Shown: positions 1 to 64,000 of the stretch, piece by piece
Numbering within the stretch: the first letter of the stretch is position 1
How the letters are laid out: each line of letters starts with the position of its first letter
Source of the DNA: Methanolobus sp. WCC4
GTDB taxonomy: Archaea > Halobacteriota > Methanosarcinia > Methanosarcinales > Methanosarcinaceae
Reading direction: 5' to 3'
DNA length: 64,000 nucleotides
Assembly: GCF_038022665.1 (NCBI RefSeq)
Contig: NZ_CP150629.1
Span: 974,480 to 1,038,479 of the forward strand
Translations under genes and position numbers: made by a program
The notes under the pieces: generated by a model
Seen by the model: only the letters and a program-made list of their open reading frames with translations
Told to the model about the DNA's origin: nothing
Databases searched by the model: none

Positions 1-91
1 GTACAGGTTTCCCTTTCACTCTGGCAAACCCAATGCCCCCTTCTTTCAGGTCACTATCCTTCAACGCAAAGTACCATGACTTCTCCGACAT
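1..91 (-). CDS. Rieske-like [2Fe-2S] protein, N-terminal part only (cut by window edge)
   Basis: The minus strand reads an open frame from an ATG at 91-89 to the left edge, giving about 30 residues that begin MSEKSWYFALKDSDLKEGG. The pattern of an aromatic start, then sDLkeGg and a vkGkPV strand, resembles the first strands of Rieske-type ferredoxins. The cluster-binding Cys/His residues would lie outside the window, so the family call is inference. A strong SD (GGGAGG, complement of 97-102) sits 5 bases before the ATG. A TATA box (complement of 121-133) lies about 25 bases before the expected transcript start. Confidence 0.5.
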   Translation of the reverse strand, partial: MSEKSWYFALKDSDLKEGGIGFARVKGKPV

Positions 92-162
92 TCGTACCTC
101 CCGTATATAAGCACTGTTCCAAAAATATAAATACCTGTCGTGAAATGAAAATAGGAGCAAGC

Positions 163-1524
163 TCATTCATTGCTGCTTCTGTGCTGGAAATACTGGTATT
201 CCCGCCAGACAAGGAACAAGCTCAAAAGAGCTGCCAGCATGTCAGATATCGGGAAAGCCATCCATACTCCCGTAAGGTCGAAGTAATGGGGAAGAAGGAT
301 CACCAGCGGAATCAGGAAAAATATCTGACGGCACATTGAGAGGAAGAAGGAAGGTCTGGCTTTGCCCACTGACTGGAACAATGTAGTTCCTATTACGTTC
401 AGACCGATCAGCGGACTTGCCAGTACCATTATTCTCAGGGCGGATGCTCCACTGCTGATAAGGTCGGCATCGGTGCTGAACATGCTGAAGAATGTTCCCG
501 GGAATAAGGATAGCAGGATCAGGCCTGTCAGTCCGAAAATGGTGGTGATGATCAATGAGGTTCTGACCGACTCGTTCACCCTTGCATATTTCTGTGCTCC
601 ATAGTTATATCCGACTATGGGCTGAAGTCCATGGGATATGCCTATGATAGGCATGAGGATAAGCATTATCAATTTGATCGCAACGCCGAACACAGCAATT
701 GAAAGGTCCCCTCCGTAGATGTTAAGTACGTTGTTCAGCACAAGCATCATGAAACTGTTGGATGCCCCCATCACAAATGAACCGAATCCGATCACAGTTA
801 TCTCTTTTATCAGGGCGAATTTCGGAGTGAGATTTGCCAGCTCCAGTCTGAGGGGGCTTTTGCCTTTAAGGTAGTAATATAACAGGTATATCGTGCCTGC
901 CAGTTGTGCAAGTACGGTTGCAAGGGCCGCACCTTTCACACCCATGCCAAATCCGAACATAAGTATCGCGTCAAGGAAGATGTTCAGGATACCTGAAAAG
1001 ACCATGTTATTCATGGCAACCCTGGAATTGCCTTCGGCCCTTACGAGATTATTGAGTACGAAACCAAAAGTGAATGCAAGTGTTCCCTGTAGTATCACAA
1101 CGGCGTATTCCTTTGCGTAGACCAGGTTATCTACAGTCGCACCGAACAGGTTCAGTACTGTGTCCATGTTGAAGAAGAACAGTATCTGGAAGATAACACT
1201 CAGTATCAGTGTGTAGGTAAAGACATTCCCGAGTGTTCTTTCTGCCTTGTCCACATCTCCGGTCCCGAGCATTCGTGAGATGACCGATGAACCACCAACG
1301 CCTATGCCGATCGATATGGCCATCATAAGCATCTGCAAAGGAAAAGCAACAGCTACTCCTGCAATTCCGAGAACGCTCTGTTCACCAAGTGCCCTTCCAA
1401 CGAAGAAGGTGTCCACCAGATTGTAGAATGCGTGTACAAGAAGTCCGATTATGGCAGGTGTGGACAGTTTCCATATTAGCTTGTTGATACTTTCAGTACC
1501 CAGGAATTCACTTTTGTTGTTCAT
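163..1524 (-). CDS. MATE family multidrug efflux transporter
   Basis: This 453-residue integral membrane protein has about twelve hydrophobic segments in two halves, the usual size and layout of MATE (NorM/DinF-type) cation-coupled drug antiporters. The N-terminal half carries the typical LSTPAIIGLLVHAFYNLVDT stretch with the VDTFFVGR motif. A comparable TTLFQSVGKARPS segment lies in the second half. It follows the MarR-type regulator by 22 bases on the same strand, so the two form an operon, and the pair suggests inducible export of a small toxic compound. The substrate cannot be read from sequence. An AGGAT element precedes the ATG. Confidence 0.9.
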   Translation of the reverse strand: MNNKSEFLGTESINKLIWKLSTPAIIGLLVHAFYNLVDTFFVGRALGEQSVLGIAGVAVAFPLQMLMMAISIGIGVGGSSVISRMLGTGDVDKAERTLGNVFTYTLILSVIFQILFFFNMDTVLNLFGATVDNLVYAKEYAVVILQGTLAFTFGFVLNNLVRAEGNSRVAMNNMVFSGILNIFLDAILMFGFGMGVKGAALATVLAQLAGTIYLLYYYLKGKSPLRLELANLTPKFALIKEITVIGFGSFVMGASNSFMMLVLNNVLNIYGGDLSIAVFGVAIKLIMLILMPIIGISHGLQPIVGYNYGAQKYARVNESVRTSLIITTIFGLTGLILLSLFPGTFFSMFSTDADLISSGASALRIMVLASPLIGLNVIGTTLFQSVGKARPSFFLSMCRQIFFLIPLVILLPHYFDLTGVWMAFPISDMLAALLSLFLVWREYQYFQHRSSNE

Positions 1525-1546
1525 GACGCTATCCTGAAACTATAAT

Positions 1547-1996
1547 TCATTTTCCCTTATTTTGCCCTTTATCGAATTCTATAAGGGTTTCTTTGGCTTT
1601 ATCCAGAAGTTTCCTGAAGATGGCTTCCTCCTCTTCTGAGAATTCAGAGAGGAGAATCCCGTTCCATTCATGAAGTGTGCTATTGATCAGGGGGATGATC
1701 TCCCTGCCTTTATCCGAGATGAAAACACGGTATATCCTTCTGTCATCGTCATCTCTTTCGCGGAACACATATCCTTCTTTTTCAAGTGCAGCAATAGCCC
1801 TTGTAGCAGTAGCTTTGCTCAGGTTGAGATATCTTGCAAGGCTTTCCTGAGAGCAACCATCCTTATGGGCAAGTGTTAGCAGGAAGGCGAACATCGGACC
1901 TTTGAGGTTGTATGACTCAAGGGCATTCTCAATGTAAAAGTGGTTATGCGAGAAAATAAAACCGATCTTTGCCCCGATCCTCTCTGATTGCTTCAT
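1547..1996 (-). CDS. MarR family transcriptional regulator
   Basis: A winged-helix regulator of about 149 residues. A helical N-terminus is followed by a helix-turn-helix (SQESLARYLNLSKATATRAI), then the wing with the DDDDRRIYRVFISDKG signature of MarR proteins and a C-terminal dimerisation helix. The frame opens upstream at 2038, but the ATG at 1996 is preferred because GGGG lies 7 bases before it and the protein then begins MKQSERIGAKIG, as MarR proteins usually do. It is first in an operon with the MATE exporter. Two perfect inverted repeats lie between its TATA box and its start, so autoregulation with release by the exported compound is the likely mode. Confidence 0.9.
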   Translation of the reverse strand: MKQSERIGAKIGFIFSHNHFYIENALESYNLKGPMFAFLLTLAHKDGCSQESLARYLNLSKATATRAIAALEKEGYVFRERDDDDRRIYRVFISDKGREIIPLINSTLHEWNGILLSEFSEEEEAIFRKLLDKAKETLIEFDKGQNKGK

Positions 1997-2020
1997 ATTA
2001 TTACCCCGGACATACAATAT

Positions 2021-2066
2021 GGTTTCAGATGAAACCAATTAGTTTAACGTGAAACTAATATATAAA
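2021..2066 (-). promoter_or_regulatory. MarR-MATE operon promoter with two palindromic operators
   Basis: Reading toward the MarR gene there is a TATA box (complement of 2059-2066). It is followed by a perfect inverted repeat at 2039-2058 (TTAGTTT-N6-AAACTAA) and a second at 2021-2036 (GGTTTC-N4-GAAACC). Both share GTTT/AAAC half-sites. They cover the predicted transcript start about 25 bases after the TATA box, where a bound dimer would block polymerase. Assignment to MarR is inference from position. Confidence 0.65.
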
Positions 2067-2120
2067 TGGAATGGGTTCTATAATACAGTCTCTAAAAAAA
2101 GAATATAATAGGCCTGAAAT

Positions 2121-3281
2121 TCAGACCTTTTGCCTGCGGTTGAGTGAATACATCTGGATCTTCTTCATCTTTGCAAGATTAAGAGCACCTTTCATCTCCT
2201 TTTCCTCAAGCAGATGCGAATCGATGTATCCATTGTCCACAGCCTCGTTATACAACTCATATCCAAGGCCTGAACGGGCGATCACTGTAGTCCATCCCTG
2301 CGGTGTACCAACACCGCCAAAGGAAATATCAGCATTCTCAGAGGCCATGTCTGTACAGAACTTGCATGAACTGCTCCTGTACATATCCAGCTCATGGAGC
2401 GGATATACTTTCAGTTCATCAGTCGTGTGGAACTCGAACTGACCTTTGCGGATCTTCATGGATTCGACATCCTCCAGGCGAATGTTCTTGCTTTGAACGA
2501 ATTCCCTGATACCTTCATAGGAAAAAGTGTCCATGCAGAACAGGCCCAGTTTCAGTATGTTCGCCCTCATGAAGAGGTTCAGGAAACCATACGGGCTCTT
2601 CTGCATCTTGGTGACCGCATCGATGTTACAACTTGGTCCCACAAAGGCAATGCTCCTCCAACCCTGCTTGATGGCGCTCATCAAAGCATTCATGGTCATG
2701 CTGTGACTGTACATACTGCCGGAGGAATCAAGTAGTTCCTCACAGGTACGTGCAACGATCGGTACGGGTTTCCATGGCTCCTCCTCTGATCTTTTCGTGA
2801 CGATAGCACAGTCGATGAGTCCTTCATCAAGTGCATATGCCAGCATAGAGGTCACAACCCCGCCATCCTGACCATTTATCTCAGGAAGTGTAGAGCGTGC
2901 CCTGTAAGCATTCCTCATCTTACCGACCAGTCCCTCTTCTGTGGTGATCGTCCTTGGGCACTGGTTGTAACATACACCACATGCGGTACATTTGTCTACA
3001 ATTGTAGGCTGGTCATTCTTTATTGCGATGGATTCGCATGTGGAAGCGCATGCACCGCAAAGTGTGCATATTCCGGGTTTGATTATATCCTTCCTGAGTT
3101 TTCCAAAGGCTATTCGCTCTTTGTCAGGGATGGATCGCTTCATACGGATAACGCTTTTTTCAAGGTGCTCGAACTTGACCTGGCACCAGTCTGAACAAAA
3201 ATGATACGTCTTCCCGCCGTATTCCGTATCGAACGGAGTGGTCTCGGGAACTATCTTTTTACATATAGGATCAATAGGCAT
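2121..3281 (-). CDS. YHS domain fused to FrhB/FdhB-type F420 flavoprotein with two [4Fe-4S] motifs
   Basis: A 386-residue protein with three parts. Residues 1-45 form a YHS/TRASH-type metal-binding domain (DPICKKIV, then YHFCSDWC). Residues 70-115 hold two ferredoxin motifs (CTLCGACASTC and CTACGVCYNQCP). The rest is the FrhB/FdhB domain of coenzyme F420 hydrogenases and dehydrogenases, which binds FAD and exchanges electrons with F420. The likely role is F420H2-dependent electron transfer to an unknown acceptor in the cytoplasm. It stands alone, without hydrogenase or formate dehydrogenase subunits. The YHS domain hints at metal sensing or delivery, but its job is unknown. Confidence 0.8.
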   Translation of the reverse strand: MPIDPICKKIVPETTPFDTEYGGKTYHFCSDWCQVKFEHLEKSVIRMKRSIPDKERIAFGKLRKDIIKPGICTLCGACASTCESIAIKNDQPTIVDKCTACGVCYNQCPRTITTEEGLVGKMRNAYRARSTLPEINGQDGGVVTSMLAYALDEGLIDCAIVTKRSEEEPWKPVPIVARTCEELLDSSGSMYSHSMTMNALMSAIKQGWRSIAFVGPSCNIDAVTKMQKSPYGFLNLFMRANILKLGLFCMDTFSYEGIREFVQSKNIRLEDVESMKIRKGQFEFHTTDELKVYPLHELDMYRSSSCKFCTDMASENADISFGGVGTPQGWTTVIARSGLGYELYNEAVDNGYIDSHLLEEKEMKGALNLAKMKKIQMYSLNRRQKV

Positions 3282-3500
3282 CTCTGTCTCCCAGGATCAC
3301 GGATGTCCTTTTAACGCACGATATATTGTTCTTATGGTATAAAACAAAATTTGGATCAAATAATCATGAAGGTTCAACACCTCGGTTATTACTTTATATG
3401 AAGCCTTATGAGAACATTCATTTCCACAAAGTTTTTACATTATCCATAATATCAGATCAAGCTGTTCTTTTTATGACCGCCTATTATCCGGCAGGTCCGA

Positions 3501-3671
3501 TTGGAACAGAAAGTGACCATAACCTCAGCACTGAGTGTTGTTCGATATCTTGAAGCAACCATAAACTATTATCATGAGGATGTCTTTGAGTTTGAGCGTC
3601 TGGATGTTTTCATGGATCGTTGTGGTATGGGACATTTAAGGGTAACAGTAAAGTATTCCAGGCAAAAATAA
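3501..3671 (+). CDS. Small conserved-looking protein, 56 residues, TTG start
   Basis: An open frame begins with TTG behind an AGGT element and ends at TAA 3669-3671. It encodes a mixed alpha/beta-looking, acidic-then-basic peptide with no membrane segment: MEQKVTITSALSVVRYLEAT, an NYYHEDVFEFERLDVF centre, and an HLRVTVKYSRQK end. Codon use looks like the neighbours and there are no low-complexity runs. It lies upstream of the radical SAM gene in the same direction with a 52-base gap, so they could be co-transcribed. The function is not recognised, and the start could also be a later GTG. Confidence 0.45.
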   Translation: MEQKVTITSALSVVRYLEATINYYHEDVFEFERLDVFMDRCGMGHLRVTVKYSRQK

Positions 3672-3723
3672 CCTGTATAGATACATTACTAAAAACGAAA
3701 ATTCATCTGGTATTGGAGTATCC

Positions 3724-4707
3724 ATGAAAGCAGAAACCAAAGCACAACTCATTTCAGTGGGGTCAGTTAAAATGGACCCCTCTCTCATCCATTGGTTAAC
3801 TATTCCTACAGCCGGTCCCGGTGCCGGTAATGTTGCATTCTTCTTCAATAGTGAAGGTCATCGTGTGCGTCTTGCGGTCAAAGAGACCTCTCCACTGGAA
3901 GCTAAGATGGAGGACGGGGAACTTGTCATCAGGAAGGATGGTATTGAGATAGCAAGAGGCAGCATCGAAGAGGAACTCATCCACTGTCCTGACCAGGCTT
4001 TCATCACAATGTGCGAGAAATGTGTCTTCGACTGTAAGTTCTGTCCGGTCCCCAAACTTGGGGGTAAGGTCAAGAGCATGGACCAGATGCTCAAGATGAT
4101 CGCGGATTCCAACGATACCGGAAAGATGAAAGCGATATCTATCACTTCAGGCGTTGAATCATCTGCAGAGAAAGAGGTTGACAGGGCTGAGGAGCTTATC
4201 CGCAGGCTAAGGGAAAAGTATGATGTGCCTATCGGTGTTTCGGTATATCCAACTGAGGATTCCACCCGCAGGCTCAAAGCCGCTGGTGCAACCGAGCTTA
4301 AATACAATGTGGAGACCATGGACCGCAAACTCCATGCTGAACTGTGTCCAGACCAGGATCTTGAGTTCCTTCTCGATGCACTCAGGGAAGGCGTGAAGGT
4401 ATTCGGAAAGAACAGGGTATGTTCCAACTTCATAGTCGGCCTTGGCGAGACCGATGAGTCTGCAGAGAAAGGGATCGAGGAGCTGGTGTCCATTGGTGTC
4501 GTACCGATCCTCAGGGCTGCTGCACAGCATCCGTTGCGCAAGGATGATGTAACAGTGGAAAGACCAACTGCAGAAAGATTACTGCACCTGAATCTTTTCC
4601 TGAAGGAAAAGCTGGATGAGTATGGTCTGCGTGCCGATACGTTCGATACGATGTGTCTGCCATGTACCGGCTGTGACATCAATCCGCATGTGGACTTTGA
4701 GGAATAA
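3724..4707 (+). CDS. Radical SAM enzyme
   Basis: A 327-residue protein with the radical SAM signature CVFDCKFC (CxxxCxxC) near residue 101, preceded by a further Cys (MCEKC). It cleaves S-adenosylmethionine at a [4Fe-4S] cluster to start radical chemistry. The barrel strands ISITSGVESS and VGVSVYP are visible, and GLGET near residue 240 resembles the SAM-contact region of biotin synthase-like enzymes. The N-terminal 90 residues are a small beta-rich domain not typical of the core family. A C-terminal LPCTGCDINPH holds a CxxC that may bind a second cluster. The substrate is unknown. Confidence 0.8.
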   Translation: MKAETKAQLISVGSVKMDPSLIHWLTIPTAGPGAGNVAFFFNSEGHRVRLAVKETSPLEAKMEDGELVIRKDGIEIARGSIEEELIHCPDQAFITMCEKCVFDCKFCPVPKLGGKVKSMDQMLKMIADSNDTGKMKAISITSGVESSAEKEVDRAEELIRRLREKYDVPIGVSVYPTEDSTRRLKAAGATELKYNVETMDRKLHAELCPDQDLEFLLDALREGVKVFGKNRVCSNFIVGLGETDESAEKGIEELVSIGVVPILRAAAQHPLRKDDVTVERPTAERLLHLNLFLKEKLDEYGLRADTFDTMCLPCTGCDINPHVDFEE

Positions 4708-4721
4708 TCTCCTGATCAGGT

Positions 4722-5252
4722 TTAAGTTTCAAACTCTTCTTTAAGAATAGCGTAGATGCAGTCGTCCTGTACAACGTTATTCTTAATGATGCTGCTTTTC
4801 AGGATGGCCTCGCACCTGAAACCTGCCTTTTCAAGCACTCTCCGTGAAGCTGTGTTCCTTGCAAAGGGCAGTGCATAGATTCTGATGACATCATAATTCT
4901 CAAAGATATGCTGTATCATGCACCTAATCGCTTTGACCATTATTCCTTTACCCCAATATTCTTCTGCAAGATAATATCCGAGTTCAGCGTTCTTGCGATG
5001 TCCGTTCTCTTTGAAATATGCGCCAATACTACCTGCAACAATTCCATTTATCTCAACAGCCAGATGCAGATAGCTGGAATCCTCTCTTCTGGAGCGTGAG
5101 ATGAACTGTTTGGCGTCTTCAATAGAATAGGGGTGGGGAAAACCATCATTCAGATTATCTGCGATCTTCCTGTTGTTTGCAATAGCTGCCAGTCTTTCTG
5201 CATCATCTTCTTCCCAGTTTCTCAAAATGAGGCCATCAGTGACTATGTGCAT
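4722..5252 (-). CDS. GNAT family N-acetyltransferase (RimJ/RimL type)
   Basis: A 176-residue acetyltransferase of the RimJ/RimL group, which moves acetyl from acetyl-CoA to an amine, often a protein N-terminus or a small molecule. Typical stretches are LILRNWEEDDAERLAAIANN at the start, the AELGYYLAEEYWGKGIM region with the acetyl-CoA loop, and FARNTASRRVLEKAGF near the end. A TATA box (complement of 5278-5284) lies about 27 bases before the ATG, which suggests a leaderless or nearly leaderless transcript. It converges with the radical SAM gene. The substrate is not predictable. Confidence 0.88.
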   Translation of the reverse strand: MHIVTDGLILRNWEEDDAERLAAIANNRKIADNLNDGFPHPYSIEDAKQFISRSRREDSSYLHLAVEINGIVAGSIGAYFKENGHRKNAELGYYLAEEYWGKGIMVKAIRCMIQHIFENYDVIRIYALPFARNTASRRVLEKAGFRCEAILKSSIIKNNVVQDDCIYAILKEEFET

Positions 5253-5296
5253 ATTATTCTTATCAATGATACTATCTTATAAAAGTAGTCATAGGA

Positions 5297-5560
5297 ACAC
5301 CTCTGTAGGAACCCTGTTAATTGCAACTTTGAACTCAGCAATTTTCAATGACTGCACTATTTCAATAGTCTTCAGGATGGTGGCGAAGGACCGCGCCGCC
5401 TGCGGCGGGTGGTCATGTTTTTCTTAGTTTGTCACTTATCTTTAAGATCGATCAGAAACACAGGGTCAGGGAACAATAAATTAGACTAACCGAAAGTCGT
5501 GAATAACTAAAACCATCCCGGAGGATCCGGCGAAGCCGGCACGATTCGAAAAGATGAAAA
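5297..5560 (+). repeat. Dispersed intergenic repeat, copy A
   Basis: A non-coding element of about 260 bp sharing ordered blocks with copies at 20917-21178 and 41066-41491. Shared blocks include a start near CCTGYTAATTGCAA, TTTCAATAGTCTTC, GGCGAAGGA followed by a GC hairpin (CGCCGCCTGCGGCG at 5394-5407), ATCAGAAACA, GGGAACAATAA, and a final CCCGGAGG block with the hairpin CCGGCGAAGCCGG (5527-5539). The local GC of the two hairpins stands out against AT-rich flanks. No open frame and no terminal inverted repeats were seen. Confidence 0.8.
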
Positions 5561-5589
5561 TAATTTGCTTTCTTTAACTCATTTCTTCT

Positions 5590-5826
5590 CTAATCTTTCT
5601 TTGCTCTTCTCTCAATGATCCCTGGCCACACTGAAGCGGCTACTATCATGCTCAGGATGAAAACGAAGACCATACCGGCAATGATATCAACCTGACTGTA
5701 CAGTGGTACTGTCCTTGAGCTGTTAACCGTAAAGGAGAGTACTGCAAAGATCACCACAAGCACAAGCGAGGAGATCACGCTTGCGATGAATGCATATCTT
5801 CCTTTGTTCGTTGATGTGATATCCAT
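5590..5826 (-). CDS. Small two-helix membrane protein of the copper operon
   Basis: A 78-residue protein with two hydrophobic helices (about residues 11-33 and 46-69) joined by a short loop (SSRTVPLYSQ), and a basic C-terminus (ERRAKKD) expected inside the cell. It begins 13 bases after copA on the same strand, so it is very likely part of the copZ-copA operon. No metal-binding Cys or His pattern is visible. A role in membrane assembly or copper handling is only suggested by position. Confidence 0.65.
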   Translation of the reverse strand: MDITSTNKGRYAFIASVISSLVLVVIFAVLSFTVNSSRTVPLYSQVDIIAGMVFVFILSMIVAASVWPGIIERRAKKD

Positions 5827-5839
5827 ATCAATATCTCCT

Positions 5840-8605
5840 TCAATTTATCCTGCTTCTCTTCATGAGGAGTGAGTTCGTTGTGACAGATATCGAGCTCATT
5901 GCCATGAATGCGGCAGCCAGCTCCGGACTGATGACGATCTTTGTGATGAAGGGGTAAAGTATCCCTGCCGCCAGTGGTATTCCAAGACTGTTGTAGCCGA
6001 ATGCCCAGAACAGGTTCTGTTTGATCTTGTTCATTGTCATGCGGCTCAGTCTTATGGATGCGAGCACATCCCTGAGGTCGTTCTTGATCAGTACGATCTG
6101 CGCGGATTCCATTGCAACATCGGTCCCTGCTCCCATTGCGATACCAATATCTGCCTGTGTGAGTGCAGGGGCATCGTTGATGCCGTCGCCTACCATTGCA
6201 ACGATCCTGCCTTCTCCCTGAAGCTTCTCGATCTCGGATGCTTTTTCTCCGGGAAGCACTTCTGACAACACTCTCTTGATGCCAAGCTGTGAGGCAATAG
6301 CATCTGCAGTTCTGCGGTTGTCCCCGGTTATCATCACAACTTCGATATCCATGTTCTGGAGCTTCTCCAAAGCTTCCTTTGAGTTCTCCTTGAGTGTATC
6401 TGCAACTGCTACAATGCCGATAACATGTCCGTCCATTGCAACTATCATGGCGGTCTTGCCTTCGGACTCGAGCCTTTCCATGTCATCATTGACGGAGGCT
6501 ATCTGAACATCATTGTCCTCCATGAGCTTACGGGTTCCAAGGAGTATGCTGCTGCCATCAAGTGTTGCTTCCACACCGTGACCGGCTATGGATTTGAAAT
6601 GCTCTACATTACCGATTTCCAGTTTCCTGTCTTCGGCAGCTTTCACAATAGATTCACCAAGAGGGTGCTCTGATCCTTTTTCCGCACTGGCAGCAATGGC
6701 CAGAACTTCATCCTCGCTGTGTCCGGCGGTTATTATGATATCTGTAAGTTCAGGCTTTCCTTTTGTGAGGGTCCCGGTCTTGTCGAACACGATGGTATCG
6801 ATCATCAGTGTCCTTTCAAGGGCCTCACCGCCTTTGATGAGTATGCCGTTCTCAGCACCTTTGCCTGTACCCACCATGATGGCGGCAGGTGTTGCAAGTC
6901 CCACGGCACACGGGCATGATATAACAAGTACTGTGATGGAAATGAGCAGCGAGAACAGGAACGGACTTGCTATTCCTGAATTGATCGCAACGTCAAATCT
7001 TTCGTATCCGATGAAGTACCAGAAGAAGAAAGCAACCAGTGCCAGTACATGCACTATAAGGATGAAGTGGCCTGCAACGACATCAGCTATCCTCTGAATG
7101 GGTGCCTTTGAGTTCTGGGCATTCTCAACCAGTTCGATTATCCTTGCAAGGGCAGTGTCTGCTCCTACATTGGTTGCTCTGAACTTCAATGCACCTGACC
7201 GGTTGAGCGTGGAACCGATGACCATATCTCCAACGTTCTTTTCCACAGGTATGCTCTCGCCTGTTATCATGGACTCGTCCATTGCGGATGAACCCTCGAT
7301 GACGATCCCGTCAACAGGAGCCTTTTCCCCTGGTCTGACAAAGACTATGTCATCTACCTGTACATCCTCAACAGGAACTTCCTTCTCTTCACCGCCAACG
7401 ATGATACGTGCTGTCTTAGCCTGAAGTCCGATGAGCTTCTTGATGGATTCAGATGTCCTTCCCTTTGCCCTTGCTTCAAGGTATCTTCCAAGGACGATGA
7501 AAGTGATAAGCATCACCGCAGTGTCATAGTACACATGCTCGTAGCCCGGTCCGAGGTCAAAGTAGCTTGCAGCGATACTGATAACATATGCTGCACCTGT
7601 TCCGGTGGCGATGAGCAGGTTCATGTCTGTGACACCGTGTTTCAGTCCACGGTATGTTCCAACGAAGAACTGCCTTCCGGGGAAGAGCATGACAATTGTG
7701 GTAAGCAGGAAAAGCAGGTTCCTGTCCGAGAAGAGTTCCGGGACGAACCCGAATGATCCGGGGAACATTCCTTTCATGTTCCCGAGCATTATCGGAACAA
7801 GCAGGGCCACGGAGATGATCAGGTTATTCCTCTGATGGCGAATCTCCTGTTCCCTTTCCTTTCGTTCCCTGTCCTCTGTTTCATGTCTGTCAGCAGGGAG
7901 TGATGCAGAATATCCTATGCCTTCGATGGCCTTTCTCATCTCATCTACTGAGACAAGTGAGGAATTGTACTCCACCTGTGCCTTACGGGTCGTGATATTA
8001 ACGTTAGCGGAACTGACCCCATTGAGCCTTTTGAGCACCTTCTCAACGTTCTGTGAGCAGGCAGCACATGTCATTCCTCCTACTTCCAGCACTATCCTGT
8101 CCTTCACAACATGATAACCGATACCATCTATGGCCTTTTCCATATCCTCGGGGCTTATCAGGGCAGGGTCATAACTAACGGCTGCCCTTTCCGTTGGCAG
8201 GTTCACGGAAGCGGAGATAACACCTTCCTGCTTCTTCAATGTCCTTTCAACGTTCTGTGAACATGCAGAACAATGCATGCCCGATACCTTAAAAGCAATC
8301 TCAGCCACGGAACCCGGTTTAAGCTCTGTTACTTCCTGTGCTGTATCCTCGATCACGATGGGACAGGCACCTTCTCCTTCCTCTGGTGCGGGGCAGGAGT
8401 CCTCTCCGACCTCATAGCCTGCATCTGTGACCGCTTTCTTAATGTCAGCTATGCTCACGATACCGGTATCGAATTCTACCGATGCTTTCTCATCCTCGAG
8501 GCTTACCTCTACGGAGTCAATACCTTCAAGGGCCGATATGGCATCAGTGACACGTTTATGACAATGCATGCATGTCATGCCATAGACTTTGATATCTGCT
8601 TTCAT
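5840..8605 (-). CDS. copA: Copper-exporting P1B-type ATPase with three N-terminal metal-binding domains
   Basis: A 921-residue P-type ATPase that pumps Cu(I) out of the cytoplasm at the cost of ATP. Three HMA domains precede the membrane part: GMTCMHC (C12, C15), GMHCSAC (near residue 110) and GMTCAAC (near 180). Eight membrane helices follow, including the transport site CPC at residues 564-566. DKTGT has the phosphorylated D608. TGES, SEHPLGE and [10 protein letters not shown] complete the actuator, nucleotide-binding and phosphorylation domains. Three HMA domains is one more than most bacterial CopA. It lies between copZ and a small membrane gene in one operon. Confidence 0.95.
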
Positions 8606-8647
8606 ATTGCCTGAAAAAAGAAAAAGGGGTCTTCAGTTTGCGATACT

Positions 8648-8857
8648 TCAGGCTACGACAGTATAACCTGCATCCGCTACTGCTGCCTTGATTGTCTCAA
8701 GGTCCGCAACAGAAGGGTCGAATGTGACAGTTGCCTGCTTTGCCTCGAGGTCAACCTTTACTTCACTGACCCCTGCAATTGCAGCAATGGACTTTTCCAC
8801 ATTTGCCTTGCAGTGTCCGCACATCATACCTTCTATTTTTATTGTTTCTGTAGTCAT
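8648..8857 (-). CDS. copZ: Copper chaperone, single HMA domain
   Basis: A 69-residue heavy-metal-associated domain with the Cu(I) site GMMCGHC and the full beta-alpha-beta-beta-alpha-beta length. It would carry copper to the HMA domains of CopA, encoded 42 bases downstream. The frame opens at 8890, but the ATG at 8857 is chosen because AGGAG lies 10 bases before it and the protein then begins MTTETIKIEG, as CopZ proteins do. It is first in the operon, behind a promoter with a TACA-N4-TGTA palindrome. Confidence 0.9.
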   Translation of the reverse strand: MTTETIKIEGMMCGHCKANVEKSIAAIAGVSEVKVDLEAKQATVTFDPSVADLETIKAAVADAGYTVVA

Positions 8858-8884
8858 GTTTTTGGAACTCCTATATTTCATAAG

Positions 8885-8902
8885 ATACACTAATGTATAT
8901 AG
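8885..8902 (-). promoter_or_regulatory. copZ-copA promoter with ATACA-CTAA-TGTAT palindrome
   Basis: A TATA box (complement of 8896-8902) overlaps a perfect inverted repeat at 8885-8898 (ATACA-N4-TGTAT). The predicted transcript start is near 8872, before the copZ SD. The half-sites TACA/TGTA equal those of the bacterial CopY cop box (TACANNTGTA), but with a 4-base rather than 2-base spacer. No regulator gene is adjacent, so a copper-responsive repressor acting here is inference. Confidence 0.5.
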
Positions 8903-8932
8903 ACTTCACGCTTGTGAACAGTTAATGCAAAA

Positions 8933-9946
8933 TCATAATGTGCGGACACATTGCCCTATCATTTCCTTCCATCTTGCAGGTTGATCAACATCAAAATTGT
9001 GTTTTGTCACGACATCCGAATCTTCCAGCACATGCAATTGTTCCTTTTTCAGGAAACCACCTTTCACTTCAACACCAACTATGCTTTTGTTACGGATCTC
9101 TGTCATTGTCCCTTCGGAGATATCCGTGACTGCAAGACGCTTGTTAGTGAGTATGGTAAGTTGTGTCCCGTTCCTTGATGAAAGTAGAAGGTGTTCACCT
9201 TTGAGGTATTCGGACTGCAGACTTTCGAATATCCTGATAATTCCCGGGAGTTTTCTGGAAGTCAGTGGGTATAGTTTTGGCTTCTTGCTCCCTGTGATAA
9301 GTATCACTCTGCCGGATTCGGTATGCATGCCAATTATCTCTTTTATCTCTATCCTTTCCTCGATGCTGGAGTTCTTCGAGAAAAGGCCTGAACTTTCCTT
9401 TTTCAGGAATAGGTTCCTGTTAGTTATCTTGAGGGTGAACTTCTCATTACCTATCATCACCACTTCGCTGGCAATGACCTCTTCCCCGCTTTTCAGGATC
9501 GCTCCGTTCCCTATCTCTTCGGATATCCTGTTCGTCCGGTCATCAGTGGTTTGTGTACTTCCATCCGGAATATAGTGGTTGAGCATTCCCACGAGGAGAT
9601 TCCCGTCTATTAGTCTGACATTGTGTTCTGCCGCTTCCTGCATGGCCTCCCTTGTGAATGTGGAGGTTGTGACAATGATGACACCGTCCACACGGTCCCT
9701 GTAACGAAGGCTGCTGTATTCCCTTACCTCTTTTACGCCGACGGGATTGGAGTATCTCTTTGCCTGGACCAGCCAGGTGTGTGAGAGACCGAAGTTCTCG
9801 ATGCTGATGACTATATCAACTCCTCTGTCCCTCGAGTATTGTGTGGGCTCTGCTCTGTAACCCATGTTACGGAAAAGTCCGGAGAGGAGTGTCTCAAAAT
9901 CCTGCGGGTCGGTCAGCAACAGTTCCTCAAGTGTCCATTTCGCCAT
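8933..9946 (-). CDS. Mrr-type restriction endonuclease with C-terminal PH-like repeats
   Basis: A 337-residue protein. Residues 5-120 are an Mrr-cat (PD-(D/E)xK) nuclease domain: D44 in GVDI, Q61-A-K63 as the QxK variant of the active site, then VIIVTTSTFTREA. Residues 145-335 look like two related beta-rich units, each starting with a GE-rich strand (LKSGEEVIAS; YLKGEHLLLSS), a TxxR turn (ITNRNLFL; LTNKRLAV) and a strand pair, much like bacterial PH/GRAM folds. No methylase or specificity subunit is adjacent. Mrr proteins cut modified DNA, so a solitary defence or DNA-quality role is likely. Confidence 0.8.
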   Translation of the reverse strand: MAKWTLEELLLTDPQDFETLLSGLFRNMGYRAEPTQYSRDRGVDIVISIENFGLSHTWLVQAKRYSNPVGVKEVREYSSLRYRDRVDGVIIVTTSTFTREAMQEAAEHNVRLIDGNLLVGMLNHYIPDGSTQTTDDRTNRISEEIGNGAILKSGEEVIASEVVMIGNEKFTLKITNRNLFLKKESSGLFSKNSSIEERIEIKEIIGMHTESGRVILITGSKKPKLYPLTSRKLPGIIRIFESLQSEYLKGEHLLLSSRNGTQLTILTNKRLAVTDISEGTMTEIRNKSIVGVEVKGGFLKKEQLHVLEDSDVVTKHNFDVDQPARWKEMIGQCVRTL

Positions 9947-10156
9947 TCTTATCCCGTTTATCTATTGATCTGGCAGTTTATCCTTTTTTCCTGAGTGGAC
10001 ATGGTAGTGCCCAGTTAGTACACAACCATGCAAACAGTTAAATGCATTGCGGTAGAATAATCAAGAAAACATCAGGTGTCCATATCAGATAATGTTCACA
10101 GTTAAATATCTTTAAACATAAACATAATATAGATCTAACATCGAAAGGGTGAATCA

Positions 10157-10549
10157 ATGGATGAATTAGAAGAGATCAGGCAAAAAAGGATGCAGGAAAT
10201 CCAGCATTCCCTTGAGCAAAAACAGTATCCAGCAAGTACAGTGACAATTAACGATGCATCGTTCGATGAGTTCATATCAAAATACCCTCTTGTGCTTGTT
10301 GACTGCTGGGCTCCCTGGTGTGGTCCCTGTCGTATGCTCTCTCCGGTCCTCGATGAACTGGCAACAGAGATGCAGGGAAAGGTCGTCTTTGGCAAGCTGA
10401 ACGTAGACGACGAAAAAATGACAGCTATCAAATTCGGTATAACCAGCATACCTGCAATGCTCATCTTCAAGGATGGGGAATTCGTTGACAAGCTCATTGG
10501 TGCTGTGCCGAAACAGAATATCATCCAGAAACTTCAGCCTTACTTATAA
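10157..10549 (+). CDS. Thioredoxin with N-terminal helical extension
   Basis: A 130-residue thioredoxin with the active site WCGPC (C55, C58), one more Cys at 50, and the conserved cis-proline region TSIPAMLIF. The first 25 residues (MDELEEIRQKRMQEIQHSLE) form a charged helix not present in the basic fold. Its role is thiol-disulfide reduction of cytoplasmic targets. GGGTGA precedes the ATG. It ends 17 bases before the Mmp14 gene on the same strand, so the two are co-transcribed. This may mean the thioredoxin supplies reducing power to an Mmp14-dependent process. Confidence 0.92.
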   Translation: MDELEEIRQKRMQEIQHSLEQKQYPASTVTINDASFDEFISKYPLVLVDCWAPWCGPCRMLSPVLDELATEMQGKVVFGKLNVDDEKMTAIKFGITSIPAMLIFKDGEFVDKLIGAVPKQNIIQKLQPYL

Positions 10550-10566
10550 TGACATGAGGGAGATCT

Positions 10567-12003
10567 ATGGGACACAAACCAAGAATATCAGAAAGTCCTT
10601 CAGTTCGTTTACTTGACCTTAAGGACAAATCAAAATCATATTTTATCGTAGCTTCTGTTGAAGTAGGTAATACCACTACCAAATGCATTCTTACTGCAAC
10701 CAACCTTGAGGATGGAAAGACGAGACTCGTTAAGAAGTCAGTGAGCATGACAAGGGATGTCCGACCTCCAAAACCCGGAGAAGAGGTGTTTGGAAAGACA
10801 TTGAACGGTGTGGAACTGACAAGGGAGTCTGTTGGCGAACTTGTAAGGGATACCCTCCTGGGAGTTGTAAAGGACGCAAACCTTGACATCAAGACCGATA
10901 TTCACTTCGTGGTCCGCTCAACCGGTGTTGTTGCAGGTTTTGATTCTCCTGAGGAGGTAGGTGAGTTCATCAAGGCGCTGGCAGACGGTTGCCTCATGGC
11001 AGGTGTACCGCCTAACAGGATGACCCCACCAATGTCTATCTCCAACATACCCAACAGGTTCCAGAAATATTCCAAACTCGAGAAGGTCATATTCGATGGT
11101 GCAGTGGCAAGTGTGACCCCTCCGGTGGGTGCGACAGGTGTTGAGATCGTTGCCAATGAGATGGAAGGAGAACTTGCAACTGCAGGTATCAAAGAGGGTG
11201 CAAAATGGGTGGATGTGGATTTCCGTAACCCGTGCATCTCAATGGACTTTGGTACTACCCTTGACGGCAGGATAATCAGTCCCGATCTTCCTTATGCAAA
11301 GACCATTGGTAACTTCTGTGGTTATGCCGGCGCCATACCTGATACCATCATCAAGGGAACAGGCACGGTCGATTCCAGCAAGGGTACCGCGCTTGATATC
11401 TTCGATGGGAAGTCCCTTGATGGTATTGCGCTGAAGCTCAAAAGCAAGGTCATAAAGGAATATGCTGAGAAGATATTGAACTACATTATCATTGAAAGAG
11501 TGCCTGAAGGACGCACAAGGTATGGTAGCGTACCTGTCAATTCCGAGGCGGCAGATGAGATCAATGTAGTGTTGATCGGCTGTGATATCGGTAACAATGG
11601 CTCGGATATGGACAAGCTTGCACAACTTGGTGCTGAGATCTATGAGAAGCACAATGTGAAGGTCCTTTTTGCTGTGATCGATGAGGTCATGGCACGTGTT
11701 GTACAACGCCTGATAAAGGTTGCACAGGACGAAGGTCTTGTCTTTGATGACACAGCTATCGGTGTTACCGGAAGGGCTGGTATTACCGGCAACAAGCCAA
11801 AGCTCATCCTGAAATACCTTCATGAACTCGGCATCAATAACAAGATAGAAGAGCAGGTTGTGTTCGTAGATGACGGTCTTGCACGTGGTGCCGCTGTAAT
11901 GGCAAGATGTATGAATTCCCTTGGAACCACCTTCAATCCGCTTGGAGGTCATAGGGGAGGGAACTGTATACTTGGACAGCGTATCAAGTTACAGAACAAG
12001 TAA
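10567..12003 (+). CDS. mmp14: Methanogenesis marker protein 14
   Basis: A 478-residue protein of the methanogenesis marker 14 family, found almost only in methanogens and relatives. It has an ASKHA-type ATPase look: VEVGNTTTKCILTA near residue 30 is a phosphate-1 loop, a second acidic loop SMDFGTTLDG lies near residue 225, and FVDDGLARGAAVMARC near the end resembles the adenosine motif. Such proteins resemble reductive activators of metalloenzymes, so a role in activating methyl-coenzyme M reductase or a methyltransferase is possible but unproven. SD GGGAG precedes the ATG. The thioredoxin gene upstream supports a redox link. Confidence 0.88.
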   Translation: MGHKPRISESPSVRLLDLKDKSKSYFIVASVEVGNTTTKCILTATNLEDGKTRLVKKSVSMTRDVRPPKPGEEVFGKTLNGVELTRESVGELVRDTLLGVVKDANLDIKTDIHFVVRSTGVVAGFDSPEEVGEFIKALADGCLMAGVPPNRMTPPMSISNIPNRFQKYSKLEKVIFDGAVASVTPPVGATGVEIVANEMEGELATAGIKEGAKWVDVDFRNPCISMDFGTTLDGRIISPDLPYAKTIGNFCGYAGAIPDTIIKGTGTVDSSKGTALDIFDGKSLDGIALKLKSKVIKEYAEKILNYIIIERVPEGRTRYGSVPVNSEAADEINVVLIGCDIGNNGSDMDKLAQLGAEIYEKHNVKVLFAVIDEVMARVVQRLIKVAQDEGLVFDDTAIGVTGRAGITGNKPKLILKYLHELGINNKIEEQVVFVDDGLARGAAVMARCMNSLGTTFNPLGGHRGGNCILGQRIKLQNK

Positions 12004-12043
12004 CAACAGGTATAACAAATACCAATAAAAAAAGGTATGGTTC

Positions 12044-12061
12044 GGCAGGTTAGCCCCTGCC
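12044..12061 (+). terminator. Hairpin after mmp14
   Basis: GGCAGG and CCTGCC form a 6-bp stem with a 6-base loop, 40 bases after the mmp14 stop. No T-run follows directly, so it may act as an RNA 3' end structure rather than a strict terminator. Confidence 0.35.
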
Positions 12062-12100
12062 ACTTGATAATTTGAACGATGATATGCGGAAAAGTTATGT

Positions 12101-12199
12101 TCAAGCTCTTCTTTTCTGCTGTCTTCTCATTTCCTTCTGGAATTCGATCTCATGTTTTTTCACAGATCTTTCATGCCTGTTGGTTTTTGTACCTTTCAA
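12101..12199 (-). CDS. Very small basic protein, 32 residues, TTG start
   Basis: A short frame with a strong SD (GAGGTG, 5 bases before TTG at 12199-12197) encodes a highly basic, helix-forming peptide: MKGTKTNRHERSVKKHEIEF, then QKEMRRQQKRRA. The composition (16 Lys/Arg/His in 32 residues, no hydrophobic run) suggests nucleic-acid or ribosome binding. The SD and start fit well, but a 32-codon frame can occur by chance. The remainder of 12200-12464 is AT-rich and holds nothing else I recognise. Confidence 0.4.
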   Translation of the reverse strand: MKGTKTNRHERSVKKHEIEFQKEMRRQQKRRA

Positions 12200-12464
12200 A
12201 ATTGCACCTCATAATTTGTCATGAGTGATGCGTTCAACTACCGGCGAAGCATAAAGCCACGAAAGTATAGTGTTATCTATTGTAACTCGATTCCTGAACT
12301 ATCCAACCTCTGTTAACGTCGATAAATCCCTGTTTAAAATAACCGAAATTTATATCTTTTGCTTTTTTCAGAAATTGGCTATCAACAATACGATAATTAT
12401 TGTGTGAATGAAATATCAGGAAAAATATCATCAATTTGATGTAATATTGTCTCAATATTGTCAT

Positions 12465-14195
12465 TCAATCGTCTGGAATTCCCAGCCTTGAGCACAACTG
12501 TTTCAGGTTCATGGTATTGAGCACATCTTCAGGTTCGACCCATGCTCTCCTTGCAACATCTATCCCATAGGCTATGTTGTCGAAATGGTCAAGGTTATGG
12601 GTGTCGGTATTGATGGCGAGCATCACGCCACGTTCCTTTGCTTTTCTCGCATTGATGTCGTTAAGGTCCAGTCTCCACGGCGAGGAATTGATCTCAAGGA
12701 CCTTATCATTGTCCTTTGCAGCCATGATGACCTTCTCCATGTCTATGTCATAGGCAGGGCGTTTGCCGAATTTCCTTCCGGTAGGATGGGCGAGTATGTC
12801 AACGTGTTCGTTCTCAAGGGCAGAGACAATCCTTTTAGTCATCTTTTTCCCATCCTGCTCAAGTCCTGCATGGACGGCCACCACGACAATATCAAGTTGA
12901 TCAAGCATATCATTACTGTAGTCCAGCTTTCCATCCGCCTTTATGTCGCACTCTGTGCCTGAGAGTATCCTTATCCCATCGTATCTCTCATTGAGACGAT
13001 CGATCTCATCGACATGTTCCTGCAACCTTTTATCAGAAAGGCCATTGGCTATGCCGGTGGAATGCGAGTGGTCAGTGATTGCGATATATTCGTATCCTCT
13101 GCGGATGGCATCCTCTGCAAGTTCTTCCATGGTGTTGGCACCGTCACTCCAGTTGGAATGGACGTGAAGGTCACCTTTGATATCCTCCCTTTCTATCAGT
13201 CGTGGAAGTTTACCAGTAAGTGCAGCCTCGATCTCCCCTCTGTCCTCTCTTATCTCTGGTGGCAGGTATTCCATTCCCAGGAACCTGTAGATGTCCTCCT
13301 CTTTGCTGCACGGTGTGAGCTTACCATTCTTTTCCTTGGTGAGGCCGTATTCGTTCAGGCTGTAACCTTTCGAGAGGGCGAGTTTCCTGAGGTGGATGTT
13401 GTGTTCCTTCGAGCCTGTGAAATGTTGCAGCATGGAGCCGTAATGTTCTTTTTCCACAACCCTTAGGTCTACATGCAGGTCTCCTGTATATACTACAGAA
13501 GCTTTCCTTGTGCCGGATCCCAGTATCTCTTTGACCTTATCCATATTGACAAAACTGTCGATGGTCCTTTCAGGCTCGCCGGAGATGGCAATGAGGTCTA
13601 TGTCCTTTACAGTGTCCTTCTTTCGGCGAAGACTGCCTGCGATTGTAACCTTTTCTATGTGGTCCAGAGAGGAGAGTCCATCCTTTATCTCCTCTGCGAT
13701 CCCAATGACAAGTGCCATGGGATGCCTGCCGTGGTCCTTATCATCCTGAAGCCTTGTTATGGCCCTCAGGATCTTATCCTCCTGTTTCTCACCCATTCGG
13801 GGCAGGCGCCGTATCCTGTGTTCTCTGGCAGCCCTGCTGAGTTCGTCTACTGATGTCACTCCCAGTTTCCTGTAGAACTGTCTTGCCGTCTTAGGGCCTA
13901 TCCCGGGGATATCCATGATATCTATGATGCCCTGTGGTACTTCCTCGACGGTCCTTTCATAGGCTTCGAAGGTACCGGTTTCCAGCATCTCGATGATTTT
14001 GCCCTTCAGTGCTTCACCGATTCCGGGTATGTTGTCGATATCCCCTTCTCTGTACAGTACCTTCAGTTCCTCGTCAAGTCCTTTGATACTTCTTGCAGCA
14101 TTCGTATAGGCTCTTGTCTTGAACTGGTTCTCTCCCCTGAATTCCAGAAGTTTTGCCATCCTGTTGAATCTTTCAGCTATCTGAATGTTGTCCAT
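12465..14195 (-). CDS. polX: PolX: DNA polymerase X family with PHP domain
   Basis: A 576-residue protein joining an X-family polymerase with a PHP phosphoesterase. Residues 1-150 hold the 8-kDa-like domain and helix-hairpin-helix motifs (DNIPGIGEALKGK, DIPGIGPKTARQ). Residues 160-320 are the nucleotidyltransferase palm, with GSLRRKKDTVKDIDL carrying the metal-binding Asp pair and LHVDLRVV the third Asp. Residues 335-570 are the PHP domain, with GDLHVHSNWSDG, ITDHSHS and DILAHPTG metal ligands giving 3'-5' exonuclease or AP-endonuclease activity. The expected role is gap filling in base excision repair. It lies 40 bases after the DUF166 gene on the same strand. Confidence 0.93.
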   Translation of the reverse strand: MDNIQIAERFNRMAKLLEFRGENQFKTRAYTNAARSIKGLDEELKVLYREGDIDNIPGIGEALKGKIIEMLETGTFEAYERTVEEVPQGIIDIMDIPGIGPKTARQFYRKLGVTSVDELSRAAREHRIRRLPRMGEKQEDKILRAITRLQDDKDHGRHPMALVIGIAEEIKDGLSSLDHIEKVTIAGSLRRKKDTVKDIDLIAISGEPERTIDSFVNMDKVKEILGSGTRKASVVYTGDLHVDLRVVEKEHYGSMLQHFTGSKEHNIHLRKLALSKGYSLNEYGLTKEKNGKLTPCSKEEDIYRFLGMEYLPPEIREDRGEIEAALTGKLPRLIEREDIKGDLHVHSNWSDGANTMEELAEDAIRRGYEYIAITDHSHSTGIANGLSDKRLQEHVDEIDRLNERYDGIRILSGTECDIKADGKLDYSNDMLDQLDIVVVAVHAGLEQDGKKMTKRIVSALENEHVDILAHPTGRKFGKRPAYDIDMEKVIMAAKDNDKVLEINSSPWRLDLNDINARKAKERGVMLAINTDTHNLDHFDNIAYGIDVARRAWVEPEDVLNTMNLKQLCSRLGIPDD

Positions 14196-14235
14196 GTTTC
14201 CCCATTTTCCTCATGTTCTCCCCATTCTATCGAAT

Positions 14236-14904
14236 TCAGTTGCCCTTTCCCTTTTTCAGGGCTTCTTCAACCGCCTTTTTGTGTATCTCCCCTGACTCGT
14301 GGATACCACCTGCATTTCCCCTGACGGCCCTGCAAGGGTATTGCTGGATGAGAAGGCCTGCCCTTGAAGGAGCATCCTCTATCTTTGTTCCCACAAGCTC
14401 CCTTGCCATATGCCATGTACTTCCACATGGTGCTCCACAGACGACCTCAACAGACTCGATGATCCCTTTGTCCGTTGCTATATCGAGAACCGGTGTTGAG
14501 AGGTAGGAGCATAGTTCCTTTGTCTCTGGTTTTGCCTCAAGGGTGCAGCAGATGTCCTCTACTTCGATGAGCATGCCGTATTCTTTTGAGATACCTTCCA
14601 GTTCGACCACAGGTGCCTTTGAAGGTCCGCCTGGTATGATAAGTGCTTTGACCCCGGCCTTTCCTGCCCTGTGGGCTATTGCGACCGTAAGGTCAGGGTG
14701 CAGGGAGTATGTTATGACGATATCCGAATCAAAAACAGAGTTGTCGATATCGGTCCCTTCAAGGTATTCCTCCGGCTCGTCGAGGAAGTCCGGAAGGTAT
14801 TCGGGTACTGAGCTTCTGATCACTTTCATACCGGTCTTTGAAAGAATTGTCTCTATCAGGCGGTTCCCATACTTTCCCCGGGTGATAACACCTATTGTTG
14901 TCAT
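14236..14904 (-). CDS. DUF166 family protein
   Basis: A 222-residue protein of the DUF166 family, restricted mostly to archaea and often called thymidylate synthase-like with little support. Features are a Rossmann-like first strand (TTIGVITRGKYGNRLIE), DIVITYSLHPDL, VKALIIPGGPSKAP, and several conserved Cys: ICCTLE, VCGAPCGSTWHMA and QYPCRA. The Cys pattern suggests an iron-sulfur cluster or a thiol active site. It is upstream of polX on the same strand. The real function is unknown. Confidence 0.75.
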   Translation of the reverse strand: MTTIGVITRGKYGNRLIETILSKTGMKVIRSSVPEYLPDFLDEPEEYLEGTDIDNSVFDSDIVITYSLHPDLTVAIAHRAGKAGVKALIIPGGPSKAPVVELEGISKEYGMLIEVEDICCTLEAKPETKELCSYLSTPVLDIATDKGIIESVEVVCGAPCGSTWHMARELVGTKIEDAPSRAGLLIQQYPCRAVRGNAGGIHESGEIHKKAVEEALKKGKGN

Positions 14905-15043
14905 TTTCTATCTTCTACAGGGTTATTTTCCTTTGCATATATGCTTTGCCGGACGGTCCGGAACGTTTTGGATCCATATTGCAATATTTATCAACCGATT
15001 AGTATATTAATTATGATGGGTCTATTCATTTTGAGGTATGAAT

Positions 15044-15172
15044 ATGGACGACTACGACCCCAATAAAGTATATTTCAGATGCAATGTCTGTGATTTCCTT
15101 TTCATGGAAGATCCGGCACGTTTCCCTTTGTTCTGTCCGCAGTGTAGCAGCGAGAACGTCTCAAGGACCTGA
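15044..15172 (+). CDS. Small zinc-ribbon protein, 42 residues
   Basis: A small gene with ATG at 15044 behind GAGGT at the ideal 6-base spacing; the nearer ATG at 15038 touches the SD and is less likely. It encodes two CxxC knuckles (CNVC and CPQC) 21 residues apart, a rubredoxin- or zinc-ribbon-like mini-domain beginning MDDYDPNKVYFRCNVC. Stop is TGA at 15170-15172. It sits 63 bases before thymidylate kinase, but the latter seems to have its own promoter. The partner is unknown; such ribbons bind nucleic acid or assist protein contacts. Confidence 0.7.
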   Translation: MDDYDPNKVYFRCNVCDFLFMEDPARFPLFCPQCSSENVSRT

Positions 15173-15235
15173 TATGGGACCTGTTCTGCTTACGGAACAA
15201 ATAATCTAAATACTATCCCTTTACTTTCTTTCCTG

Positions 15236-15844
15236 ATGTCAATGAAAGGTAAGCTCATTACTCTGGAAGGTATAGACGGTTCCGGCAAGTCGACTATCAC
15301 AGCCCGGCTGAACTCTAACCCGGAATTCTCCGATTTTGTCTTCACCAGGGAACCCACCACCGGATGGATAGGTGAGGCAGTTAACCGTGCGATCCATTCC
15401 GATACTGATGAACTTGCAGAGCTTTTGCTTTTCACCGCAGACCATGCGGAGCACATATCTAAACTGATACTTCCTGCGCTTGAGAGCGGGAAGAACGTGA
15501 TATCCGACCGTTACTCCGGGAGTCGTTTCGCATATCAGGCAGTGACACTGAAGGACAGGTTCCCCGATCCTATGGCATGGATACAGGACATCCATAGGGG
15601 CTGGACAGTGGTTCCTGATCTGACCATCCTTTTTGATATAGACCCCAGAATCGCTGTGGAGAGATGTGGTAATCGCGGGGATAAGACAAAATTCGAGAAG
15701 ATAGGATTCCTTGAGAGTGTGAGGGAGAACTACCTGCGTCTTGCAAAGCAGGACCCGGAAAGATTTGCGGTTATATATACCGATAAGGATATCGATGATA
15801 TCGAATCTGATGTTCTGGACATAATTCTATCATTTTTGAGGTAG
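15236..15844 (+). CDS. tmk: Thymidylate kinase
   Basis: A 202-residue dTMP kinase that forms dTDP from dTMP and ATP. It has the P-loop GIDGSGKST at residues 12-20, the TREPTTG substrate loop (FTREPTTGWIGEAVNRAI), the DRYSGSRFAYQA signature, and LTILFDIDPRIAVERC before the lid. No SD is seen. A TAAATA element at 15207-15212 is about 24 bases before the ATG, which suggests a leaderless transcript. Confidence 0.92.
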   Translation: MSMKGKLITLEGIDGSGKSTITARLNSNPEFSDFVFTREPTTGWIGEAVNRAIHSDTDELAELLLFTADHAEHISKLILPALESGKNVISDRYSGSRFAYQAVTLKDRFPDPMAWIQDIHRGWTVVPDLTILFDIDPRIAVERCGNRGDKTKFEKIGFLESVRENYLRLAKQDPERFAVIYTDKDIDDIESDVLDIILSFLR

Positions 15845-15851
15845 ATACTGA

Positions 15852-15866
15852 TCAGATAATATCTGA
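15852..15866. other. Perfect palindrome after tmk
   Basis: TCAGAT-AAT-ATCTGA, 8 bases after the tmk stop. It could be a weak 3' hairpin or a protein site for the kinase gene downstream. Nothing else distinguishes these cases. Confidence 0.3.
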
Positions 15867-15946
15867 CCATATCTTCATACTATGTTTGCGTGCATGATCT
15901 GTATCTTTACATACCGTTCCCAGTAAATGGGTATGTTCTCTCTATT

Positions 15947-15980
15947 TTTATATAGATATATGACATACATATCAATATGT
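15947..15980 (+). promoter_or_regulatory. Promoter of the PAS histidine kinase with ACATAT-CA-ATATGT palindrome
   Basis: A TATA box (TTTTATATA, 15947-15955) is followed by a perfect inverted repeat at 15967-15980, which overlaps the expected transcript start near 15978. The position fits a repressor site. No regulator gene is adjacent. Confidence 0.4.
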
Positions 15981-16003
15981 AGGATCAATTTTCACAGCAT
16001 TCT

Positions 16004-17902
16004 GTGACAACACTGCCCTGTCAGGCAGTACTCGATCAGGTCGTTGTTCAGAATGCACCGATCGGGATATGTGTTCTTGACAGGAACGATGACCTTATTC
16101 TGTTCAACAGTTCGATGGAAGCCATTCTGGGGGTGGCTGAAGAGGAAGTGGTGGGGAAGAATCTCTTTCGTGATATTCCTGCACGTACGCTAGAAGGTGA
16201 CCCGGGTCTGGGGCAATTATATCTTGATACTAAAAGATCCCTGAAAGCTTCCTTTAAGCAGCGTATGTCTATAACCACACCGGCTGGTAAACATATTTTC
16301 ATTTCCGTACACATGGTACCTTTTTTCGGAGAAGGTGGGGACCATGAAGGGATCATTGCCTATGTTGAGGAAGTGAGTGAGAATTACTATAAGGAAAGGC
16401 TCCTCATCGACGAGATTTACAAGTTCAGGAACCTTGAGTCGATCTACAGGAACATACCCTTTATTGCTTTCAGATGGTCAGGCCAGGAAGGATGGCCTGT
16501 TCAGTATGTTTCCGATAATATTTCCCAGCTTGGCTATACTAAAGAGGATTTCCTGTCGGGAGGGCTGAGATATATTGACATCGTTCATCCCGATGATGCT
16601 GAAATGCTGGTGTCGGACGTGGATGCTTTCGAGAGTACGGACCAGATATATTTTTCCGATGACTATCGTCTGGTAAGTAAGGACGGAGATGTCATCTGGG
16701 TGAACGAGATATCCCTGCTTACTGAGGATGGGGGTGAGACACCTTTCCGTTATGACGGTATAGTCCTTGATATCACTGACAGGAAGATGAAGGAAAGGGA
16801 GATTGAAAGAAGTAAGGCGCATATCGAGAGCATATTCAGGGCAACACCTGCAGGTATAGGTGTTGCGTCTGACAGGATATTTGTAGAGGTCAATGACAAG
16901 CTCTGCGAGATGCTTGGTTATTCCCGGGAGGAGCTCCTCGGTCAGAGTTCCAGGATGATATATCCTGATGACAGGTCGTATGAATATGTGGGTGCGGAGA
17001 AGTATTCTCTGATGAGTGAGACAGGGATCGGTGTCGTAGAGACAAGAATGGTCTGTAAGAATGGTGAGGTTATCGATGTTATTCTGAGTTCGACCCCGAT
17101 CAATTCCGAGTCCCTTTCAGAGGGTGTTACTTTTGTAGTTCTCGACATAACCCATTTGAAGGATACAGAACGGGAACTGCAAAAGCGTACAGAGGAACTC
17201 GAGCAGTTGAACAGCCTTAAGGACCTTTTCTCCGATATCATACGACATGACCTGCTCAATCCTGCCAATGCCATTGGTGCCTATGCGCAGCTTCTCGAGG
17301 AACAGGAAACGGATGAGGAGAAGCTTCACTACCTGAGCAGGATATCCGAGAGCAATGATAGTCTGGTATCCCTTCTTGAAAGTGCTTCCAGATATGAGAA
17401 GCTCAATTCCCTTGAGGAGGTGGATTTTGAGAGAATGGATATTGTTTTACTTTTCAGAAATGCGCTATCCGGCCTTTCCCGGCAGATGGAAAGTAAGGGT
17501 GTCACTGTGGAGTTCTCTTGTGATGGTCCATGTTACGCTGATGTTAATCCCTTTGTCAGTGAGGTATTTGTCAATCTCCTGTCCAATGCTATAAAGTACG
17601 GACCTGAGAAAGGTGTTGTCAGTATCGATGTCACCGATGAAGGAGGTTTCTGGAAGGTTGCGGTCACTGACCGTGGCAGCGGGATCGATGATGAGGATAA
17701 GCCATATCTCTTCGACCGGTTCAGGCGTGCTGATAAGAAAGGTATCAAGGGCACGGGTCTGGGACTTGCCATTGTCAAGAGGATAATGGAACTACATGGT
17801 GGTGACTACGGGGTTTATGACAATCCCGAAGGAAAAGGCAGTGTTTTCTGGGTTACCTTCAATAAGGTAAATGTAAATGAGTGCAAAAGAGTGGTGAAGT
17901 AA
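16004..17902 (+). CDS. Cytoplasmic PAS-domain sensor histidine kinase
   Basis: A 632-residue kinase with no signal peptide or membrane helix. Three PAS domains occupy about residues 5-115, 140-265 (with C-terminal PAC motif GIVLDITDRK) and 275-390 (FVVLDITHLK). A coiled coil leads to the phospho-acceptor box DIIRHDLLNPANAIGAY with His415. The HATPase domain shows the N box NLLSNAIKYG, G1 DRGSGID and G2 GTGLGLAIVK. The HDLLNP box is common in methanogen kinases. The start is a GTG. No response regulator is adjacent, so it is an orphan; the signal is unknown. Confidence 0.9.
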   Translation: MTTLPCQAVLDQVVVQNAPIGICVLDRNDDLILFNSSMEAILGVAEEEVVGKNLFRDIPARTLEGDPGLGQLYLDTKRSLKASFKQRMSITTPAGKHIFISVHMVPFFGEGGDHEGIIAYVEEVSENYYKERLLIDEIYKFRNLESIYRNIPFIAFRWSGQEGWPVQYVSDNISQLGYTKEDFLSGGLRYIDIVHPDDAEMLVSDVDAFESTDQIYFSDDYRLVSKDGDVIWVNEISLLTEDGGETPFRYDGIVLDITDRKMKEREIERSKAHIESIFRATPAGIGVASDRIFVEVNDKLCEMLGYSREELLGQSSRMIYPDDRSYEYVGAEKYSLMSETGIGVVETRMVCKNGEVIDVILSSTPINSESLSEGVTFVVLDITHLKDTERELQKRTEELEQLNSLKDLFSDIIRHDLLNPANAIGAYAQLLEEQETDEEKLHYLSRISESNDSLVSLLESASRYEKLNSLEEVDFERMDIVLLFRNALSGLSRQMESKGVTVEFSCDGPCYADVNPFVSEVFVNLLSNAIKYGPEKGVVSIDVTDEGGFWKVAVTDRGSGIDDEDKPYLFDRFRRADKKGIKGTGLGLAIVKRIMELHGGDYGVYDNPEGKGSVFWVTFNKVNVNECKRVVK

Positions 17903-17912
17903 CCGTTACCGG

Positions 17913-18149
17913 TCACTCCAGGCCGTTCTCATCTGCGAATTTGATGAGGGCCTCACCCAGTGTACGGGTGTATTTAGGATTGAGGTTGAAACGTGACTTC
18001 TTCTGTCCCCCTCTTTCCTTTGCGATCTCGATGTATTCGTTCTCGTATCTCTCACTTGTTGCAAGTGTGATGGTGAGGAACCAGCCTGCTCCCATCTTGA
18101 TCTCACCGTAGTTCTCGCCTATTTCCACATTTTCTTCCTTGTCTGCCAT
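17913..18149 (-). CDS. Small conserved archaeal protein, 78 residues
   Basis: A soluble, charged protein (MADKEENVEIGENYGEIKMG at the start, then GWFLTITLATSERYENEYIE and a basic centre) with no metal motif or membrane segment. It is convergent with the histidine kinase, 10 bases apart, and lies 57 bases after the hisAF-related gene's start-distal end on the other side. Codon use fits the neighbours. The family is not recognised by me; single-copy conservation in Methanosarcinales is plausible. Confidence 0.65.
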   Translation of the reverse strand: MADKEENVEIGENYGEIKMGAGWFLTITLATSERYENEYIEIAKERGGQKKSRFNLNPKYTRTLGEALIKFADENGLE

Positions 18150-18206
18150 GATTACACCAAATGAATGTTAGTGACTGTTAGTTGTATTATTGTAAGATCT
18201 GTCGGT

Positions 18207-18914
18207 TCACTGCTGAACCATCTGGAGCGGGATCGAGCCTTTGTGCAATGCTGTTGCAACAAGTGCACCCTTCACTCCTATCTTCTCCAGTGCCTCAATG
18301 TCTTCCTCGTTGCTGACTCCGCCACCAAGAAGCACGTTATGCTCCGAGATAGAGACGATCTTACTTAAGAATTGTGAATCCACACCACTTGATGTTCCTA
18401 CCCTGTCGAGGTCGAGGATTATGATGTCGTTGAGGTCGTAGTTGTTGAGGAGTTCAACGATCTTGAAGGGGTCATCGGGCATTGCGGGGTCGTTGGTGAG
18501 GATCTTCCCGTTCTTCTTGTCTATGCTGACTGTGATCCTGCCCGGATACATGGAACTTGCCTGTTCTATCACGTCAAGGAATGCGGTCTCTGTCCCGAGT
18601 ATCACGGACTGGACTATCTCCATGACGTCCTCGGTCTCGGAGACGGATGTTATTCCGGGGTCGAGCATGACAGTTGCCTTTTCGGATACTGCTTTTATGA
18701 TGTCGAAGTTCTTTTCCCTCTTGCCGATCCTCTCGAGCAGGTTGAGGTCTGCAATGTAGACCTCTGCGGGTCTTACGGTGTCCACTATCTTTACGGCATC
18801 GGAGCTATTACATATGTGACTCGAGAAGTGTATGGGCTTGTATTCACTGCGAGTACCGCCTTGCGCATGGACTACTGTCCGGTTGAATAGATCAAGTACG
18901 AAGATGATACGAAA
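18207..18914 (-). CDS. HisA/HisF-related TIM-barrel protein
   Basis: A protein of about 235 residues related to HisA/HisF phosphosugar isomerases but distinct from histidine enzymes (hisAF-related family of methanogens). Features are FVLDLFNRTVVHAQGGTR at the start, DIIILDLDRVGTSSGVD as the second catalytic-Asp-like strand, and VLLGGGVSNEEDIEAL as the phosphate-binding loop. It is divergent from mfnB. Such placement is typical and suggests a role in coenzyme or phosphosugar metabolism. The ATG at 18914 is preferred to 18932: a TATA box (complement of 18941-18948) puts the transcript start near 18918, giving a near-leaderless message. Confidence 0.75.
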   Translation of the reverse strand, partial: FRIIFVLDLFNRTVVHAQGGTRSEYKPIHFSSHICNSSDAVKIVDTVRPAEVYIADLNLLERIGKREKNFDIIKAVSEKATVMLDPGITSVSETEDVMEIVQSVILGTETAFLDVIEQASSMYPGRITVSIDKKNGKILTNDPAMPDDPFKIVELLNNYDLNDIIILDLDRVGTSSGVDSQFLSKIVSISEHNVLLGGGVSNEEDIEALEKIGVKGALVATALHKGSIPLQMVQQ

Positions 18915-18915
18915 C

Positions 18916-18955
18916 ATATATAATTGATACATCTGTCATGCTATAAAAAAGAGGT
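18916..18955. promoter_or_regulatory. Overlapping divergent promoters of hisAF-related gene and mfnB
   Basis: ATATATAAT at 18916-18924 is the plus-strand TATA box for mfnB, with transcript start near 18945 and SD GAGGT at 18951-18955. TATAAAAAA at 18942-18950 is the minus-strand TATA box for the hisAF-related gene. Each TATA box lies where the other transcript begins, so the two promoters probably cannot fire at once. Confidence 0.55.
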
Positions 18956-18962
18956 TAATATC

Positions 18963-19661
18963 ATGAAGTTACTCATCAGTCCTATCAACCCCGAAGAGGC
19001 AATTGCAGCATATGAAGGCGGTGCTGACATTGTTGATGTGAAAAACCCAAAGGAAGGCTCACTTGGTGCTAATTTCCCATGGATAATCAAGTCCGTTAAG
19101 GAATCCATTAATTCCGGAAAGCCGATCAGTGCCACGATAGGTGATTTCAATTTCAAGCCTGGAACAGCTTCCCTTGCAGCTCTTGGTGCCGCAGTGGCAG
19201 GTGCCCAGTATATCAAGGTCGGTCTTTATGATGTCCAGACTGAGGAACAGGCGCTTGAGATGCTCACCAACATCACAAGGGCTGTCAAGGACTACGACCC
19301 TACAAAGAAGGTTGTCGCATCAGGTTACTCCGACTACGAGCGCATCAACTCCATCAACCCTCACCTTCTCCCTGAGATTGGTGCAAAGGCAGGCGTGGAT
19401 GTCGTGATGGTTGACACAGGTATCAAGGACGGCCGCTCCACATTCGAGTTCATGGACGAGGAAGAGCTCACAAAGTTCACTTCAGCTATCCGTGCTGTAG
19501 GTCTTGAGTCCGCACTTGCCGGAACCCTCAAGTTCGAGGACCTTCCAGTGCTCAAGCGCATCCAGCCAGATATCATCGGCGTGCGCGGCATGGTCTGCGG
19601 CGGCGACAGGACATCCTGCATCAAGGCAGAACTTGTTGACAAGCTGAAGAACGAGATGTGA
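18963..19661 (+). CDS. mfnB: (5-formylfuran-3-yl)methyl phosphate synthase of methanofuran biosynthesis
   Basis: A 232-residue (beta/alpha)8 enzyme (formerly DUF556) that condenses two glyceraldehyde 3-phosphate molecules into the furan precursor of methanofuran, the first C1 carrier of methanogenesis. Typical stretches are LLISPINPEEAIAAYEGGAD, VDVKNPKEGSLGANFPW with the Schiff-base Lys region, SATIGDF, and GVRGMVCGGDRTS near the C-terminus. The ATG at 18963 is chosen over the frame opening at 18924 because GAGGT lies 7 bases before it and the family begins KLLIS. Confidence 0.93.
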   Translation: MKLLISPINPEEAIAAYEGGADIVDVKNPKEGSLGANFPWIIKSVKESINSGKPISATIGDFNFKPGTASLAALGAAVAGAQYIKVGLYDVQTEEQALEMLTNITRAVKDYDPTKKVVASGYSDYERINSINPHLLPEIGAKAGVDVVMVDTGIKDGRSTFEFMDEEELTKFTSAIRAVGLESALAGTLKFEDLPVLKRIQPDIIGVRGMVCGGDRTSCIKAELVDKLKNEM

Positions 19662-19814
19662 ATTTATTTCACTTCTCATATTTTACTCTATTTTTAATCT
19701 CTGTTTTTGACAGTCTCTTTTTGCTCTAGCTTTGCTTTTGTTGCGTGATAGGCGGCAGTTTCAAAAATATTAAATAAATGTCGATCTCATTTGATAAAGT
19801 GGAAGTGGTATTAG

Positions 19815-20555
19815 ATGAAAGAAAAAATAGAGTCTAACAGAATGACCGCTATAATTGTGGGAATTTTGTTCATATTTGCGATCGTGATGCTTTTTTTAGG
19901 GGAATCTCTTTACAGACCGATCCTGGATTCCCCGGACTATCTGGATAATGCTTATCCGAACAAAGTGGTTGTGGTAACTGGAATATTGTTAGAGTTCACA
20001 GGTGTTCCTGCAGTGGTCTTCTTATCGGTGTTACTGTTTCCGATCTTAAGAAGATACAATGAAGCTCTGGCTTTGGGGTATGTTGTTTTCAGGTTGTTCG
20101 AAGCTGCGCTCTTAAGTGTTGCTTATATCAGTAAGCTGTCAATGATCAATTTAAGCCAGAATTATTTGAGTAAAGGTAGTGTGGATACTTCGTATTTCCA
20201 GTACATAGGAGGCTTGCTACAGTCATTCGATCACTGGGCCGGCACACAGGGAACTATCTACCATGTCGCTTTTGTTATAGGGTCCATGATCCTCTATTAT
20301 ACATTGTACCGATCGAAACTCGTTCCACGACCCATATCTGCCTGGGGTTTTTTTGCTGCTATAGCTTTGCTGACCGGTTCTGTACTTTCCAGTATGGGCA
20401 TGTTCGCTGAAACCTCAGAAATAGGATTGGAACTCGTTTTTGCTCTTCCTATAGCTGTGGCTGAGATCATGCTCTCGATATGGCTTATAGTGAAGGGTTT
20501 CAACCCATCAGCGATTGCTTCTATGTATGCTGGAACTGATTCGGGAGAAATTTGA
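19815..20555 (+). CDS. DUF4386 family membrane protein
   Basis: A 246-residue integral membrane protein with six or seven hydrophobic segments. It has the DUF4386 layout: TAIIVGILFIFAIVMLFLG at the start, a middle YVVFRLFEAALLSVAYIS segment, GTIYHVAFVIGSMILYYTLY, and SAWGFFAAIALLTGS near the end. The function of the family is unknown. It is a single transcription unit with a TATA-like element near 19765. Confidence 0.75.
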   Translation: MKEKIESNRMTAIIVGILFIFAIVMLFLGESLYRPILDSPDYLDNAYPNKVVVVTGILLEFTGVPAVVFLSVLLFPILRRYNEALALGYVVFRLFEAALLSVAYISKLSMINLSQNYLSKGSVDTSYFQYIGGLLQSFDHWAGTQGTIYHVAFVIGSMILYYTLYRSKLVPRPISAWGFFAAIALLTGSVLSSMGMFAETSEIGLELVFALPIAVAEIMLSIWLIVKGFNPSAIASMYAGTDSGEI

Positions 20556-20626
20556 ATATATACTAAACGGCTTTTTCAAAAATGTTGTTGGAAGTTCTCC
20601 TTTATTTGGCAGTTTCTTAGCCTTAT

Positions 20627-20821
20627 TTAGGAGTTTGTATTTTTATCCAATATACACTTCTTAATGTAAATAAGTAGACGCAGAGATATCCCGATAAATA
20701 ATCCTATTCCAAGAGCTATAGGGAACAATAACAAACCAATGAGCAATTGTATTGTTGGATCATCTGAAAATAACTTGCCAATTAAATCAGCAGCTGAAGA
20801 ATAATCCCCCATATAACCCAT
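20627..20821 (-). CDS. Small membrane protein, 64 residues
   Basis: An acidic N-terminus (MGYMGDYSSAADLIGKLFSDD) leads to one long glycine-rich hydrophobic hairpin (IQLLIGLLLFPIALGIGLFI then ISLRLLIYI) and a basic tail. It stands alone between the DUF4386 gene and repeat copy B. The protein is not recognised. Short length and AT-rich codons keep confidence moderate. Confidence 0.4.
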   Translation of the reverse strand: MGYMGDYSSAADLIGKLFSDDPTIQLLIGLLLFPIALGIGLFIGISLRLLIYIKKCILDKNTNS

Positions 20822-20916
20822 ATTAGCACCTTTAAATTTTTTACAACAATTTTTAATTTACTCGCAGGTACATAAAGATGGCTATGATTTCCTTTATTAT
20901 GGTTCATATGTAGGAA

Positions 20917-21178
20917 CATAGGTTCTGCAGAAATCCTGCTAATTGCAAGTTTTATTTCAGCAAGTTGAATAACTTCATTGTTTCAATAGTCTTCTGATCG
21001 ATGGCGAAGGAACATGCCGCCTGCGGCGTATGGTTGCATTGTTCTTTGTTGCCAGTGATTTTTTGCAGAACTATCAGAAACATAAGGTTGCAGGGAACAA
21101 TAAGTTTTGTTAACTGGAAACTATGAATCTCTGAAACCGTCCCGGAGGGTCCGGCAAAGCCGGCAGAATTCGAAAAAA
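20917..21178 (+). repeat. Dispersed intergenic repeat, copy B
   Basis: The second copy of the element at 5297-5560, same strand, with all ordered blocks kept: TCCTGCTAATTGCAA, TTTCAATAGTCTTC, GGCGAAGGA, hairpin GCCGCCTGCGGC (21016-21027), ATCAGAAACATA, GGGAACAATAA, CCCGGAGGGTCCGGC with hairpin CCGGCAAAGCCGG (21151-21163), and GAATTCGAAAA. The spacers between blocks differ strongly, so only the blocks seem to be held. It lies upstream of the cdc48 promoter. Confidence 0.8.
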
Positions 21179-21334
21179 TAAAAAACAATTTGTTGCCTTT
21201 TCCTCTTTTTCTGTATATATTCTTCCTCCTTCTCCTCCCAAAACCCCAGAAACGTTAAATCCCACTTCTGCTGAATATATTATTAATGATGACCATCGAT
21301 TCCGTATTTAATAATGATCCAGTGGTGATGCAGC

Positions 21335-23575
21335 TTGACAGATGAGATCACAGTCAGCGTTGGTCAGGCGTATCCCCGTGATGCAGGCAGGGGAATTGCC
21401 AGGCTGGATAAGACCCTCATGCAGCAGATAGGTGCCATAAGTGGCGATATCATCGAGATAAAGGGCAAGGAGAAGTGCTACGCCATAGTCTGGCCGGGGT
21501 ATGTGGAGGATTCGGGCAAGGAACTTGTGAGGATCGATGGTAACCTCAGGAACAATGCCAAGGTCGGTATCGATGAGAAGGTGACCCTGAAAAAGGTACA
21601 GGTCACGGAGGCGGAATCCATTTCCCTTGCACCTACAAAGGAGACTCATCTTGTGGGTGGAGCACGATTTATTCTTAGAATTCTGGAGGGTCGTCCTGTT
21701 GTCAAGGGACAGAACATCCGTGTGGAGACAGTGAACAATCCTATTTCTTTCGTGGTGCTTTCCAGCAAACCTTCCGGTCCTGTAGTTGTGAGCAGGAACA
21801 CAAGGATCCAGCTCAGGGAGAAGGCAGCCATTGCTGAGACCACTGCCGGACAGGTCACCTATGAGGACATAGGAGGTCTTCAGAGGGAACTTGGACTTGT
21901 ACGTGAGATGATCGAGCTTCCGCTCAAGCATCCCGAACTATTCAATAAGCTTGGTATCGACCCTCCCAAGGGTGTACTCTTGTTCGGTCCGCCGGGCACG
22001 GGTAAGACACTTATCGCAAGGGCGGTTGCAAGCGAGACCGATGCCAACTTCATCTCGGTCAGCGGACCTGAGATAGTTTCCAAATACTATGGTGAGAGCG
22101 AGCAGAAGCTCCGTGAGATCTTCGAGGAGGCGCAGCGTAACGCTCCAACCATCATCTTCATGGATGAGATCGATTCCATCGCTCCAAAGCGTGATGAGGT
22201 CGTGGGTGAGATGGAACGCAGGGTCGTCGCCCAGTTGCTTTCCCTCATGGACGGGCTGGCATCAAGGGGCAAGGTCATAGTCATAGCCGCCACCAACCGT
22301 CCTAACTCCATTGACGAGGCGCTTCGTCGTGGTGGAAGGTTCGACAGGGAGATCGAGGTAGGTATCCCTGATTCTGACGGCAGATTGCAGGTCCTTTACG
22401 TACACACAAGGGGCATGCCTCTTGAGAAAGACCTTGAGCTCAGGGAAATAGCCGCCGTGACACATGGTTTTGTGGGAGCCGACCTGTCATCACTATGTAA
22501 GGAGGCCGCCATGCATGCCCTCAGGCGCATGCTCCCTGAACTGAAGATCGATGACGTGGAGGATGAGATCCCTGCGGAGTTCATGGAAAAGCTGGAGGTC
22601 ACAAGGAAGGACTTCGACGAGGCACTGAAGAACATCGAGCCCTCTGCCATGAGGGAGGTATTCGTGGAAGTGCCCTACGTGAGTTGGGATGACATCGGTG
22701 GTCTGGAAGGTGCAAAACAGGAGCTTGCCGAAGCTGTGGAATGGCCTCTGAAATATCCGGGTCTTTTCGATGCGGTCAAGACAAAGCCGCCAAGAGGTAT
22801 CATGCTCTTTGGCCCTCCAGGAACAGGTAAGACCATGCTTGCAAAGGCGGTTGCTACGGAAAGTGAGGCCAATTTCATCAGCATCAAGGGTCCTGAACTT
22901 CTCAGTCGCTACGTTGGAGAATCAGAACGTGCCGTCCGTGAGACATTCAGGAAAGCAAAGCAGGCAGCACCGACCATAGTATTCTTTGATGAGATCGATT
23001 CCATGGCATCAGAAAGAGGTTCCAGTGTGGATGCACACACCACCGAACGTGTGGTGAGCCAGATCCTCACTGAGATCGACGGTGTTGAGGAACTCAAGGA
23101 TGTAGTGATAATCGCTGCCACCAACCGGCCTGATATCGTAGACCCTGCCCTACTGCGTCCGGGCAGGTTCGACCGTCTCATCTATGTCCGTCCACCTGAC
23201 AGGGAGAGCCGTGAGAAGATATTCGGGATCCATCTTGAGGACAAACCACTTGCCGATGATGTGAGCATCAAAGAACTTGCCGAGATCACAGAAGGCTATG
23301 TGGGTGCTGATATCGAGTCCATCTGCCGTGAAGCATCAATGCTGGCCCTGCGTGAAGTGATAACTCCCGGCCTGGATCCGGAAGAGGCTATGGAAAAAGC
23401 TGCTGGCATCAAGGTCACAGCCGAACATTTCATGAAAGCTAAAAAGCGTGTAAGACCGACCACTTCCAGAAGTGCCATGAGCTTCTATGAACAATCTGCT
23501 GAATCGTTTGCAAGATATGCAGCAAATGAGGAAGAAAAGGAAGTTGATGAGGATGATGAACGGGCGTATCAGTGA
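21335..23575 (+). CDS. cdc48: Cdc48/VCP-type AAA ATPase (VAT)
   Basis: A 746-residue hexameric unfoldase that extracts and threads proteins, probably feeding the proteasome. The double-psi barrel N-domain covers residues 1-190 ([20 protein letters not shown]). D1 has Walker A GPPGTGKT at 218-225, Walker [10 protein letters not shown] and an arginine-finger region. D2 has GPPGTGKT at 493-500, VFFDEIDS and LLRPGRFDR. The acidic tail ends in a tyrosine motif (ERAYQ) like the proteasome-engaging HbYX type but not identical. The start is TTG, with GGTGAT 6 bases upstream. Confidence 0.95.
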
Positions 23576-23631
23576 TATGCCAACTATTCATTCATCTGTT
23601 TTAAGGTAATAAAATAGGAAAAAAGGGACGA

Positions 23632-25776
23632 TCAAAGTCCCTTTCCATTGTTCTCTAATTTCGGTGCTTTCTCATGCATCACAATTTCCTCATTGTCAAG
23701 CACGAACTTGCTTACCATTTCCTGCATTGCCACCGCCATACCTGCGAGTTCCTGTGAGCTCTGTGCCAGTTCATGCATGGATGCTTCCTGCTGTTCAACG
23801 GATGCTGATGTCTCTTCAGTTCCTGCAGCTGCTTCCTGGGATATGGAAGTGACCTCTTCCACAGAGGATGTTATCTCCTCGATAGAAGCGGATTGTTCCT
23901 CTGCAGCAGCAGCGATATCCTGCACCATTTCAGCAACCTTCATGGAACCTTCAACTATATCTCTCATAGCCTTCACAGTCTCGTCAAGGGCCTGAACTCC
24001 GCTGGACACAGTTGTATTTCCCTTCTCTACAGTCTCTACAACGACACTTGTCCCTGTCTGGATCTCGGCGATGAGGTCTGATATCTCTTTGGCAGCTCCG
24101 CCCGACTCCTCTGCAAGTTTTCTCACTTCATCCGCAACAACAGCGAATCCCTTTCCATGTTCTCCTGCACGTGCTGCCTCAATAGCTGCATTGAGTGCGA
24201 GCAGGTTGGTCTGGTCTGCAATATTTGTAATGAGACTTACTATCTCTCCGATCTGCTTGGATTTGGATTCAAGTTCCTTTATCGCATTGACAGATTCTAT
24301 AGATGCCTTCTCGATATCTTCCATCTGCTTCATCAGTTCCTCTGATCTGTCACCGACAGACCTTGTCTTTTCACTGGAATCCATTGCTATCTCAGCAGAC
24401 CTCTGGGCATTCATTGCTATGTCCTGCACGTTGGATGACATATCGTTCATTGCACGGGAGATGTCCTCTGCCTTTGAGGACTGTTCATGGGAACCCTTCG
24501 CAATGCCTCCTATTGTCCTTGAGACCTCTTCGGATGTAGCTGTGACCTCCTCAATAGCTGCAGACATCTGCTCAGAGGTGCTTGCTATCATATTCGAGTT
24601 CCTGCTGATATTTGTTATAATGCCGTTCATGGTCTGCATGATCTCATTGAGGCCCCGTGGTATTGCCTGGAAATCAATGCCTATGTCTGTCTCAGCCTTT
24701 CTGTCAAGCTTTCCTTCCAGTACATCGCTTGATATCTGTTTAAAATCATCGACGATGTCCTCGATCGGTCTGGTGATCGAACGTGCGATCATGTAGGCTA
24801 TTCCTGCCATGGCAATGATCGCAATGATGGATATAAGGATAAGCTGGTTCCTGAGTTCAATGGCACCTTCAAGGATCTCTTCCTGTGGGATAGTCAGGAC
24901 AAATGAGAAATCCGTGGTCTCCATCGGATGGTAGACCATGGTAACTTCCTTCCCGGTGGTAGGGTCGGTAACCTCTATGTGTCCTCCTATTCCCTTCTCG
25001 ATGTCCGCTGCCATCTTATCGATATCGGGGTCGTTCAGGTCAGTAAGGTATTTCGTTCCTATCCAGTCCTTTTCAACAGGATGTGACATGAACATCCCGG
25101 TATTGCTGACCATGAACGCATATCCTGTATCATATACTTTGACCTGTGATGTCTCATCATCGATGTAGTCAAGTGAGACATCCACGCCGGCAATTCCTGC
25201 GAAGTCCCCATCCTTCATGATAGGTGAGACGTAGCTGATCATCATCACTCCGTCATACATGAAAGGTTCAAGGATCACACTATCTTCCAGTGATTTTGGT
25301 AACTGGTAGTAATCATCAGTTTCATATCCTGCAAGAGGATCAAGTGAGACAGAACCACCGATCCTGCTCCAGTAAGGGATGAACCTTCCTGTGGTGTCAT
25401 GTCCCTCTGTATTTGCAAACTCTGCATCTTTCCCGTCGAATGCATCGGCTTCATAGGCGACATATGTTCCAAGCAGTCCCTGGTCTTCTTTCAGAAGGTC
25501 CTTCAGGATAGCATTGACCTCATCCCTGTTGCCTGTGTCGTAATTTTCCATTGTGTTCGCCAGTGTCCGGGCAAGTAACTGGTTAGACTGCATGTCACTG
25601 TCGTACTGGTAGGCATAGCTTCTGGATACGCTCTCTGCTTCTGAGTATGCCATTTCTATTTCCTGCTCGGTGACTTTGTCAACGATCACGTAAGTGCTAA
25701 TGGTCATAAGTATCGTGACGCTTATGACAATATATAGGATCAATCTGGTGTTGATATTCATTTTTTTGAAATTCAT
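23632..25776 (-). CDS. Methyl-accepting chemotaxis protein with dCache sensor
   Basis: A 714-residue chemoreceptor. Membrane helix 1 is at about residues 11-31. An extracellular double-Cache domain follows to about 310, with [11 protein letters not shown] and the [14 protein letters not shown] strand. Membrane helix 2 is at about 315-335, then HAMP ([19 protein letters not shown]). The long methylated coiled coil ends in the signalling tip [20 protein letters not shown]. It senses an external ligand and controls CheA kinase. No che genes lie in the window. Cache receptors commonly bind amino acids or methylated amines; the ligand here is not known. Confidence 0.93.
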
Positions 25777-26212
25777 ATTTCTCGTCCATTTTTATTATCT
25801 ATTTCAGAATAAGTGCAACACCGTCACACGAAAATATATATACTTAATTATTGTATTTAAAATTCACTATATTATTGATGTTATTTATCATGTAATGTCC
25901 ATTGTTGCTTTTTTTTCTCCGATTTCTGCTTTGTCAAGCTCCAAAAAATATATATAATATTTATGTCTCTCTATTTGAGGCTCAGGCAAAAGAAGTAGTA
26001 TTAGTATGTATCGGTTATGATGGTCCGGTCAAAGAATAGTGTGATGTGGACCTGTTGATCATGATCTTGTCTGTGGCGGGATATATGGGGCATTATATCA
26101 AAATTAATTATCAAAATAGTATATACTTCTAAAGTCCCTGTCTGTCAGACCAGTGCTTCTTTTATCATTGGAGACTTGCTTTTCTGGTCCTTGTTCTCTT
26201 TTCAATTTCCTC
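25777..26212. other. AT-rich intergenic stretch without a recognised gene
   Basis: Contains TATA-like runs near 25832-25842 (expected for the chemoreceptor, minus strand) and 25947-25962 (plus strand). The region 25980-26100 is richer in GC but has no good frame with an SD. I see no repeat copy here. Confidence 0.5.
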
Positions 26213-26334
26213 TTAAATCTCTTTGCAACACATCTCAGACATCTCGAAAGTGAATGTAGTTCCTTTTCCCACTTCACTTTCGAACCAGATCCCTCCATGA
26301 TGCATCTCAACAAACACTCGCTCATTGTCATAGG
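26213..26334 (-). pseudogene. Remnant of a histidine kinase C-terminus
   Basis: The minus strand reads YDNERVFVEMHHGGIWFESE, then VGKGTTFTFEMSEMCCKEI and a stop. This matches the last strands of a HATPase domain; compare FVELHKGRIWVESEEDKG in the neighbouring kinase. No start codon or upstream kinase domain remains, and only about 40 codons are kept. It lies 36 bases beyond the end of the intact hybrid kinase on the same strand. It is best read as a relic of a former tandem kinase gene after deletion. Confidence 0.7.
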
Positions 26335-26370
26335 TATGCTGACAAAAAACAAAAAAAGAACAGAAACCCT

Positions 26371-29300
26371 TTATTGGTCCACAAGGGTTTTAACCGGTAT
26401 GTTCAGGTCTGCCTTTGCTTCATTCTTCATTTCAATATCTTTGCGGAGTTCTTTGATGTATCTGACCAAAATCTCTTTGTTGAACTCTCCTTTCTGCATG
26501 ACTCCCAAGACATTACCTTCAAGGGCCATTTGATCATCTTTGTCCAGATACTTCGCTGTACATATTAAAATAGAAATGTCAGATGTTATAGTTTGGCTCT
26601 TGAGAGTCCTGACCACATCCAGTCCATTTACCTCAGGCATCATCATGTCCAATACGATCAGATCAGGATGCTCCTTCAATGCGATATCGATAGCTTCCTG
26701 GCCACCGTAGGCTGTCAGTATCTTTAGTCCCATGTCGGATACGATACCTGAAAGAAGTTCTACTGCAGCTTCTTCATCATCAACTATAAGGACTTTCAAT
26801 AGCTCTTTTTCATATTCCGCCTTTATCCTTTCTATGGCTGCCATGAGCTTTTCTTTCTGAATGGGTTTAATGAAATGTTCAACAGCACCCCATACAACAC
26901 CGGTCTGTCCTTCATCTACCATGGTGATCATGATGACCGGTATATCCTTTGTCACTTCATCAGCTTTAAGCCGGCTAAGCACTTCCCATCCATCCATGCC
27001 CGGCATCATCACATCCAATGTTATCATGAATGGTCTTACTTCTTTAGCAATTTCCAGTGCATCCTTCCCATTATCGACAGATAGGACCCTGTAACCTTCA
27101 AGTATCAGGGTGGTCTCAAGTAGTTCTCTTGAATTATCATCGTCTTCAATGATGAGAATGACTTTTTCATCACCTGTAAAATTCTGCTTTTCAAGCAGTT
27201 CAGTTGCTATGTCGGACAAAGGAGGAATGTTCTCTATGTTAGCAGACCTTCCTTCTCTTATGGAAGCTTCAGCACCTTCTTTTAATGGCAATTCAAAGGT
27301 GAAGGTTGTTCCTTTATCTTCTTCGCTTTCAACCCATATCCTTCCCTTATGCAGTTCAACGAATCTCTTTACAAGGGAAAGTCCGAGTCCGGTTCCTTCA
27401 TACTGACGGTTAGCTGCTGATTCCAGTTGCATGAACGGGGTGAACAACTTCTCAATATTCTCTTTTGAAATACCTATGCCCGTATCCTTTACTGATACTC
27501 TGGCCATATCCCCTTCCTTTTTAATAGTAACATCGATATTCCCGCCTTTAGGGGTGAACTTAATAGCATTACTGACCAGATTGTAAAGTATCTGCTTGAA
27601 CCTTATCTTATCAGCATGGATGTTGGTAATGCTCTCATCGATGTTATAGGACATAGACACTCCTTTCTTGTTGGCAAGAGGTGCTACCAGTTGTCTTGCT
27701 TCTGTGAATACCTCATTGGCATAGAATGTCTCAAAATGGAGGTCGAGTTTGCCTGCTTCTATCTTGGAAATATCGAGAACGTTGTTTATAAGTGAAAGTA
27801 AATGTTTTCCACTTGTGGATATATTAGCAAGATATCTTTCCTGCTGTTTTGTCATCTCTCCTGCGTTCCCTCCAAGAATAAGGTCTGAGAATCCTATTAT
27901 GGAATTGAGTGGTGTCCTGAGTTCATGGCTCATGGTGGCAAGGAAATCGCTCTTTGAACGGTTTGCAGATTCCGCTTCGATCTTTGCCTGGATAAGCTCT
28001 TTCTCAGTTTCCTTGATCCTTCTCAGGTCTACAAAACTTTCTATAAGATATGAGTCATCACCAATGGATATGGATACTACGGATTTGAGGATTGGTATTC
28101 TTTCCCCTTCTGAATTGATAAGCACACGTTCTGAGCAGTGAACAGTTTCTCCACGATCACTGATAGGACAGTTTCCTTTTTCTGCCGGACAGACAAATTC
28201 ATGACACAACTTGCCCAAGATCTCTTCCTTAGGACGTCCGATTATCTCTGCAGCTGATGGATTCACGTCAAAGATAGTATGTGTTTTTTCATCGATGACA
28301 AGAACACCGCTGATCACATTGTTGATTATTGATTCCAGTCTTTTTCGGCTTAAAGCTTCAGCTTGCTGAATCTCGTTTTCTTTATCTTCCAAACTCTGAA
28401 GCATAAAATTGATATTTCCTGCAAGGTCTGCCAGTTCATCATCCCCACTCATTGTAACACGTGAAGACAGTGTTCCTTCTCTGGTAATGCCTTTCAGGTT
28501 GCTGCTCAGCACAGACAGACGTGACAATACATATTTTTCAAGTGAGACTATCATTACGCCGCTGTAAACAATGCCCAGTATCAGAATTGAGTATAATATG
28601 TATTTTTCAGCACTTTTTCCTTGCTGGTATATCTCTCTGGACATTTCAATTTCAAGTTCATATACTGGATCTCCATTGATGCCATTCAGCAAAGTTGTTC
28701 CTGTGGCAGAGTCCTGATCAACGTATTCTATCTTTGTCGTTCTGTCTTCCAGGGAACTGATCTCATTGTTACCCGGCAGATCATCAGCTGAGACCGGAAG
28801 TATGTTGACATTTAATTTTGTAGTTTCTTCTATATCTTTGATCAATGCATCATCAAGGTACTTTGCAATTATGATGGTACCACCAATATTCTCTTCCGCA
28901 TCCATAATAGGATTACTTGCTATCAGCAGTGCCCCTTCTGATGTACTGATGATCCCACTTTCATGGGCTGGATCTGAAAGACTGGAGAACAGGTTTTCAT
29001 TGGATTCGATCTTTTCAATGATGTCGTCAGCAACTTCTGCTTCTTCATCGGTAAGTAGATCTGCACTTTCAATGTAGTAAAGCTGTTTACTATTATCGTA
29101 GAAAAGCATCAGGTTGATCTCAAGGTTTACAAGGGAAACTGTACCCATATTGATATCTATATATTCCTCTTGTTCACCTCTTACAAAATGATAGGTGTCT
29201 TCCCACTCTCCCCAATCAGCTGCAGTGAGCTCCAGACGATCTATCTGAACATTAATAGCTTCTGTTGCTCTGTCAACATTCTTGACAATTTCTTCTTCTT

Positions 29301-29412
29301 CAAGTTGCTGAAAGCTGTTACCTATTATTTGTCCGGCACTGAGTGTCAAAAGGATAATTAGCAATACGAATGTGATTCCAAAAATAGCAAGAGTTTTATT
29401 CCTGATCCTCAT
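26371..29412 (-). CDS. Hybrid sensor histidine kinase with CHASE4, HAMP, PAS and two receiver domains
   Basis: A 1013-residue membrane kinase. Helix 1 is at about residues 8-28. An external CHASE4 domain carries the typical DWGEWEDTYHFV. Helix 2 is near 270-290, followed by HAMP and a PAS domain (near 360-450) with an unusual Cys cluster (CHEFVCPAEKGNCP). The HisKA box ATMSHELRTPLNSIIGF contains His496. HATPase motifs are NLVSNAIKFTP, DTGIGIS and GTGLGLSLVK. Two receivers follow (TLDVMMPGMDGWE; VLDMMMPEVNGLD). The second receiver lacks an obvious conserved Lys-Pro and may be degenerate. No output gene is adjacent; it probably acts in a phosphorelay. Confidence 0.92.
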   Translation of the reverse strand: MRIRNKTLAIFGITFVLLIILLTLSAGQIIGNSFQQLEEEEIVKNVDRATEAINVQIDRLELTAADWGEWEDTYHFVRGEQEEYIDINMGTVSLVNLEINLMLFYDNSKQLYYIESADLLTDEEAEVADDIIEKIESNENLFSSLSDPAHESGIISTSEGALLIASNPIMDAEENIGGTIIIAKYLDDALIKDIEETTKLNVNILPVSADDLPGNNEISSLEDRTTKIEYVDQDSATGTTLLNGINGDPVYELEIEMSREIYQQGKSAEKYILYSILILGIVYSGVMIVSLEKYVLSRLSVLSSNLKGITREGTLSSRVTMSGDDELADLAGNINFMLQSLEDKENEIQQAEALSRKRLESIINNVISGVLVIDEKTHTIFDVNPSAAEIIGRPKEEILGKLCHEFVCPAEKGNCPISDRGETVHCSERVLINSEGERIPILKSVVSISIGDDSYLIESFVDLRRIKETEKELIQAKIEAESANRSKSDFLATMSHELRTPLNSIIGFSDLILGGNAGEMTKQQERYLANISTSGKHLLSLINNVLDISKIEAGKLDLHFETFYANEVFTEARQLVAPLANKKGVSMSYNIDESITNIHADKIRFKQILYNLVSNAIKFTPKGGNIDVTIKKEGDMARVSVKDTGIGISKENIEKLFTPFMQLESAANRQYEGTGLGLSLVKRFVELHKGRIWVESEEDKGTTFTFELPLKEGAEASIREGRSANIENIPPLSDIATELLEKQNFTGDEKVILIIEDDDNSRELLETTLILEGYRVLSVDNGKDALEIAKEVRPFMITLDVMMPGMDGWEVLSRLKADEVTKDIPVIMITMVDEGQTGVVWGAVEHFIKPIQKEKLMAAIERIKAEYEKELLKVLIVDDEEAAVELLSGIVSDMGLKILTAYGGQEAIDIALKEHPDLIVLDMMMPEVNGLDVVRTLKSQTITSDISILICTAKYLDKDDQMALEGNVLGVMQKGEFNKEILVRYIKELRKDIEMKNEAKADLNIPVKTLVDQ

Positions 29413-29612
29413 CCTTTTTTCTCCAGTATAAAGTATGTTGTTTTTCAGTATAGTATATTTTGATTTTTATTAATGAATGTTTAAATTATATATACTTAAT
29501 GAAACAGGCTCAGTTATTTCATATCTGTGCTAATAACTACCAAAAATACTTTAAGCCAATTTGTCCCTCTTATATATGGGTAGACTTAATATGCCCGGAT
29601 AAAAGTGATCAC

Positions 29613-30323
29613 ATGCTAAGACAGCGTTTTGTTCTGGATACCACTGCACTGACCGACCTGCAGGCGAGGGAGAAGCTTGGTATGGACGGTGTGTGCGAGG
29701 GTATGAGAGAGGTATTGGACCTGATAGCAAGTTCCAGGTTGAATCTTGGAATCAGCTGTTACGTTCCGTTCCCTTCGGTCTACAAGGAGTTACACGACTT
29801 TGCCCAGAATAATGGCTGTGACAGTGATGTGATCGCAAAGGTCGATACGTGGCTTGTGAAGAAGGCTCCTGACAGGTACAACGTACAGATACCTTCCAAG
29901 GTATTCCATGAGTATGTATCTCACATGAGGGAGCGGATCAACAAGGGCATGGTGATCGCTGAGGAGACCATATGGGACGCCTCAACCGAGTGCCTGCTCA
30001 CCGAGACAAAGGCCGAGACGAAGAAGGATATAGGCTTCGATATAGAAAAAAGGGTAATTGGTGGTCATATCGGAAAGTTCAGGAACAAATATCGTTCTGC
30101 ACTACGCTATGGTATCCTTGACAGCGCACCGGATATTGATGTCCTCATACTTGCAAAGGAACTGGATGCAGCCGTGGTTGCAAGCGACTTTGGCATACAG
30201 AAATGGGCAGAGGAACTTGGTGTCAGGTTCGTGCCTGCACATACATTCCCCATGATATTGCAGGAATACCTGAAGCATGCGGAATCATCACCCAACATGG
30301 TAACTGAGAACGAAAAATTGTGA
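29613..30323 (+). CDS. HARP: homolog of Aquifex RNase P (RNA ligase partner, UPF0278)
   Basis: A 236-residue PIN-fold protein of the family that includes the smallest protein-only RNase P from Aquifex, which removes 5' leaders from precursor tRNA. Seen here: [11 protein letters not shown] with the first metal-binding Asp, a helical insert (residues 90-150), and the second Asp cluster [20 protein letters not shown] followed by [14 protein letters not shown]. Archaea also have RNA-based RNase P, and HARP is reported dispensable in those tested, so it is probably auxiliary. The ATG at 29613 is preferred to 29460: a TATA box at 29569-29577 and the family start [10 protein letters not shown] support it. 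No RNA ligase is adjacent. Confidence 0.85.
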
Positions 30324-30414
30324 TCTGCCATTTGTCTATACATGTAGTTTAAACACAAATACAATTCCAATACATTTCATAACTTCCAACAGTGGGTATA
30401 TGGGAGGGGTCTAA

Positions 30415-31629
30415 CTGAGAAATATCACAGTAGAGAAATTCAGGTCGGTGAGCGCACCGCAGCAGCATCTTGAGATAGTCGAAAGAAAAGGACTGGGTCA
30501 TCCTGACAGCATATGCGATGCTATAATGGACAGGATATCCGTGAACCTCTGTACCGAGTACATCGAGAAGTTCGATACAGTCCTTCATCACAATATCGAT
30601 AAATGCCTCCTGGTGGCAGGTGAGACCGTCGGGATCTTCGGTGGTGGTGTGGTGGTGGACCCTATGCGTCTGGTCATCGGTGACCGTGCAACCTTCAAGG
30701 TCGATGACATCGATATAGACGTTGCCAACATAGCAGTCGATACTGCAAGACAATGGTTCGATGAGAAACTGCGTTTTATGAAGCCCGAGTTCGTGGAATA
30801 TCAGGTGGAACTGAAGCCCGGTTCTGCTGAACTCACAGATATCTTCAGGAGGCAGAAAGGCATACTGGGTTCCAATGATACTTCGGCTGCCGTGGGATAT
30901 GCTCCTCTTTCATTCACCGAGCAGGCAGTGCTTGATATGGAGCATCACCTGAATTCTTCAGGGTTCAAGGATGAATTCCCTGAATCGGGTGAGGATGTCA
31001 AGGTCATGGGTATAAGGAGGGGGAGCAAGTTCGATGTCACAGTTGCCATGCCGCTGATCGATTCATTTGTGGACAACGAACAACATTATTTCAACATGAA
31101 GCAGGACATCTTCACATCAATGAATGCGTTCCTTGCGGATTATATGGAGGAAAAAGGTGTTCAGATGAATGCCTCTGTCTCATTCAACAATCTTGACATT
31201 CAGGGACGTGGTATGGAAGGCATCTATACCAGTGTCACAGGTACATCTGCCGAAGATGCAGACTGTGGACAGGTGGGCAGAGGCAATCGTGTGAATGGTA
31301 TCATCCCACTGAACCGTCCGGTCAGCAGTGAGGCGGCCGCAGGGAAGAATCCTGTCAGTCATGTCGGGAAGATATACAACGTTCTGTCACATCATATAGC
31401 TGACAGGATAGTGGAAAAGGTACCTGATGTGAAAGAGGCTTACGTATGGCTTCTGAGTGATATCGGTGTCCCTATCGACGACCCGAAGGTCGCAGAAGCC
31501 CAGGTGATCATGAAAAATGGCTCTGTGGAGTCCGTAGCAAAAGAGGTCGAAGAGGTCATTGATATTGAGCTTGAACACATACAGGAATTCTGCATGCAGC
31601 TTGCAAGGGGCCAGATACCTGTGTGTTGA
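30415..31629 (+). CDS. mat: Archaeal S-adenosylmethionine synthetase, probable CTG start
   Basis: An archaeal-type methionine adenosyltransferase (about 404 residues) making S-adenosylmethionine from methionine and ATP. Motifs are ERKGLGHPDSICD, VLHHNIDK, GRGNRVNGIIPL and AAAGKNPVSHVGKIYN. The first conventional start is GTG at 30448 (MSAPQQHLEIV), but the frame continues upstream as RNITVEKFRSV, which fits the family N-terminus MRNI-V. An in-frame TAA at 30412-30414 ends it there. The codon just after that stop is CTG (30415-30417), 5 bases behind the strong SD GGAGGGG. Hence a CTG start is the best reading; GTG is the fallback. Confidence 0.9.
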   Translation: MRNITVEKFRSVSAPQQHLEIVERKGLGHPDSICDAIMDRISVNLCTEYIEKFDTVLHHNIDKCLLVAGETVGIFGGGVVVDPMRLVIGDRATFKVDDIDIDVANIAVDTARQWFDEKLRFMKPEFVEYQVELKPGSAELTDIFRRQKGILGSNDTSAAVGYAPLSFTEQAVLDMEHHLNSSGFKDEFPESGEDVKVMGIRRGSKFDVTVAMPLIDSFVDNEQHYFNMKQDIFTSMNAFLADYMEEKGVQMNASVSFNNLDIQGRGMEGIYTSVTGTSAEDADCGQVGRGNRVNGIIPLNRPVSSEAAAGKNPVSHVGKIYNVLSHHIADRIVEKVPDVKEAYVWLLSDIGVPIDDPKVAEAQVIMKNGSVESVAKEVEEVIDIELEHIQEFCMQLARGQIPVC

Positions 31630-31630
31630 T

Positions 31631-32491
31631 TCAGGCTCCTGCTATGAAGGATATCAGTGCGAAGGCCATGGCCATCTTGAACATCTTTGATGATCTGGCA
31701 GGATTCTCTTTCCCGAGTATCTCGTAGACAGCTACTGCAAAGAGTATGTCCGCTATAGCAACGATTACGAGATATCGTATGCTCATGAGTGATTGCAGGT
31801 ATGGAAGGGGACTTGCCAGCACAGCCACAAGGCCAATGGCCGAAGCCAGGTATGCCGCTTTCTTAGCCCCGATCATTATTGGAAGCGTCCGTGCTCCATC
31901 CTCCCTGTCTCCTTCAATGTCCTCTATATCCTTGACGATCTCACGGGCGATCGTTGCCAGTGTTGCCAGCAGGAAAAGTACGAAGACCCCGTTGATGCCT
32001 CCATTCTCAAAGAACACCGCGCCACCGAACAGGAATGTAGAACCTGTGAGATATCCGACAGCAACGTTTCCCAGAAGTGCTGTGCGTTTAAGGGTGCTTG
32101 CATAATATATCAGGAGCACTGAGTTCACAAGGGCGATGGCACCACATATCATGTTGATCGATGCTGCAAGGATCGTGCCGACTGCAAAGAGTGCCAGTGA
32201 GAAATAAAGTGCTGTCCTGAGACCTATCTCCCCTGAAGGTATTGGTCTTTCGGGTTTGTTGACCCGGTCGATATCAACGTCAAAATAGTCATTTATCGCA
32301 TTGCCTGCCCCGGTCACGAAGAAGACCACGAGGAACACTTTCAGTGATTCCAGCATGGGGAATGCGATATCTTCTGAACTGAGTACGGGATTGCCGGCAA
32401 CTATGTTGTAAGCTATGAAAACCCCTACAACTGCGGCGATACCTGCCATGAGGCAGTTGCCTGAACGCATCAGTTTCAGATATGTCTGCAT
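31631..32491 (-). CDS. UbiA-type digeranylgeranylglyceryl phosphate synthase
   Basis: A 286-residue membrane prenyltransferase that adds the second geranylgeranyl chain in archaeal ether-lipid synthesis. About eight or nine hydrophobic helices are seen. The two Asp-rich substrate loops are [20 protein letters not shown] near residue 65 and [17 protein letters not shown] near residue 190. The ATG at 32491 is chosen because AGGT lies 9 bases before it. It starts 7 bases after the nadA stop, so it is co-transcribed with the NAD genes. The family also includes menaquinone and heme enzymes, so the exact acceptor is inferred from the archaeal context. Confidence 0.85.
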
Positions 32492-32498
32492 GATAGTT

Positions 32499-33416
32499 CT
32501 ACCTGCTTCGTTTAACTTCCAGCATCCTGTCCAGAGCAACCCTTGCTTTATTTGCAATATCTTCAGGAACTGTGATCACATGTTGCATATTCTCAAGTGA
32601 GAGTAACAGTGACTCAAGATCGATGGCCTTCATCTCAGGACAGACTGTGAACTCGGAAACGTTGTAGAATCTCTTTTCCGGATTATCCTTCTGAAGTTTG
32701 TGGATGATGCCTCTTTCAGTTACAATGATGAACTCGTCCCCTGCGGTCTTCGCATGTTCCACCATGCCGGTGGTACTGAAGACCCTGTCTGCAAGGTCGA
32801 TAACTTCCCTGCGACATTCAGGATGTGCCAGTACCTCGGCATCAGGATGTTCCTGCTTTGCCTTTAGCACATCACTGGCAAGTATCTGGTTGTGTGTGGG
32901 ACAGTATCCTTCCCATGGGATGATCCTTTTTGTGCTGAATCTGGATACATAATCTGCAAGATTCTTATCAGGAACGAACAGGACCTCATCCTCTTCAAGT
33001 GAGTTAACGACCTCCACAGCGTTGGCTGATGTGCAGCATATATCGCATTCGGCTTTCACATCTGCCGTGGAATTCACATAACATACAACAGCAGCATCCG
33101 GATATTTCTTCTTCTCTTCACGTAATGCATCTGCAGTGACCATGGATGCCATTGGACAGCCTGCATACAGCTCTGGCAAAAGAACGGTCTTCTCAGGACT
33201 CAGGATGGCCGCACTCTCTGCCATGAAATGCACCCCACAGAATACTATCACTTCGGCTTCCTGGTCCATTGCCTGTCTGCTCAGGCCAAGTGAGTCTCCC
33301 GTGAAGTCTGCAATGTCCTGTATCTCTCCGCGTTCATAATTATGAGCAAGGATGACAGCATTACGTTCTTTCTTCAACTCCAGTATCCTGTGAATGATGT
33401 CCTGGTTATTCTGCAT
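32499..33416 (-). CDS. nadA: Quinolinate synthase
   Basis: A 305-residue [4Fe-4S] enzyme condensing iminoaspartate with dihydroxyacetone phosphate to quinolinate. It has the three-fold repeated core with its cluster cysteines in [19 protein letters not shown] and HPECRREV. The early [20 protein letters not shown] contributes the substrate His/Tyr. It follows the aspartate dehydrogenase gene by 79 bases on the same strand. The length matches archaeal NadA. Confidence 0.95.
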
Positions 33417-33495
33417 GTGATCTTACCTTCAGGAATGTTTTATACGACCCTGTTCCAGTTAGAACCGGGTTCGGATTGGTAATGGTTTATACAAC

Positions 33496-34311
33496 TTATG
33501 TACCTGTCTGGAAAGGATCGGATATCCTTTTCAGGGTAGCTATTGCAGAAAGGGGTGCAAGATAGCTGCTCCTTGGGTTGGATGGGGAAGGTACGTTCTC
33601 CACTCTGGTGGTGAACTCACCGAACTCGCCTTCTACAGTTATCTCATGGATATTGCGTGTGAGCACCGGATTTGCCACGATCCTGACCTTTGTCCTTTCA
33701 AAACCAATGCCTGCAAGACTAATGGTTGCAGCGACATTGACATTTGCAGGGAATTCCTTTACAGCTTCACTGGCAGATCCTTCGAAGATGACTGCTCTCT
33801 CCCTGATATTATCAAGGTCTATGCCGTTCTTTATAATGTAAGGAGCACCTGCAAGTCCGCTGGGAGGTTTCTGTGTTGTGAGCGTCACTGAATATATCTT
33901 CTCCGAAGCTGCTGACTTCAGTCCGTCGAGCCCGACAATGGCTCCTGATGGCAGATATACCTTGCAGTTGTTCTCCTTTGCAAGTTTGCGTATCGTCTCA
34001 TAGAGTTTCTCATCGGCAAATGCCCCGACACTCATAATCATAACATCACAGTGTGCATGCAGTGCTGCTGGCACAGCTTCATAGACTGCTTTCTGTGAAG
34101 CACACTCTACAAGCAGGTCTATCTCTTTTATCATCGTGGCAATATCCATGAACTGAGGCTTCGAGTTCTCAAGTGTAGAGAGCAATCTGTCCACACCATC
34201 CCGGTGCCTGTCGTAAATGGCAAAAAGTTCAGCCTCAATATCGCCTTTGTCGATGGCCTGGCATATGGTGGTACCTATTGTCCCACAGCCGATAAGTCCT
34301 ATCCTGATCAT
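33496..34311 (-). CDS. nadX: L-aspartate dehydrogenase
   Basis: A 271-residue NAD(P)-dependent enzyme giving iminoaspartate for NadA, the oxygen-independent replacement for aspartate oxidase (NadB) that suits an anaerobe. It has the Rossmann motif GLIGCGTIGTTI at the N-terminus, the VECASQKAVYEAVP strand, LPSGAIVGLDGLKSA (substrate region), and the active-site His within ANVNVAATISLAGIGFERT or nearby. It heads the nadX-nadA-ubiA unit and is divergent from nadC. Confidence 0.93.
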   Translation of the reverse strand: MIRIGLIGCGTIGTTICQAIDKGDIEAELFAIYDRHRDGVDRLLSTLENSKPQFMDIATMIKEIDLLVECASQKAVYEAVPAALHAHCDVMIMSVGAFADEKLYETIRKLAKENNCKVYLPSGAIVGLDGLKSAASEKIYSVTLTTQKPPSGLAGAPYIIKNGIDLDNIRERAVIFEGSASEAVKEFPANVNVAATISLAGIGFERTKVRIVANPVLTRNIHEITVEGEFGEFTTRVENVPSPSNPRSSYLAPLSAIATLKRISDPFQTGT

Positions 34312-34437
34312 TGTTAATCCCTGTATACCGATCTTATCGATCAGTTGATTACTGCTTATGTCGATCGGTTAAGTAGGTTTTGCTTATTTATGCTGAAAGC
34401 ATATAAATGCCTTTACTGTGAATATCCAGTAGATAAC

Positions 34438-35265
34438 ATGATGTTCACACATGAGATAGAGAGTTTTCTTGAAGAGGACCTTGGCTATAATGATATCTCC
34501 TGCAAACTTGTACCTGACATGCATGTAGAGGCTATTATCTTTGCAAAGGAGGATTGTACGCTTGCAGGTCTGGACGTGGCGGTATCTTTCTTTGAATATT
34601 TCGGGATTGGCTACAACACTGAACATGAGAATGGGGATATGCTCTCTCAGGGTGGTGTCATATTCTCATTGAGTGGAAGTTCACTTTCGATCCTGAGGGC
34701 AGAAAGACCAGTCCTTAATTTCCTGGGACATCTTTGCGGAATAGCAACAACTACGAGGAAGTGTGTGGATCTGGCCAGAAAACATTCGGATGTAAAGATC
34801 GCATGCACCCGGAAGACCACTCCCGGACTCCGTAAATATGAGAAGATGGCGGTCATTGCCGGAGGAGGCGACCCCCACAGGTTCAATCTCACTGATACTA
34901 TAATGATAAAGGACAATCATGTAAAGCTCATGGGTGTTGACGATGCCCTCCGTTCTGCAAAGGAGAAGGCCAGCTTTGCCCAGAAGATCGAGATCGAGGT
35001 AGAATCTGCGGTAGATGCCCTCAATGCTGCAAGGTCCGGTGCGGACATCATCATGCTGGATAATATGGAACCTTCTGAGGTAATGGATACCATTGGTCAA
35101 TTGAAGGACCAGTCGATCCCTGAACATGTGATCATCGAGGTGTCCGGTGGGATAGGCATAGATGATCTGGAAGAGTATTCAAAGACCGGCGCCGATGTGA
35201 TATCTATGGGTTCTCTTATCCATGGCTCCACATGGATAGATGTCAGTCTTGAAATTATGGAATGA
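34438..35265 (+). CDS. nadC: Nicotinate-nucleotide pyrophosphorylase (carboxylating)
   Basis: A 275-residue quinolinate phosphoribosyltransferase that forms nicotinate mononucleotide, completing the aspartate-to-NAD route begun by nadX and nadA across the divergent promoter. Motifs are EEDLGYNDIS, ARKHSDVKIACTRKTTPGLR, GGGDPHRFNLTDTIMIKDNH and EVSGGIGIDDLEEYS. The frame opens at 34345, but the ATG at 34438 (or the adjacent one at 34441) fits both the family start and a TATA box (CATATAAATG) at 34400-34409, which predicts a short leader. Confidence 0.95.
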   Translation: MMFTHEIESFLEEDLGYNDISCKLVPDMHVEAIIFAKEDCTLAGLDVAVSFFEYFGIGYNTEHENGDMLSQGGVIFSLSGSSLSILRAERPVLNFLGHLCGIATTTRKCVDLARKHSDVKIACTRKTTPGLRKYEKMAVIAGGGDPHRFNLTDTIMIKDNHVKLMGVDDALRSAKEKASFAQKIEIEVESAVDALNAARSGADIIMLDNMEPSEVMDTIGQLKDQSIPEHVIIEVSGGIGIDDLEEYSKTGADVISMGSLIHGSTWIDVSLEIME

Positions 35266-35401
35266 TGTTATGATAAATTCGTTTAGTAGAGACTTCTATG
35301 TTGATGAAAGGCCTTAATAGTGATCATTATCATAACATTTATATGAAAAACTGTGTATTTTACTGGAAAACAAGATCAAATTCTGATCATTTGAGGATAA
35401 T

Positions 35402-36664
35402 ATGGTCCGTACCACTCGACTGTTAACGTTTACTTTATGCGTGATACTTTTCTGCATTGCAACGGCTGGAAATGCCTCTGCTGCAGTTGAACTGTATAAT
35501 GGTACCATCACCACAGGTGATGGATATCAAATAAACAATTTTGTCATCGATCTTACAGACGCTTTTCCAAGTGCTGAGTCCGCTTCATTCTATGTGTATA
35601 ACAATGGCAATGAGGTAGATGATTTCCTTATCAATGAAGGCGATTCATATGAGTTCGATTTCGAGGATGATGCGACAATTGAAGTAACTCTTGTATCCGT
35701 GAGCAGTGGTACGCTTCCGGTGGCAAGGGTATCCATAGTGCTTACTGGTTATTCGATCAATGATGTTTTTGAATATGATGTCGTTGACGGTGGCCATAAA
35801 TATGCTGTCTATTCAGGCACTCCCGAACTTGAGATCACAAAGACTGTCGATAAGTCCGATATCAGTGTAGGTGACCTTGTTCGTGTGACCGTCACCGTGG
35901 AGAATGTTGGTGACGATAAAGCTACGGATGTAATATTTCAGGAACCTCAACAGGCCAAGTTCCTCCTGTACGAATCATTTGTGACCCAGACAGGCGAGAC
36001 TACGGTGGATGTCGGCGAGTCCAAGACACTATTCGTGTACCAGCTAAAGGCCACTGAAGAGGGTACTTATACACTTTCGCCTACAACTGCTACATTCTCA
36101 AATGCGGCAGGTGCTGATTTCTCCCGGGCCTCATCCAATTCCCCGGTAATAACAGTGGAAGCTGGTGAGGATCTTGTCAATGCGAATATCGAGTTCAAAA
36201 CGACCCTCGATAAATATACAGTGAGCAGGAATGAGGACATTCAGGGCACCATCTCCATCAAGAATACAGGTGATACCTCAGCAAGTGGTGTAACTGTGAA
36301 TTTCATAGTTCCTGAAGGACTTGAGTTCGAAGGTGGTTCCGGTATCGAGACAATATCCGGTGTTCCGACAATATACCTTGAATCATTCGGTGTCCAGCAG
36401 GAAAAGGAATATTCCTTTACTTTAAAGGGTTCAGAGGTCGGTACATATACGATAAGCACAGAGGAAAGTTACCTTTATGATAATGGGGTTGACGCCCAGT
36501 TACAAAAGGTAGGATTAGACTCTGTGACCAACAGCATATATGTCACCAAAGGAAAGTATGACCATCTTCTGGAGCAGCCCATATATGTGTATATACTACC
36601 TATAGTGATAATAGGAGCTATAGCTGGCTGGATCTATTACAGGCATAAACAATATAAGTTCTGA
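35402..36664 (+). CDS. Secreted, C-terminally anchored beta-sandwich surface protein (CARDB/COG1361 type)
   Basis: A 420-residue envelope protein. The signal peptide is at residues 1-25 (hydrophobic, ending GNASAAVE). The middle holds two conserved DUF11/CARDB-like beta-sandwich units with the phrase ITKTVDKSDISVGDLVRVTV near residue 143 and TLDKYTVSRNEDIQGTISIK near residue 265. It ends in a membrane helix (YVYILPIVIIGAIAGWIYY) with a basic tail. Such domains bind partners or give structure outside the cell. It is upstream of cetZ, 77 bases apart. SD GAGG and a TATA box near 35338 support the start. Confidence 0.75.
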   Translation: MVRTTRLLTFTLCVILFCIATAGNASAAVELYNGTITTGDGYQINNFVIDLTDAFPSAESASFYVYNNGNEVDDFLINEGDSYEFDFEDDATIEVTLVSVSSGTLPVARVSIVLTGYSINDVFEYDVVDGGHKYAVYSGTPELEITKTVDKSDISVGDLVRVTVTVENVGDDKATDVIFQEPQQAKFLLYESFVTQTGETTVDVGESKTLFVYQLKATEEGTYTLSPTTATFSNAAGADFSRASSNSPVITVEAGEDLVNANIEFKTTLDKYTVSRNEDIQGTISIKNTGDTSASGVTVNFIVPEGLEFEGGSGIETISGVPTIYLESFGVQQEKEYSFTLKGSEVGTYTISTEESYLYDNGVDAQLQKVGLDSVTNSIYVTKGKYDHLLEQPIYVYILPIVIIGAIAGWIYYRHKQYKF

Positions 36665-36741
36665 TATGAGAGTTAGACTCAAAGTTAATTAATCATAACC
36701 ATTATTATTATTATAATATTATTATCTCTCGGAGGAATTAA

Positions 36742-37848
36742 TTGCTCAACATACTCATCGTTGGGAACGGACAATGCGGAAACCGTATACTGGATGCTAT
36801 TAACAGAGAGGCATTTGGTAAAAAGAGCCGTTTTGGCAAGTACCTATCCCAGCAAAAATACAAAAGTAATGTGCAAACCATTGCTATCAATACAGCGGTG
36901 AACGACCTTAAGGAAATGAGTTTCACCAAAGCAAAGGACAGGATCCATATCCCTCACCTTCATGGAGTTGGAGCCAATCGAAATGTGGGTAAACACGTTT
37001 TTGAGGACAACAAGACCCATATCATGAGACAGATCGAGGAAAGAGGTAATTTCGATGTATGTTTTGTGATCACGTCTGCTTCCGGTGGAACCGGTTCTTC
37101 CTTTACGCCAATGCTCATAAAAGAGCTCAAGGAAAAGCATGACTATCCTGTTTATTCGATCGTGGTTCTTCCTTTCAGGGAAGAAGGCACACTCTATCTC
37201 CAGAATGCAGCTTTCTGTCTAAGGGACATCCGCGAGAGCGGTGCAGATGGTATCATCCTTGCCGACAACCAGTATCTTAAACAGATGGGTGGGAACGTTG
37301 AATCAGCATACAATGGTATCAACGATATGATTGCCAAGCGTATACTCTTCCTGCTCGATGCACTGGACAGCGAGATGATGATGGTCACCGACCTTGGTGA
37401 TTTCAAGACCGTTATGAGTGGTGGTGCAGGACTTGCGACCATCGGCTTCTACGAGGCAAAAGAGGATATGCCTGTCAGAACTGCCATCCAGAAGGCTCTT
37501 TCACCAGCAGGTCTCTTATTCTCGACCAATGTGTACGATGAGGCCAGCAGGGCAATGGTCATCATAAGGGGTGACAGGGACCGTCTGAGCATTGACGAGA
37601 TCTCCACAGAGGTGGAGAAGTTATCAAGTTCTGTAGGTCATGTTTTCAAGGGTATAATCGTCAGGGACGGGGAACTCCCTCAGGTACTGGCGGTCCTGAC
37701 GCTTGAATCAGCATCCGAACTTGAGAATCTCTATTCCATAGCTGTTGATGCTATCAAATATGAGCGTGACAAGAAGGAACGTGTGGCCAATGTAAAGGAT
37801 GTTGACAAGGCATTCTCACAGATAGACGGAATGGACCCTTCCTATTGA
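36742..37848 (+). CDS. cetZ: CetZ-like tubulin/FtsZ superfamily GTPase
   Basis: A 368-residue cytoskeletal GTPase. The N-terminus ILIVGNGQCGNRILDAINRE is the tubulin/CetZ G1 loop (GQCGN is tubulin-like). ITSASGGTGSSFTP is a variant of the GGGTGS signature, with Ser in the first Gly position. NGINDMIAKR lies where the T7 catalytic loop is expected. CetZ proteins affect cell shape and motility in haloarchaea, not division as FtsZ does. The start is TTG behind the perfect SD GGAGG. The altered signature may mean changed GTP hydrolysis. Confidence 0.82.
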   Translation: MLNILIVGNGQCGNRILDAINREAFGKKSRFGKYLSQQKYKSNVQTIAINTAVNDLKEMSFTKAKDRIHIPHLHGVGANRNVGKHVFEDNKTHIMRQIEERGNFDVCFVITSASGGTGSSFTPMLIKELKEKHDYPVYSIVVLPFREEGTLYLQNAAFCLRDIRESGADGIILADNQYLKQMGGNVESAYNGINDMIAKRILFLLDALDSEMMMVTDLGDFKTVMSGGAGLATIGFYEAKEDMPVRTAIQKALSPAGLLFSTNVYDEASRAMVIIRGDRDRLSIDEISTEVEKLSSSVGHVFKGIIVRDGELPQVLAVLTLESASELENLYSIAVDAIKYERDKKERVANVKDVDKAFSQIDGMDPSY

Positions 37849-37859
37849 GGTCCGTTCTC

Positions 37860-37905
37860 CATTCTTTTTAGTTTTTCATCTTTTTTTGTTTTCATTCCAT
37901 TCTCT
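37860..37905 (+). terminator. T-rich 3' end after cetZ
   Basis: Several T-runs (CTTTTTAGTTTTTC, then CTTTTTTTGTTTTC) start 12 bases after the cetZ stop, without a strong hairpin. This is the usual archaeal intrinsic termination signal. Confidence 0.55.
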
Positions 37906-38026
37906 TTCATTTATATTCTTAGCTCTTTCATGTCTCTTCCACTTTTGTACTCTCTTCCTGTCTTTTCTGTAGATGACCGAATACATTGAAATAGTCTAAG
38001 CCTAAATAAGTATCAGAGGTTTTATT

Positions 38027-38731
38027 TTGACTGATGGAAAAGGGTATGACATCATACAGGTCAGGGGACTTTCCAAGATATATGGTGATGGTGTAGAGGT
38101 TCGTGCTCTTGACAATGTGGACCTCGATATCAAAAGAGGTGAGTTCCTTTCTATCATCGGTCCTTCTGGTTCCGGAAAAAGTACTCTTCTTCATATGATC
38201 GGTATCCTTGATACTCCGACATCCGGCACCATCAAAATTGACAACAGGGTGGTGACCGAGATGTCGGATAAGGACAGGTCAAAGGTTCGCAACGAGGTTC
38301 TGGGTTTTATTTTCCAGTATCATCACCTGATGCCTGATTTCAGTGCCCTTGAGAATGTTATGATGCCTCTCCTCATATCTGGCATGAAGAACAGGGATGC
38401 AAAGAAAAAGGCTGCTGCACTGCTTGAGGAGGTAGGACTTGGTGACCGGATGGACCATCGGCCGAGCCAGCTTTCAGGTGGTCAGGCACAGAGGGTTGCC
38501 ATTGCCAGGGCGCTTGCCAACGACCCGGGAATAGTCATAGGTGACGAACCTACTGGTAATCTTGACACAAAGGCAAGTGACATGATATACGACCTGCTGC
38601 GCAAGCTCAATCGTGACAGGGGACAGACCTTTATCCTTGTCACCCATGATGAGGAAATGGCCGGAAAGACCGACCGTATAATACGGATAGTCGATGGTCG
38701 TATCTCGGGTGATTCTTCCGGGGTCCGGTAA
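38027..38731 (+). CDS. LolD/MacB-type ABC transporter ATP-binding protein, orphan
   Basis: A 234-residue ABC ATPase with Walker A GPSGSGKST, Q-loop, signature LSGGQAQRVAIARAL, Walker B IVIGDEPTGNLD and the His switch VTHDEEM. The GNLDTKASDMI region and VRALDNVDLDIKRGE mark the LolD/MacB/FtsE group, which works with FtsX-type permeases in mechanical export or membrane extraction rather than ordinary transport. No permease follows it. The unpaired FtsX-type permease at 43630-44799 is a candidate partner. The start is TTG with GAGGT 7 bases before it. Confidence 0.9.
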   Translation: MTDGKGYDIIQVRGLSKIYGDGVEVRALDNVDLDIKRGEFLSIIGPSGSGKSTLLHMIGILDTPTSGTIKIDNRVVTEMSDKDRSKVRNEVLGFIFQYHHLMPDFSALENVMMPLLISGMKNRDAKKKAAALLEEVGLGDRMDHRPSQLSGGQAQRVAIARALANDPGIVIGDEPTGNLDTKASDMIYDLLRKLNRDRGQTFILVTHDEEMAGKTDRIIRIVDGRISGDSSGVR

Positions 38732-38742
38732 AAGGTGATATC

Positions 38743-39180
38743 ATGGAATATTCAACAGGTAGTATCGGAAGGGTATTTACAGTTCGTCTTGATCAGGGTG
38801 ACGACATTCTTTCTGAACTGGAGGGTCTTGCAGTTTCAGAGGATATAAGGTCTGCAATGTTCATGATGCTTGGAGCTGTCAAAGAAGCAAGTCTTGTTGT
38901 TGGTCCCAAGACCAATGATGTGCCACCTGACCCACAGTGGGCGAAGTTCAGTGATGCACATGAGCTCATAGGTATCGGTAACATCTTCCGGGAAGAAGGA
39001 AAGCCGAAGATACACCTTCATTCTGCAGCAGGAAGAGGTGACTCTACTAGAACAGGTTGTCTACGTGGTGAAAGCGAGGTTTTCATGGTAGTAGAGGTAT
39101 TTATAATGGAGATCACAGGTATGCCCGGTGAAAGGATATTCAATCCTTCAAAAGGATTTGCACCGGTAACCTTCAGGTGA
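38743..39180 (+). CDS. PPC/DUF296 domain protein
   Basis: A 145-residue single-domain protein of the PPC (DUF296) family. It shows the typical beta-alpha fold: VFTVRLDQGDDILSELEGLA, AMFMMLGAVKEASLVVG, PKIHLHSAAGRGDSTRTGCL with the conserved His/Gly-rich metal or ligand pocket, and EVFIMEITG near the end. In plants it is fused to AT-hooks; in archaea and bacteria it stands alone and forms trimers of unknown role. SD AGGTGAT precedes the ATG, and the gene follows the ABC ATPase by 11 bases, so they share a transcript. Confidence 0.88.
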   Translation: MEYSTGSIGRVFTVRLDQGDDILSELEGLAVSEDIRSAMFMMLGAVKEASLVVGPKTNDVPPDPQWAKFSDAHELIGIGNIFREEGKPKIHLHSAAGRGDSTRTGCLRGESEVFMVVEVFIMEITGMPGERIFNPSKGFAPVTFR

Positions 39181-39187
39181 ACTGGCC

Positions 39188-39568
39188 TTAATGGTTGCTA
39201 AGCTCTTTGAGCTGCTCGAGCGCTTCAACCATTTCCATATTCTTTTTGAGTGCCTTTGATTCGAAGGTCCTGACGATCTCTTCGAAGGGTACAATAAGTT
39301 TGTAGTATTTGACAGGTCTGCCTTTGTCCGTGTTCTTCTTCTCGCTTCGCTCCTCTATCCATCCTCTTTCCCTGAGAGGACGCATGGCGATGCTTACTTC
39401 CGGCTGTCTGAGACCCGATGCCTGCTCAATGTTCTGGGAGGTGAGTTCATCACCGCATACCAGGCAGGCAATGGATATGGCTTCGGTTCTGGGTACGTCC
39501 AGTCCCTGTAAAAGTTCGATAATCTCATATCCCTTTTCTTCTAAAAGGTCAAAATCTTCACTTTTCAT
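39188..39568 (-). CDS. Winged-helix transcriptional regulator
   Basis: A 126-residue DNA-binding protein. After an acidic helical N-terminus (MKSEDFDLLEEKGYEII) comes a winged helix: LTSQNIEQASGLRQPEVSIAMRPL is the helix-turn-helix, and GWIEERSEKKNTDKGRPVKYYKL forms the basic wing. A C-terminal coiled coil (residues 98-125) probably makes dimers. A CLVCGDE pair of Cys could bind metal or sense redox state. It is divergent from enolase, so regulation of that promoter is a testable guess. Confidence 0.82.
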   Translation of the reverse strand: MKSEDFDLLEEKGYEIIELLQGLDVPRTEAISIACLVCGDELTSQNIEQASGLRQPEVSIAMRPLRERGWIEERSEKKNTDKGRPVKYYKLIVPFEEIVRTFESKALKKNMEMVEALEQLKELSNH

Positions 39569-39718
39569 TTATCCACTATAATACTTTTAAGTTTATATAA
39601 TTTATGATATTATATTTTGTGTATCGGTATGATATGGGGCATGGTTAATCCGGATGAACGGTAACAATATATACAGTAATTGCAAAGTAGGTGTTAAGTA
39701 AGCCATAGGTGGAATAGG

Positions 39719-40993
39719 ATGCCATATATTGATGATGATATTAACTATAAGATCAAAAAGATCCATGCACGTGAGATACTTGACTCAAGAGGAAACCCTA
39801 CTGTCGAGGTAGATGTCTATACTTCAACAGGATTTGGCAGGGCAAGTGTACCTTCCGGTGCATCCACAGGAACCCATGAAGCAATTGAGTTGCGCGACAA
39901 AGAGGACCGCTACGGAGGAAAAGGTGTCCTTGATGCAGTGGACAATGTGAACACAGCTATAGAGGCTGAACTCCTTGGTATGGATGTCAGGAAGCAGCGT
40001 GAGATCGATGGTCTTATGATCGCACTGGACGGTACCGAGAACAAGATGGAGCTTGGTGCAAATGCTATCCTTGGTGTTTCCATGGCTGTTGCAAGGGCTG
40101 CAGCAGATTCTTTGAATATCCCATTGTACCGCTACCTTGGTGGTATCAATGCATACACTCTTCCTGTTCCTACAATGAATGTCCTCAATGGTGGAAAGCA
40201 TGCAGGTAATGACCTTTCCATACAGGAGTTCATGATCCAGCCAAAGGGTGCCGAGTCATACACAGAGGCAGTACGTATGGGTGCTGAGACCTATCATGCC
40301 CTTGGAAAGATACTCGAATCCAAATATGGCGGCGCAGCAACCAATGTAGGTTATGAGGGTGGATATGCACCAGCCCTTGAGATGACCGCTGATGCACTTG
40401 ATGCACTTGTAAGCGCAATTGAGGAAGCAGGTTACTCTGAGAACGAAATAAGCATCGGTCTTGATGCAGCAGCATCCGAGTTCTTTGACGGTAACAACTA
40501 TTCCATTGACGGTAAACTGTTGAAACCTGCTGAACTTATCGATTATTACCTTGAACTTATCGAGACCTATCCTATCATCCTTATCGAGGACCCATTCCAG
40601 GAAGAGGCATTTGATGACTTCGTGACCCTCACAAACGATGCATGGGATACTATCATTGTGGGTGACGACCTTTTCGTTACCAATGTTGACCGCCTTGTAA
40701 AGGGTGTTGAGATGGGTGCTGCAAACGCACTTCTGTTGAAGGTCAACCAGATTGGTTCCCTCTCAGAGGCATTCGATGCAGCTAACATGGCAAACCGCAA
40801 CGGATACAGTGTTGTTGTGAGCCACCGTTCCGCTGAGACCGAGGACACTACCATCTCAGATATCTCTGTTGCAATTGGTGCAGACCTCATCAAGACCGGA
40901 GCACCTGCAAGAAGTGACCGTACTGCAAAATACAACCAGCTCCTCAGGATCGAAGAGGAACTTGGTGAAGCAGCACGTTACATGCAAATTTGA
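39719..40993 (+). CDS. eno: Enolase
   Basis: A 424-residue phosphopyruvate hydratase interconverting 2-phosphoglycerate and phosphoenolpyruvate in gluconeogenesis and glycolysis. Complete motifs are ARGEI-like HAREILDSRGNPTVEVDV, SGASTGTHEAIELRD, NGGKHAGNDLSIQEFMI, the metal ligands IGLDAAASEF and LIEDPFQEE, LLLKVNQIGSLSEA with the catalytic Lys, and VVSHRSAETEDT with its His/Arg/Ser. A TATA element near 39665 and an AGGTGG SD support the start. Confidence 0.97.
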   Translation: MPYIDDDINYKIKKIHAREILDSRGNPTVEVDVYTSTGFGRASVPSGASTGTHEAIELRDKEDRYGGKGVLDAVDNVNTAIEAELLGMDVRKQREIDGLMIALDGTENKMELGANAILGVSMAVARAAADSLNIPLYRYLGGINAYTLPVPTMNVLNGGKHAGNDLSIQEFMIQPKGAESYTEAVRMGAETYHALGKILESKYGGAATNVGYEGGYAPALEMTADALDALVSAIEEAGYSENEISIGLDAAASEFFDGNNYSIDGKLLKPAELIDYYLELIETYPIILIEDPFQEEAFDDFVTLTNDAWDTIIVGDDLFVTNVDRLVKGVEMGAANALLLKVNQIGSLSEAFDAANMANRNGYSVVVSHRSAETEDTTISDISVAIGADLIKTGAPARSDRTAKYNQLLRIEEELGEAARYMQI

Positions 40994-41065
40994 ACTGAAT
41001 ACCAGTTCAAACTTGCTTTACTCTTTTTTCTTTGCAGATATAGTATCTATATTTTCGAATAGTAC

Positions 41066-41275
41066 CGTATTTGCTGGATTTTCCAGGTTGGTTTTAGTTA
41101 TTCATAACTTGCGGTTAGGAAAAATAGTTGTTCTTGATCCGTGTTTCCGATAGTTCAGGAATAAATATTGAAATAAAACACCGACACGACCATCCGCCGC
41201 AGGCGGCACGTTCCTTCATTACCATCCTGAAGGATATTGATATCCGCAGCTTTGTAGGAATCCCCATGCGATCCT
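41066..41275 (-). repeat. Dispersed intergenic repeat, copy C2 (partly decayed)
   Basis: On the minus strand this holds the middle and end of the repeat seen at 5297-5560: TCCTTCAGGATGG, GAAGGAACGTGCCGCC, GC hairpin (41194-41206), CTATCGGAAACA, AGTTATGAATAACTAAAACCA. The final GC block is decayed to CCTGGAAAATCCAGCAAAT where the other copies have CCCGGAGGRTCCGGCRAAG, yet CTGGA/TCCAG still pair. The paired changes suggest a kept stem. Confidence 0.7.
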
Positions 41276-41364
41276 GAAATACCTTTCATGATTGCATACT
41301 ATCAATTTTATAGGCAACATCACGTTTTTTAATTACCGGCGTCCAGAAAAAGTTGAAGTTAACA

Positions 41365-41491
41365 GATATTCCACTTTTTCGGACCGTGCCGGCTTCGCCG
41401 GACCCTCCGGGATGGTTCTAGTTATTCATGGCTTCTATTGCAAAGATTGTTGTTCCTGGCCTGTGTTGCAATTAGCAGGATCTCTACATAA
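41365..41491 (-). repeat. Dispersed intergenic repeat, copy C1 (internally deleted)
   Basis: Minus strand: TCCTGCTAATTGCAA (start block) is followed after only about 50 bases by CATGAATAACTAGAACCATC and CCCGGAGGGTCCGGCGAAG with hairpin 41389-41401. The middle third, with the first GC hairpin, is missing. Together with C2 it makes a tandem pair in the enolase-larA convergent gap. Confidence 0.7.
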
Positions 41492-41509
41492 CTGTTCTTT
41501 CTATACTTT

Positions 41510-42760
41510 TCACTCGAGTAGCGGAACGGTCAGGCTGCCCTGTGGAAGTATCACAGCATAGGGTTCCTTGCCCTGTTCCCTTATCCTTTCAACTGCCCTG
41601 TCAAAGGTTTCCTGAATATCCTTGCAGGGTGTCAGTTTTGCACTTCTGATCGTCTCATCTTCAAGTTCGGATATGGCCCACATCTCTGCATAGACACCTA
41701 TCTGTGCCATCTTGGCTGCCTTGTGATATCCGAGCTTGTACCCTTCATCTATCTTACACATGACATCTTCACATGTGTTCGCACAGCAGAGCAGGTTCAG
41801 GAATGTGTCATCTCCCACACCGTCCCTGCATTTTGATACAAGGATGATGATCCCGTCATCCTCAAGCGCGAGCTTCCCGTTCTCGAGTGCCTTCTGGGAC
41901 TGGTAAAGGTCGATATCCATTGGGTACGGTGCTGCTGTGAGCACGATATTGCCCTTGCGGCTGCATTTTGAGCAGAACACCTCGTTCGCTCTCTCTACTG
42001 CAATATCGAAGGACTCGAAAAGGTCACCTGAAACCATTGCGTAAAGTCCGTGGTCTGCTGTGAGTACCGTTTGTATGGAGAACACGTTGAGGTCCTTCAA
42101 CACTTTCATAGCATCTTCCATGTCCTCTGCAACAGGATTTCCTCTGATGGCAAGAGGCTGTGCAGCATCTGAGAGTGCGTGTTTATGGTTCATCTCGATT
42201 GTCTTATATGAAGCGACACCCGGCAGGAATGCCTTTCTGCCACCGGTATAGCCTGCGAAATAGTGAGGTTCAACACTTCCGATGACGATGATGTTCTTAC
42301 ATTCGTTCACCATCTTATTGAGGTACATCTCAGTGCCATTGCTGGACACTCCGAGATATTCCATGTCCTCGTCCTTACGTGCATCGTGGACGAATATCCT
42401 GTCTTTGAACTCGTCGTATGTCTCACCGAAGATATATCTATATTCTTCTTCGTTTGGTCCTCTGTGAGCACCTGTTGCAACCATGAACCTGACATCCTCA
42501 TGTTCTCTCAGAATGTCCGCCATCTCCGCAAGTACCTTTGATGTTGGTGTTGGTCTGGTGGCATCGTTCACGAGTATCAGTATCTTATCGCTGTTCTTTA
42601 TGAACTCATTAAGTGATCCCGTACCAACCGGGTTGTTCAATGAGTCCGTGATTATCTGTGATAGGTCTCCAACCTCTACCTGATTTGGTGCAATGACCTC
42701 ATGGGGTATCTGTACATCAAGGTCTACGAATTCTTTTCCATAAGGGATCGGTATTTTGAT
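41510..42760 (-). CDS. larA: LarA-type nickel-dependent racemase, probable non-AUG (ATC) start
   Basis: A LarA-family protein of about 416 residues, using the nickel-pincer cofactor to racemise or epimerise 2-hydroxyacids. Motifs are DATRPTPTSKVLAEM, VATGAHRGP with a catalytic His, GSVEPHYFAGYTGGRKAFLPGVASYKTIE with the second His and cofactor-binding Lys, and APYPMDIDLYQSQKALE. The first conventional start is TTG at 42640, yet the frame continues 40 codons upstream as KIPIPYGKEFVDLDVQIPHE, the usual LarA N-terminus. It begins at an ATC 7 bases behind GGAGG, with no ATG, GTG or TTG available. The cofactor genes larB, larC and larE are not in the window. Confidence 0.85.
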   Translation of the reverse strand: MKIPIPYGKEFVDLDVQIPHEVIAPNQVEVGDLSQIITDSLNNPVGTGSLNEFIKNSDKILILVNDATRPTPTSKVLAEMADILREHEDVRFMVATGAHRGPNEEEYRYIFGETYDEFKDRIFVHDARKDEDMEYLGVSSNGTEMYLNKMVNECKNIIVIGSVEPHYFAGYTGGRKAFLPGVASYKTIEMNHKHALSDAAQPLAIRGNPVAEDMEDAMKVLKDLNVFSIQTVLTADHGLYAMVSGDLFESFDIAVERANEVFCSKCSRKGNIVLTAAPYPMDIDLYQSQKALENGKLALEDDGIIILVSKCRDGVGDDTFLNLLCCANTCEDVMCKIDEGYKLGYHKAAKMAQIGVYAEMWAISELEDETIRSAKLTPCKDIQETFDRAVERIREQGKEPYAVILPQGSLTVPLLE

Positions 42761-42893
42761 AGAAATTCCTCCGGGATGATATGATAGTAACTGGGTAGTC
42801 CATAGATAGGAAGCTTTATTTATAGAATTCTCTTCTCATATATGCGGTAATAAGATATCTGTTGTACGACCAGATATCCAGAAAGGTGAGTCA

Positions 42894-43520
42894 TTGATAG
42901 AACCCACACAACTCCTGTACTTCATCGCAGCCTCGGTAGCTCTCACCCTCCTCCCTGGTCCGGATATTCTCTTTGTCCTCACCCAGAGCATATCACAGGG
43001 AAAGAAGGCAGGCATGGCGATAGCATCCGGCCTGTGTACCGGCCTGCTGTTCCACACAACTGCGGCAGCATTGGGTGTATCTGCGATATTGTACAGCTCT
43101 GCAGTGGCGTTCTCCATCCTGAAATATGCAGGAGCTATCTATCTTCTCTATCTTGCCTACAATGCAATTCGTGAAGAGGGTGCCCTTACATCCCTGGGAT
43201 CATTAAGGGAAACAGAACTTCCTCTGCTCTACAGGAGAGGTATCTTCATGAACATCCTCAATCCCAAGGTATCACTGTTCTTCCTTGCCTTCCTGCCTCA
43301 GTTCGTAAGTGTTGATTCCGGTAACATCCCCATGCAAATGATATTCCTTGATGCCGTGTTCTTTTTACAGGCAATTATGGTCTTCTTCATAGTATCGTTC
43401 TTCGCCGGTATGATTGGGACCCGTATAATGGAAAGACCCGGTCTGGGTAAGAGGATCAACTGGGCGAAAGCTGGCATCTATTCTGTCATTGGTATCGAGC
43501 TTGCGTTATCGCATCAGTGA
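42894..43520 (+). CDS. LysE/RhtB family amino-acid exporter
   Basis: A 208-residue membrane protein with six hydrophobic segments and the family start LTLLPGPDILFVLTQSISQGKKAG. LKYAGAIYLLYLAYNAIRE and NPKVSLFFLAFLPQFV are also typical. It exports amino acids or similar small molecules. The TTG start follows GGTGAG by 4 bases. It is divergent from larA. The substrate is unknown. Confidence 0.92.
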   Translation: MIEPTQLLYFIAASVALTLLPGPDILFVLTQSISQGKKAGMAIASGLCTGLLFHTTAAALGVSAILYSSAVAFSILKYAGAIYLLYLAYNAIREEGALTSLGSLRETELPLLYRRGIFMNILNPKVSLFFLAFLPQFVSVDSGNIPMQMIFLDAVFFLQAIMVFFIVSFFAGMIGTRIMERPGLGKRINWAKAGIYSVIGIELALSHQ

Positions 43521-43629
43521 CCATGCGATAGCAATCCGGGTTATTCTTTTGTATTTTCATGGAATAGTAATATTATACTGATACTTGCAGTAATTACAAC
43601 AGTCAGCTACATACTGCTGGAAGCATTCC

Positions 43630-44799
43630 ATGTTCGAACTGAAGATAGCCCTTAGGCATATAAGTGCGCGGAAACGCCTTACATTCTTTGCAGTGTTCGC
43701 AGTAGCTCTTGCCATAGCTGTTATCGTGGTGCTGATGTCCATGATGACGGGGTTCACAGAGGAACTGGTCGATTCCACGGTGGAGAATTCCCCGCATATC
43801 GTTGTAACCTCGTCCGATCCGGATGAGGATTATGTGCATTTCTACAGTTATTATTCGGAACAGATAGCTGCAATGGATGGTGTTGAGGCTGTATCTCCTG
43901 TATTTGTGGGTCAGGCAGCCATCAGTCACAAGGACAATGCCGAAGGTGTGAATCTCAATGGTATCGACCCTGTTGCACAGGATGCTGTTATGCGCATCTC
44001 CGATGACATGGTATCAGGTGACCTGTTCGCATTGGGCAGGAGCAACAATGGTATAGTGATCGGTGATAATCTTGCAGAGGACCTGGAAGTTGTCATGGGT
44101 GACAATGTCGATGTCATCATGCCGGGATTTGGTGAATCATCTTTCAAGGTCATAGGCATATTCGATACCGGCTCGTCCAGTGATGAGGCAGTTGCATATG
44201 TCAGGTTCGACCCTGCCCTTGACTTCTTTGATGAGAACGGTGTTGCCAGCAGCATCAACATAAGGGTCACGGACCCTTTCCAGGCTGATGTGATAGCGAA
44301 TTCTATTGAAAAAGATACGGACCTCGATGCTCAGAGCTGGATCGAGGCTAACAAGGAGATACTCGACCTTCTCAACACGCAGGGGCTTATCGTGTGGATA
44401 TACTATGGTCTGATCTATATGATAGCCGGATTTGGTATTGCCAATACCCTCTTTACAGTTGTCATGGATAAGAAAAGGGAGATCGGTATGTTGAAGGCAA
44501 TGGGTGCCTCGAAGAAGAACATAACCATGATCTTCCTGATAGAATCCCTTATCCTCGGAACAATGGGTGTGATGCTTGGATGTGTGATGGGTTATTTCAT
44601 CTCATCGGCACTGGCATCCTACCAGATAGATCTTCCCAGTGAGATGTACTTCGGTTTGACGACCCTTCCTCTCAAGACCGATATCATGAACTATGCATAT
44701 GCAGTTATCTTCTCCTTCTTGATCAATATCGTTGCCGGGGTCTATCCTGCAAGAAGGGCAGCGGCTCTTGACCCGGTAGAGGCTATCGAAAGTGAGTGA
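43630..44799 (+). CDS. FtsX/LolE-type ABC permease
   Basis: A 389-residue permease with one N-terminal helix (residues 17-40), a large extracellular MacB-PCD domain (about 45-255) and three C-terminal helices with FtsX fold (GFGIANTLFTVVMDKKREIG; IFLIESLILGTMGVMLG; the VAGVYPARRAAALDPVEAIE end). ALRHISARKRLTFFAVFAVALA at the start marks the LolC/E subgroup. It is a clear paralog of the protein at 45483-46640. No ATPase is adjacent; the one at 38027-38731 may be its partner. Confidence 0.88.
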   Translation: MFELKIALRHISARKRLTFFAVFAVALAIAVIVVLMSMMTGFTEELVDSTVENSPHIVVTSSDPDEDYVHFYSYYSEQIAAMDGVEAVSPVFVGQAAISHKDNAEGVNLNGIDPVAQDAVMRISDDMVSGDLFALGRSNNGIVIGDNLAEDLEVVMGDNVDVIMPGFGESSFKVIGIFDTGSSSDEAVAYVRFDPALDFFDENGVASSINIRVTDPFQADVIANSIEKDTDLDAQSWIEANKEILDLLNTQGLIVWIYYGLIYMIAGFGIANTLFTVVMDKKREIGMLKAMGASKKNITMIFLIESLILGTMGVMLGCVMGYFISSALASYQIDLPSEMYFGLTTLPLKTDIMNYAYAVIFSFLINIVAGVYPARRAAALDPVEAIESE

Positions 44800-44834
44800 T
44801 GCAGACCTCTTCCTTATTTAAAGGGGGAAGTTAG

Positions 44835-44860
44835 TTCGTATTTGTACGAAAGGTTTATAT
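44835..44860 (+). promoter_or_regulatory. Palindrome plus TATA box before the candidate RNA
   Basis: A perfect inverted repeat TTCGTA-TTTG-TACGAA (44835-44850) is followed directly by TTTATAT (44854-44860). The expected transcript start, about 26 bases on, falls on the first base of the RNA stem (44884). A palindrome just upstream of the TATA box is where archaeal activators usually bind. Confidence 0.55.
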
Positions 44861-44883
44861 TCTAATATGTCGTTTGTATGTTT

Positions 44884-44965
44884 GCGAACGGGTTAGATTT
44901 TAGTACCTCTCCAATACACTCTAATGTCACCATACCTGTGCATTCAACCCCCCTTACCCGTTCGC
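44884..44965 (+). ncRNA. Candidate structured RNA, about 82 bases
   Basis: The two ends pair perfectly over 10 bases (GCGAACGGGT at 44884-44893 with ACCCGTTCGC at 44956-44965), and the stem extends 2 more pairs after one mismatch. An internal hairpin pairs AATG(T)CAC with GTGCATT around the loop CATACCT. GGGTT of the 5' strand could instead pair with AACCC inside, giving a possible alternative fold. There is no coding frame. It does not fit a tRNA (no T-loop motif, and arm spacing is wrong). T-runs follow. It may be a free small RNA or a leader of the downstream gene. Confidence 0.5.
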
Positions 44966-44972
44966 CTCCTAT

Positions 44973-45010
44973 GTTTTTACTATGTTTTTATTTTTTTGCC
45001 TATGTTTTTA
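44973..45010 (+). terminator. Multiple T-runs after the candidate RNA
   Basis: Four runs of five to seven T within 38 bases, separated by a repeated CTATG spacer (ATGTTTTTACTATG and onward). They follow the closing stem by 7 bases. This is a strong archaeal intrinsic termination pattern. Confidence 0.6.
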
Positions 45011-45035
45011 TCATCGTTCACACCAATTAGGTTAC

Positions 45036-45443
45036 ATGAGGATCTTGATCGAGACACCAAAATATAGCTTTTCTAAATACCACAGGGAAGGTCCGGTCTT
45101 TATCAAAGAGTTCATGTCACCTATTCCCACTATTTTCAACTATGGTTTTATTGAGGGGAGCCTTGCTGCTGATGGCATGGAAAAGGATGTTGTGGTCATA
45201 GGTCCGCGAATGGAACAGGGTACCGTGTTCGAGGTATCCGGGACAGATGGTGTGATAAAATTCATAGATGATTCTGTTGAGGACGACAAAGAGATCATCC
45301 TTTCCGGTGGTCTCTATTCAAAACCGCTCTTCTATTTTTATTTCCACCTTTACGCAGCTTTCAAGATAGCTTATTACCTTCTTGTTAAAAGGAAGATATC
45401 ACGTTGCAGGTTCGGAGGGATAGTCTGGTATAAAGAAGGGTAG
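45036..45443 (+). CDS. Inorganic pyrophosphatase-like small protein
   Basis: A 135-residue protein that starts MRILIETPKYSFSKYHREGP, then SPIPTIFNYGFIEGSLAADG, VVVIGPRMEQGTV and IKFIDDSVEDDKEII. This spacing of a Lys-rich strand, the NYGFI turn and two acidic turns echoes family I pyrophosphatases (NYG-I, then the D-D-P-D region), but several catalytic Asp of the full enzyme are not obvious. The C-terminal part is hydrophobic and basic (YLLVKRKISRCRFG), perhaps membrane-touching. The ATG at 45036 with AGGT before it is chosen over 44982. It lies after the candidate RNA and its T-runs. Confidence 0.6.
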   Translation: MRILIETPKYSFSKYHREGPVFIKEFMSPIPTIFNYGFIEGSLAADGMEKDVVVIGPRMEQGTVFEVSGTDGVIKFIDDSVEDDKEIILSGGLYSKPLFYFYFHLYAAFKIAYYLLVKRKISRCRFGGIVWYKEG

Positions 45444-45482
45444 AGCAAGGAAGAAACCTGAAAATGAGGTCCCTGTCTCTTC

Positions 45483-46640
45483 TCATCTCGTGGAGATGGC
45501 TTCCACAGGGTCAAGACTGGCTGCTCTCTGCGCAGGATAGATACCTGCAATAAGGTTCAGCAGGAAAACTATTGTGATGATTGTCAGCACATCACCTATC
45601 CTGACAACCACGGGTATGACCTCAAGTCCGTACACTCCTTCAGGAAGCGGATAACTTCCAATGGATAATGCAAGGGCAATACCTGCTGCCGTTCCGAGAA
45701 CCGCTCCTGCCAGCCCGAGTATTCCGCTCTCAACAAGGAAGATGAATCGGATATTGGACTTTGTGGCGCCCATTGCCAGCAGTATCCCTATCTCCCTCAC
45801 CTTTCCCATGACAACCATGTTCAGCGTGCTCACCACACCGAAAGATGCTATCAGGAGAATGAACCCAAGCGTAACATTATTGGATACGGTCTCTATCGCG
45901 ATGGTCCTCAATATCTCCGGGTTGTTCACCGTCCAGCCGTCGGCTTTGTACCCGTTATCCTCTATGATCTGCGCTATCTCCCTGTCCCTGTTGAAATCCT
46001 TCAGTCTCAGTGATATGCCATTAATGACATCCTCGCTGTCATAGAAATCCTGTGCCGTATTCAGGGATGTATATGTGAGACTTTCATCAAGTGCGGTTCC
46101 TGTGTCATATATAGCTACAACCTTCAAAGAGACCGGGTTAGCGTTTGGAAAGGATACTTCCACACTATCTCCAATATCGAGTTCCATATCCTCTGCGAAG
46201 GTGTCCCCGATGATGATGCTCCTGTCAGAGTATGTGAGTTCATCGTAGTTCCCTGCTACAATGTCATCTTTTGTGTGTGCAACAGCATCTTCCTGTGCCG
46301 GTAATATCCCTTTGAGTGCAGCATTCTTCGTATTGTCCTTGTATTTGAAAGAAGCTTCTCCTATCAGATATGGGGAGGAAGCAACAACGCCATCGATGTC
46401 ATTGATCTTCTCGACTATGTTCCTGTAAAGATGGATATAGTCATCTCCGTCCTGTGGTGATACAACAACATGAGGCAGGTTATCAACGGTCTTGCTGTAA
46501 AGTTCCTGTGTGAACCCTGCCATGAATGACTGTGATACCATGAGTATCATAACGGCTATTCCGATGGCTGCGACTGAGAGAATGGTCTGTCTTTTCCTTG
46601 CTCTTATATGGCGAAGTGCAATGAACAGTTCATATCTCAT
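45483..46640 (-). CDS. FtsX/LolE-type ABC permease
   Basis: A 385-residue permease with helix 1 at residues 18-40, an extracellular domain to about 255, and three C-terminal helices; it ends GIYPAQRAASLDPVEAIS. ALRHIRARKRQTILSVAAIGIA and the GFTQEL, DNLPHVVV and IDGVVASSPYLIGEA stretches match the protein at 43630-44799 nearly line by line, so the two are recent paralogs. It follows the secreted protein at 46674 by 33 bases on the same strand, and may use the ATPase encoded further upstream. Confidence 0.88.
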   Translation of the reverse strand: MRYELFIALRHIRARKRQTILSVAAIGIAVMILMVSQSFMAGFTQELYSKTVDNLPHVVVSPQDGDDYIHLYRNIVEKINDIDGVVASSPYLIGEASFKYKDNTKNAALKGILPAQEDAVAHTKDDIVAGNYDELTYSDRSIIIGDTFAEDMELDIGDSVEVSFPNANPVSLKVVAIYDTGTALDESLTYTSLNTAQDFYDSEDVINGISLRLKDFNRDREIAQIIEDNGYKADGWTVNNPEILRTIAIETVSNNVTLGFILLIASFGVVSTLNMVVMGKVREIGILLAMGATKSNIRFIFLVESGILGLAGAVLGTAAGIALALSIGSYPLPEGVYGLEVIPVVVRIGDVLTIITIVFLLNLIAGIYPAQRAASLDPVEAISTR

Positions 46641-46673
46641 TGGTCACACCTTTTAGGCCTTTCATTTCCAGAT

Positions 46674-47780
46674 TCATCTCTGTCTGGATATCATCAGGGC
46701 AGCAATTACAATAAGAATAAGTGAAGTGGGGAGCATGAATCCAGGGGATTCCTCAGCTTCTTCAGTGTCTGTTGCATCTGTCTCCTCAGATGCTTCGTAA
46801 TCCGACTCGATGATACTTTCCTCAACATCGAGGATGTCACCGTCATTTCCAATGACCTCGGTCACAAGTGAGTATACTCCGGTGGTCAGCCTTTCTTCCC
46901 ATATGGTCTCTACAGTCTCATCATCTCCATTGAGAAGTACCGGTGACTTCTGAGTAACGGACTCGATGATAGTTTCTCCATTTCCATCCTGCTTTGAGAC
47001 CGTGAACCTTACAGAGCCTTCAAAAGGTACCTGTGACAGACCGTCAACGGTTGCACTGGCACCGATATCATCCTCGTATGTGTCACTGATGAATACATCA
47101 TCCTGTGCCACAAAATCCTGGGAAAGGGCTATGTAGTTCTCCTCAGGTGAGTATAGTTTGACCTTTATCCTGCCGGTGTATTCTTTGTTGTTCTCCAGCA
47201 GTACGTTCCAGTCCTCTGTCACTTCCATTGGCTGGGTGTGGACTGATATCTTCTTCCCGGTGCCGGAATATATCACGTCGGAACCATCGATGAGCATGTA
47301 TTCCACATCTACCACTACGGCTTCCAGCGGAGTTATCATGACACTGAAGCCCTGTGAGTTAGGGACGAGATCGTCAACAGTGACCCTTGCTATGGTCTGC
47401 CTCCCGTTAACAAAACTATATGCATTCTCATATACAGTACAGCCATTCTTTGAGATACCTGTACTGACAGTATATTTCCCGTCTCCCTTATCGTCGGTGT
47501 TCCATTCAAATGCCTTTGTTACGTCAGAATCTGGTGTGATCGTTTCGATGGAAAAAGTCCTTCTGTCAAGTATACTGCCTTCATGTTCCATCACCATTTC
47601 GAGTTCAAGGTCACTGACAGGTTCTGAACTGTGTAGTGTGATATCGCATGTCTCCAGGTCAGCATAGATGTTCGTAACACTGACATCATAGCTATCTGAT
47701 CCGCAATCTGCTGCAAAGGAAAGTCCTGCAAATGAAGTGATCAGCAGGATAGCTGTCAGGGACAAAAAGGCAGTTCTCAT
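46674..47780 (-). CDS. Secreted surface protein with PGF-CTERM-like sorting signal
   Basis: A 368-residue secreted protein. A signal peptide (residues 1-23, ending LSFAAD) leads to beta-rich repeats without a recognised enzyme motif; Cys residues near the start (ADCGSD, LETCD, KNGC) may form disulfides. An acidic Thr/Glu-rich linker (EETDATDTEEAEE) precedes SPGFMLPTSLILIVIAALMI and a terminal Arg pair (SRQR), which matches the PGF motif, helix and basic tail of archaeosortase substrates. If so, the helix is replaced by a lipid. It is encoded just upstream of an FtsX-type permease. Confidence 0.72.
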   Translation of the reverse strand: MRTAFLSLTAILLITSFAGLSFAADCGSDSYDVSVTNIYADLETCDITLHSSEPVSDLELEMVMEHEGSILDRRTFSIETITPDSDVTKAFEWNTDDKGDGKYTVSTGISKNGCTVYENAYSFVNGRQTIARVTVDDLVPNSQGFSVMITPLEAVVVDVEYMLIDGSDVIYSGTGKKISVHTQPMEVTEDWNVLLENNKEYTGRIKVKLYSPEENYIALSQDFVAQDDVFISDTYEDDIGASATVDGLSQVPFEGSVRFTVSKQDGNGETIIESVTQKSPVLLNGDDETVETIWEERLTTGVYSLVTEVIGNDGDILDVEESIIESDYEASEETDATDTEEAEESPGFMLPTSLILIVIAALMISRQR

Positions 47781-47863
47781 GTAGTGGCTCCTGTATCTAG
47801 ATAAAGTTATTTTTGATAGTATTTATAGCGATCTGTGATGCCGGGGGACGAAAAATGCTTCCC

Positions 47864-49051
47864 TTATTCGTATCTCAATGCGTCAAGCGGCTTCATCCTT
47901 GATGCTTTCCATGCGGGATACATTCCTCCCACAAGACTTGTTGCAATGCCGAAGAAGAATCCTTCTATCACATAGAACATGCTGGACAGTGTGAGCAGGT
48001 ACGAGGTGTTCTTTACAACAAGCACCATAACAAGATAGCTTCCTCCAATGGTGAGTATTGCACCTGCCGTACTGGCGATGACCCCGAGAAACAATGCTTC
48101 CAGCAGGAACATCTTCAGTATATCCTTTCTGGATGCACCCACAGCTTTCATGATGCCGATCTCCTTTGTGCGTTCCATTGTGGACATAAGCATTACATTC
48201 AGTATGCTGACACCTGCAACCAGCAACGATATAGATCCTATTCCCATCAGGAAAAGTGAAATGGAGCTGAAAACATCGTCAAGGCTTTCAGTGATTAGGT
48301 TAGTTGCAAAGACTGTGACAAGTTCATCCTTTTTGTTGATTCGTTCCTCTATCTCATCTGCAACGTTATCTATCTCGTCTATGTTCTCGACGACAACTAT
48401 GACCTGATCATAACCTTCATCTTCGTCAGGGTATAGTTTTTCGTACATCTCTGATGAGGTGAATACGCCGGTATCAGTGCTGATGTCGAATCCCATTCCT
48501 CTCTCTTTCAGGATCCCTACCACCCTGAGTTTAGTGTCATCTATCTCTATTTTTTGCCCGGGAGTGATCTCCAGATTCTCAGCTACACTTGAACCCACTA
48601 CACAGTCTGTGGAACCCGGTTTGAAATATCTTCCCTCTTCAAGTTCCACAAGTTTCTCAAGATCGTCTTTTTCGATGTCATAGACTGAAACATATAACAG
48701 GATATCTATCCCATCCTTCCGGTGCTCGATCATCTCTCCGTCGGCTATCACCGGTATCACGCTTTCGATGTTCCCTACCTTATATATCTGGTCCACCTGC
48801 CTGTCTGTGATATAGTCCTCTCCGGGGGCAGGGGAGACTATGAGCTTGTCTCCTATGTCTGCAAAAGAATCGGTAACGGAAAGTTTCAGGCTGTTACCCA
48901 GGATTCCCATTGAGGAGATTGCGATAACACCGATTATGATGCCGATGGCTGCAAGTATTGTACGGACAGACTGGCGTTTCAGATTTCTCTTAGCCAGTTC
49001 AGCATACATGTTGTTCCTGAGAAAGGAAGGGATCTTTTCTGTAAGCTTCAC
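47864..49051 (-). CDS. MacB/FtsX-type ABC permease
   Basis: A 395-residue permease of the MacB type. LAKRNLKRQSVRTILAAIGI runs into helix 1 (residues 28-52). The extracellular domain (55-270) carries EDYITDRQVDQIYKVGNIES. The three C-terminal helices include VLNVMLMSTMERTKEIGIMK and AVGASRKDILKMFLLEA. It ends GGMYPAWKASRMKPLDALRYE. The start overlaps the stop of the ATPase at 49048 by 4 bases, which indicates tight co-translation, so the two form one transporter. Confidence 0.9.
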   Translation of the reverse strand: MKLTEKIPSFLRNNMYAELAKRNLKRQSVRTILAAIGIIIGVIAISSMGILGNSLKLSVTDSFADIGDKLIVSPAPGEDYITDRQVDQIYKVGNIESVIPVIADGEMIEHRKDGIDILLYVSVYDIEKDDLEKLVELEEGRYFKPGSTDCVVGSSVAENLEITPGQKIEIDDTKLRVVGILKERGMGFDISTDTGVFTSSEMYEKLYPDEDEGYDQVIVVVENIDEIDNVADEIEERINKKDELVTVFATNLITESLDDVFSSISLFLMGIGSISLLVAGVSILNVMLMSTMERTKEIGIMKAVGASRKDILKMFLLEALFLGVIASTAGAILTIGGSYLVMVLVVKNTSYLLTLSSMFYVIEGFFFGIATSLVGGMYPAWKASRMKPLDALRYE

Positions 49052-49734
49052 CCTATGACCTCCCCATCCTGTATCCTGATGGTCGTATGTGAGTATTCTT
49101 CCAGCTTAGGGTCGTGTGTGACAACTATCACAGTGGTTCCGGCTGCATTGAGTTCCTTCAGTAATTTCATTATGTTCTGTCCGGTCCTCGTATCCAGATT
49201 TCCTGTAGGTTCGTCAGCAAGCAGGATGGGAGGTTCGTTAGCCAGCGCCCTTGCAATGGCGACCCTCTGTTGCTGTCCGCCTGACATCTCATTGGGTTTA
49301 TGTTCTGCAAATTCCAGTGGCAGGTCTGCTTTCTTCAACATCTCAAGAGCTTTTTTCCTTCGTTTTGCAGGAGAGGCACCGTTGAATATCATGGGTATCT
49401 CCACGTTCTCAATGGCAGTGAGCGTCGGTATGAGATTGAACTGCTGGAAGATGAATCCGATATTGTTCCTGCGGATGGCTGTAAGGCCGTCATCATCAAG
49501 ACTGGAGAGGTCCACGTTGTTGACCTTCACCTTTCCAGAGCTAGGTAGGTCAAGACAACCTATCATGTTCAGAAGAGTGCTCTTTCCTGAGCCTGAAGAG
49601 CCCATAATGGTTACAAAGTCCCCTTTTTCGATGGAAATGCTGACACCGTTCAGGGCATATATCCTGTTAGTACCGAGTGTGTATATGCGTTTCACATCTT
49701 GCAGTTCTACTATCGGATGTTGCAGGTCTTGCAT
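49048..49734 (-). CDS. MacB/LolD-type ABC transporter ATP-binding protein
   Basis: A 228-residue ATPase with Walker A GSSGSGKST, signature MSGGQQQRVAIARALANEPP, Walker B ILLADEPTGNLD and the His switch VTHDPKL. GTNRIYALNGVSISIEKGDF is the family start. It is translationally coupled to the permease gene at 47864 and follows the surface protein gene at 49746 by 11 bases. The order surface protein, ATPase, permease makes one complete module on this strand. Confidence 0.93.
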   Translation of the reverse strand: MQDLQHPIVELQDVKRIYTLGTNRIYALNGVSISIEKGDFVTIMGSSGSGKSTLLNMIGCLDLPSSGKVKVNNVDLSSLDDDGLTAIRRNNIGFIFQQFNLIPTLTAIENVEIPMIFNGASPAKRRKKALEMLKKADLPLEFAEHKPNEMSGGQQQRVAIARALANEPPILLADEPTGNLDTRTGQNIMKLLKELNAAGTTVIVVTHDPKLEEYSHTTIRIQDGEVIG

Positions 49735-49745
49735 AAGGACACCGC

Positions 49746-51014
49746 TTATTCTATGAACTCTTCATCTTCAGGGACAGATTCCCCATTTTCAATTTCTTCA
49801 TTCCCTTCATTTCCTTCTTCATCCCTGCGCTTTTTCCATGAGTATCCTATCAGGGCCAGAACTCCAATTGCGATAATTCCTGCAATGAGCCATGTTCCCA
49901 ATGAACTTCCTTCTTCATCATTGCCGGAGTAGGTATTACCTGATCCAAGGTCAATTTCCTGGGTTATGGTAGTGTATGCATTATCAGGATCCCTGAACTC
50001 GATGAGTACAGGTATTGCAGTGACCTCTTTCGATGTCACTCTGGCACTGAGGTCGAAGCTGCTGAAATCATCTGCTTCCAGTGTGCCGATGAAATAATTG
50101 GCATAAGGCTGTACAGGTTCCACACCTTCCATATCATCTATAGAGACCATTACATTCTTTGCATCTGTGGTCCCGAAGTTGTTCAGGTCCCCTGATATAG
50201 TGTACCTGCCTCCTGAATTCTCGATCTCTATCCCTGTAAAGATGAGGGGTGACTGCTTTATGATCCTTACATCCTTTGTCTCAGTCTCTGTGCTGTGGAG
50301 ATTGTCGCCGTTGAAGTATGTGGCTGTGAACGATACATTGCTGTACCCTTCCTCGCAGGACATTGTATTGAGTGTGAATGTAGCTGTGGACTTGTTACCT
50401 TCAGGAACACTACCTAGGAAATAGTCGGAAGGACTGAACGTCATGTCTTCTGCATATGGGGTGACAATGACGCTTGTTACATCGTTCGGTCTTCTGTTGA
50501 CGACATCCACACTGACAGTGGAGACCTCGTTCATCAGGGTTGTCGGAAGGTTCGATACGATGACTTTTACATTCCTGTCATCCACTTTCACGGGAATACG
50601 GTAATTGAAGTCATTCATATCACTACCACCCACTATTGTCAGGTCAGTGAAATGAACTCCTGTTGCAGCATTTTCCATGGCTTTTACAGTGAATGTTAGC
50701 TTCAGGGTGTCACCCGGGCCAAGAAGTCCGACATCCGTGTAGCTCTTGTCAAGTATCTCAAGGTTGCTGTTCCCGTCAAGACTGGCACTGGCTACATATG
50801 CATTCATGTCCAGTGTTTCCTCATCTTCTGAGACATATTTTTCACCTGTTGCCATGTTAGCCAGCGTGACGGTTATTGTTCCCACGTCACCGGGCATGAA
50901 ATACTCTGGTTCGATACTATAATCAACAGTAAATGTAGGTCTTATTTCAGTTATTGCAGCCCCGGGTAAAGAGAAAGTGACCAGAAGTATCATGGCCAAT
51001 ATAATTCGTTTCAT
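49746..51014 (-). CDS. Membrane-anchored extracellular beta-sandwich protein (COG1361 type)
   Basis: A 422-residue protein with signal peptide (residues 1-21, ending GAAIT) and several immunoglobulin-like sandwiches. FTVDYSIEPEYFMPGDVGTI, then the phrases FNYRIPVKVDDRNVKVIVSN and DMTFSPSDYFLGSVPEGNKS, are shared with the proteins at 52659 and 57235. One membrane helix (LIAGIIAIGVLALIGYSWKK) is followed by an unusually acidic cytoplasmic tail (EEGNEGNEEIENGE and onward). It is encoded in the same unit as ATPase and permease, so it is the likely extracellular partner of that permease. Confidence 0.82.
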   Translation of the reverse strand: MKRIILAMILLVTFSLPGAAITEIRPTFTVDYSIEPEYFMPGDVGTITVTLANMATGEKYVSEDEETLDMNAYVASASLDGNSNLEILDKSYTDVGLLGPGDTLKLTFTVKAMENAATGVHFTDLTIVGGSDMNDFNYRIPVKVDDRNVKVIVSNLPTTLMNEVSTVSVDVVNRRPNDVTSVIVTPYAEDMTFSPSDYFLGSVPEGNKSTATFTLNTMSCEEGYSNVSFTATYFNGDNLHSTETETKDVRIIKQSPLIFTGIEIENSGGRYTISGDLNNFGTTDAKNVMVSIDDMEGVEPVQPYANYFIGTLEADDFSSFDLSARVTSKEVTAIPVLIEFRDPDNAYTTITQEIDLGSGNTYSGNDEEGSSLGTWLIAGIIAIGVLALIGYSWKKRRDEEGNEGNEEIENGESVPEDEEFIE

Positions 51015-51025
51015 TTTAGTGTTCC

Positions 51026-51658
51026 TTATAATCCCAACAATCCCAGATTGAACAATGAATAGAGGACCTGTAGCAAGATGGGTATTCCGACTGTTATCGC
51101 TGCATTCTTTAAGGTCAGGTTCCTTGAGTGCATCACTCCGAATATCCAGATATTAGCACTCCATAGCGTGAAGATAATGCCGAGAATTCCTGCAATTCTC
51201 ATTGAAGGATCCGATAATATTATTTCCTGTACCATCTGTGGGTCGACAGAACTGAAGTCAATGTTTGAGAACACTTCATTGGTATAATAAAAACTGACTA
51301 TTGAACCAATAATGCTTGGTATGAATCCATAAGAAGTGAATGCCATGAGCTTTTTGAAATCCCCTTCCCCATTAAGTAGCAGTGATATTATGTAAAAGAC
51401 AGTGCTGTAGAGTACCCATCCGATAAGAACACCGATCAGTCCACCTATAACACCTGCTATCGCACCGAAACCGGCAAATGCCGCTGCTTCTTCTGGTAGC
51501 GATGACATTACTTTCATAGTGACAGTATACGCACTTATGGCAGAGACCACCATCAACACTGCCATAATTATAAGTGGGTTCTTCCACTCGATCGGTTCAT
51601 TTGCTTTTTCTCTAAAAAAGCCATTGGGGTTTGTTAATACTTCTAACATAAGTTCCAC
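51026..51658 (-). CDS. Yip1-domain membrane protein
   Basis: A 210-residue protein with five or six hydrophobic helices and the Yip1 family look: an N-terminal VLTNPNGFFREKANEPIEWK, then helices with the GEGDFKKLMAFTSYGFIPSI signature. Prokaryotic Yip1 proteins are often found with transporters and secreted proteins, but their role is not established. It is first in the minus-strand unit, 11 bases before the surface protein gene, so it belongs to this module. Confidence 0.82.
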   Translation of the reverse strand: MELMLEVLTNPNGFFREKANEPIEWKNPLIIMAVLMVVSAISAYTVTMKVMSSLPEEAAAFAGFGAIAGVIGGLIGVLIGWVLYSTVFYIISLLLNGEGDFKKLMAFTSYGFIPSIIGSIVSFYYTNEVFSNIDFSSVDPQMVQEIILSDPSMRIAGILGIIFTLWSANIWIFGVMHSRNLTLKNAAITVGIPILLQVLYSLFNLGLLGL

Positions 51659-51925
51659 ATCCTTTCAATTGCCAATAACCATCCAAAAGTTTACATAATC
51701 AAATCTGTCGATATATAGTCAAACTCTTCAATGTCCTTGGGTTATTTATAGTTTATTACTTGGATATGAATGCAAAATTCTACACAACTGGTCCTATGTG
51801 ACTGAACATTCCTGACGTCTGCGAAGAACATTTTTATAAGTTCAGACCAGACTTACTTAAAACAGAGATAATGGTGTTCCATTAGCTACCTTATCGGATG
51901 TTGGATAGTTTTTCAGGGTGCAGTC

Positions 51926-52639
51926 GTGGCAGAGAACAAAGATATTGGTCCGGATACAGACAATGATACTCCTGTAATTGAGCTTGTCAACATTTGCAAG
52001 AGCTATCATGTTGGGGATATGGATGTTCCCATACTCAAGAGCGTTGACCTGAGGGTAGCTCAGGGTGAGTTCGTTGCCATTATGGGTCCTTCTGGTTCCG
52101 GTAAGAGTACATTGATGAATATGATAGGATGCCTTGACAGGCCGAACTGTGGTCAGGTCCTTGTTATGGGTAAGGATGTCAATACACTCTCAGACCCTGA
52201 ACTTGCAAAACTCAGAGGACTTGAGATCGGCTTTGTTTTTCAGAACTTCAACCTTGTTCCACGCCTGACGACCCTCCAGAATATCGAGCTTCCAACCTAT
52301 GCCAATAAAAAAGCGGGCATCGATGCCAGAAAAAAGGCTAAGGAACTCGTGGAGATGGTAGGACTTGGGGAACGTATGAACTACAAGCCTTCTGAGATGT
52401 CAGGTGGGCAGCAGCAGAGGGTCGCCATCGCAAGGGCACTGATAAACGAACCCTCCCTTATCCTTGCGGATGAACCCACCGGTAATCTGGATTCGGTAAC
52501 CGGGAATGATATCATGGAGATATTCGCTGATCTCCATCGAAAGGGAAGGACAATAGTCATGATCACACACGATCCTGAACTTGCTGAATATGCGGACAGG
52601 ATCGTAAATATAAGGGATGGTATTATAGTCGGTAACTAA
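51926..52639 (+). CDS. MacB/LolD-type ABC transporter ATP-binding protein (module 2)
   Basis: A 237-residue ATPase with Walker A GPSGSGKST, signature MSGGQQQRVAIARALINEPS, Walker B ILADEPTGNLD and ITHDPEL His switch. It is strongly similar to the one at 56506-57219 (shared VAIMGPSGSGKSTLMNMIGC and FEIGFVFQNFNL-type stretches). The start is GTG, with a TATA box (TTTTTATAAG, 51831-51840) and a leader of about 65 bases. It is followed 19 bases later by its surface protein and then by two permeases. Confidence 0.93.
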   Translation: MAENKDIGPDTDNDTPVIELVNICKSYHVGDMDVPILKSVDLRVAQGEFVAIMGPSGSGKSTLMNMIGCLDRPNCGQVLVMGKDVNTLSDPELAKLRGLEIGFVFQNFNLVPRLTTLQNIELPTYANKKAGIDARKKAKELVEMVGLGERMNYKPSEMSGGQQQRVAIARALINEPSLILADEPTGNLDSVTGNDIMEIFADLHRKGRTIVMITHDPELAEYADRIVNIRDGIIVGN

Positions 52640-52658
52640 AGAAAAAAGAGGAAAGAGA

Positions 52659-53912
52659 ATGTTGGGGAAATACAGGGACAGGATGGACAGGGCTCTTCTT
52701 TTCCTGTTCGTCGTTTTGATATTATCACTTTTCATGCCAGCAAATGCATCTGCTGCAGATGGCGCGGACCTCAAGGTGAGTGTTTTGAAATATGAACCCA
52801 TCCCTGCGGAGATAGGGGAGTATGTCACTGTCTGGGTCAAAGTTGAGAACCTGGGTTACGCGAAGGCAGATGACCTGTCCGTAAGGATCGTTCCGGAGTA
52901 TCCGTTCTCTATAGACAGCAGCGATAATGAGCTTGTCAATATCGGTATCCTTTCACCTGATAACGCAGCAGTTGAGGAGTTCAGGTTGTATACGGATGCA
53001 GCCGCAAATCAGGGTGTTGGGACCATTGAGGTATTCTATCAGGAAGATTCCGGTGGGACATGGTTCAAAAAGGAGTTCGATATAAGGGTAGGCTCGGATA
53101 CCTTTGACAGCAAAGGTACCCTTCAGCTTTCCGGGACTCCTTTGAAAGAACCCGAGGTATTGATGCCGGGTGATACGGGCACAATATCCTTCACGCTCCG
53201 GAACAGCGCCACGGAATACACGATAACCATCGATGATGAGCAGTATGATACCAATGCCAGGATACAGTCGGCTTCCCTTAATGGCGTGGAAGGTGTGAAA
53301 GTGACCACCGGATCATACTATGGTAACGGTCTTATCGGTCCCGGTGAATCAGTGGACCTGACCTACAACATCGAGATCGATGAGGATACCCCTGATGGAA
53401 CTTACTATCTTGACTTCTCCATAGTCGGCAGTTCGCATTCATACAACAACAACTGGAGGATCCCTGTTAAGGTAGACAGTTCGTCTGTCAGGGTGATACC
53501 TTCAAAACCTCTGGCCCTTGAGAATGGTGAGGTTGTACTGGAATTCGATGTTGCGAATATCCATCCGAACACACTTTCCTCTGTCAGTGTCGAGCTTGAA
53601 GCGGAAGGTATCGAGTTCTCGCCTTCAGAGTATTTCATTGGTTCCATGGATGCCGATGAACTTTTCACCATAGAGATCAGTGCAAAGGCCGTCTCGGAGG
53701 ACATCTCCTTCCCTGTGGACCTTGTGGTCAATGCCAATTACAGGAACGGGTTGAACGAGCACACAGAGCAGGTGGATGTACGCCAGCTCCAGCATCATGT
53801 TGTTGCTGATGAGAGTGGTACCGGTGCCCACATTGCATTTGTTCTTCTGGTAGTCATCGGTGCCGGTGCTTACATACTTTACAAACGCAGGATGAAAAAA
53901 GAGCAAGAGTGA
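52659..53912 (+). CDS. Membrane-anchored extracellular beta-sandwich protein (module 2)
   Basis: A 417-residue protein. A signal peptide (about residues 13-32, ending ANASAAD) leads to CARDB-like sandwiches: VSVLKYEPIPAEIGEYVTVW, VLMPGDTGTISFTLRN, YNNNWRIPVKVDSSSVRVIP and VANIHPNTLSSVSVELEAEG. One helix (FVLLVVIGAGAYILYKRRMK) and a short basic tail end it. The protein at 57235 follows the same plan almost throughout. It sits between ATPase and permease genes with gaps of 19 and 6 bases, so co-expression is certain enough to assume a complex. Confidence 0.85.
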   Translation: MLGKYRDRMDRALLFLFVVLILSLFMPANASAADGADLKVSVLKYEPIPAEIGEYVTVWVKVENLGYAKADDLSVRIVPEYPFSIDSSDNELVNIGILSPDNAAVEEFRLYTDAAANQGVGTIEVFYQEDSGGTWFKKEFDIRVGSDTFDSKGTLQLSGTPLKEPEVLMPGDTGTISFTLRNSATEYTITIDDEQYDTNARIQSASLNGVEGVKVTTGSYYGNGLIGPGESVDLTYNIEIDEDTPDGTYYLDFSIVGSSHSYNNNWRIPVKVDSSSVRVIPSKPLALENGEVVLEFDVANIHPNTLSSVSVELEAEGIEFSPSEYFIGSMDADELFTIEISAKAVSEDISFPVDLVVNANYRNGLNEHTEQVDVRQLQHHVVADESGTGAHIAFVLLVVIGAGAYILYKRRMKKEQE

Positions 53913-53918
53913 CCTCTG

Positions 53919-55133
53919 ATGTTAAGTCCGGCTCAGGCTATACGGATATCACTGGGTAGTATCGGCAGCTCCAAGATGAGGTCTGCCCTTACGACCCTTG
54001 GGATCATCATCGGCGTTGCAGCGGTCATAGCCAACGTCTCCCTCGGAGCCAGTTTCAACCAGTACTTCAATGATGAGATCGGTGCTGTGGGTTCCAACTT
54101 CATTGTTGTATATAGCCAGAGCATAGATGTTTTCTTTGACAGGGAACTGGAGATAATAGAGAACACTCCCGGAGTTGAGGGTGTATCTCCAATAAATCAA
54201 CAGATGGCGAAGGTCACTTACATGTCGACCTCGCGACAGATCGATATTCAGGGGGTCACCGAGGACTATGATGAAGTAGCGAACTTCGATCTGGATTCAG
54301 GGACATTTCTCACGGACAAGGACCGTTACGTTGCTGTCATAGGTGCCGAGGTCGCCTACGAGAAGTTCGACAAGAAGATATCTGTCAAGAACCCGATCGA
54401 TATCACCTTCAGGAGGGAGGATGGTGGGGTGGTCACCCAGACTTTCATTGTGAAAGGTATAGTTACGGACCCTGAAACCACTTTTGCGCAGACTGGTGTG
54501 GAACCTGAGATCCGTGTCTTCATTCCTATCGAGACAATGAATGAGATACTGGGCAAGGATGATTATGGTGGATTCTTCATCAAGGCACAGAGCCTCGAGG
54601 TTGTCAGGGAGACCGGGGATGAACTGGACGAACGTCTTGCAAGGGCACTGGGTGTTCCAAGCAGGGACCTTGACAACGATGATGCAAAACCATATATCGT
54701 GTTCGACCAGATCGAGATACTGGAGCAGACCAACCAGCTCTCAGCAGCGCTTACATCGCTTCTGACATCAGTTGCATTCATCTCGCTGCTTGTGGGCTCC
54801 ATCGGTATTATGAACATCATGCTTGTGACAGTTGCTGAAAGGACCCGTGAGATCGGTCTTTTGAAGTCTCTTGGTTACAGTGAGAAGGATATCCTTGCAC
54901 TTTTCATAATTGAGTCTATGATAGTAGGTGTGATTGGAGGGGTCTTAGGTACATTACTCGGAATAGCAGGTGCTCTGGTGGCGAATGATATCCTTGATGT
55001 GCCGGACGTGTTCCCTGTAAGCCTGATATTCCTCGGATTCTTCGTATCGCTGCTGGTGGGTCTGGTGGCCGGTGTTTATCCTGCAAGGAAGGCTGCACGC
55101 ATGAACCCTGTTGAAGCTCTGAGGAAGGAGTGA
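53919..55133 (+). CDS. MacB/FtsX-type ABC permease (module 2, first copy)
   Basis: A 404-residue permease. IGSSKMRSALTTLGIIIGVA runs into helix 1. The extracellular domain (about 45-270) carries ENTPGVEGVSPINQQMAKVT and PSRDLDNDDAKPYIVFDQIE. The C-terminal helices include IGIMNIMLVTVAERTREIGL, and it ends GVYPARKAARMNPVEALRKE. It is closely related to the next gene and to 58482-59696. Start ATG lies 6 bases after the surface protein's stop. Confidence 0.92.
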   Translation: MLSPAQAIRISLGSIGSSKMRSALTTLGIIIGVAAVIANVSLGASFNQYFNDEIGAVGSNFIVVYSQSIDVFFDRELEIIENTPGVEGVSPINQQMAKVTYMSTSRQIDIQGVTEDYDEVANFDLDSGTFLTDKDRYVAVIGAEVAYEKFDKKISVKNPIDITFRREDGGVVTQTFIVKGIVTDPETTFAQTGVEPEIRVFIPIETMNEILGKDDYGGFFIKAQSLEVVRETGDELDERLARALGVPSRDLDNDDAKPYIVFDQIEILEQTNQLSAALTSLLTSVAFISLLVGSIGIMNIMLVTVAERTREIGLLKSLGYSEKDILALFIIESMIVGVIGGVLGTLLGIAGALVANDILDVPDVFPVSLIFLGFFVSLLVGLVAGVYPARKAARMNPVEALRKE

Positions 55134-55135
55134 AC

Positions 55136-56350
55136 ATGATAGACCTGAGACATTCATTCATTATCGCTCTTGGAAGCATAAGCAGTGCGAAGATGAGGTC
55201 CGCCCTCACCGCCCTTGGTATAATTATAGGTGTGGCTGCTGTTGTTGCGAATGTCTCCCTTGGTGCAAGTTTCAACCAGTACTTCACGGATGAGCTGGGT
55301 TCACTTGGTTCTAATTTCATAATCATATACAGTCAGGATGTCAATATCTTCTATGACGCTGAGCTGGAGCTCATAAGGAACACACCGGGTATCGATAGCG
55401 CTTCGGCCTTCAATCAACAGACAGCTGCTGTCACATACATCTCCTCAACCCGACAGATCGATGTGCAGGGGGTGGGTGAGGATGCCCGGTACATATCGAA
55501 TCTGCTTGTGGAAGAAGGTAATTTCCTGTCGGATAAGGACAAGTACGTGGCAGTCATAGGAAAAGAGGTTGCGGAGGAGAAGTTCGACAAGGATGTCTCC
55601 ATCAAGAACTATATGGATATAACTATCAAACGTGATGACGGTACCACTGTGACCCGTAAGTTCCGTGTGAAGGGCATACTTGCCAGTGAGGATAACACCT
55701 TTGTAACAGGTGGTCCTGACCGTGATGTGACGATCTATGTCCCAATAGCGACCCTGAACGAGATGCTCAATGTGACTGATTATGTGGGATTCTCTGCAAG
55801 GACAGAGGATGCAGAGTCTGTGGGGGAGGTCGCAGATGAGGTGGATAAGAGACTGGCAAGGTCTCTGGGGGTTCCTACAAGGGATCTTGATAATGATGAT
55901 GCGAAACCCTATCGCATCTTCGACCAGGCAGAGATCATAGAGCAACTCGATGCCCTTGCAGATTCCCTGACGGTCCTCATCACACTGATCGCAGTAGTTG
56001 CACTCATTGTCGGTTCTATAGGTATCATGAACATCATGCTTGTCACAGTCACCGAAAGGACCCGTGAGATCGGTCTTTTGAAATCCCTTGGATATACGAG
56101 GAATGGGATTCTTACTCTCTTTATTCTGGAATCCATTACCGTGGGTGTCATTGGTGGTATACTCGGCACACTACTGGGTCTGGTGGGGTCCTATGTGGTG
56201 GAAGTCTACCTGAACATCCCTCCTGTGTTCCCGTTCTATCTTGTTTTCCTTGGCTTCTTCATCTCTGTATTTGTTGGTCTGGTAGCCGGTGTCTATCCTG
56301 CTAATAAGGCTGCGAACCTTGACCCGGTGGAAGCTCTGCGACATGAATGA
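55136..56350 (+). CDS. MacB/FtsX-type ABC permease (module 2, second copy)
   Basis: A 404-residue permease with the same layout as its neighbour: ISSAKMRSALTALGIIIGVA at helix 1, RNTPGIDSASAFNQQTAAVT and PTRDLDNDDAKPYRIFDQAE outside, IGIMNIMLVTVTERTREIGL at the C-terminal helices, and the GVYPANKAANLDPVEALRHE end. ATG at 55136 is preferred over GTG at 55130 because GGAG lies 7 bases before it. Only 2 bases separate it from the previous stop. Two permease copies may form a heterodimer, as LolC with LolE do. Confidence 0.92.
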   Translation: MIDLRHSFIIALGSISSAKMRSALTALGIIIGVAAVVANVSLGASFNQYFTDELGSLGSNFIIIYSQDVNIFYDAELELIRNTPGIDSASAFNQQTAAVTYISSTRQIDVQGVGEDARYISNLLVEEGNFLSDKDKYVAVIGKEVAEEKFDKDVSIKNYMDITIKRDDGTTVTRKFRVKGILASEDNTFVTGGPDRDVTIYVPIATLNEMLNVTDYVGFSARTEDAESVGEVADEVDKRLARSLGVPTRDLDNDDAKPYRIFDQAEIIEQLDALADSLTVLITLIAVVALIVGSIGIMNIMLVTVTERTREIGLLKSLGYTRNGILTLFILESITVGVIGGILGTLLGLVGSYVVEVYLNIPPVFPFYLVFLGFFISVFVGLVAGVYPANKAANLDPVEALRHE

Positions 56351-56505
56351 TGATTCTAGGATGCCTGCTTTTTCTTTGTTTATCAATCTCAATTATCCAT
56401 GGGCATAATATTCAAACCAGTCGATTTATGGAAAGGTTTAAGTATTTGCCGTGCATTGACTAACTTGACGATAAATAGTCGAGTTGGACAAGTTGAGGTG
56501 TACAA

Positions 56506-57219
56506 ATGGTTGAAATGGCTGACAACGCTGCTTATGTTCCTGATGATGGCAATGTTATCGATATCGCGGGTCTGAAAAAGAGCTACTTCCTTGGCGAGAT
56601 GGAAGTGCCTATCCTCCACGGTATAGACCTGTGCATTAAAAAAGGGGAATTCGTTGCCATCATGGGTCCATCCGGGTCGGGGAAGAGTACCCTGATGAAC
56701 ATGATAGGCTGTCTTGACAGGCCTACGGATGGAAAGGTAATGCTCATGGGGAAGGACACGAACATTATCTCAGATAATGAGCTTGCAGAACTACGTGGTT
56801 TTGAGATCGGTTTCGTTTTCCAGAACTTCAACCTCATTCCACGTTTGAGTGCCTACGAGAATGTGATGCTTCCAACTTATTCCAACACAAAGAAGGGAAT
56901 GGACACCTCTACTCGGGCACGGGATCTGCTGAAACTGGTGGGTCTCGATGACCGTATGGGTCACAGGCCACCGGAACTCTCAGGTGGTCAGAGGCAGAGG
57001 GTAGCAATAGCAAGGTCACTGATAAATGATCCCTCTCTGATACTTGCAGATGAACCAACAGGGAATCTGGATTCAAAGACAAGTGAGGAGATCATGGGGA
57101 TCTTCTCAGACCTGCACAAAAAAGGTCGTACAATTGTGATGATCACCCATGATCCTGAAATGGAACAGTATGCAGACAGGGTGGTTCACATAAGGGACGG
57201 CTATATTGGTAATAATTGA
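56506..57219 (+). CDS. MacB/LolD-type ABC transporter ATP-binding protein (module 3)
   Basis: A 237-residue ATPase, paralog of 51926-52639: Walker A GPSGSGKST, FEIGFVFQNFNLIPRLSAYE, signature LSGGQRQRVAIARSLINDPS, Walker B ILADEPTGNLDSKTSEEI and ITHDPEM. It begins a second transcription unit behind its own promoter (TATA-like GGTTTAAGTAT at 56435-56445), 155 bases after module 2. GAGGTG precedes the ATG. Surface protein and permease genes follow in the same order as in module 2. Confidence 0.93.
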   Translation: MVEMADNAAYVPDDGNVIDIAGLKKSYFLGEMEVPILHGIDLCIKKGEFVAIMGPSGSGKSTLMNMIGCLDRPTDGKVMLMGKDTNIISDNELAELRGFEIGFVFQNFNLIPRLSAYENVMLPTYSNTKKGMDTSTRARDLLKLVGLDDRMGHRPPELSGGQRQRVAIARSLINDPSLILADEPTGNLDSKTSEEIMGIFSDLHKKGRTIVMITHDPEMEQYADRVVHIRDGYIGNN

Positions 57220-57234
57220 AACGGGTGGTTTGTA

Positions 57235-58467
57235 ATGAAGATTATCTATGAGGTCAAAAGAGCATTCTATGTACTGCTCTGTGTAGCGATGTTGAGCACT
57301 TCTTTCATGGTACCTGCTTCTGCAGATTCTGCCGCCACGATGACGGTGGATGTTATAGACTATGATCCCTTCCCGGCCCAGATCGGCGAGTATGTCGATG
57401 TTAGGGTCAAGATAGAGAACATAGGTTATGGTCGTGCAGATGCGGTCTCCCTGAAGATGGATCCTGAATACCCGTTCTCTCTTGATTCACAGAACAACGC
57501 GGTGGAATTCATTGGCATACTTTCTCCTGATGACGCAGCCGTTCATGAATTCCGCCTCTACGTTGATGAGAATGCGAAGGTAGGGACCGGTACAGTGGAT
57601 ATCTACTATCAGGTCCATGAAGGCGGTTCATGGTTCAAGTCCTCCTTTGACCTTAAAGTTGGTTCCAGTTCATTTGACAGCAAAGGAACCATCGAACTCA
57701 CGGAGATAACCTCTGAGCCTGAGGTATTCATGCCAGGGGATACGGGAACCGTGAGTTTCACCCTTACAAATACAGCAACAGAAAGCTCGGTCACCATCGA
57801 CGGTGAGGAATTCGATACCAATGCCCGTGTCCAGTCAGCAACCCTTGGTGGTGTTGATGGGATAGATGTCACAAGTGAGAGCTATGTTGGCTCCGGTGTG
57901 ATAGGTCCGGGTGATTCGATAAGTGTGAGCTACAATGTTGACATTGCTGACGATGCACAGGATGGAACTTACTATCTTGACCTTTCAATGGTGGGAAATT
58001 CATATTCATATAATAACAACTGGAGGATCCCTGTAAAGGTCGATTCTGCAACTGTCAAGGTCATACCTTCCAAACCAATGACTCTTGTCAATGGTGAGGG
58101 AACCCTTGAGTTCGATGTTGCCAATATGCACCCTAACACCCTCAGCTCTGTAAGTGTAAAGCTCAGTGCAGATGGTGTCGATCTCTCTCCTGAGGAATAC
58201 TTCGTTGGCTCAATGGACTCAGATGAGCTCTTCACCATAGAGATCGATGCCAGAACCGATATAGATGCTGAGTCTGTGCCCGTTACTATCACCGTTGATT
58301 ACAGGAACGGTATCAATGAGCACAGCACAGAGGTCGCTGTCCGTGACCTTTCCCTCATCACCGAGGATGAAGGCAATGCCGGGAACCTTGCAGTCATGGC
58401 TGTTGTACTGATCGCATTCCTCGGTATCCCTGCAGTGGTCTACATGAAGCGCAGGAAGCAGAACTAA
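57235..58467 (+). CDS. Membrane-anchored extracellular beta-sandwich protein (module 3)
   Basis: A 410-residue protein with a signal peptide (ending VPASAD near residue 30), CARDB-like domains (VDVIDYDPFPAQIGEYVDVR; EVFMPGDTGTVSFTLTNTAT; YNNNWRIPVKVDSATVKVIP; VANMHPNTLSSVSVKLSADG) and a C-terminal helix (AVMAVVLIAFLGIPAVVYMK) with a basic tail. It aligns with 52659-53912 along its whole length by eye. Gaps to ATPase and permease genes are 15 and 14 bases. It is expected outside the membrane, next to the permease domain. Confidence 0.85.
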   Translation: MKIIYEVKRAFYVLLCVAMLSTSFMVPASADSAATMTVDVIDYDPFPAQIGEYVDVRVKIENIGYGRADAVSLKMDPEYPFSLDSQNNAVEFIGILSPDDAAVHEFRLYVDENAKVGTGTVDIYYQVHEGGSWFKSSFDLKVGSSSFDSKGTIELTEITSEPEVFMPGDTGTVSFTLTNTATESSVTIDGEEFDTNARVQSATLGGVDGIDVTSESYVGSGVIGPGDSISVSYNVDIADDAQDGTYYLDLSMVGNSYSYNNNWRIPVKVDSATVKVIPSKPMTLVNGEGTLEFDVANMHPNTLSSVSVKLSADGVDLSPEEYFVGSMDSDELFTIEIDARTDIDAESVPVTITVDYRNGINEHSTEVAVRDLSLITEDEGNAGNLAVMAVVLIAFLGIPAVVYMKRRKQN

Positions 58468-58481
58468 AGCAGGTGCAGATC

Positions 58482-59696
58482 ATGCTGAGTCTGAAACATT
58501 CCTTCAGGATGGCTGTCGGCAGTATCGGCAGCTCAAAGCTCAGGTCCGCACTGACGACACTTGGTATTGTCATCGGTGTTGCTGCGGTGATAGCCAACGT
58601 CTCCCTTGGAGCCAGTTTCAACCAGTATTTCACTGAAGAGATTGGTTCTGTGGGTAACAATTTCATCATTATCGAAGGAAAGACATCCAACCTCTTCCAT
58701 GATGATGAGATGGAGATCATAAAGAACACACCGGGAATTGTGGGTGTATCTCCTTTGAGTCAGGAGGTTGCACAGGTCAAATACATATCCGCCACGCGGC
58801 AGATCACTGTTCAGGGTGTCTCGGAGGACTACGAGGAAGTAGGGAATATCCAGATGGAAAGCGGGACCTTCATCGATGACAAGGACAAATACATGGCAGT
58901 CATCGGTCATGATGTAGCCTATGATAAGTTCGACCGCAAGATCTCCGACAAAAATACAATCGAACTGACCTTTACAAGAGCTGACGGTGAGACCGTTACA
59001 AAACAGTTCAAGGTGAAGGGTATCGTTGACAGTCCGGAGACGACATTCGTCCAGAGTGGCATCGAACCTGACGAAAGGATCTTCATTCCAATCGCAACCA
59101 TGAACGAGATCATGGATGAGGACTATTACTGGGGATATTTTGCAGCAGCTGACAGTCTTGAATCTATAGGTGATGTCACGGATGAACTTGACAAGAGACT
59201 TGCAAGGGACCTTGGTGTTCCTTTCAGGGATCTGGACAATGAGGATGCAAAACCCTACGCACTTACGGACCAGGGTGAGATCCTTGAAGAGGTGGACCAG
59301 TTATCTGCTGCACTTGGATCATTGCTCACTTCCGTTGCTCTGATCTCACTTATTGTGGGTTCCATCGGCATTATGAACATCATGCTGGTAACGGTCACTG
59401 AAAGGACCGGTGAGATAGGTATCATGAAATCCCTCGGGTATAAGAACTATGAGGTTCTGTCCCTGTTCATGGTGGAATCTATTGTAGTGGGACTTTTCGG
59501 AGGTGTACTTGGGATCATCCTGGGTGTAATAGGTGCCTATCTTGCAGATAATGCAATGGGTCTTCCTTACGTATTCCCTGTGGACATGATCCTCACTGGT
59601 ATGCTGGTATCACTCATAGTTGGTCTTCTTGCCGGTCTTTACCCGGCCAATAAGGCTGCAAGGATGAATCCGGTGGATGCTCTAAGGCACGAATAG
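58482..59696 (+). CDS. MacB/FtsX-type ABC permease (module 3)
   Basis: A 404-residue permease related to both module 2 permeases: IGSSKLRSALTTLGIVIGVA at helix 1, KNTPGIVGVSPLSQEVAQVK and PFRDLDNEDAKPYALTDQGE outside, IGIMNIMLVTVTERTGEIGI at the C-terminal helices, and the GLYPANKAARMNPVDALRHE end. ATG at 58482 is preferred over GTG at 58473 because AGGTG lies 6 bases before it. Module 3 has one permease where module 2 has two, so it should act as a homodimer. Confidence 0.92.
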   Translation: MLSLKHSFRMAVGSIGSSKLRSALTTLGIVIGVAAVIANVSLGASFNQYFTEEIGSVGNNFIIIEGKTSNLFHDDEMEIIKNTPGIVGVSPLSQEVAQVKYISATRQITVQGVSEDYEEVGNIQMESGTFIDDKDKYMAVIGHDVAYDKFDRKISDKNTIELTFTRADGETVTKQFKVKGIVDSPETTFVQSGIEPDERIFIPIATMNEIMDEDYYWGYFAAADSLESIGDVTDELDKRLARDLGVPFRDLDNEDAKPYALTDQGEILEEVDQLSAALGSLLTSVALISLIVGSIGIMNIMLVTVTERTGEIGIMKSLGYKNYEVLSLFMVESIVVGLFGGVLGIILGVIGAYLADNAMGLPYVFPVDMILTGMLVSLIVGLLAGLYPANKAARMNPVDALRHE

Positions 59697-59769
59697 GTAT
59701 AATATGGATATGCATCAATAGGTAGCAGGCCAGTCAATAAATTAAAAGATCATCAAAGGACAAATTAAA

Positions 59770-60006
59770 ATGTTAGAAGAGATATTGATAGGGATCCCGA
59801 TACTTATGTTCCTGTTCTTTTTCGGAGCAGGGATACTTGGTACCCTGTTCTGGATATGGATGCTCATTGACTGTGCGACCAGGGAACCTTCTGAAGGGAA
59901 TGACAAACTGATATGGATCATCGTGATAATATTCACTCATCTGCTGGGAGCTCTTATCTACTTCCTTGTAAGAAGGCCAAAGCGTATTGAGATGTATGGC
60001 AGATAA
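59770..60006 (+). CDS. PLDc_N-type small membrane protein
   Basis: A 78-residue protein with two hydrophobic helices and the PLDc_N signature: TLFWIWMLIDCATREP in the first half and LIWIIVIIFTHLLGALIYFLVRR in the second. This domain is found at the start of cardiolipin synthases, but here it stands alone with no phospholipase domain. It follows the last permease by 73 bases in the same direction. Confidence 0.85.
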   Translation: MLEEILIGIPILMFLFFFGAGILGTLFWIWMLIDCATREPSEGNDKLIWIIVIIFTHLLGALIYFLVRRPKRIEMYGR

Positions 60007-60125
60007 GCGGTAGTTCCAATGAATGGCAGTAGAAAGTAACCATCAGATATAGTAGTGATATCAGGACTTCAGAGGTGGCAGATACCTGTCACGATAAAAA
60101 ACGATCATAAAAACGAGGATAATAT

Positions 60126-60749
60126 ATGGCTGAGATGAGGAATACTATGTGGAATTTCATAAAGGTTGCTTTCATGAAGCAGACCTATCTGAACATTCTC
60201 TATCTCATTTTCTCTTTCCCGCTCGGCACAGCTTATTTTGTGTTCCTGGTAACGGGCCTGTCATTAGGTTCCGGCCTTTTGCTGGCATGGGTAGGTATTC
60301 CTATTCTGATACTTGTTTTCCTGGCATGGTGGGAGATAGCATCCTTTGAACGTCAGATGGCGATATGGCTGCTTGGTATTGAGATAGCTCCCATGTCCCT
60401 GAAGCCTGCTCCTGACCAGAGCATCCTTGGAAAGGCAATATTCAGGATAAAGAGTCCTGTAACATGGAAAGCACTTCTATTCCTTCTGGTGAAATTCCCT
60501 CTTGGTATCCTCTCACTTGTAACTATGGTGGTCCTTGTGGCACTGACCATAGGAATGCTCACAAGTCCGGTGACCTATTTCTTCGGTAGTGGACCGGGGG
60601 ATAGTTTTGTAGGATCGGTACTTTTCTCTGTATTGGGTATATTTGTAGGACTTGCATCTCTCCATTTGTTGAACCTGCTGGCCCATATTGAAGGAACATT
60701 TGCAAAAAAGATGCTGGGATATTCAGAAAAGTATACTGAGTCGCTTTAA
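60126..60749 (+). CDS. Putative sensor-domain membrane protein
   Basis: A 207-residue membrane protein with four hydrophobic segments of the prokaryotic Sensor type (PF13796-like): YLIFSFPLGTAYFVFLVTGL, VGIPILILVFLAWWEIASFE with the typical FERQMAIWLLG, and a repeat of the pattern in the second half (LLFLLVKFPLGILSLVTMVV). In other organisms this domain precedes a histidine kinase; here it is free. It is encoded 119 bases after the PLDc_N protein and converges with a regulator gene. Confidence 0.78.
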   Translation: MAEMRNTMWNFIKVAFMKQTYLNILYLIFSFPLGTAYFVFLVTGLSLGSGLLLAWVGIPILILVFLAWWEIASFERQMAIWLLGIEIAPMSLKPAPDQSILGKAIFRIKSPVTWKALLFLLVKFPLGILSLVTMVVLVALTIGMLTSPVTYFFGSGPGDSFVGSVLFSVLGIFVGLASLHLLNLLAHIEGTFAKKMLGYSEKYTESL

Positions 60750-60775
60750 AAGGAAAATGAAAGGAAACCGGTCTT

Positions 60776-61057
60776 TCAGTCACTCAGACTGTTGATACTA
60801 TCGTAGAAATCGAGTATCAGCTTTGTCTTTTCACTCTCAAGGTTGAGCCTGAAAGTCCTGATCTGCTTTCCAAGAGGTTTCTCGATGACGATATTACTTT
60901 TAATAAGTGGTGTGATGACCCTTGCAACACTGGAGTGTGATAATCCTGTCTCATCTGCAATTCCAGATAGATAGGTCGATTCATCCTTGTGTGCGATGAG
61001 GTTTTTCAGAACTGTCATCTGGGCCGTTTTTCCAAATATCTCTTCCAGCGCATCCAT
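60776..61057 (-). CDS. Winged-helix transcriptional regulator, 93 residues
   Basis: A small DNA-binding protein: IFGKTAQMTVLKNLIAHKDE, then the helix-turn-helix YLSGIADETGLSHSSVARVI and the wing IVIEKPLGKQIRTFRLN. The short C-terminal helix may dimerise. It converges with the sensor-domain gene and diverges from the response regulator at 61209, so the 150-base gap on that side is its probable target region. Confidence 0.82.
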   Translation of the reverse strand: MDALEEIFGKTAQMTVLKNLIAHKDESTYLSGIADETGLSHSSVARVITPLIKSNIVIEKPLGKQIRTFRLNLESEKTKLILDFYDSINSLSD

Positions 61058-61208
61058 TTTATATCTTAGTAAGATATTATGTTATGGCTTATAAGATCTT
61101 CTTTTATCGGATAGCCTGTTGACAAAAACATGGACTTTTTCATATTTGGAAAGGTTTTAATAATATCGTACTTCTATATTTCATAAGCTTGTTTCAGGTA
61201 GAATTATC

Positions 61209-61721
61209 ATGGATGGAGAAAACATTAGCGTAAAGATCCTTTCACTTCTGGAGAATGACCCGGGTATAAGCACTAAGGAGATCTCTGAGAAATTATCAGT
61301 TTCCGAATCTTATGTCAAGGAGACACTGGAAAGTATGTCCGATATAAGGCAGAAGGTTCTTATTGTCGATGACGAGATGGATGCTCTGATAGCTTTGAAA
61401 GTAGCTCTGGAAACAGAAGGGTACAACGTTGTAGAGGCAAAGGATGGTCATGAGGCTATAGAGAAGGTTCATTCCGAGATACCGGATGTGATATTGCTCG
61501 ATCTTATGATCCCTGGCATCGATGGCTTTGAGGTTTGCAGACAACTGCGATCCGACCCGACCTACAGTCATATTCCTGTGATAATGCTCACTGCCCGTGG
61601 TGAGATCGATGATAAGGTTGAAGGTATCGAACTGGGTGCTGATGATTATGTCACAAAGCCGTTCAACCTGAAAGAACTGAAAGCACGTATAAAGATGGTC
61701 CTGAGAAGGAATCAGGATTGA
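61209..61721 (+). CDS. Response regulator with N-terminal helix-turn-helix
   Basis: A 170-residue protein in which residues 5-45 look like a helix-turn-helix (DPGISTKEISEKLSVSESYV) and residues 50-168 are a receiver domain: IVDDEMDALIALKVAL, the phospho-acceptor Asp in VILLDLMIPGIDGF, LTARGEI and YVTKPFNLKELKARI. The order HTH then receiver is the reverse of most DNA-binding response regulators. It lies 16 bases before the histidine kinase at 61738 on the same strand, its probable partner. Confidence 0.88.
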   Translation: MDGENISVKILSLLENDPGISTKEISEKLSVSESYVKETLESMSDIRQKVLIVDDEMDALIALKVALETEGYNVVEAKDGHEAIEKVHSEIPDVILLDLMIPGIDGFEVCRQLRSDPTYSHIPVIMLTARGEIDDKVEGIELGADDYVTKPFNLKELKARIKMVLRRNQD

Positions 61722-61737
61722 TATAGTTTTTTGATAT

Positions 61738-63477
61738 ATGTGGAACCGGAAAAGCAGATGGAATCTAATTCTCCTTGCCGTAGTAGTTCTGCTTTTGATA
61801 AGTTCCATATTCTTTCTCTGGATGAGGACCAACCTTGAGGTCAGGTCGGTAGTTGAGGAACAATACCAGAATCAACAGTTGTCACTGACACGCCAGATAG
61901 CTGACAATATCGAGAAGACACTCAATGAAAGGGTACTGTTGCTCGAGGTTATCGCCAAAAAGGATACAGGTGTTCCTCCTGATAATTACCTGTCCGACCT
62001 TAAAAGTGTCTATGATGTTGCAGGGATATTCTATGTGGTTGAATATGTCTCAGAGGACGGTACGATAGTTTCGGGCTATCCTGAAGAGAACGTTCCTATC
62101 GGTCTGAATCTCTATGATTCGAATCAGTATGGCGCCTTTGAAATGGTAAAGGAGTCCGGAGAGGTATATGTTACGGATCCTTTGAAGCTGATAGAGGGTA
62201 ACTATGGTTCTTTTATATGGGTGCCTGTTTATGAGGGTGGTGAGTTCAGGGGTGCTTTCATTGCGATAGTCCAGGAATCAGACCTTAAAAGCAGGTATGT
62301 GGTGGAATCTAATTCGTCCAGTTACGCATATCTCCTTGACAACAGAGGAAGAGTGCTTTATTCCGATCAGGGTGACTATCCAAGACGTACAAGCTATGCA
62401 GAGATCATGGCTTCTACTTCTTCGGGACTTAGCAATATCATTGCAGAACAGGTGAATGGTACGGAAGGGAACGGTAAGTACCTGATCCTTGAAAATGGAT
62501 CTCTGGTCGAGGAAAGACTTGTCTCATATTCGCCTATTGAGTGGTACAATCAGAAATGGTCACTGGCAATAACAAGTCCTTCTTCTGAGGTTGACAGGCT
62601 TATCGTATCTGTTTACCTGAAACTTTTCATTGTAGCCGTGGTTTCGGTACTCTTCATAGTATTCGTTAGTTCGTTCCTGGTCATAATCCTCTTCAACTGG
62701 AGCAAGAGCCTTGAAAAGGAGGTTGATGAGAAGACCCAGGAACTCAAGGAATCCAATGAATCATTGAAGGCAGCAAATAGTAAGCTCAAGGAACTTGACA
62801 GGCTGAAGACCGAATTCCTTTCGGTGGTCTCCCATGAGCTGAAAACACCGCTGACTGCCATGAAAACCTCAAGTGAGTTCCTCCGGGAGAATGATAGTTG
62901 TGATATTCCTCTGAAGAATCAGATGCTTGATATCGTCATCAGGAACATAGACCGGCAGTCAAGGATGGTCGATGACCTTCTTGATATATCCAGGATCGAA
63001 TCCGAGCGCATGAAGTTCCATCAGGAGCCTGTGGACATAGGGGAAACCATCAGGATGTCCCTTGAGATCCTTGACAGCTTCATAAAGGAAAAGGATATGG
63101 CGGTACTGGTGAACCTGCCTGATAACCTTCCGGTGGTCAATACGGACAGGGACAAACTGGTTCAGGTTTTCGTGAATCTTCTCAACAATGCTGTCAAGTT
63201 CAGTAAGAAGGGTGGAAGGATCGATATCAATGTGGTGGATGAGGATGACTATCTAAGGGTAAGTGTAGTTGATGATGGTATTGGCATGGGGACTGAAGAA
63301 ATAGAGAGGATATTCGATAAGTTCTACCAGATAGACAGTACCTCTACCCGCAAGGTTGGAGGAAGCGGTCTTGGACTTTCAATTGTCAAAGGTATCATTG
63401 AAGGTCAGGGTGGGACCATAACTGCCAGCAGCGAAGAAGGAAAAGGCAGTACTTTCACATTTACATTAAAAAAATAA
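61738..63477 (+). CDS. Membrane sensor histidine kinase with Cache-type external domain
   Basis: A 579-residue kinase. Helix 1 is at residues 9-24 (LILLAVVVLLLISSIFFLW). An extracellular Cache-like domain spans about 28-280 (YDVAGIFYVVEYVSEDGTIV; YGSFIWVPVYEGGEFRGAFI). Helix 2 is near 292-318, followed by a coiled coil. The HisKA box VVSHELKTPLTAMK contains His366. The HATPase domain shows NLLNNAVKFS, DDGIGMG and GSGLGLSIVK. It pairs with the response regulator upstream. The external ligand is unknown. Confidence 0.92.
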   Translation: MWNRKSRWNLILLAVVVLLLISSIFFLWMRTNLEVRSVVEEQYQNQQLSLTRQIADNIEKTLNERVLLLEVIAKKDTGVPPDNYLSDLKSVYDVAGIFYVVEYVSEDGTIVSGYPEENVPIGLNLYDSNQYGAFEMVKESGEVYVTDPLKLIEGNYGSFIWVPVYEGGEFRGAFIAIVQESDLKSRYVVESNSSSYAYLLDNRGRVLYSDQGDYPRRTSYAEIMASTSSGLSNIIAEQVNGTEGNGKYLILENGSLVEERLVSYSPIEWYNQKWSLAITSPSSEVDRLIVSVYLKLFIVAVVSVLFIVFVSSFLVIILFNWSKSLEKEVDEKTQELKESNESLKAANSKLKELDRLKTEFLSVVSHELKTPLTAMKTSSEFLRENDSCDIPLKNQMLDIVIRNIDRQSRMVDDLLDISRIESERMKFHQEPVDIGETIRMSLEILDSFIKEKDMAVLVNLPDNLPVVNTDRDKLVQVFVNLLNNAVKFSKKGGRIDINVVDEDDYLRVSVVDDGIGMGTEEIERIFDKFYQIDSTSTRKVGGSGLGLSIVKGIIEGQGGTITASSEEGKGSTFTFTLKK

Positions 63478-63489
63478 CCACCAAGTGTT

Positions 63490-64000
63490 TCATATCTCAT
63501 AGTTCTCAGGTATGGTGAAGGTAAAATCACTGCCTTTGTCAGGTTCACTGCTCACCTGAATGTTCCCGCCATGCATCTCAACGAATCTCTTCACGATCAT
63601 AAGTCCCAGACCTACGCCTTCATATCTGCGTGTGAGTGCCGGGTCTATCTGCAGGAAAGGCTGGAATAATTTATCAAGGTCCTTTTCATCTATTCCGATT
63701 CCCGTATCCTTTACCGAGAACTTCAACATATCCTTCTCCCTGGAAATAGTCACCTTTATCTCTCCCATCTCGGGTGTGAACTTGATGGCATTGTTTATCA
63801 GGTTGTAAAGGATGGTCTTCAGCTTGTTCTTATCGATGTGTATGACAGTGATGTCATTTTCAAGCTCAAAATCAAGTTTTATATGTTTCTTCTTTGCCAT
63901 TGGAAGAGTGGAGTTCTTTATGTCCTTGACGATAGCTGGTGCAGAGACCTCTTTAATGTTGAGTTCCAGTTTTCCTTCCTCTGCAGCTGATAGTTCGATC
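63490..64000 (-). CDS. Histidine kinase, C-terminal part only (cut by window edge)
   Basis: The minus-strand frame is open from the right edge to the stop at 63490, giving about 170 residues. The first part seen (IELSAAEEGKLELNIKEVSA) follows the HisKA domain. Then comes the complete HATPase domain: TILYNLINNAIKFTPEM, DTGIGIDEKDLDKLFQPF, YEGVGLGLMIVKRFVEMHGG and GSDFTFTIP. The sensor part lies outside the window. It converges with the kinase at 61738, 12 bases apart. The FVEMHGGNIQVSSEPDKGSD end resembles the relic at 26213-26334. Confidence 0.9.
   Translation of the reverse strand, partial: IELSAAEEGKLELNIKEVSAPAIVKDIKNSTLPMAKKKHIKLDFELENDITVIHIDKNKLKTILYNLINNAIKFTPEMGEIKVTISREKDMLKFSVKDTGIGIDEKDLDKLFQPFLQIDPALTRRYEGVGLGLMIVKRFVEMHGGNIQVSSEPDKGSDFTFTIPENYEI

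Follow-up and report, generated by a model that had tools for sequence, protein, structure and literature searches.

A probable, conserved small RNA gene with a putative MsvR operator in Methanolobus, belonging to an RNA family of the order Methanosarcinales

The segment at 44835–45009 of the window, by which is meant the whole stretch of 64,000 nucleotides from Methanolobus sp. WCC4 that was analysed, is very probably a stand-alone small RNA gene, judging from its sequence and that of its relatives, and its transcription is very probably controlled by the redox repressor MsvR. The RNA belongs to a previously uncatalogued family, which extends across the order Methanosarcinales and has no entry in Rfam. 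The sequences support the conservation and covariation of the RNA, the extent of its family, the identity and position of its operator and the presence of MsvR in the genome; transcription, binding by MsvR, derepression by oxidation and base-pairing in trans are inferred. We lean, with some reserve, towards a free small RNA that would be derepressed when MsvR becomes oxidised and would act in trans via an open loop. Little is known of the oxygen response of strictly anaerobic methanogens, and roles have been assigned to only a few small RNAs of archaea; the gene described here would place a small RNA, through a conserved promoter, under a known redox repressor.

The elements of the locus are listed in Table 1. 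A previous sequence-only reading had proposed for this segment a candidate structured RNA under a regulated promoter of its own, with a palindrome, a TATA box, a 10-bp stem and four T-runs, all of which lie within at most one base of the positions it had given, and its interpretation is supported in part. The spacing from the TATA box places the probable transcript start at about 44884, which is the first base of the stem, and the transcript would end in the first of the T-runs (44974–44978, with the others at 44985–44989, 44991–44997 and 45005–45009). Over this start lies a dyad (44873–44888) whose right half runs into the 5′ stem arm; in the form TTNGTA-N4-TGCGAA, the dyad is conserved in family members, including the paralogue located between hflX and a PHP-domain gene.

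Table 1. Features of the small RNA locus (window coordinates) and family members elsewhere in the same genome (G000:C1 coordinates)
Feature	Position	Strand	Basis or remark
Upstream MsvR box pair TTCGTATTTGTACGAA (putative operator), abutting BRE/TATA	44835..44850	+	exact published TTCGTAN4TACGAA
BRE/TATA element GGTTTATATT	44852..44861	+	sequence
Second, imperfect MsvR-like dyad TTTGTATGTTTGCGAA over predicted transcript start	44873..44888	+	2 mismatches to consensus
Small RNA gene, predicted transcript ~90–100 nt	44884..44978	+	conservation, fold z, covariance family; start and end predicted
Closing stem, 5′ arm GCGAACGGGT	44884..44893	+	9 conserved pairs plus a non-conserved tenth
Unpaired loop, rich in C and poor in G, carrying the near-invariant blocks AGTACCTCTCCA and TCACCATACCTGTGCATTCAA	44894..44955	+	alignment, consensus fold
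Closing stem, 3′ arm ACCCGTTCGC, perfectly complementary to 5′ arm	44956..44965	+	covaries with 5′ arm
3′ tail CTCCTATG and four T-runs, putative archaeal-type terminator	44966..45009	+	sequence
Pyrophosphatase-like gene, neighbour only, outside the RNA	45036..45443	+	PF00719, 34.6 bits
Paralogue in own genome (L031)	G000:C1:1333768-1333845		same stem and start-site dyad, different C-rich loop
Further members in own genome (L430–L432)	G000:C1:2314622-2314682, 2192324-2192411, 2436979-2437031		

The predicted RNA (44884–44966) folds at −20.1 kcal/mol, as compared with −9.25 ± 2.34 kcal/mol for shuffled sequences (z −4.64, 0/200). The stem by itself is unremarkable, since perfect 10-bp inverted repeats with loops of 40–80 bases occur seven times in the window versus one to eight times in shuffles, and its rarity, being at chance level, was dropped as evidence; it is conservation that is decisive for the RNA. 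Of the finer structure proposed by the sequence-only reading, the inner hairpin does appear in the predicted fold of this RNA, but it is broken in several of the 23 aligned relatives and missing from their consensus fold, which contains the closing stem only and leaves the loop unpaired, while the two-state fold, in which GGGTT would pair with AACCC, is not conserved, the letters needed for it being missing in many relatives.

Strong BLAST matches to a 171-base query were obtained in 25 of the 27 Methanolobus genomes examined (M. bombayensis, M. profundi and M. vulcani included), and a covariance model detected at least two family members in each of the 27. Of the two genomes without a strong BLAST match, one (G011) shows the stem pattern and shares the loop blocks, and in the other (G024) the covariance model found an RNA with a ACGAACGGG/CCCGTTCGT stem. 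In nearly all of the 27 genomes, the genes adjoining the RNA are the same, and the two loop blocks are near-invariant in the alignment of relatives. Since these blocks are not palindromic, their conservation speaks against an explanation in terms of DNA only, in which the inverted repeats would be regulator sites and the 82-base stretch would not be a functional RNA. That explanation draws on the double role of the 5′ arm as half of an MsvR-like dyad, but it is contradicted also by the fixed position of the TATA box, by the T-runs downstream, and by the arms of members lacking the upstream box, which covary to GTGAGC/GCTCAC and ACGAGC/GCTCGT, and it is given very little credence. The probability that the stretch encodes a small protein is negligible: the reverse strand of this species holds a 16-codon frame, as read by eye, but single-base and other non-triplet indels among the relatives shift every frame through the loop, and these single-base gaps in the alignment mean that there is no conserved reading frame.

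The sequence-only reading had left two roles open, that of a free small RNA and that of a leader of the pyrophosphatase-like gene at 45036, and it is the former that is favoured, as indicated by the T-runs after the RNA and by the absence of that gene downstream in one relative. The gene itself scores 34.6 bits against PF00719, the NCBIfam cut-offs for diphosphatases being far higher. A cis-acting leader, resembling a riboswitch or an attenuator, would be consistent with the RNA being located on the same strand, some 70 bases upstream, in a neighbourhood that is kept in most Methanolobus. It is nonetheless a distinctly improbable explanation, as the T-runs separate the RNA from the gene, the genome G021 (L012) retains the promoter, the RNA and the tail with the pyrophosphatase-like gene missing downstream, and relatives elsewhere sit beside hflX/PHP, rfcL and other unrelated genes, in either orientation and in some cases convergently.

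Common to the members of the family is an RYGARCGGG/CCCGYUCRY stem that closes a C-rich, G-poor loop, a description that the window RNA fits. Among 112 family genomes, 47 contain the exact stem pattern GCGAACGGG-N38-68-CCCGTTCGC, and none the reversed control. With a first covariance model, relatives were recovered from 14 genera of Methanosarcinales; a second one, used with lighter filters, found members in all of the 38 chosen genomes, usually two to six in each and five in the genome studied here. Of 393 genomes drawn from across the phylum, 69 gave matches, and 68 of these lie within the order. The single match outside of it is a weak one (E 2.8e-4) in G420, a genome of the same class and another family, and could represent either chance or an outlying member. 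With Rfam 15, no covariance-model match was found at E ≤ 5 in the interval 44700–45100 of the window, which agrees with the earlier impression that no known RNA family matches the locus, and a search of the loci of 18 relatives at E ≤ 1 returned tRNA and rRNA only, leaving the RNAs themselves without a match.

The family members were collected with models that favour the stem; in the resulting alignment, 99.4% of the stem cells are paired and 33 cells are changed on both sides versus 8.3 in shuffles (0/500), although these cell counts overstate the number of independent events, as the covariation consists of few lineage-level changes. Compensatory stem changes in related genomes, proposed by the sequence-only reading as the test by which its stem might fail, are present, with three pairs of one helix each showing double changes: GC/AU at pair 1, CG/UA at pair 2 (12 sequences) and AU/GC at pair 5 (17 sequences). 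A TATA-like hexamer is found at −36 to −20 in 100 of 111 distinct members versus 1.6% of random window sites, and in 98 of the 111 a T-run follows the stem at a distance of no more than 45 nt, versus 17% of such sites. The loops of these 111 members consist of 36% C and 4.7% G; they differ strongly among paralogues and genera, yet each is kept within its own lineage, and the motif ACCCCCACUCCCC is repeated in many paralogues. In the genome studied here, the paralogue at 1333768–1333845 is the one positioned between hflX and the PHP-domain gene (both named by eye from their translations), and three of the four extra members combine stems of the GTGAGCGGG, TTGCACGGG or ATGAGCGGG type with CCCCACTCCCC loops.

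The box pair recognized by MsvR has been defined as TTCGTAN4TACGAA, with binding tolerated for TTCGN7-9CGAA, and it has been proposed that MsvR, when reduced, covers the BRE of its own promoter and so represses it (Isom et al. 2013, PMC3729527). The palindrome pointed out by the sequence-only reading can be further identified as this known box pair (PMC3729527), as it matches the consensus without a mismatch and lies next to the BRE/TATA element. Exact TTCGTAN4TACGAA is present in only two copies in the 2.85-Mb genome. The other copy (G000:C1:437162-437187, L333) is located in the promoter of an IscA-type Fe–S assembly gene, which is likely to be an MsvR target conserved in the genus. When the box is considered together with a TATA element, the genome contains only three sites, belonging to msvR, to this Fe-S_biosyn gene (PF01521, IscA type) and to the RNA; across the genus, TTCGYN6RCGAA combined with TATA gives mostly one to three sites per genome, and its reversed control almost none. 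The msvR promoters of Methanolobus carry the same box directly before TATA, as does the RNA gene. The MsvR orthologue of this genome (G000:C1:1817988-1818650) was recovered by direct protein search and by NCBIfam (NF053755, 250.7 bits versus a cut-off of 220), with no match in a V4R-domain search, and direct protein search detected an orthologue in 26 of the 27 Methanolobus genomes.

Within the family, the box is present in 51 of 111 members, and TTCG-N8-CGAA precedes the stem by 33 bases in 48 of the 51, being at most one base off in the rest. The 5′ stem arm contains CGAA in all 51 of the box-bearing members, and other arms occur in 22 of the 60 box-less ones. The hflX–PHP paralogue is among those without an upstream box, so that control by MsvR is not universal in the family. 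A box-bearing member (4466291–4466379) occupies the hflX–PHP gap of a 5,751,492-base genome, which we take to be that of Methanosarcina acetivorans C2A; in Methanolobus, it is the box-less paralogue that lies in this gap. This suggests that a box-bearing RNA between hflX and PHP would be ancestral and that the window copy was relocated or duplicated. As M. acetivorans is genetically tractable, the presence of a box-bearing copy in the genome so assigned makes the question directly testable.

In the model proposed here, reduced MsvR would bind the box pair at 44835–44850 beside the BRE/TATA element, and possibly the start-site dyad as well, keeping the gene off, and oxidation of MsvR would release it from the DNA, allowing an RNA of about 95 nt to be made. 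The stem of 9–10 bp would lock the 5′ and 3′ ends together and present a single-stranded, C-rich and G-poor loop of 60 nt, which would pair in trans with G-rich parts of mRNAs, with ribosome-binding sites as the foremost candidates. The RNA would thereby join the IscA-type Fe–S assembly protein and msvR in a small redox regulon, and would itself be one branch of a family in which a common stem scaffold is combined with different loops in the paralogues. A wider interpretation, which is put forward tentatively and falls a little short of an even chance, is that of an uncatalogued archaeal RNA superfamily with one stem scaffold and interchangeable C-rich loops, one branch of which would be an MsvR-wired, OxyS-like stress RNA containing a half-operator inside its closing stem.

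Action by base-pairing in trans, as predicted from the loop, is regarded as an evenly balanced proposition, and ribosome-binding sites specifically are a more doubtful choice of target, suggested by analogy with the small RNAs of Methanosarcina that mask such sites (PMC5867862, PMC6560208). When the loop was paired to the start regions of 47 long ORFs of the window (first-ATG starts), 58 of 60 shuffled loops performed at least as well on average, and a generic anti-Shine–Dalgarno function of the loop found no support, there being no excess over shuffled loops in this small sample. When long complements of the two loop blocks were sought with wobble patterns, no start-site target common to the genus emerged, and most matches lay inside coding sequence or were antisense to such sequence. 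The one sense match that recurs, in several species, is a perfect complement, 13 bases long, of the block AGTACCTCTCCAA in a frame recognized by eye as phosphoglycerate-mutase-like (L459, L474, L477, L511), in which it encodes a Leu-Gly-Glu-Val-Leu stretch; the recurrence may reflect either coding conservation of this LGEVL or a real target. In an alternative model, the RNA would not pair with mRNA and would instead bind a protein, as a scaffold, decoy or sponge, through its C-rich loop or its constant stem. This is considered unlikely but is a serious rival, because the sequence of the stem is nearly fixed across genera, beyond what pairing needs, and because ACCCCCACUCCCC is repeated in many paralogues in the manner of repeated protein sites; the lack of a common mRNA target in the block-complement searches points the same way. 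In box-bearing members, however, the 5′ arm is already under constraint as a DNA half-dyad, and the divergence of the loops between paralogues and genera, together with their conservation in each lineage, is what would be expected of antisense loops.

Among the known systems, the sRNA154, sRNA41 and sRNA162 of M. mazei are alike in being intergenic small RNAs from the same archaeal family (PMC5867862, PMC6560208, PMC3510493). sRNA162 differs in having 191 nt and three stem-loops, whereas the window RNA has one closing stem and an open loop, and sRNA154 has two stem-loops and is subject to nitrogen (NrpR) rather than MsvR control, so that both are distinct from the window RNA by their published descriptions; one of the C-rich paralogues may prove to be sRNA41. 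The MsvR regulon (PMC3729527) agrees with the present locus in the operator sequence, in its position relative to BRE/TATA and in the cognate MsvR in the genome, but differs in that the published list of sites covers structural genes. The OxyS-type oxidative-stress sRNAs of bacteria (PMC5867862, and general knowledge) provide an analogy of wiring, that of an sRNA under a redox sensor, with sequence, regulator and domain of life being unrelated. No MsvR-controlled small RNA was found in the open-access papers that were searched.

Five family members were found by the second covariance model in G026, presumably the genome of Methanolobus psychrophilus R15, with loci at 1262978–1263048 and 948157–948238 on the minus strand, and three further members of it, when read by eye, showed no common upstream motif. 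For M. psychrophilus R15, which belongs to the same genus, cold-induced conserved sRNAs and 195 mapped sRNA starts have been described (PMC5378194), and RNAs of the present family may be among the unnamed entries of the RNA-seq lists published earlier for M. mazei and M. psychrophilus. A 73-nt member (GTGAGCGGGAAACTTTTTTCACATACC...ACCCGCTCAC) has an identical score of 43.7 bits in many Methanosarcina genomes (e.g., L436; also L444), suggesting an unusually strong conservation. Tandem members are located a few hundred bases apart in Methanococcoides (L046 and L048) and in Methanosarcina and a relative (L437 and L443), which suggests repeated local duplication accompanied by divergence of the loops.
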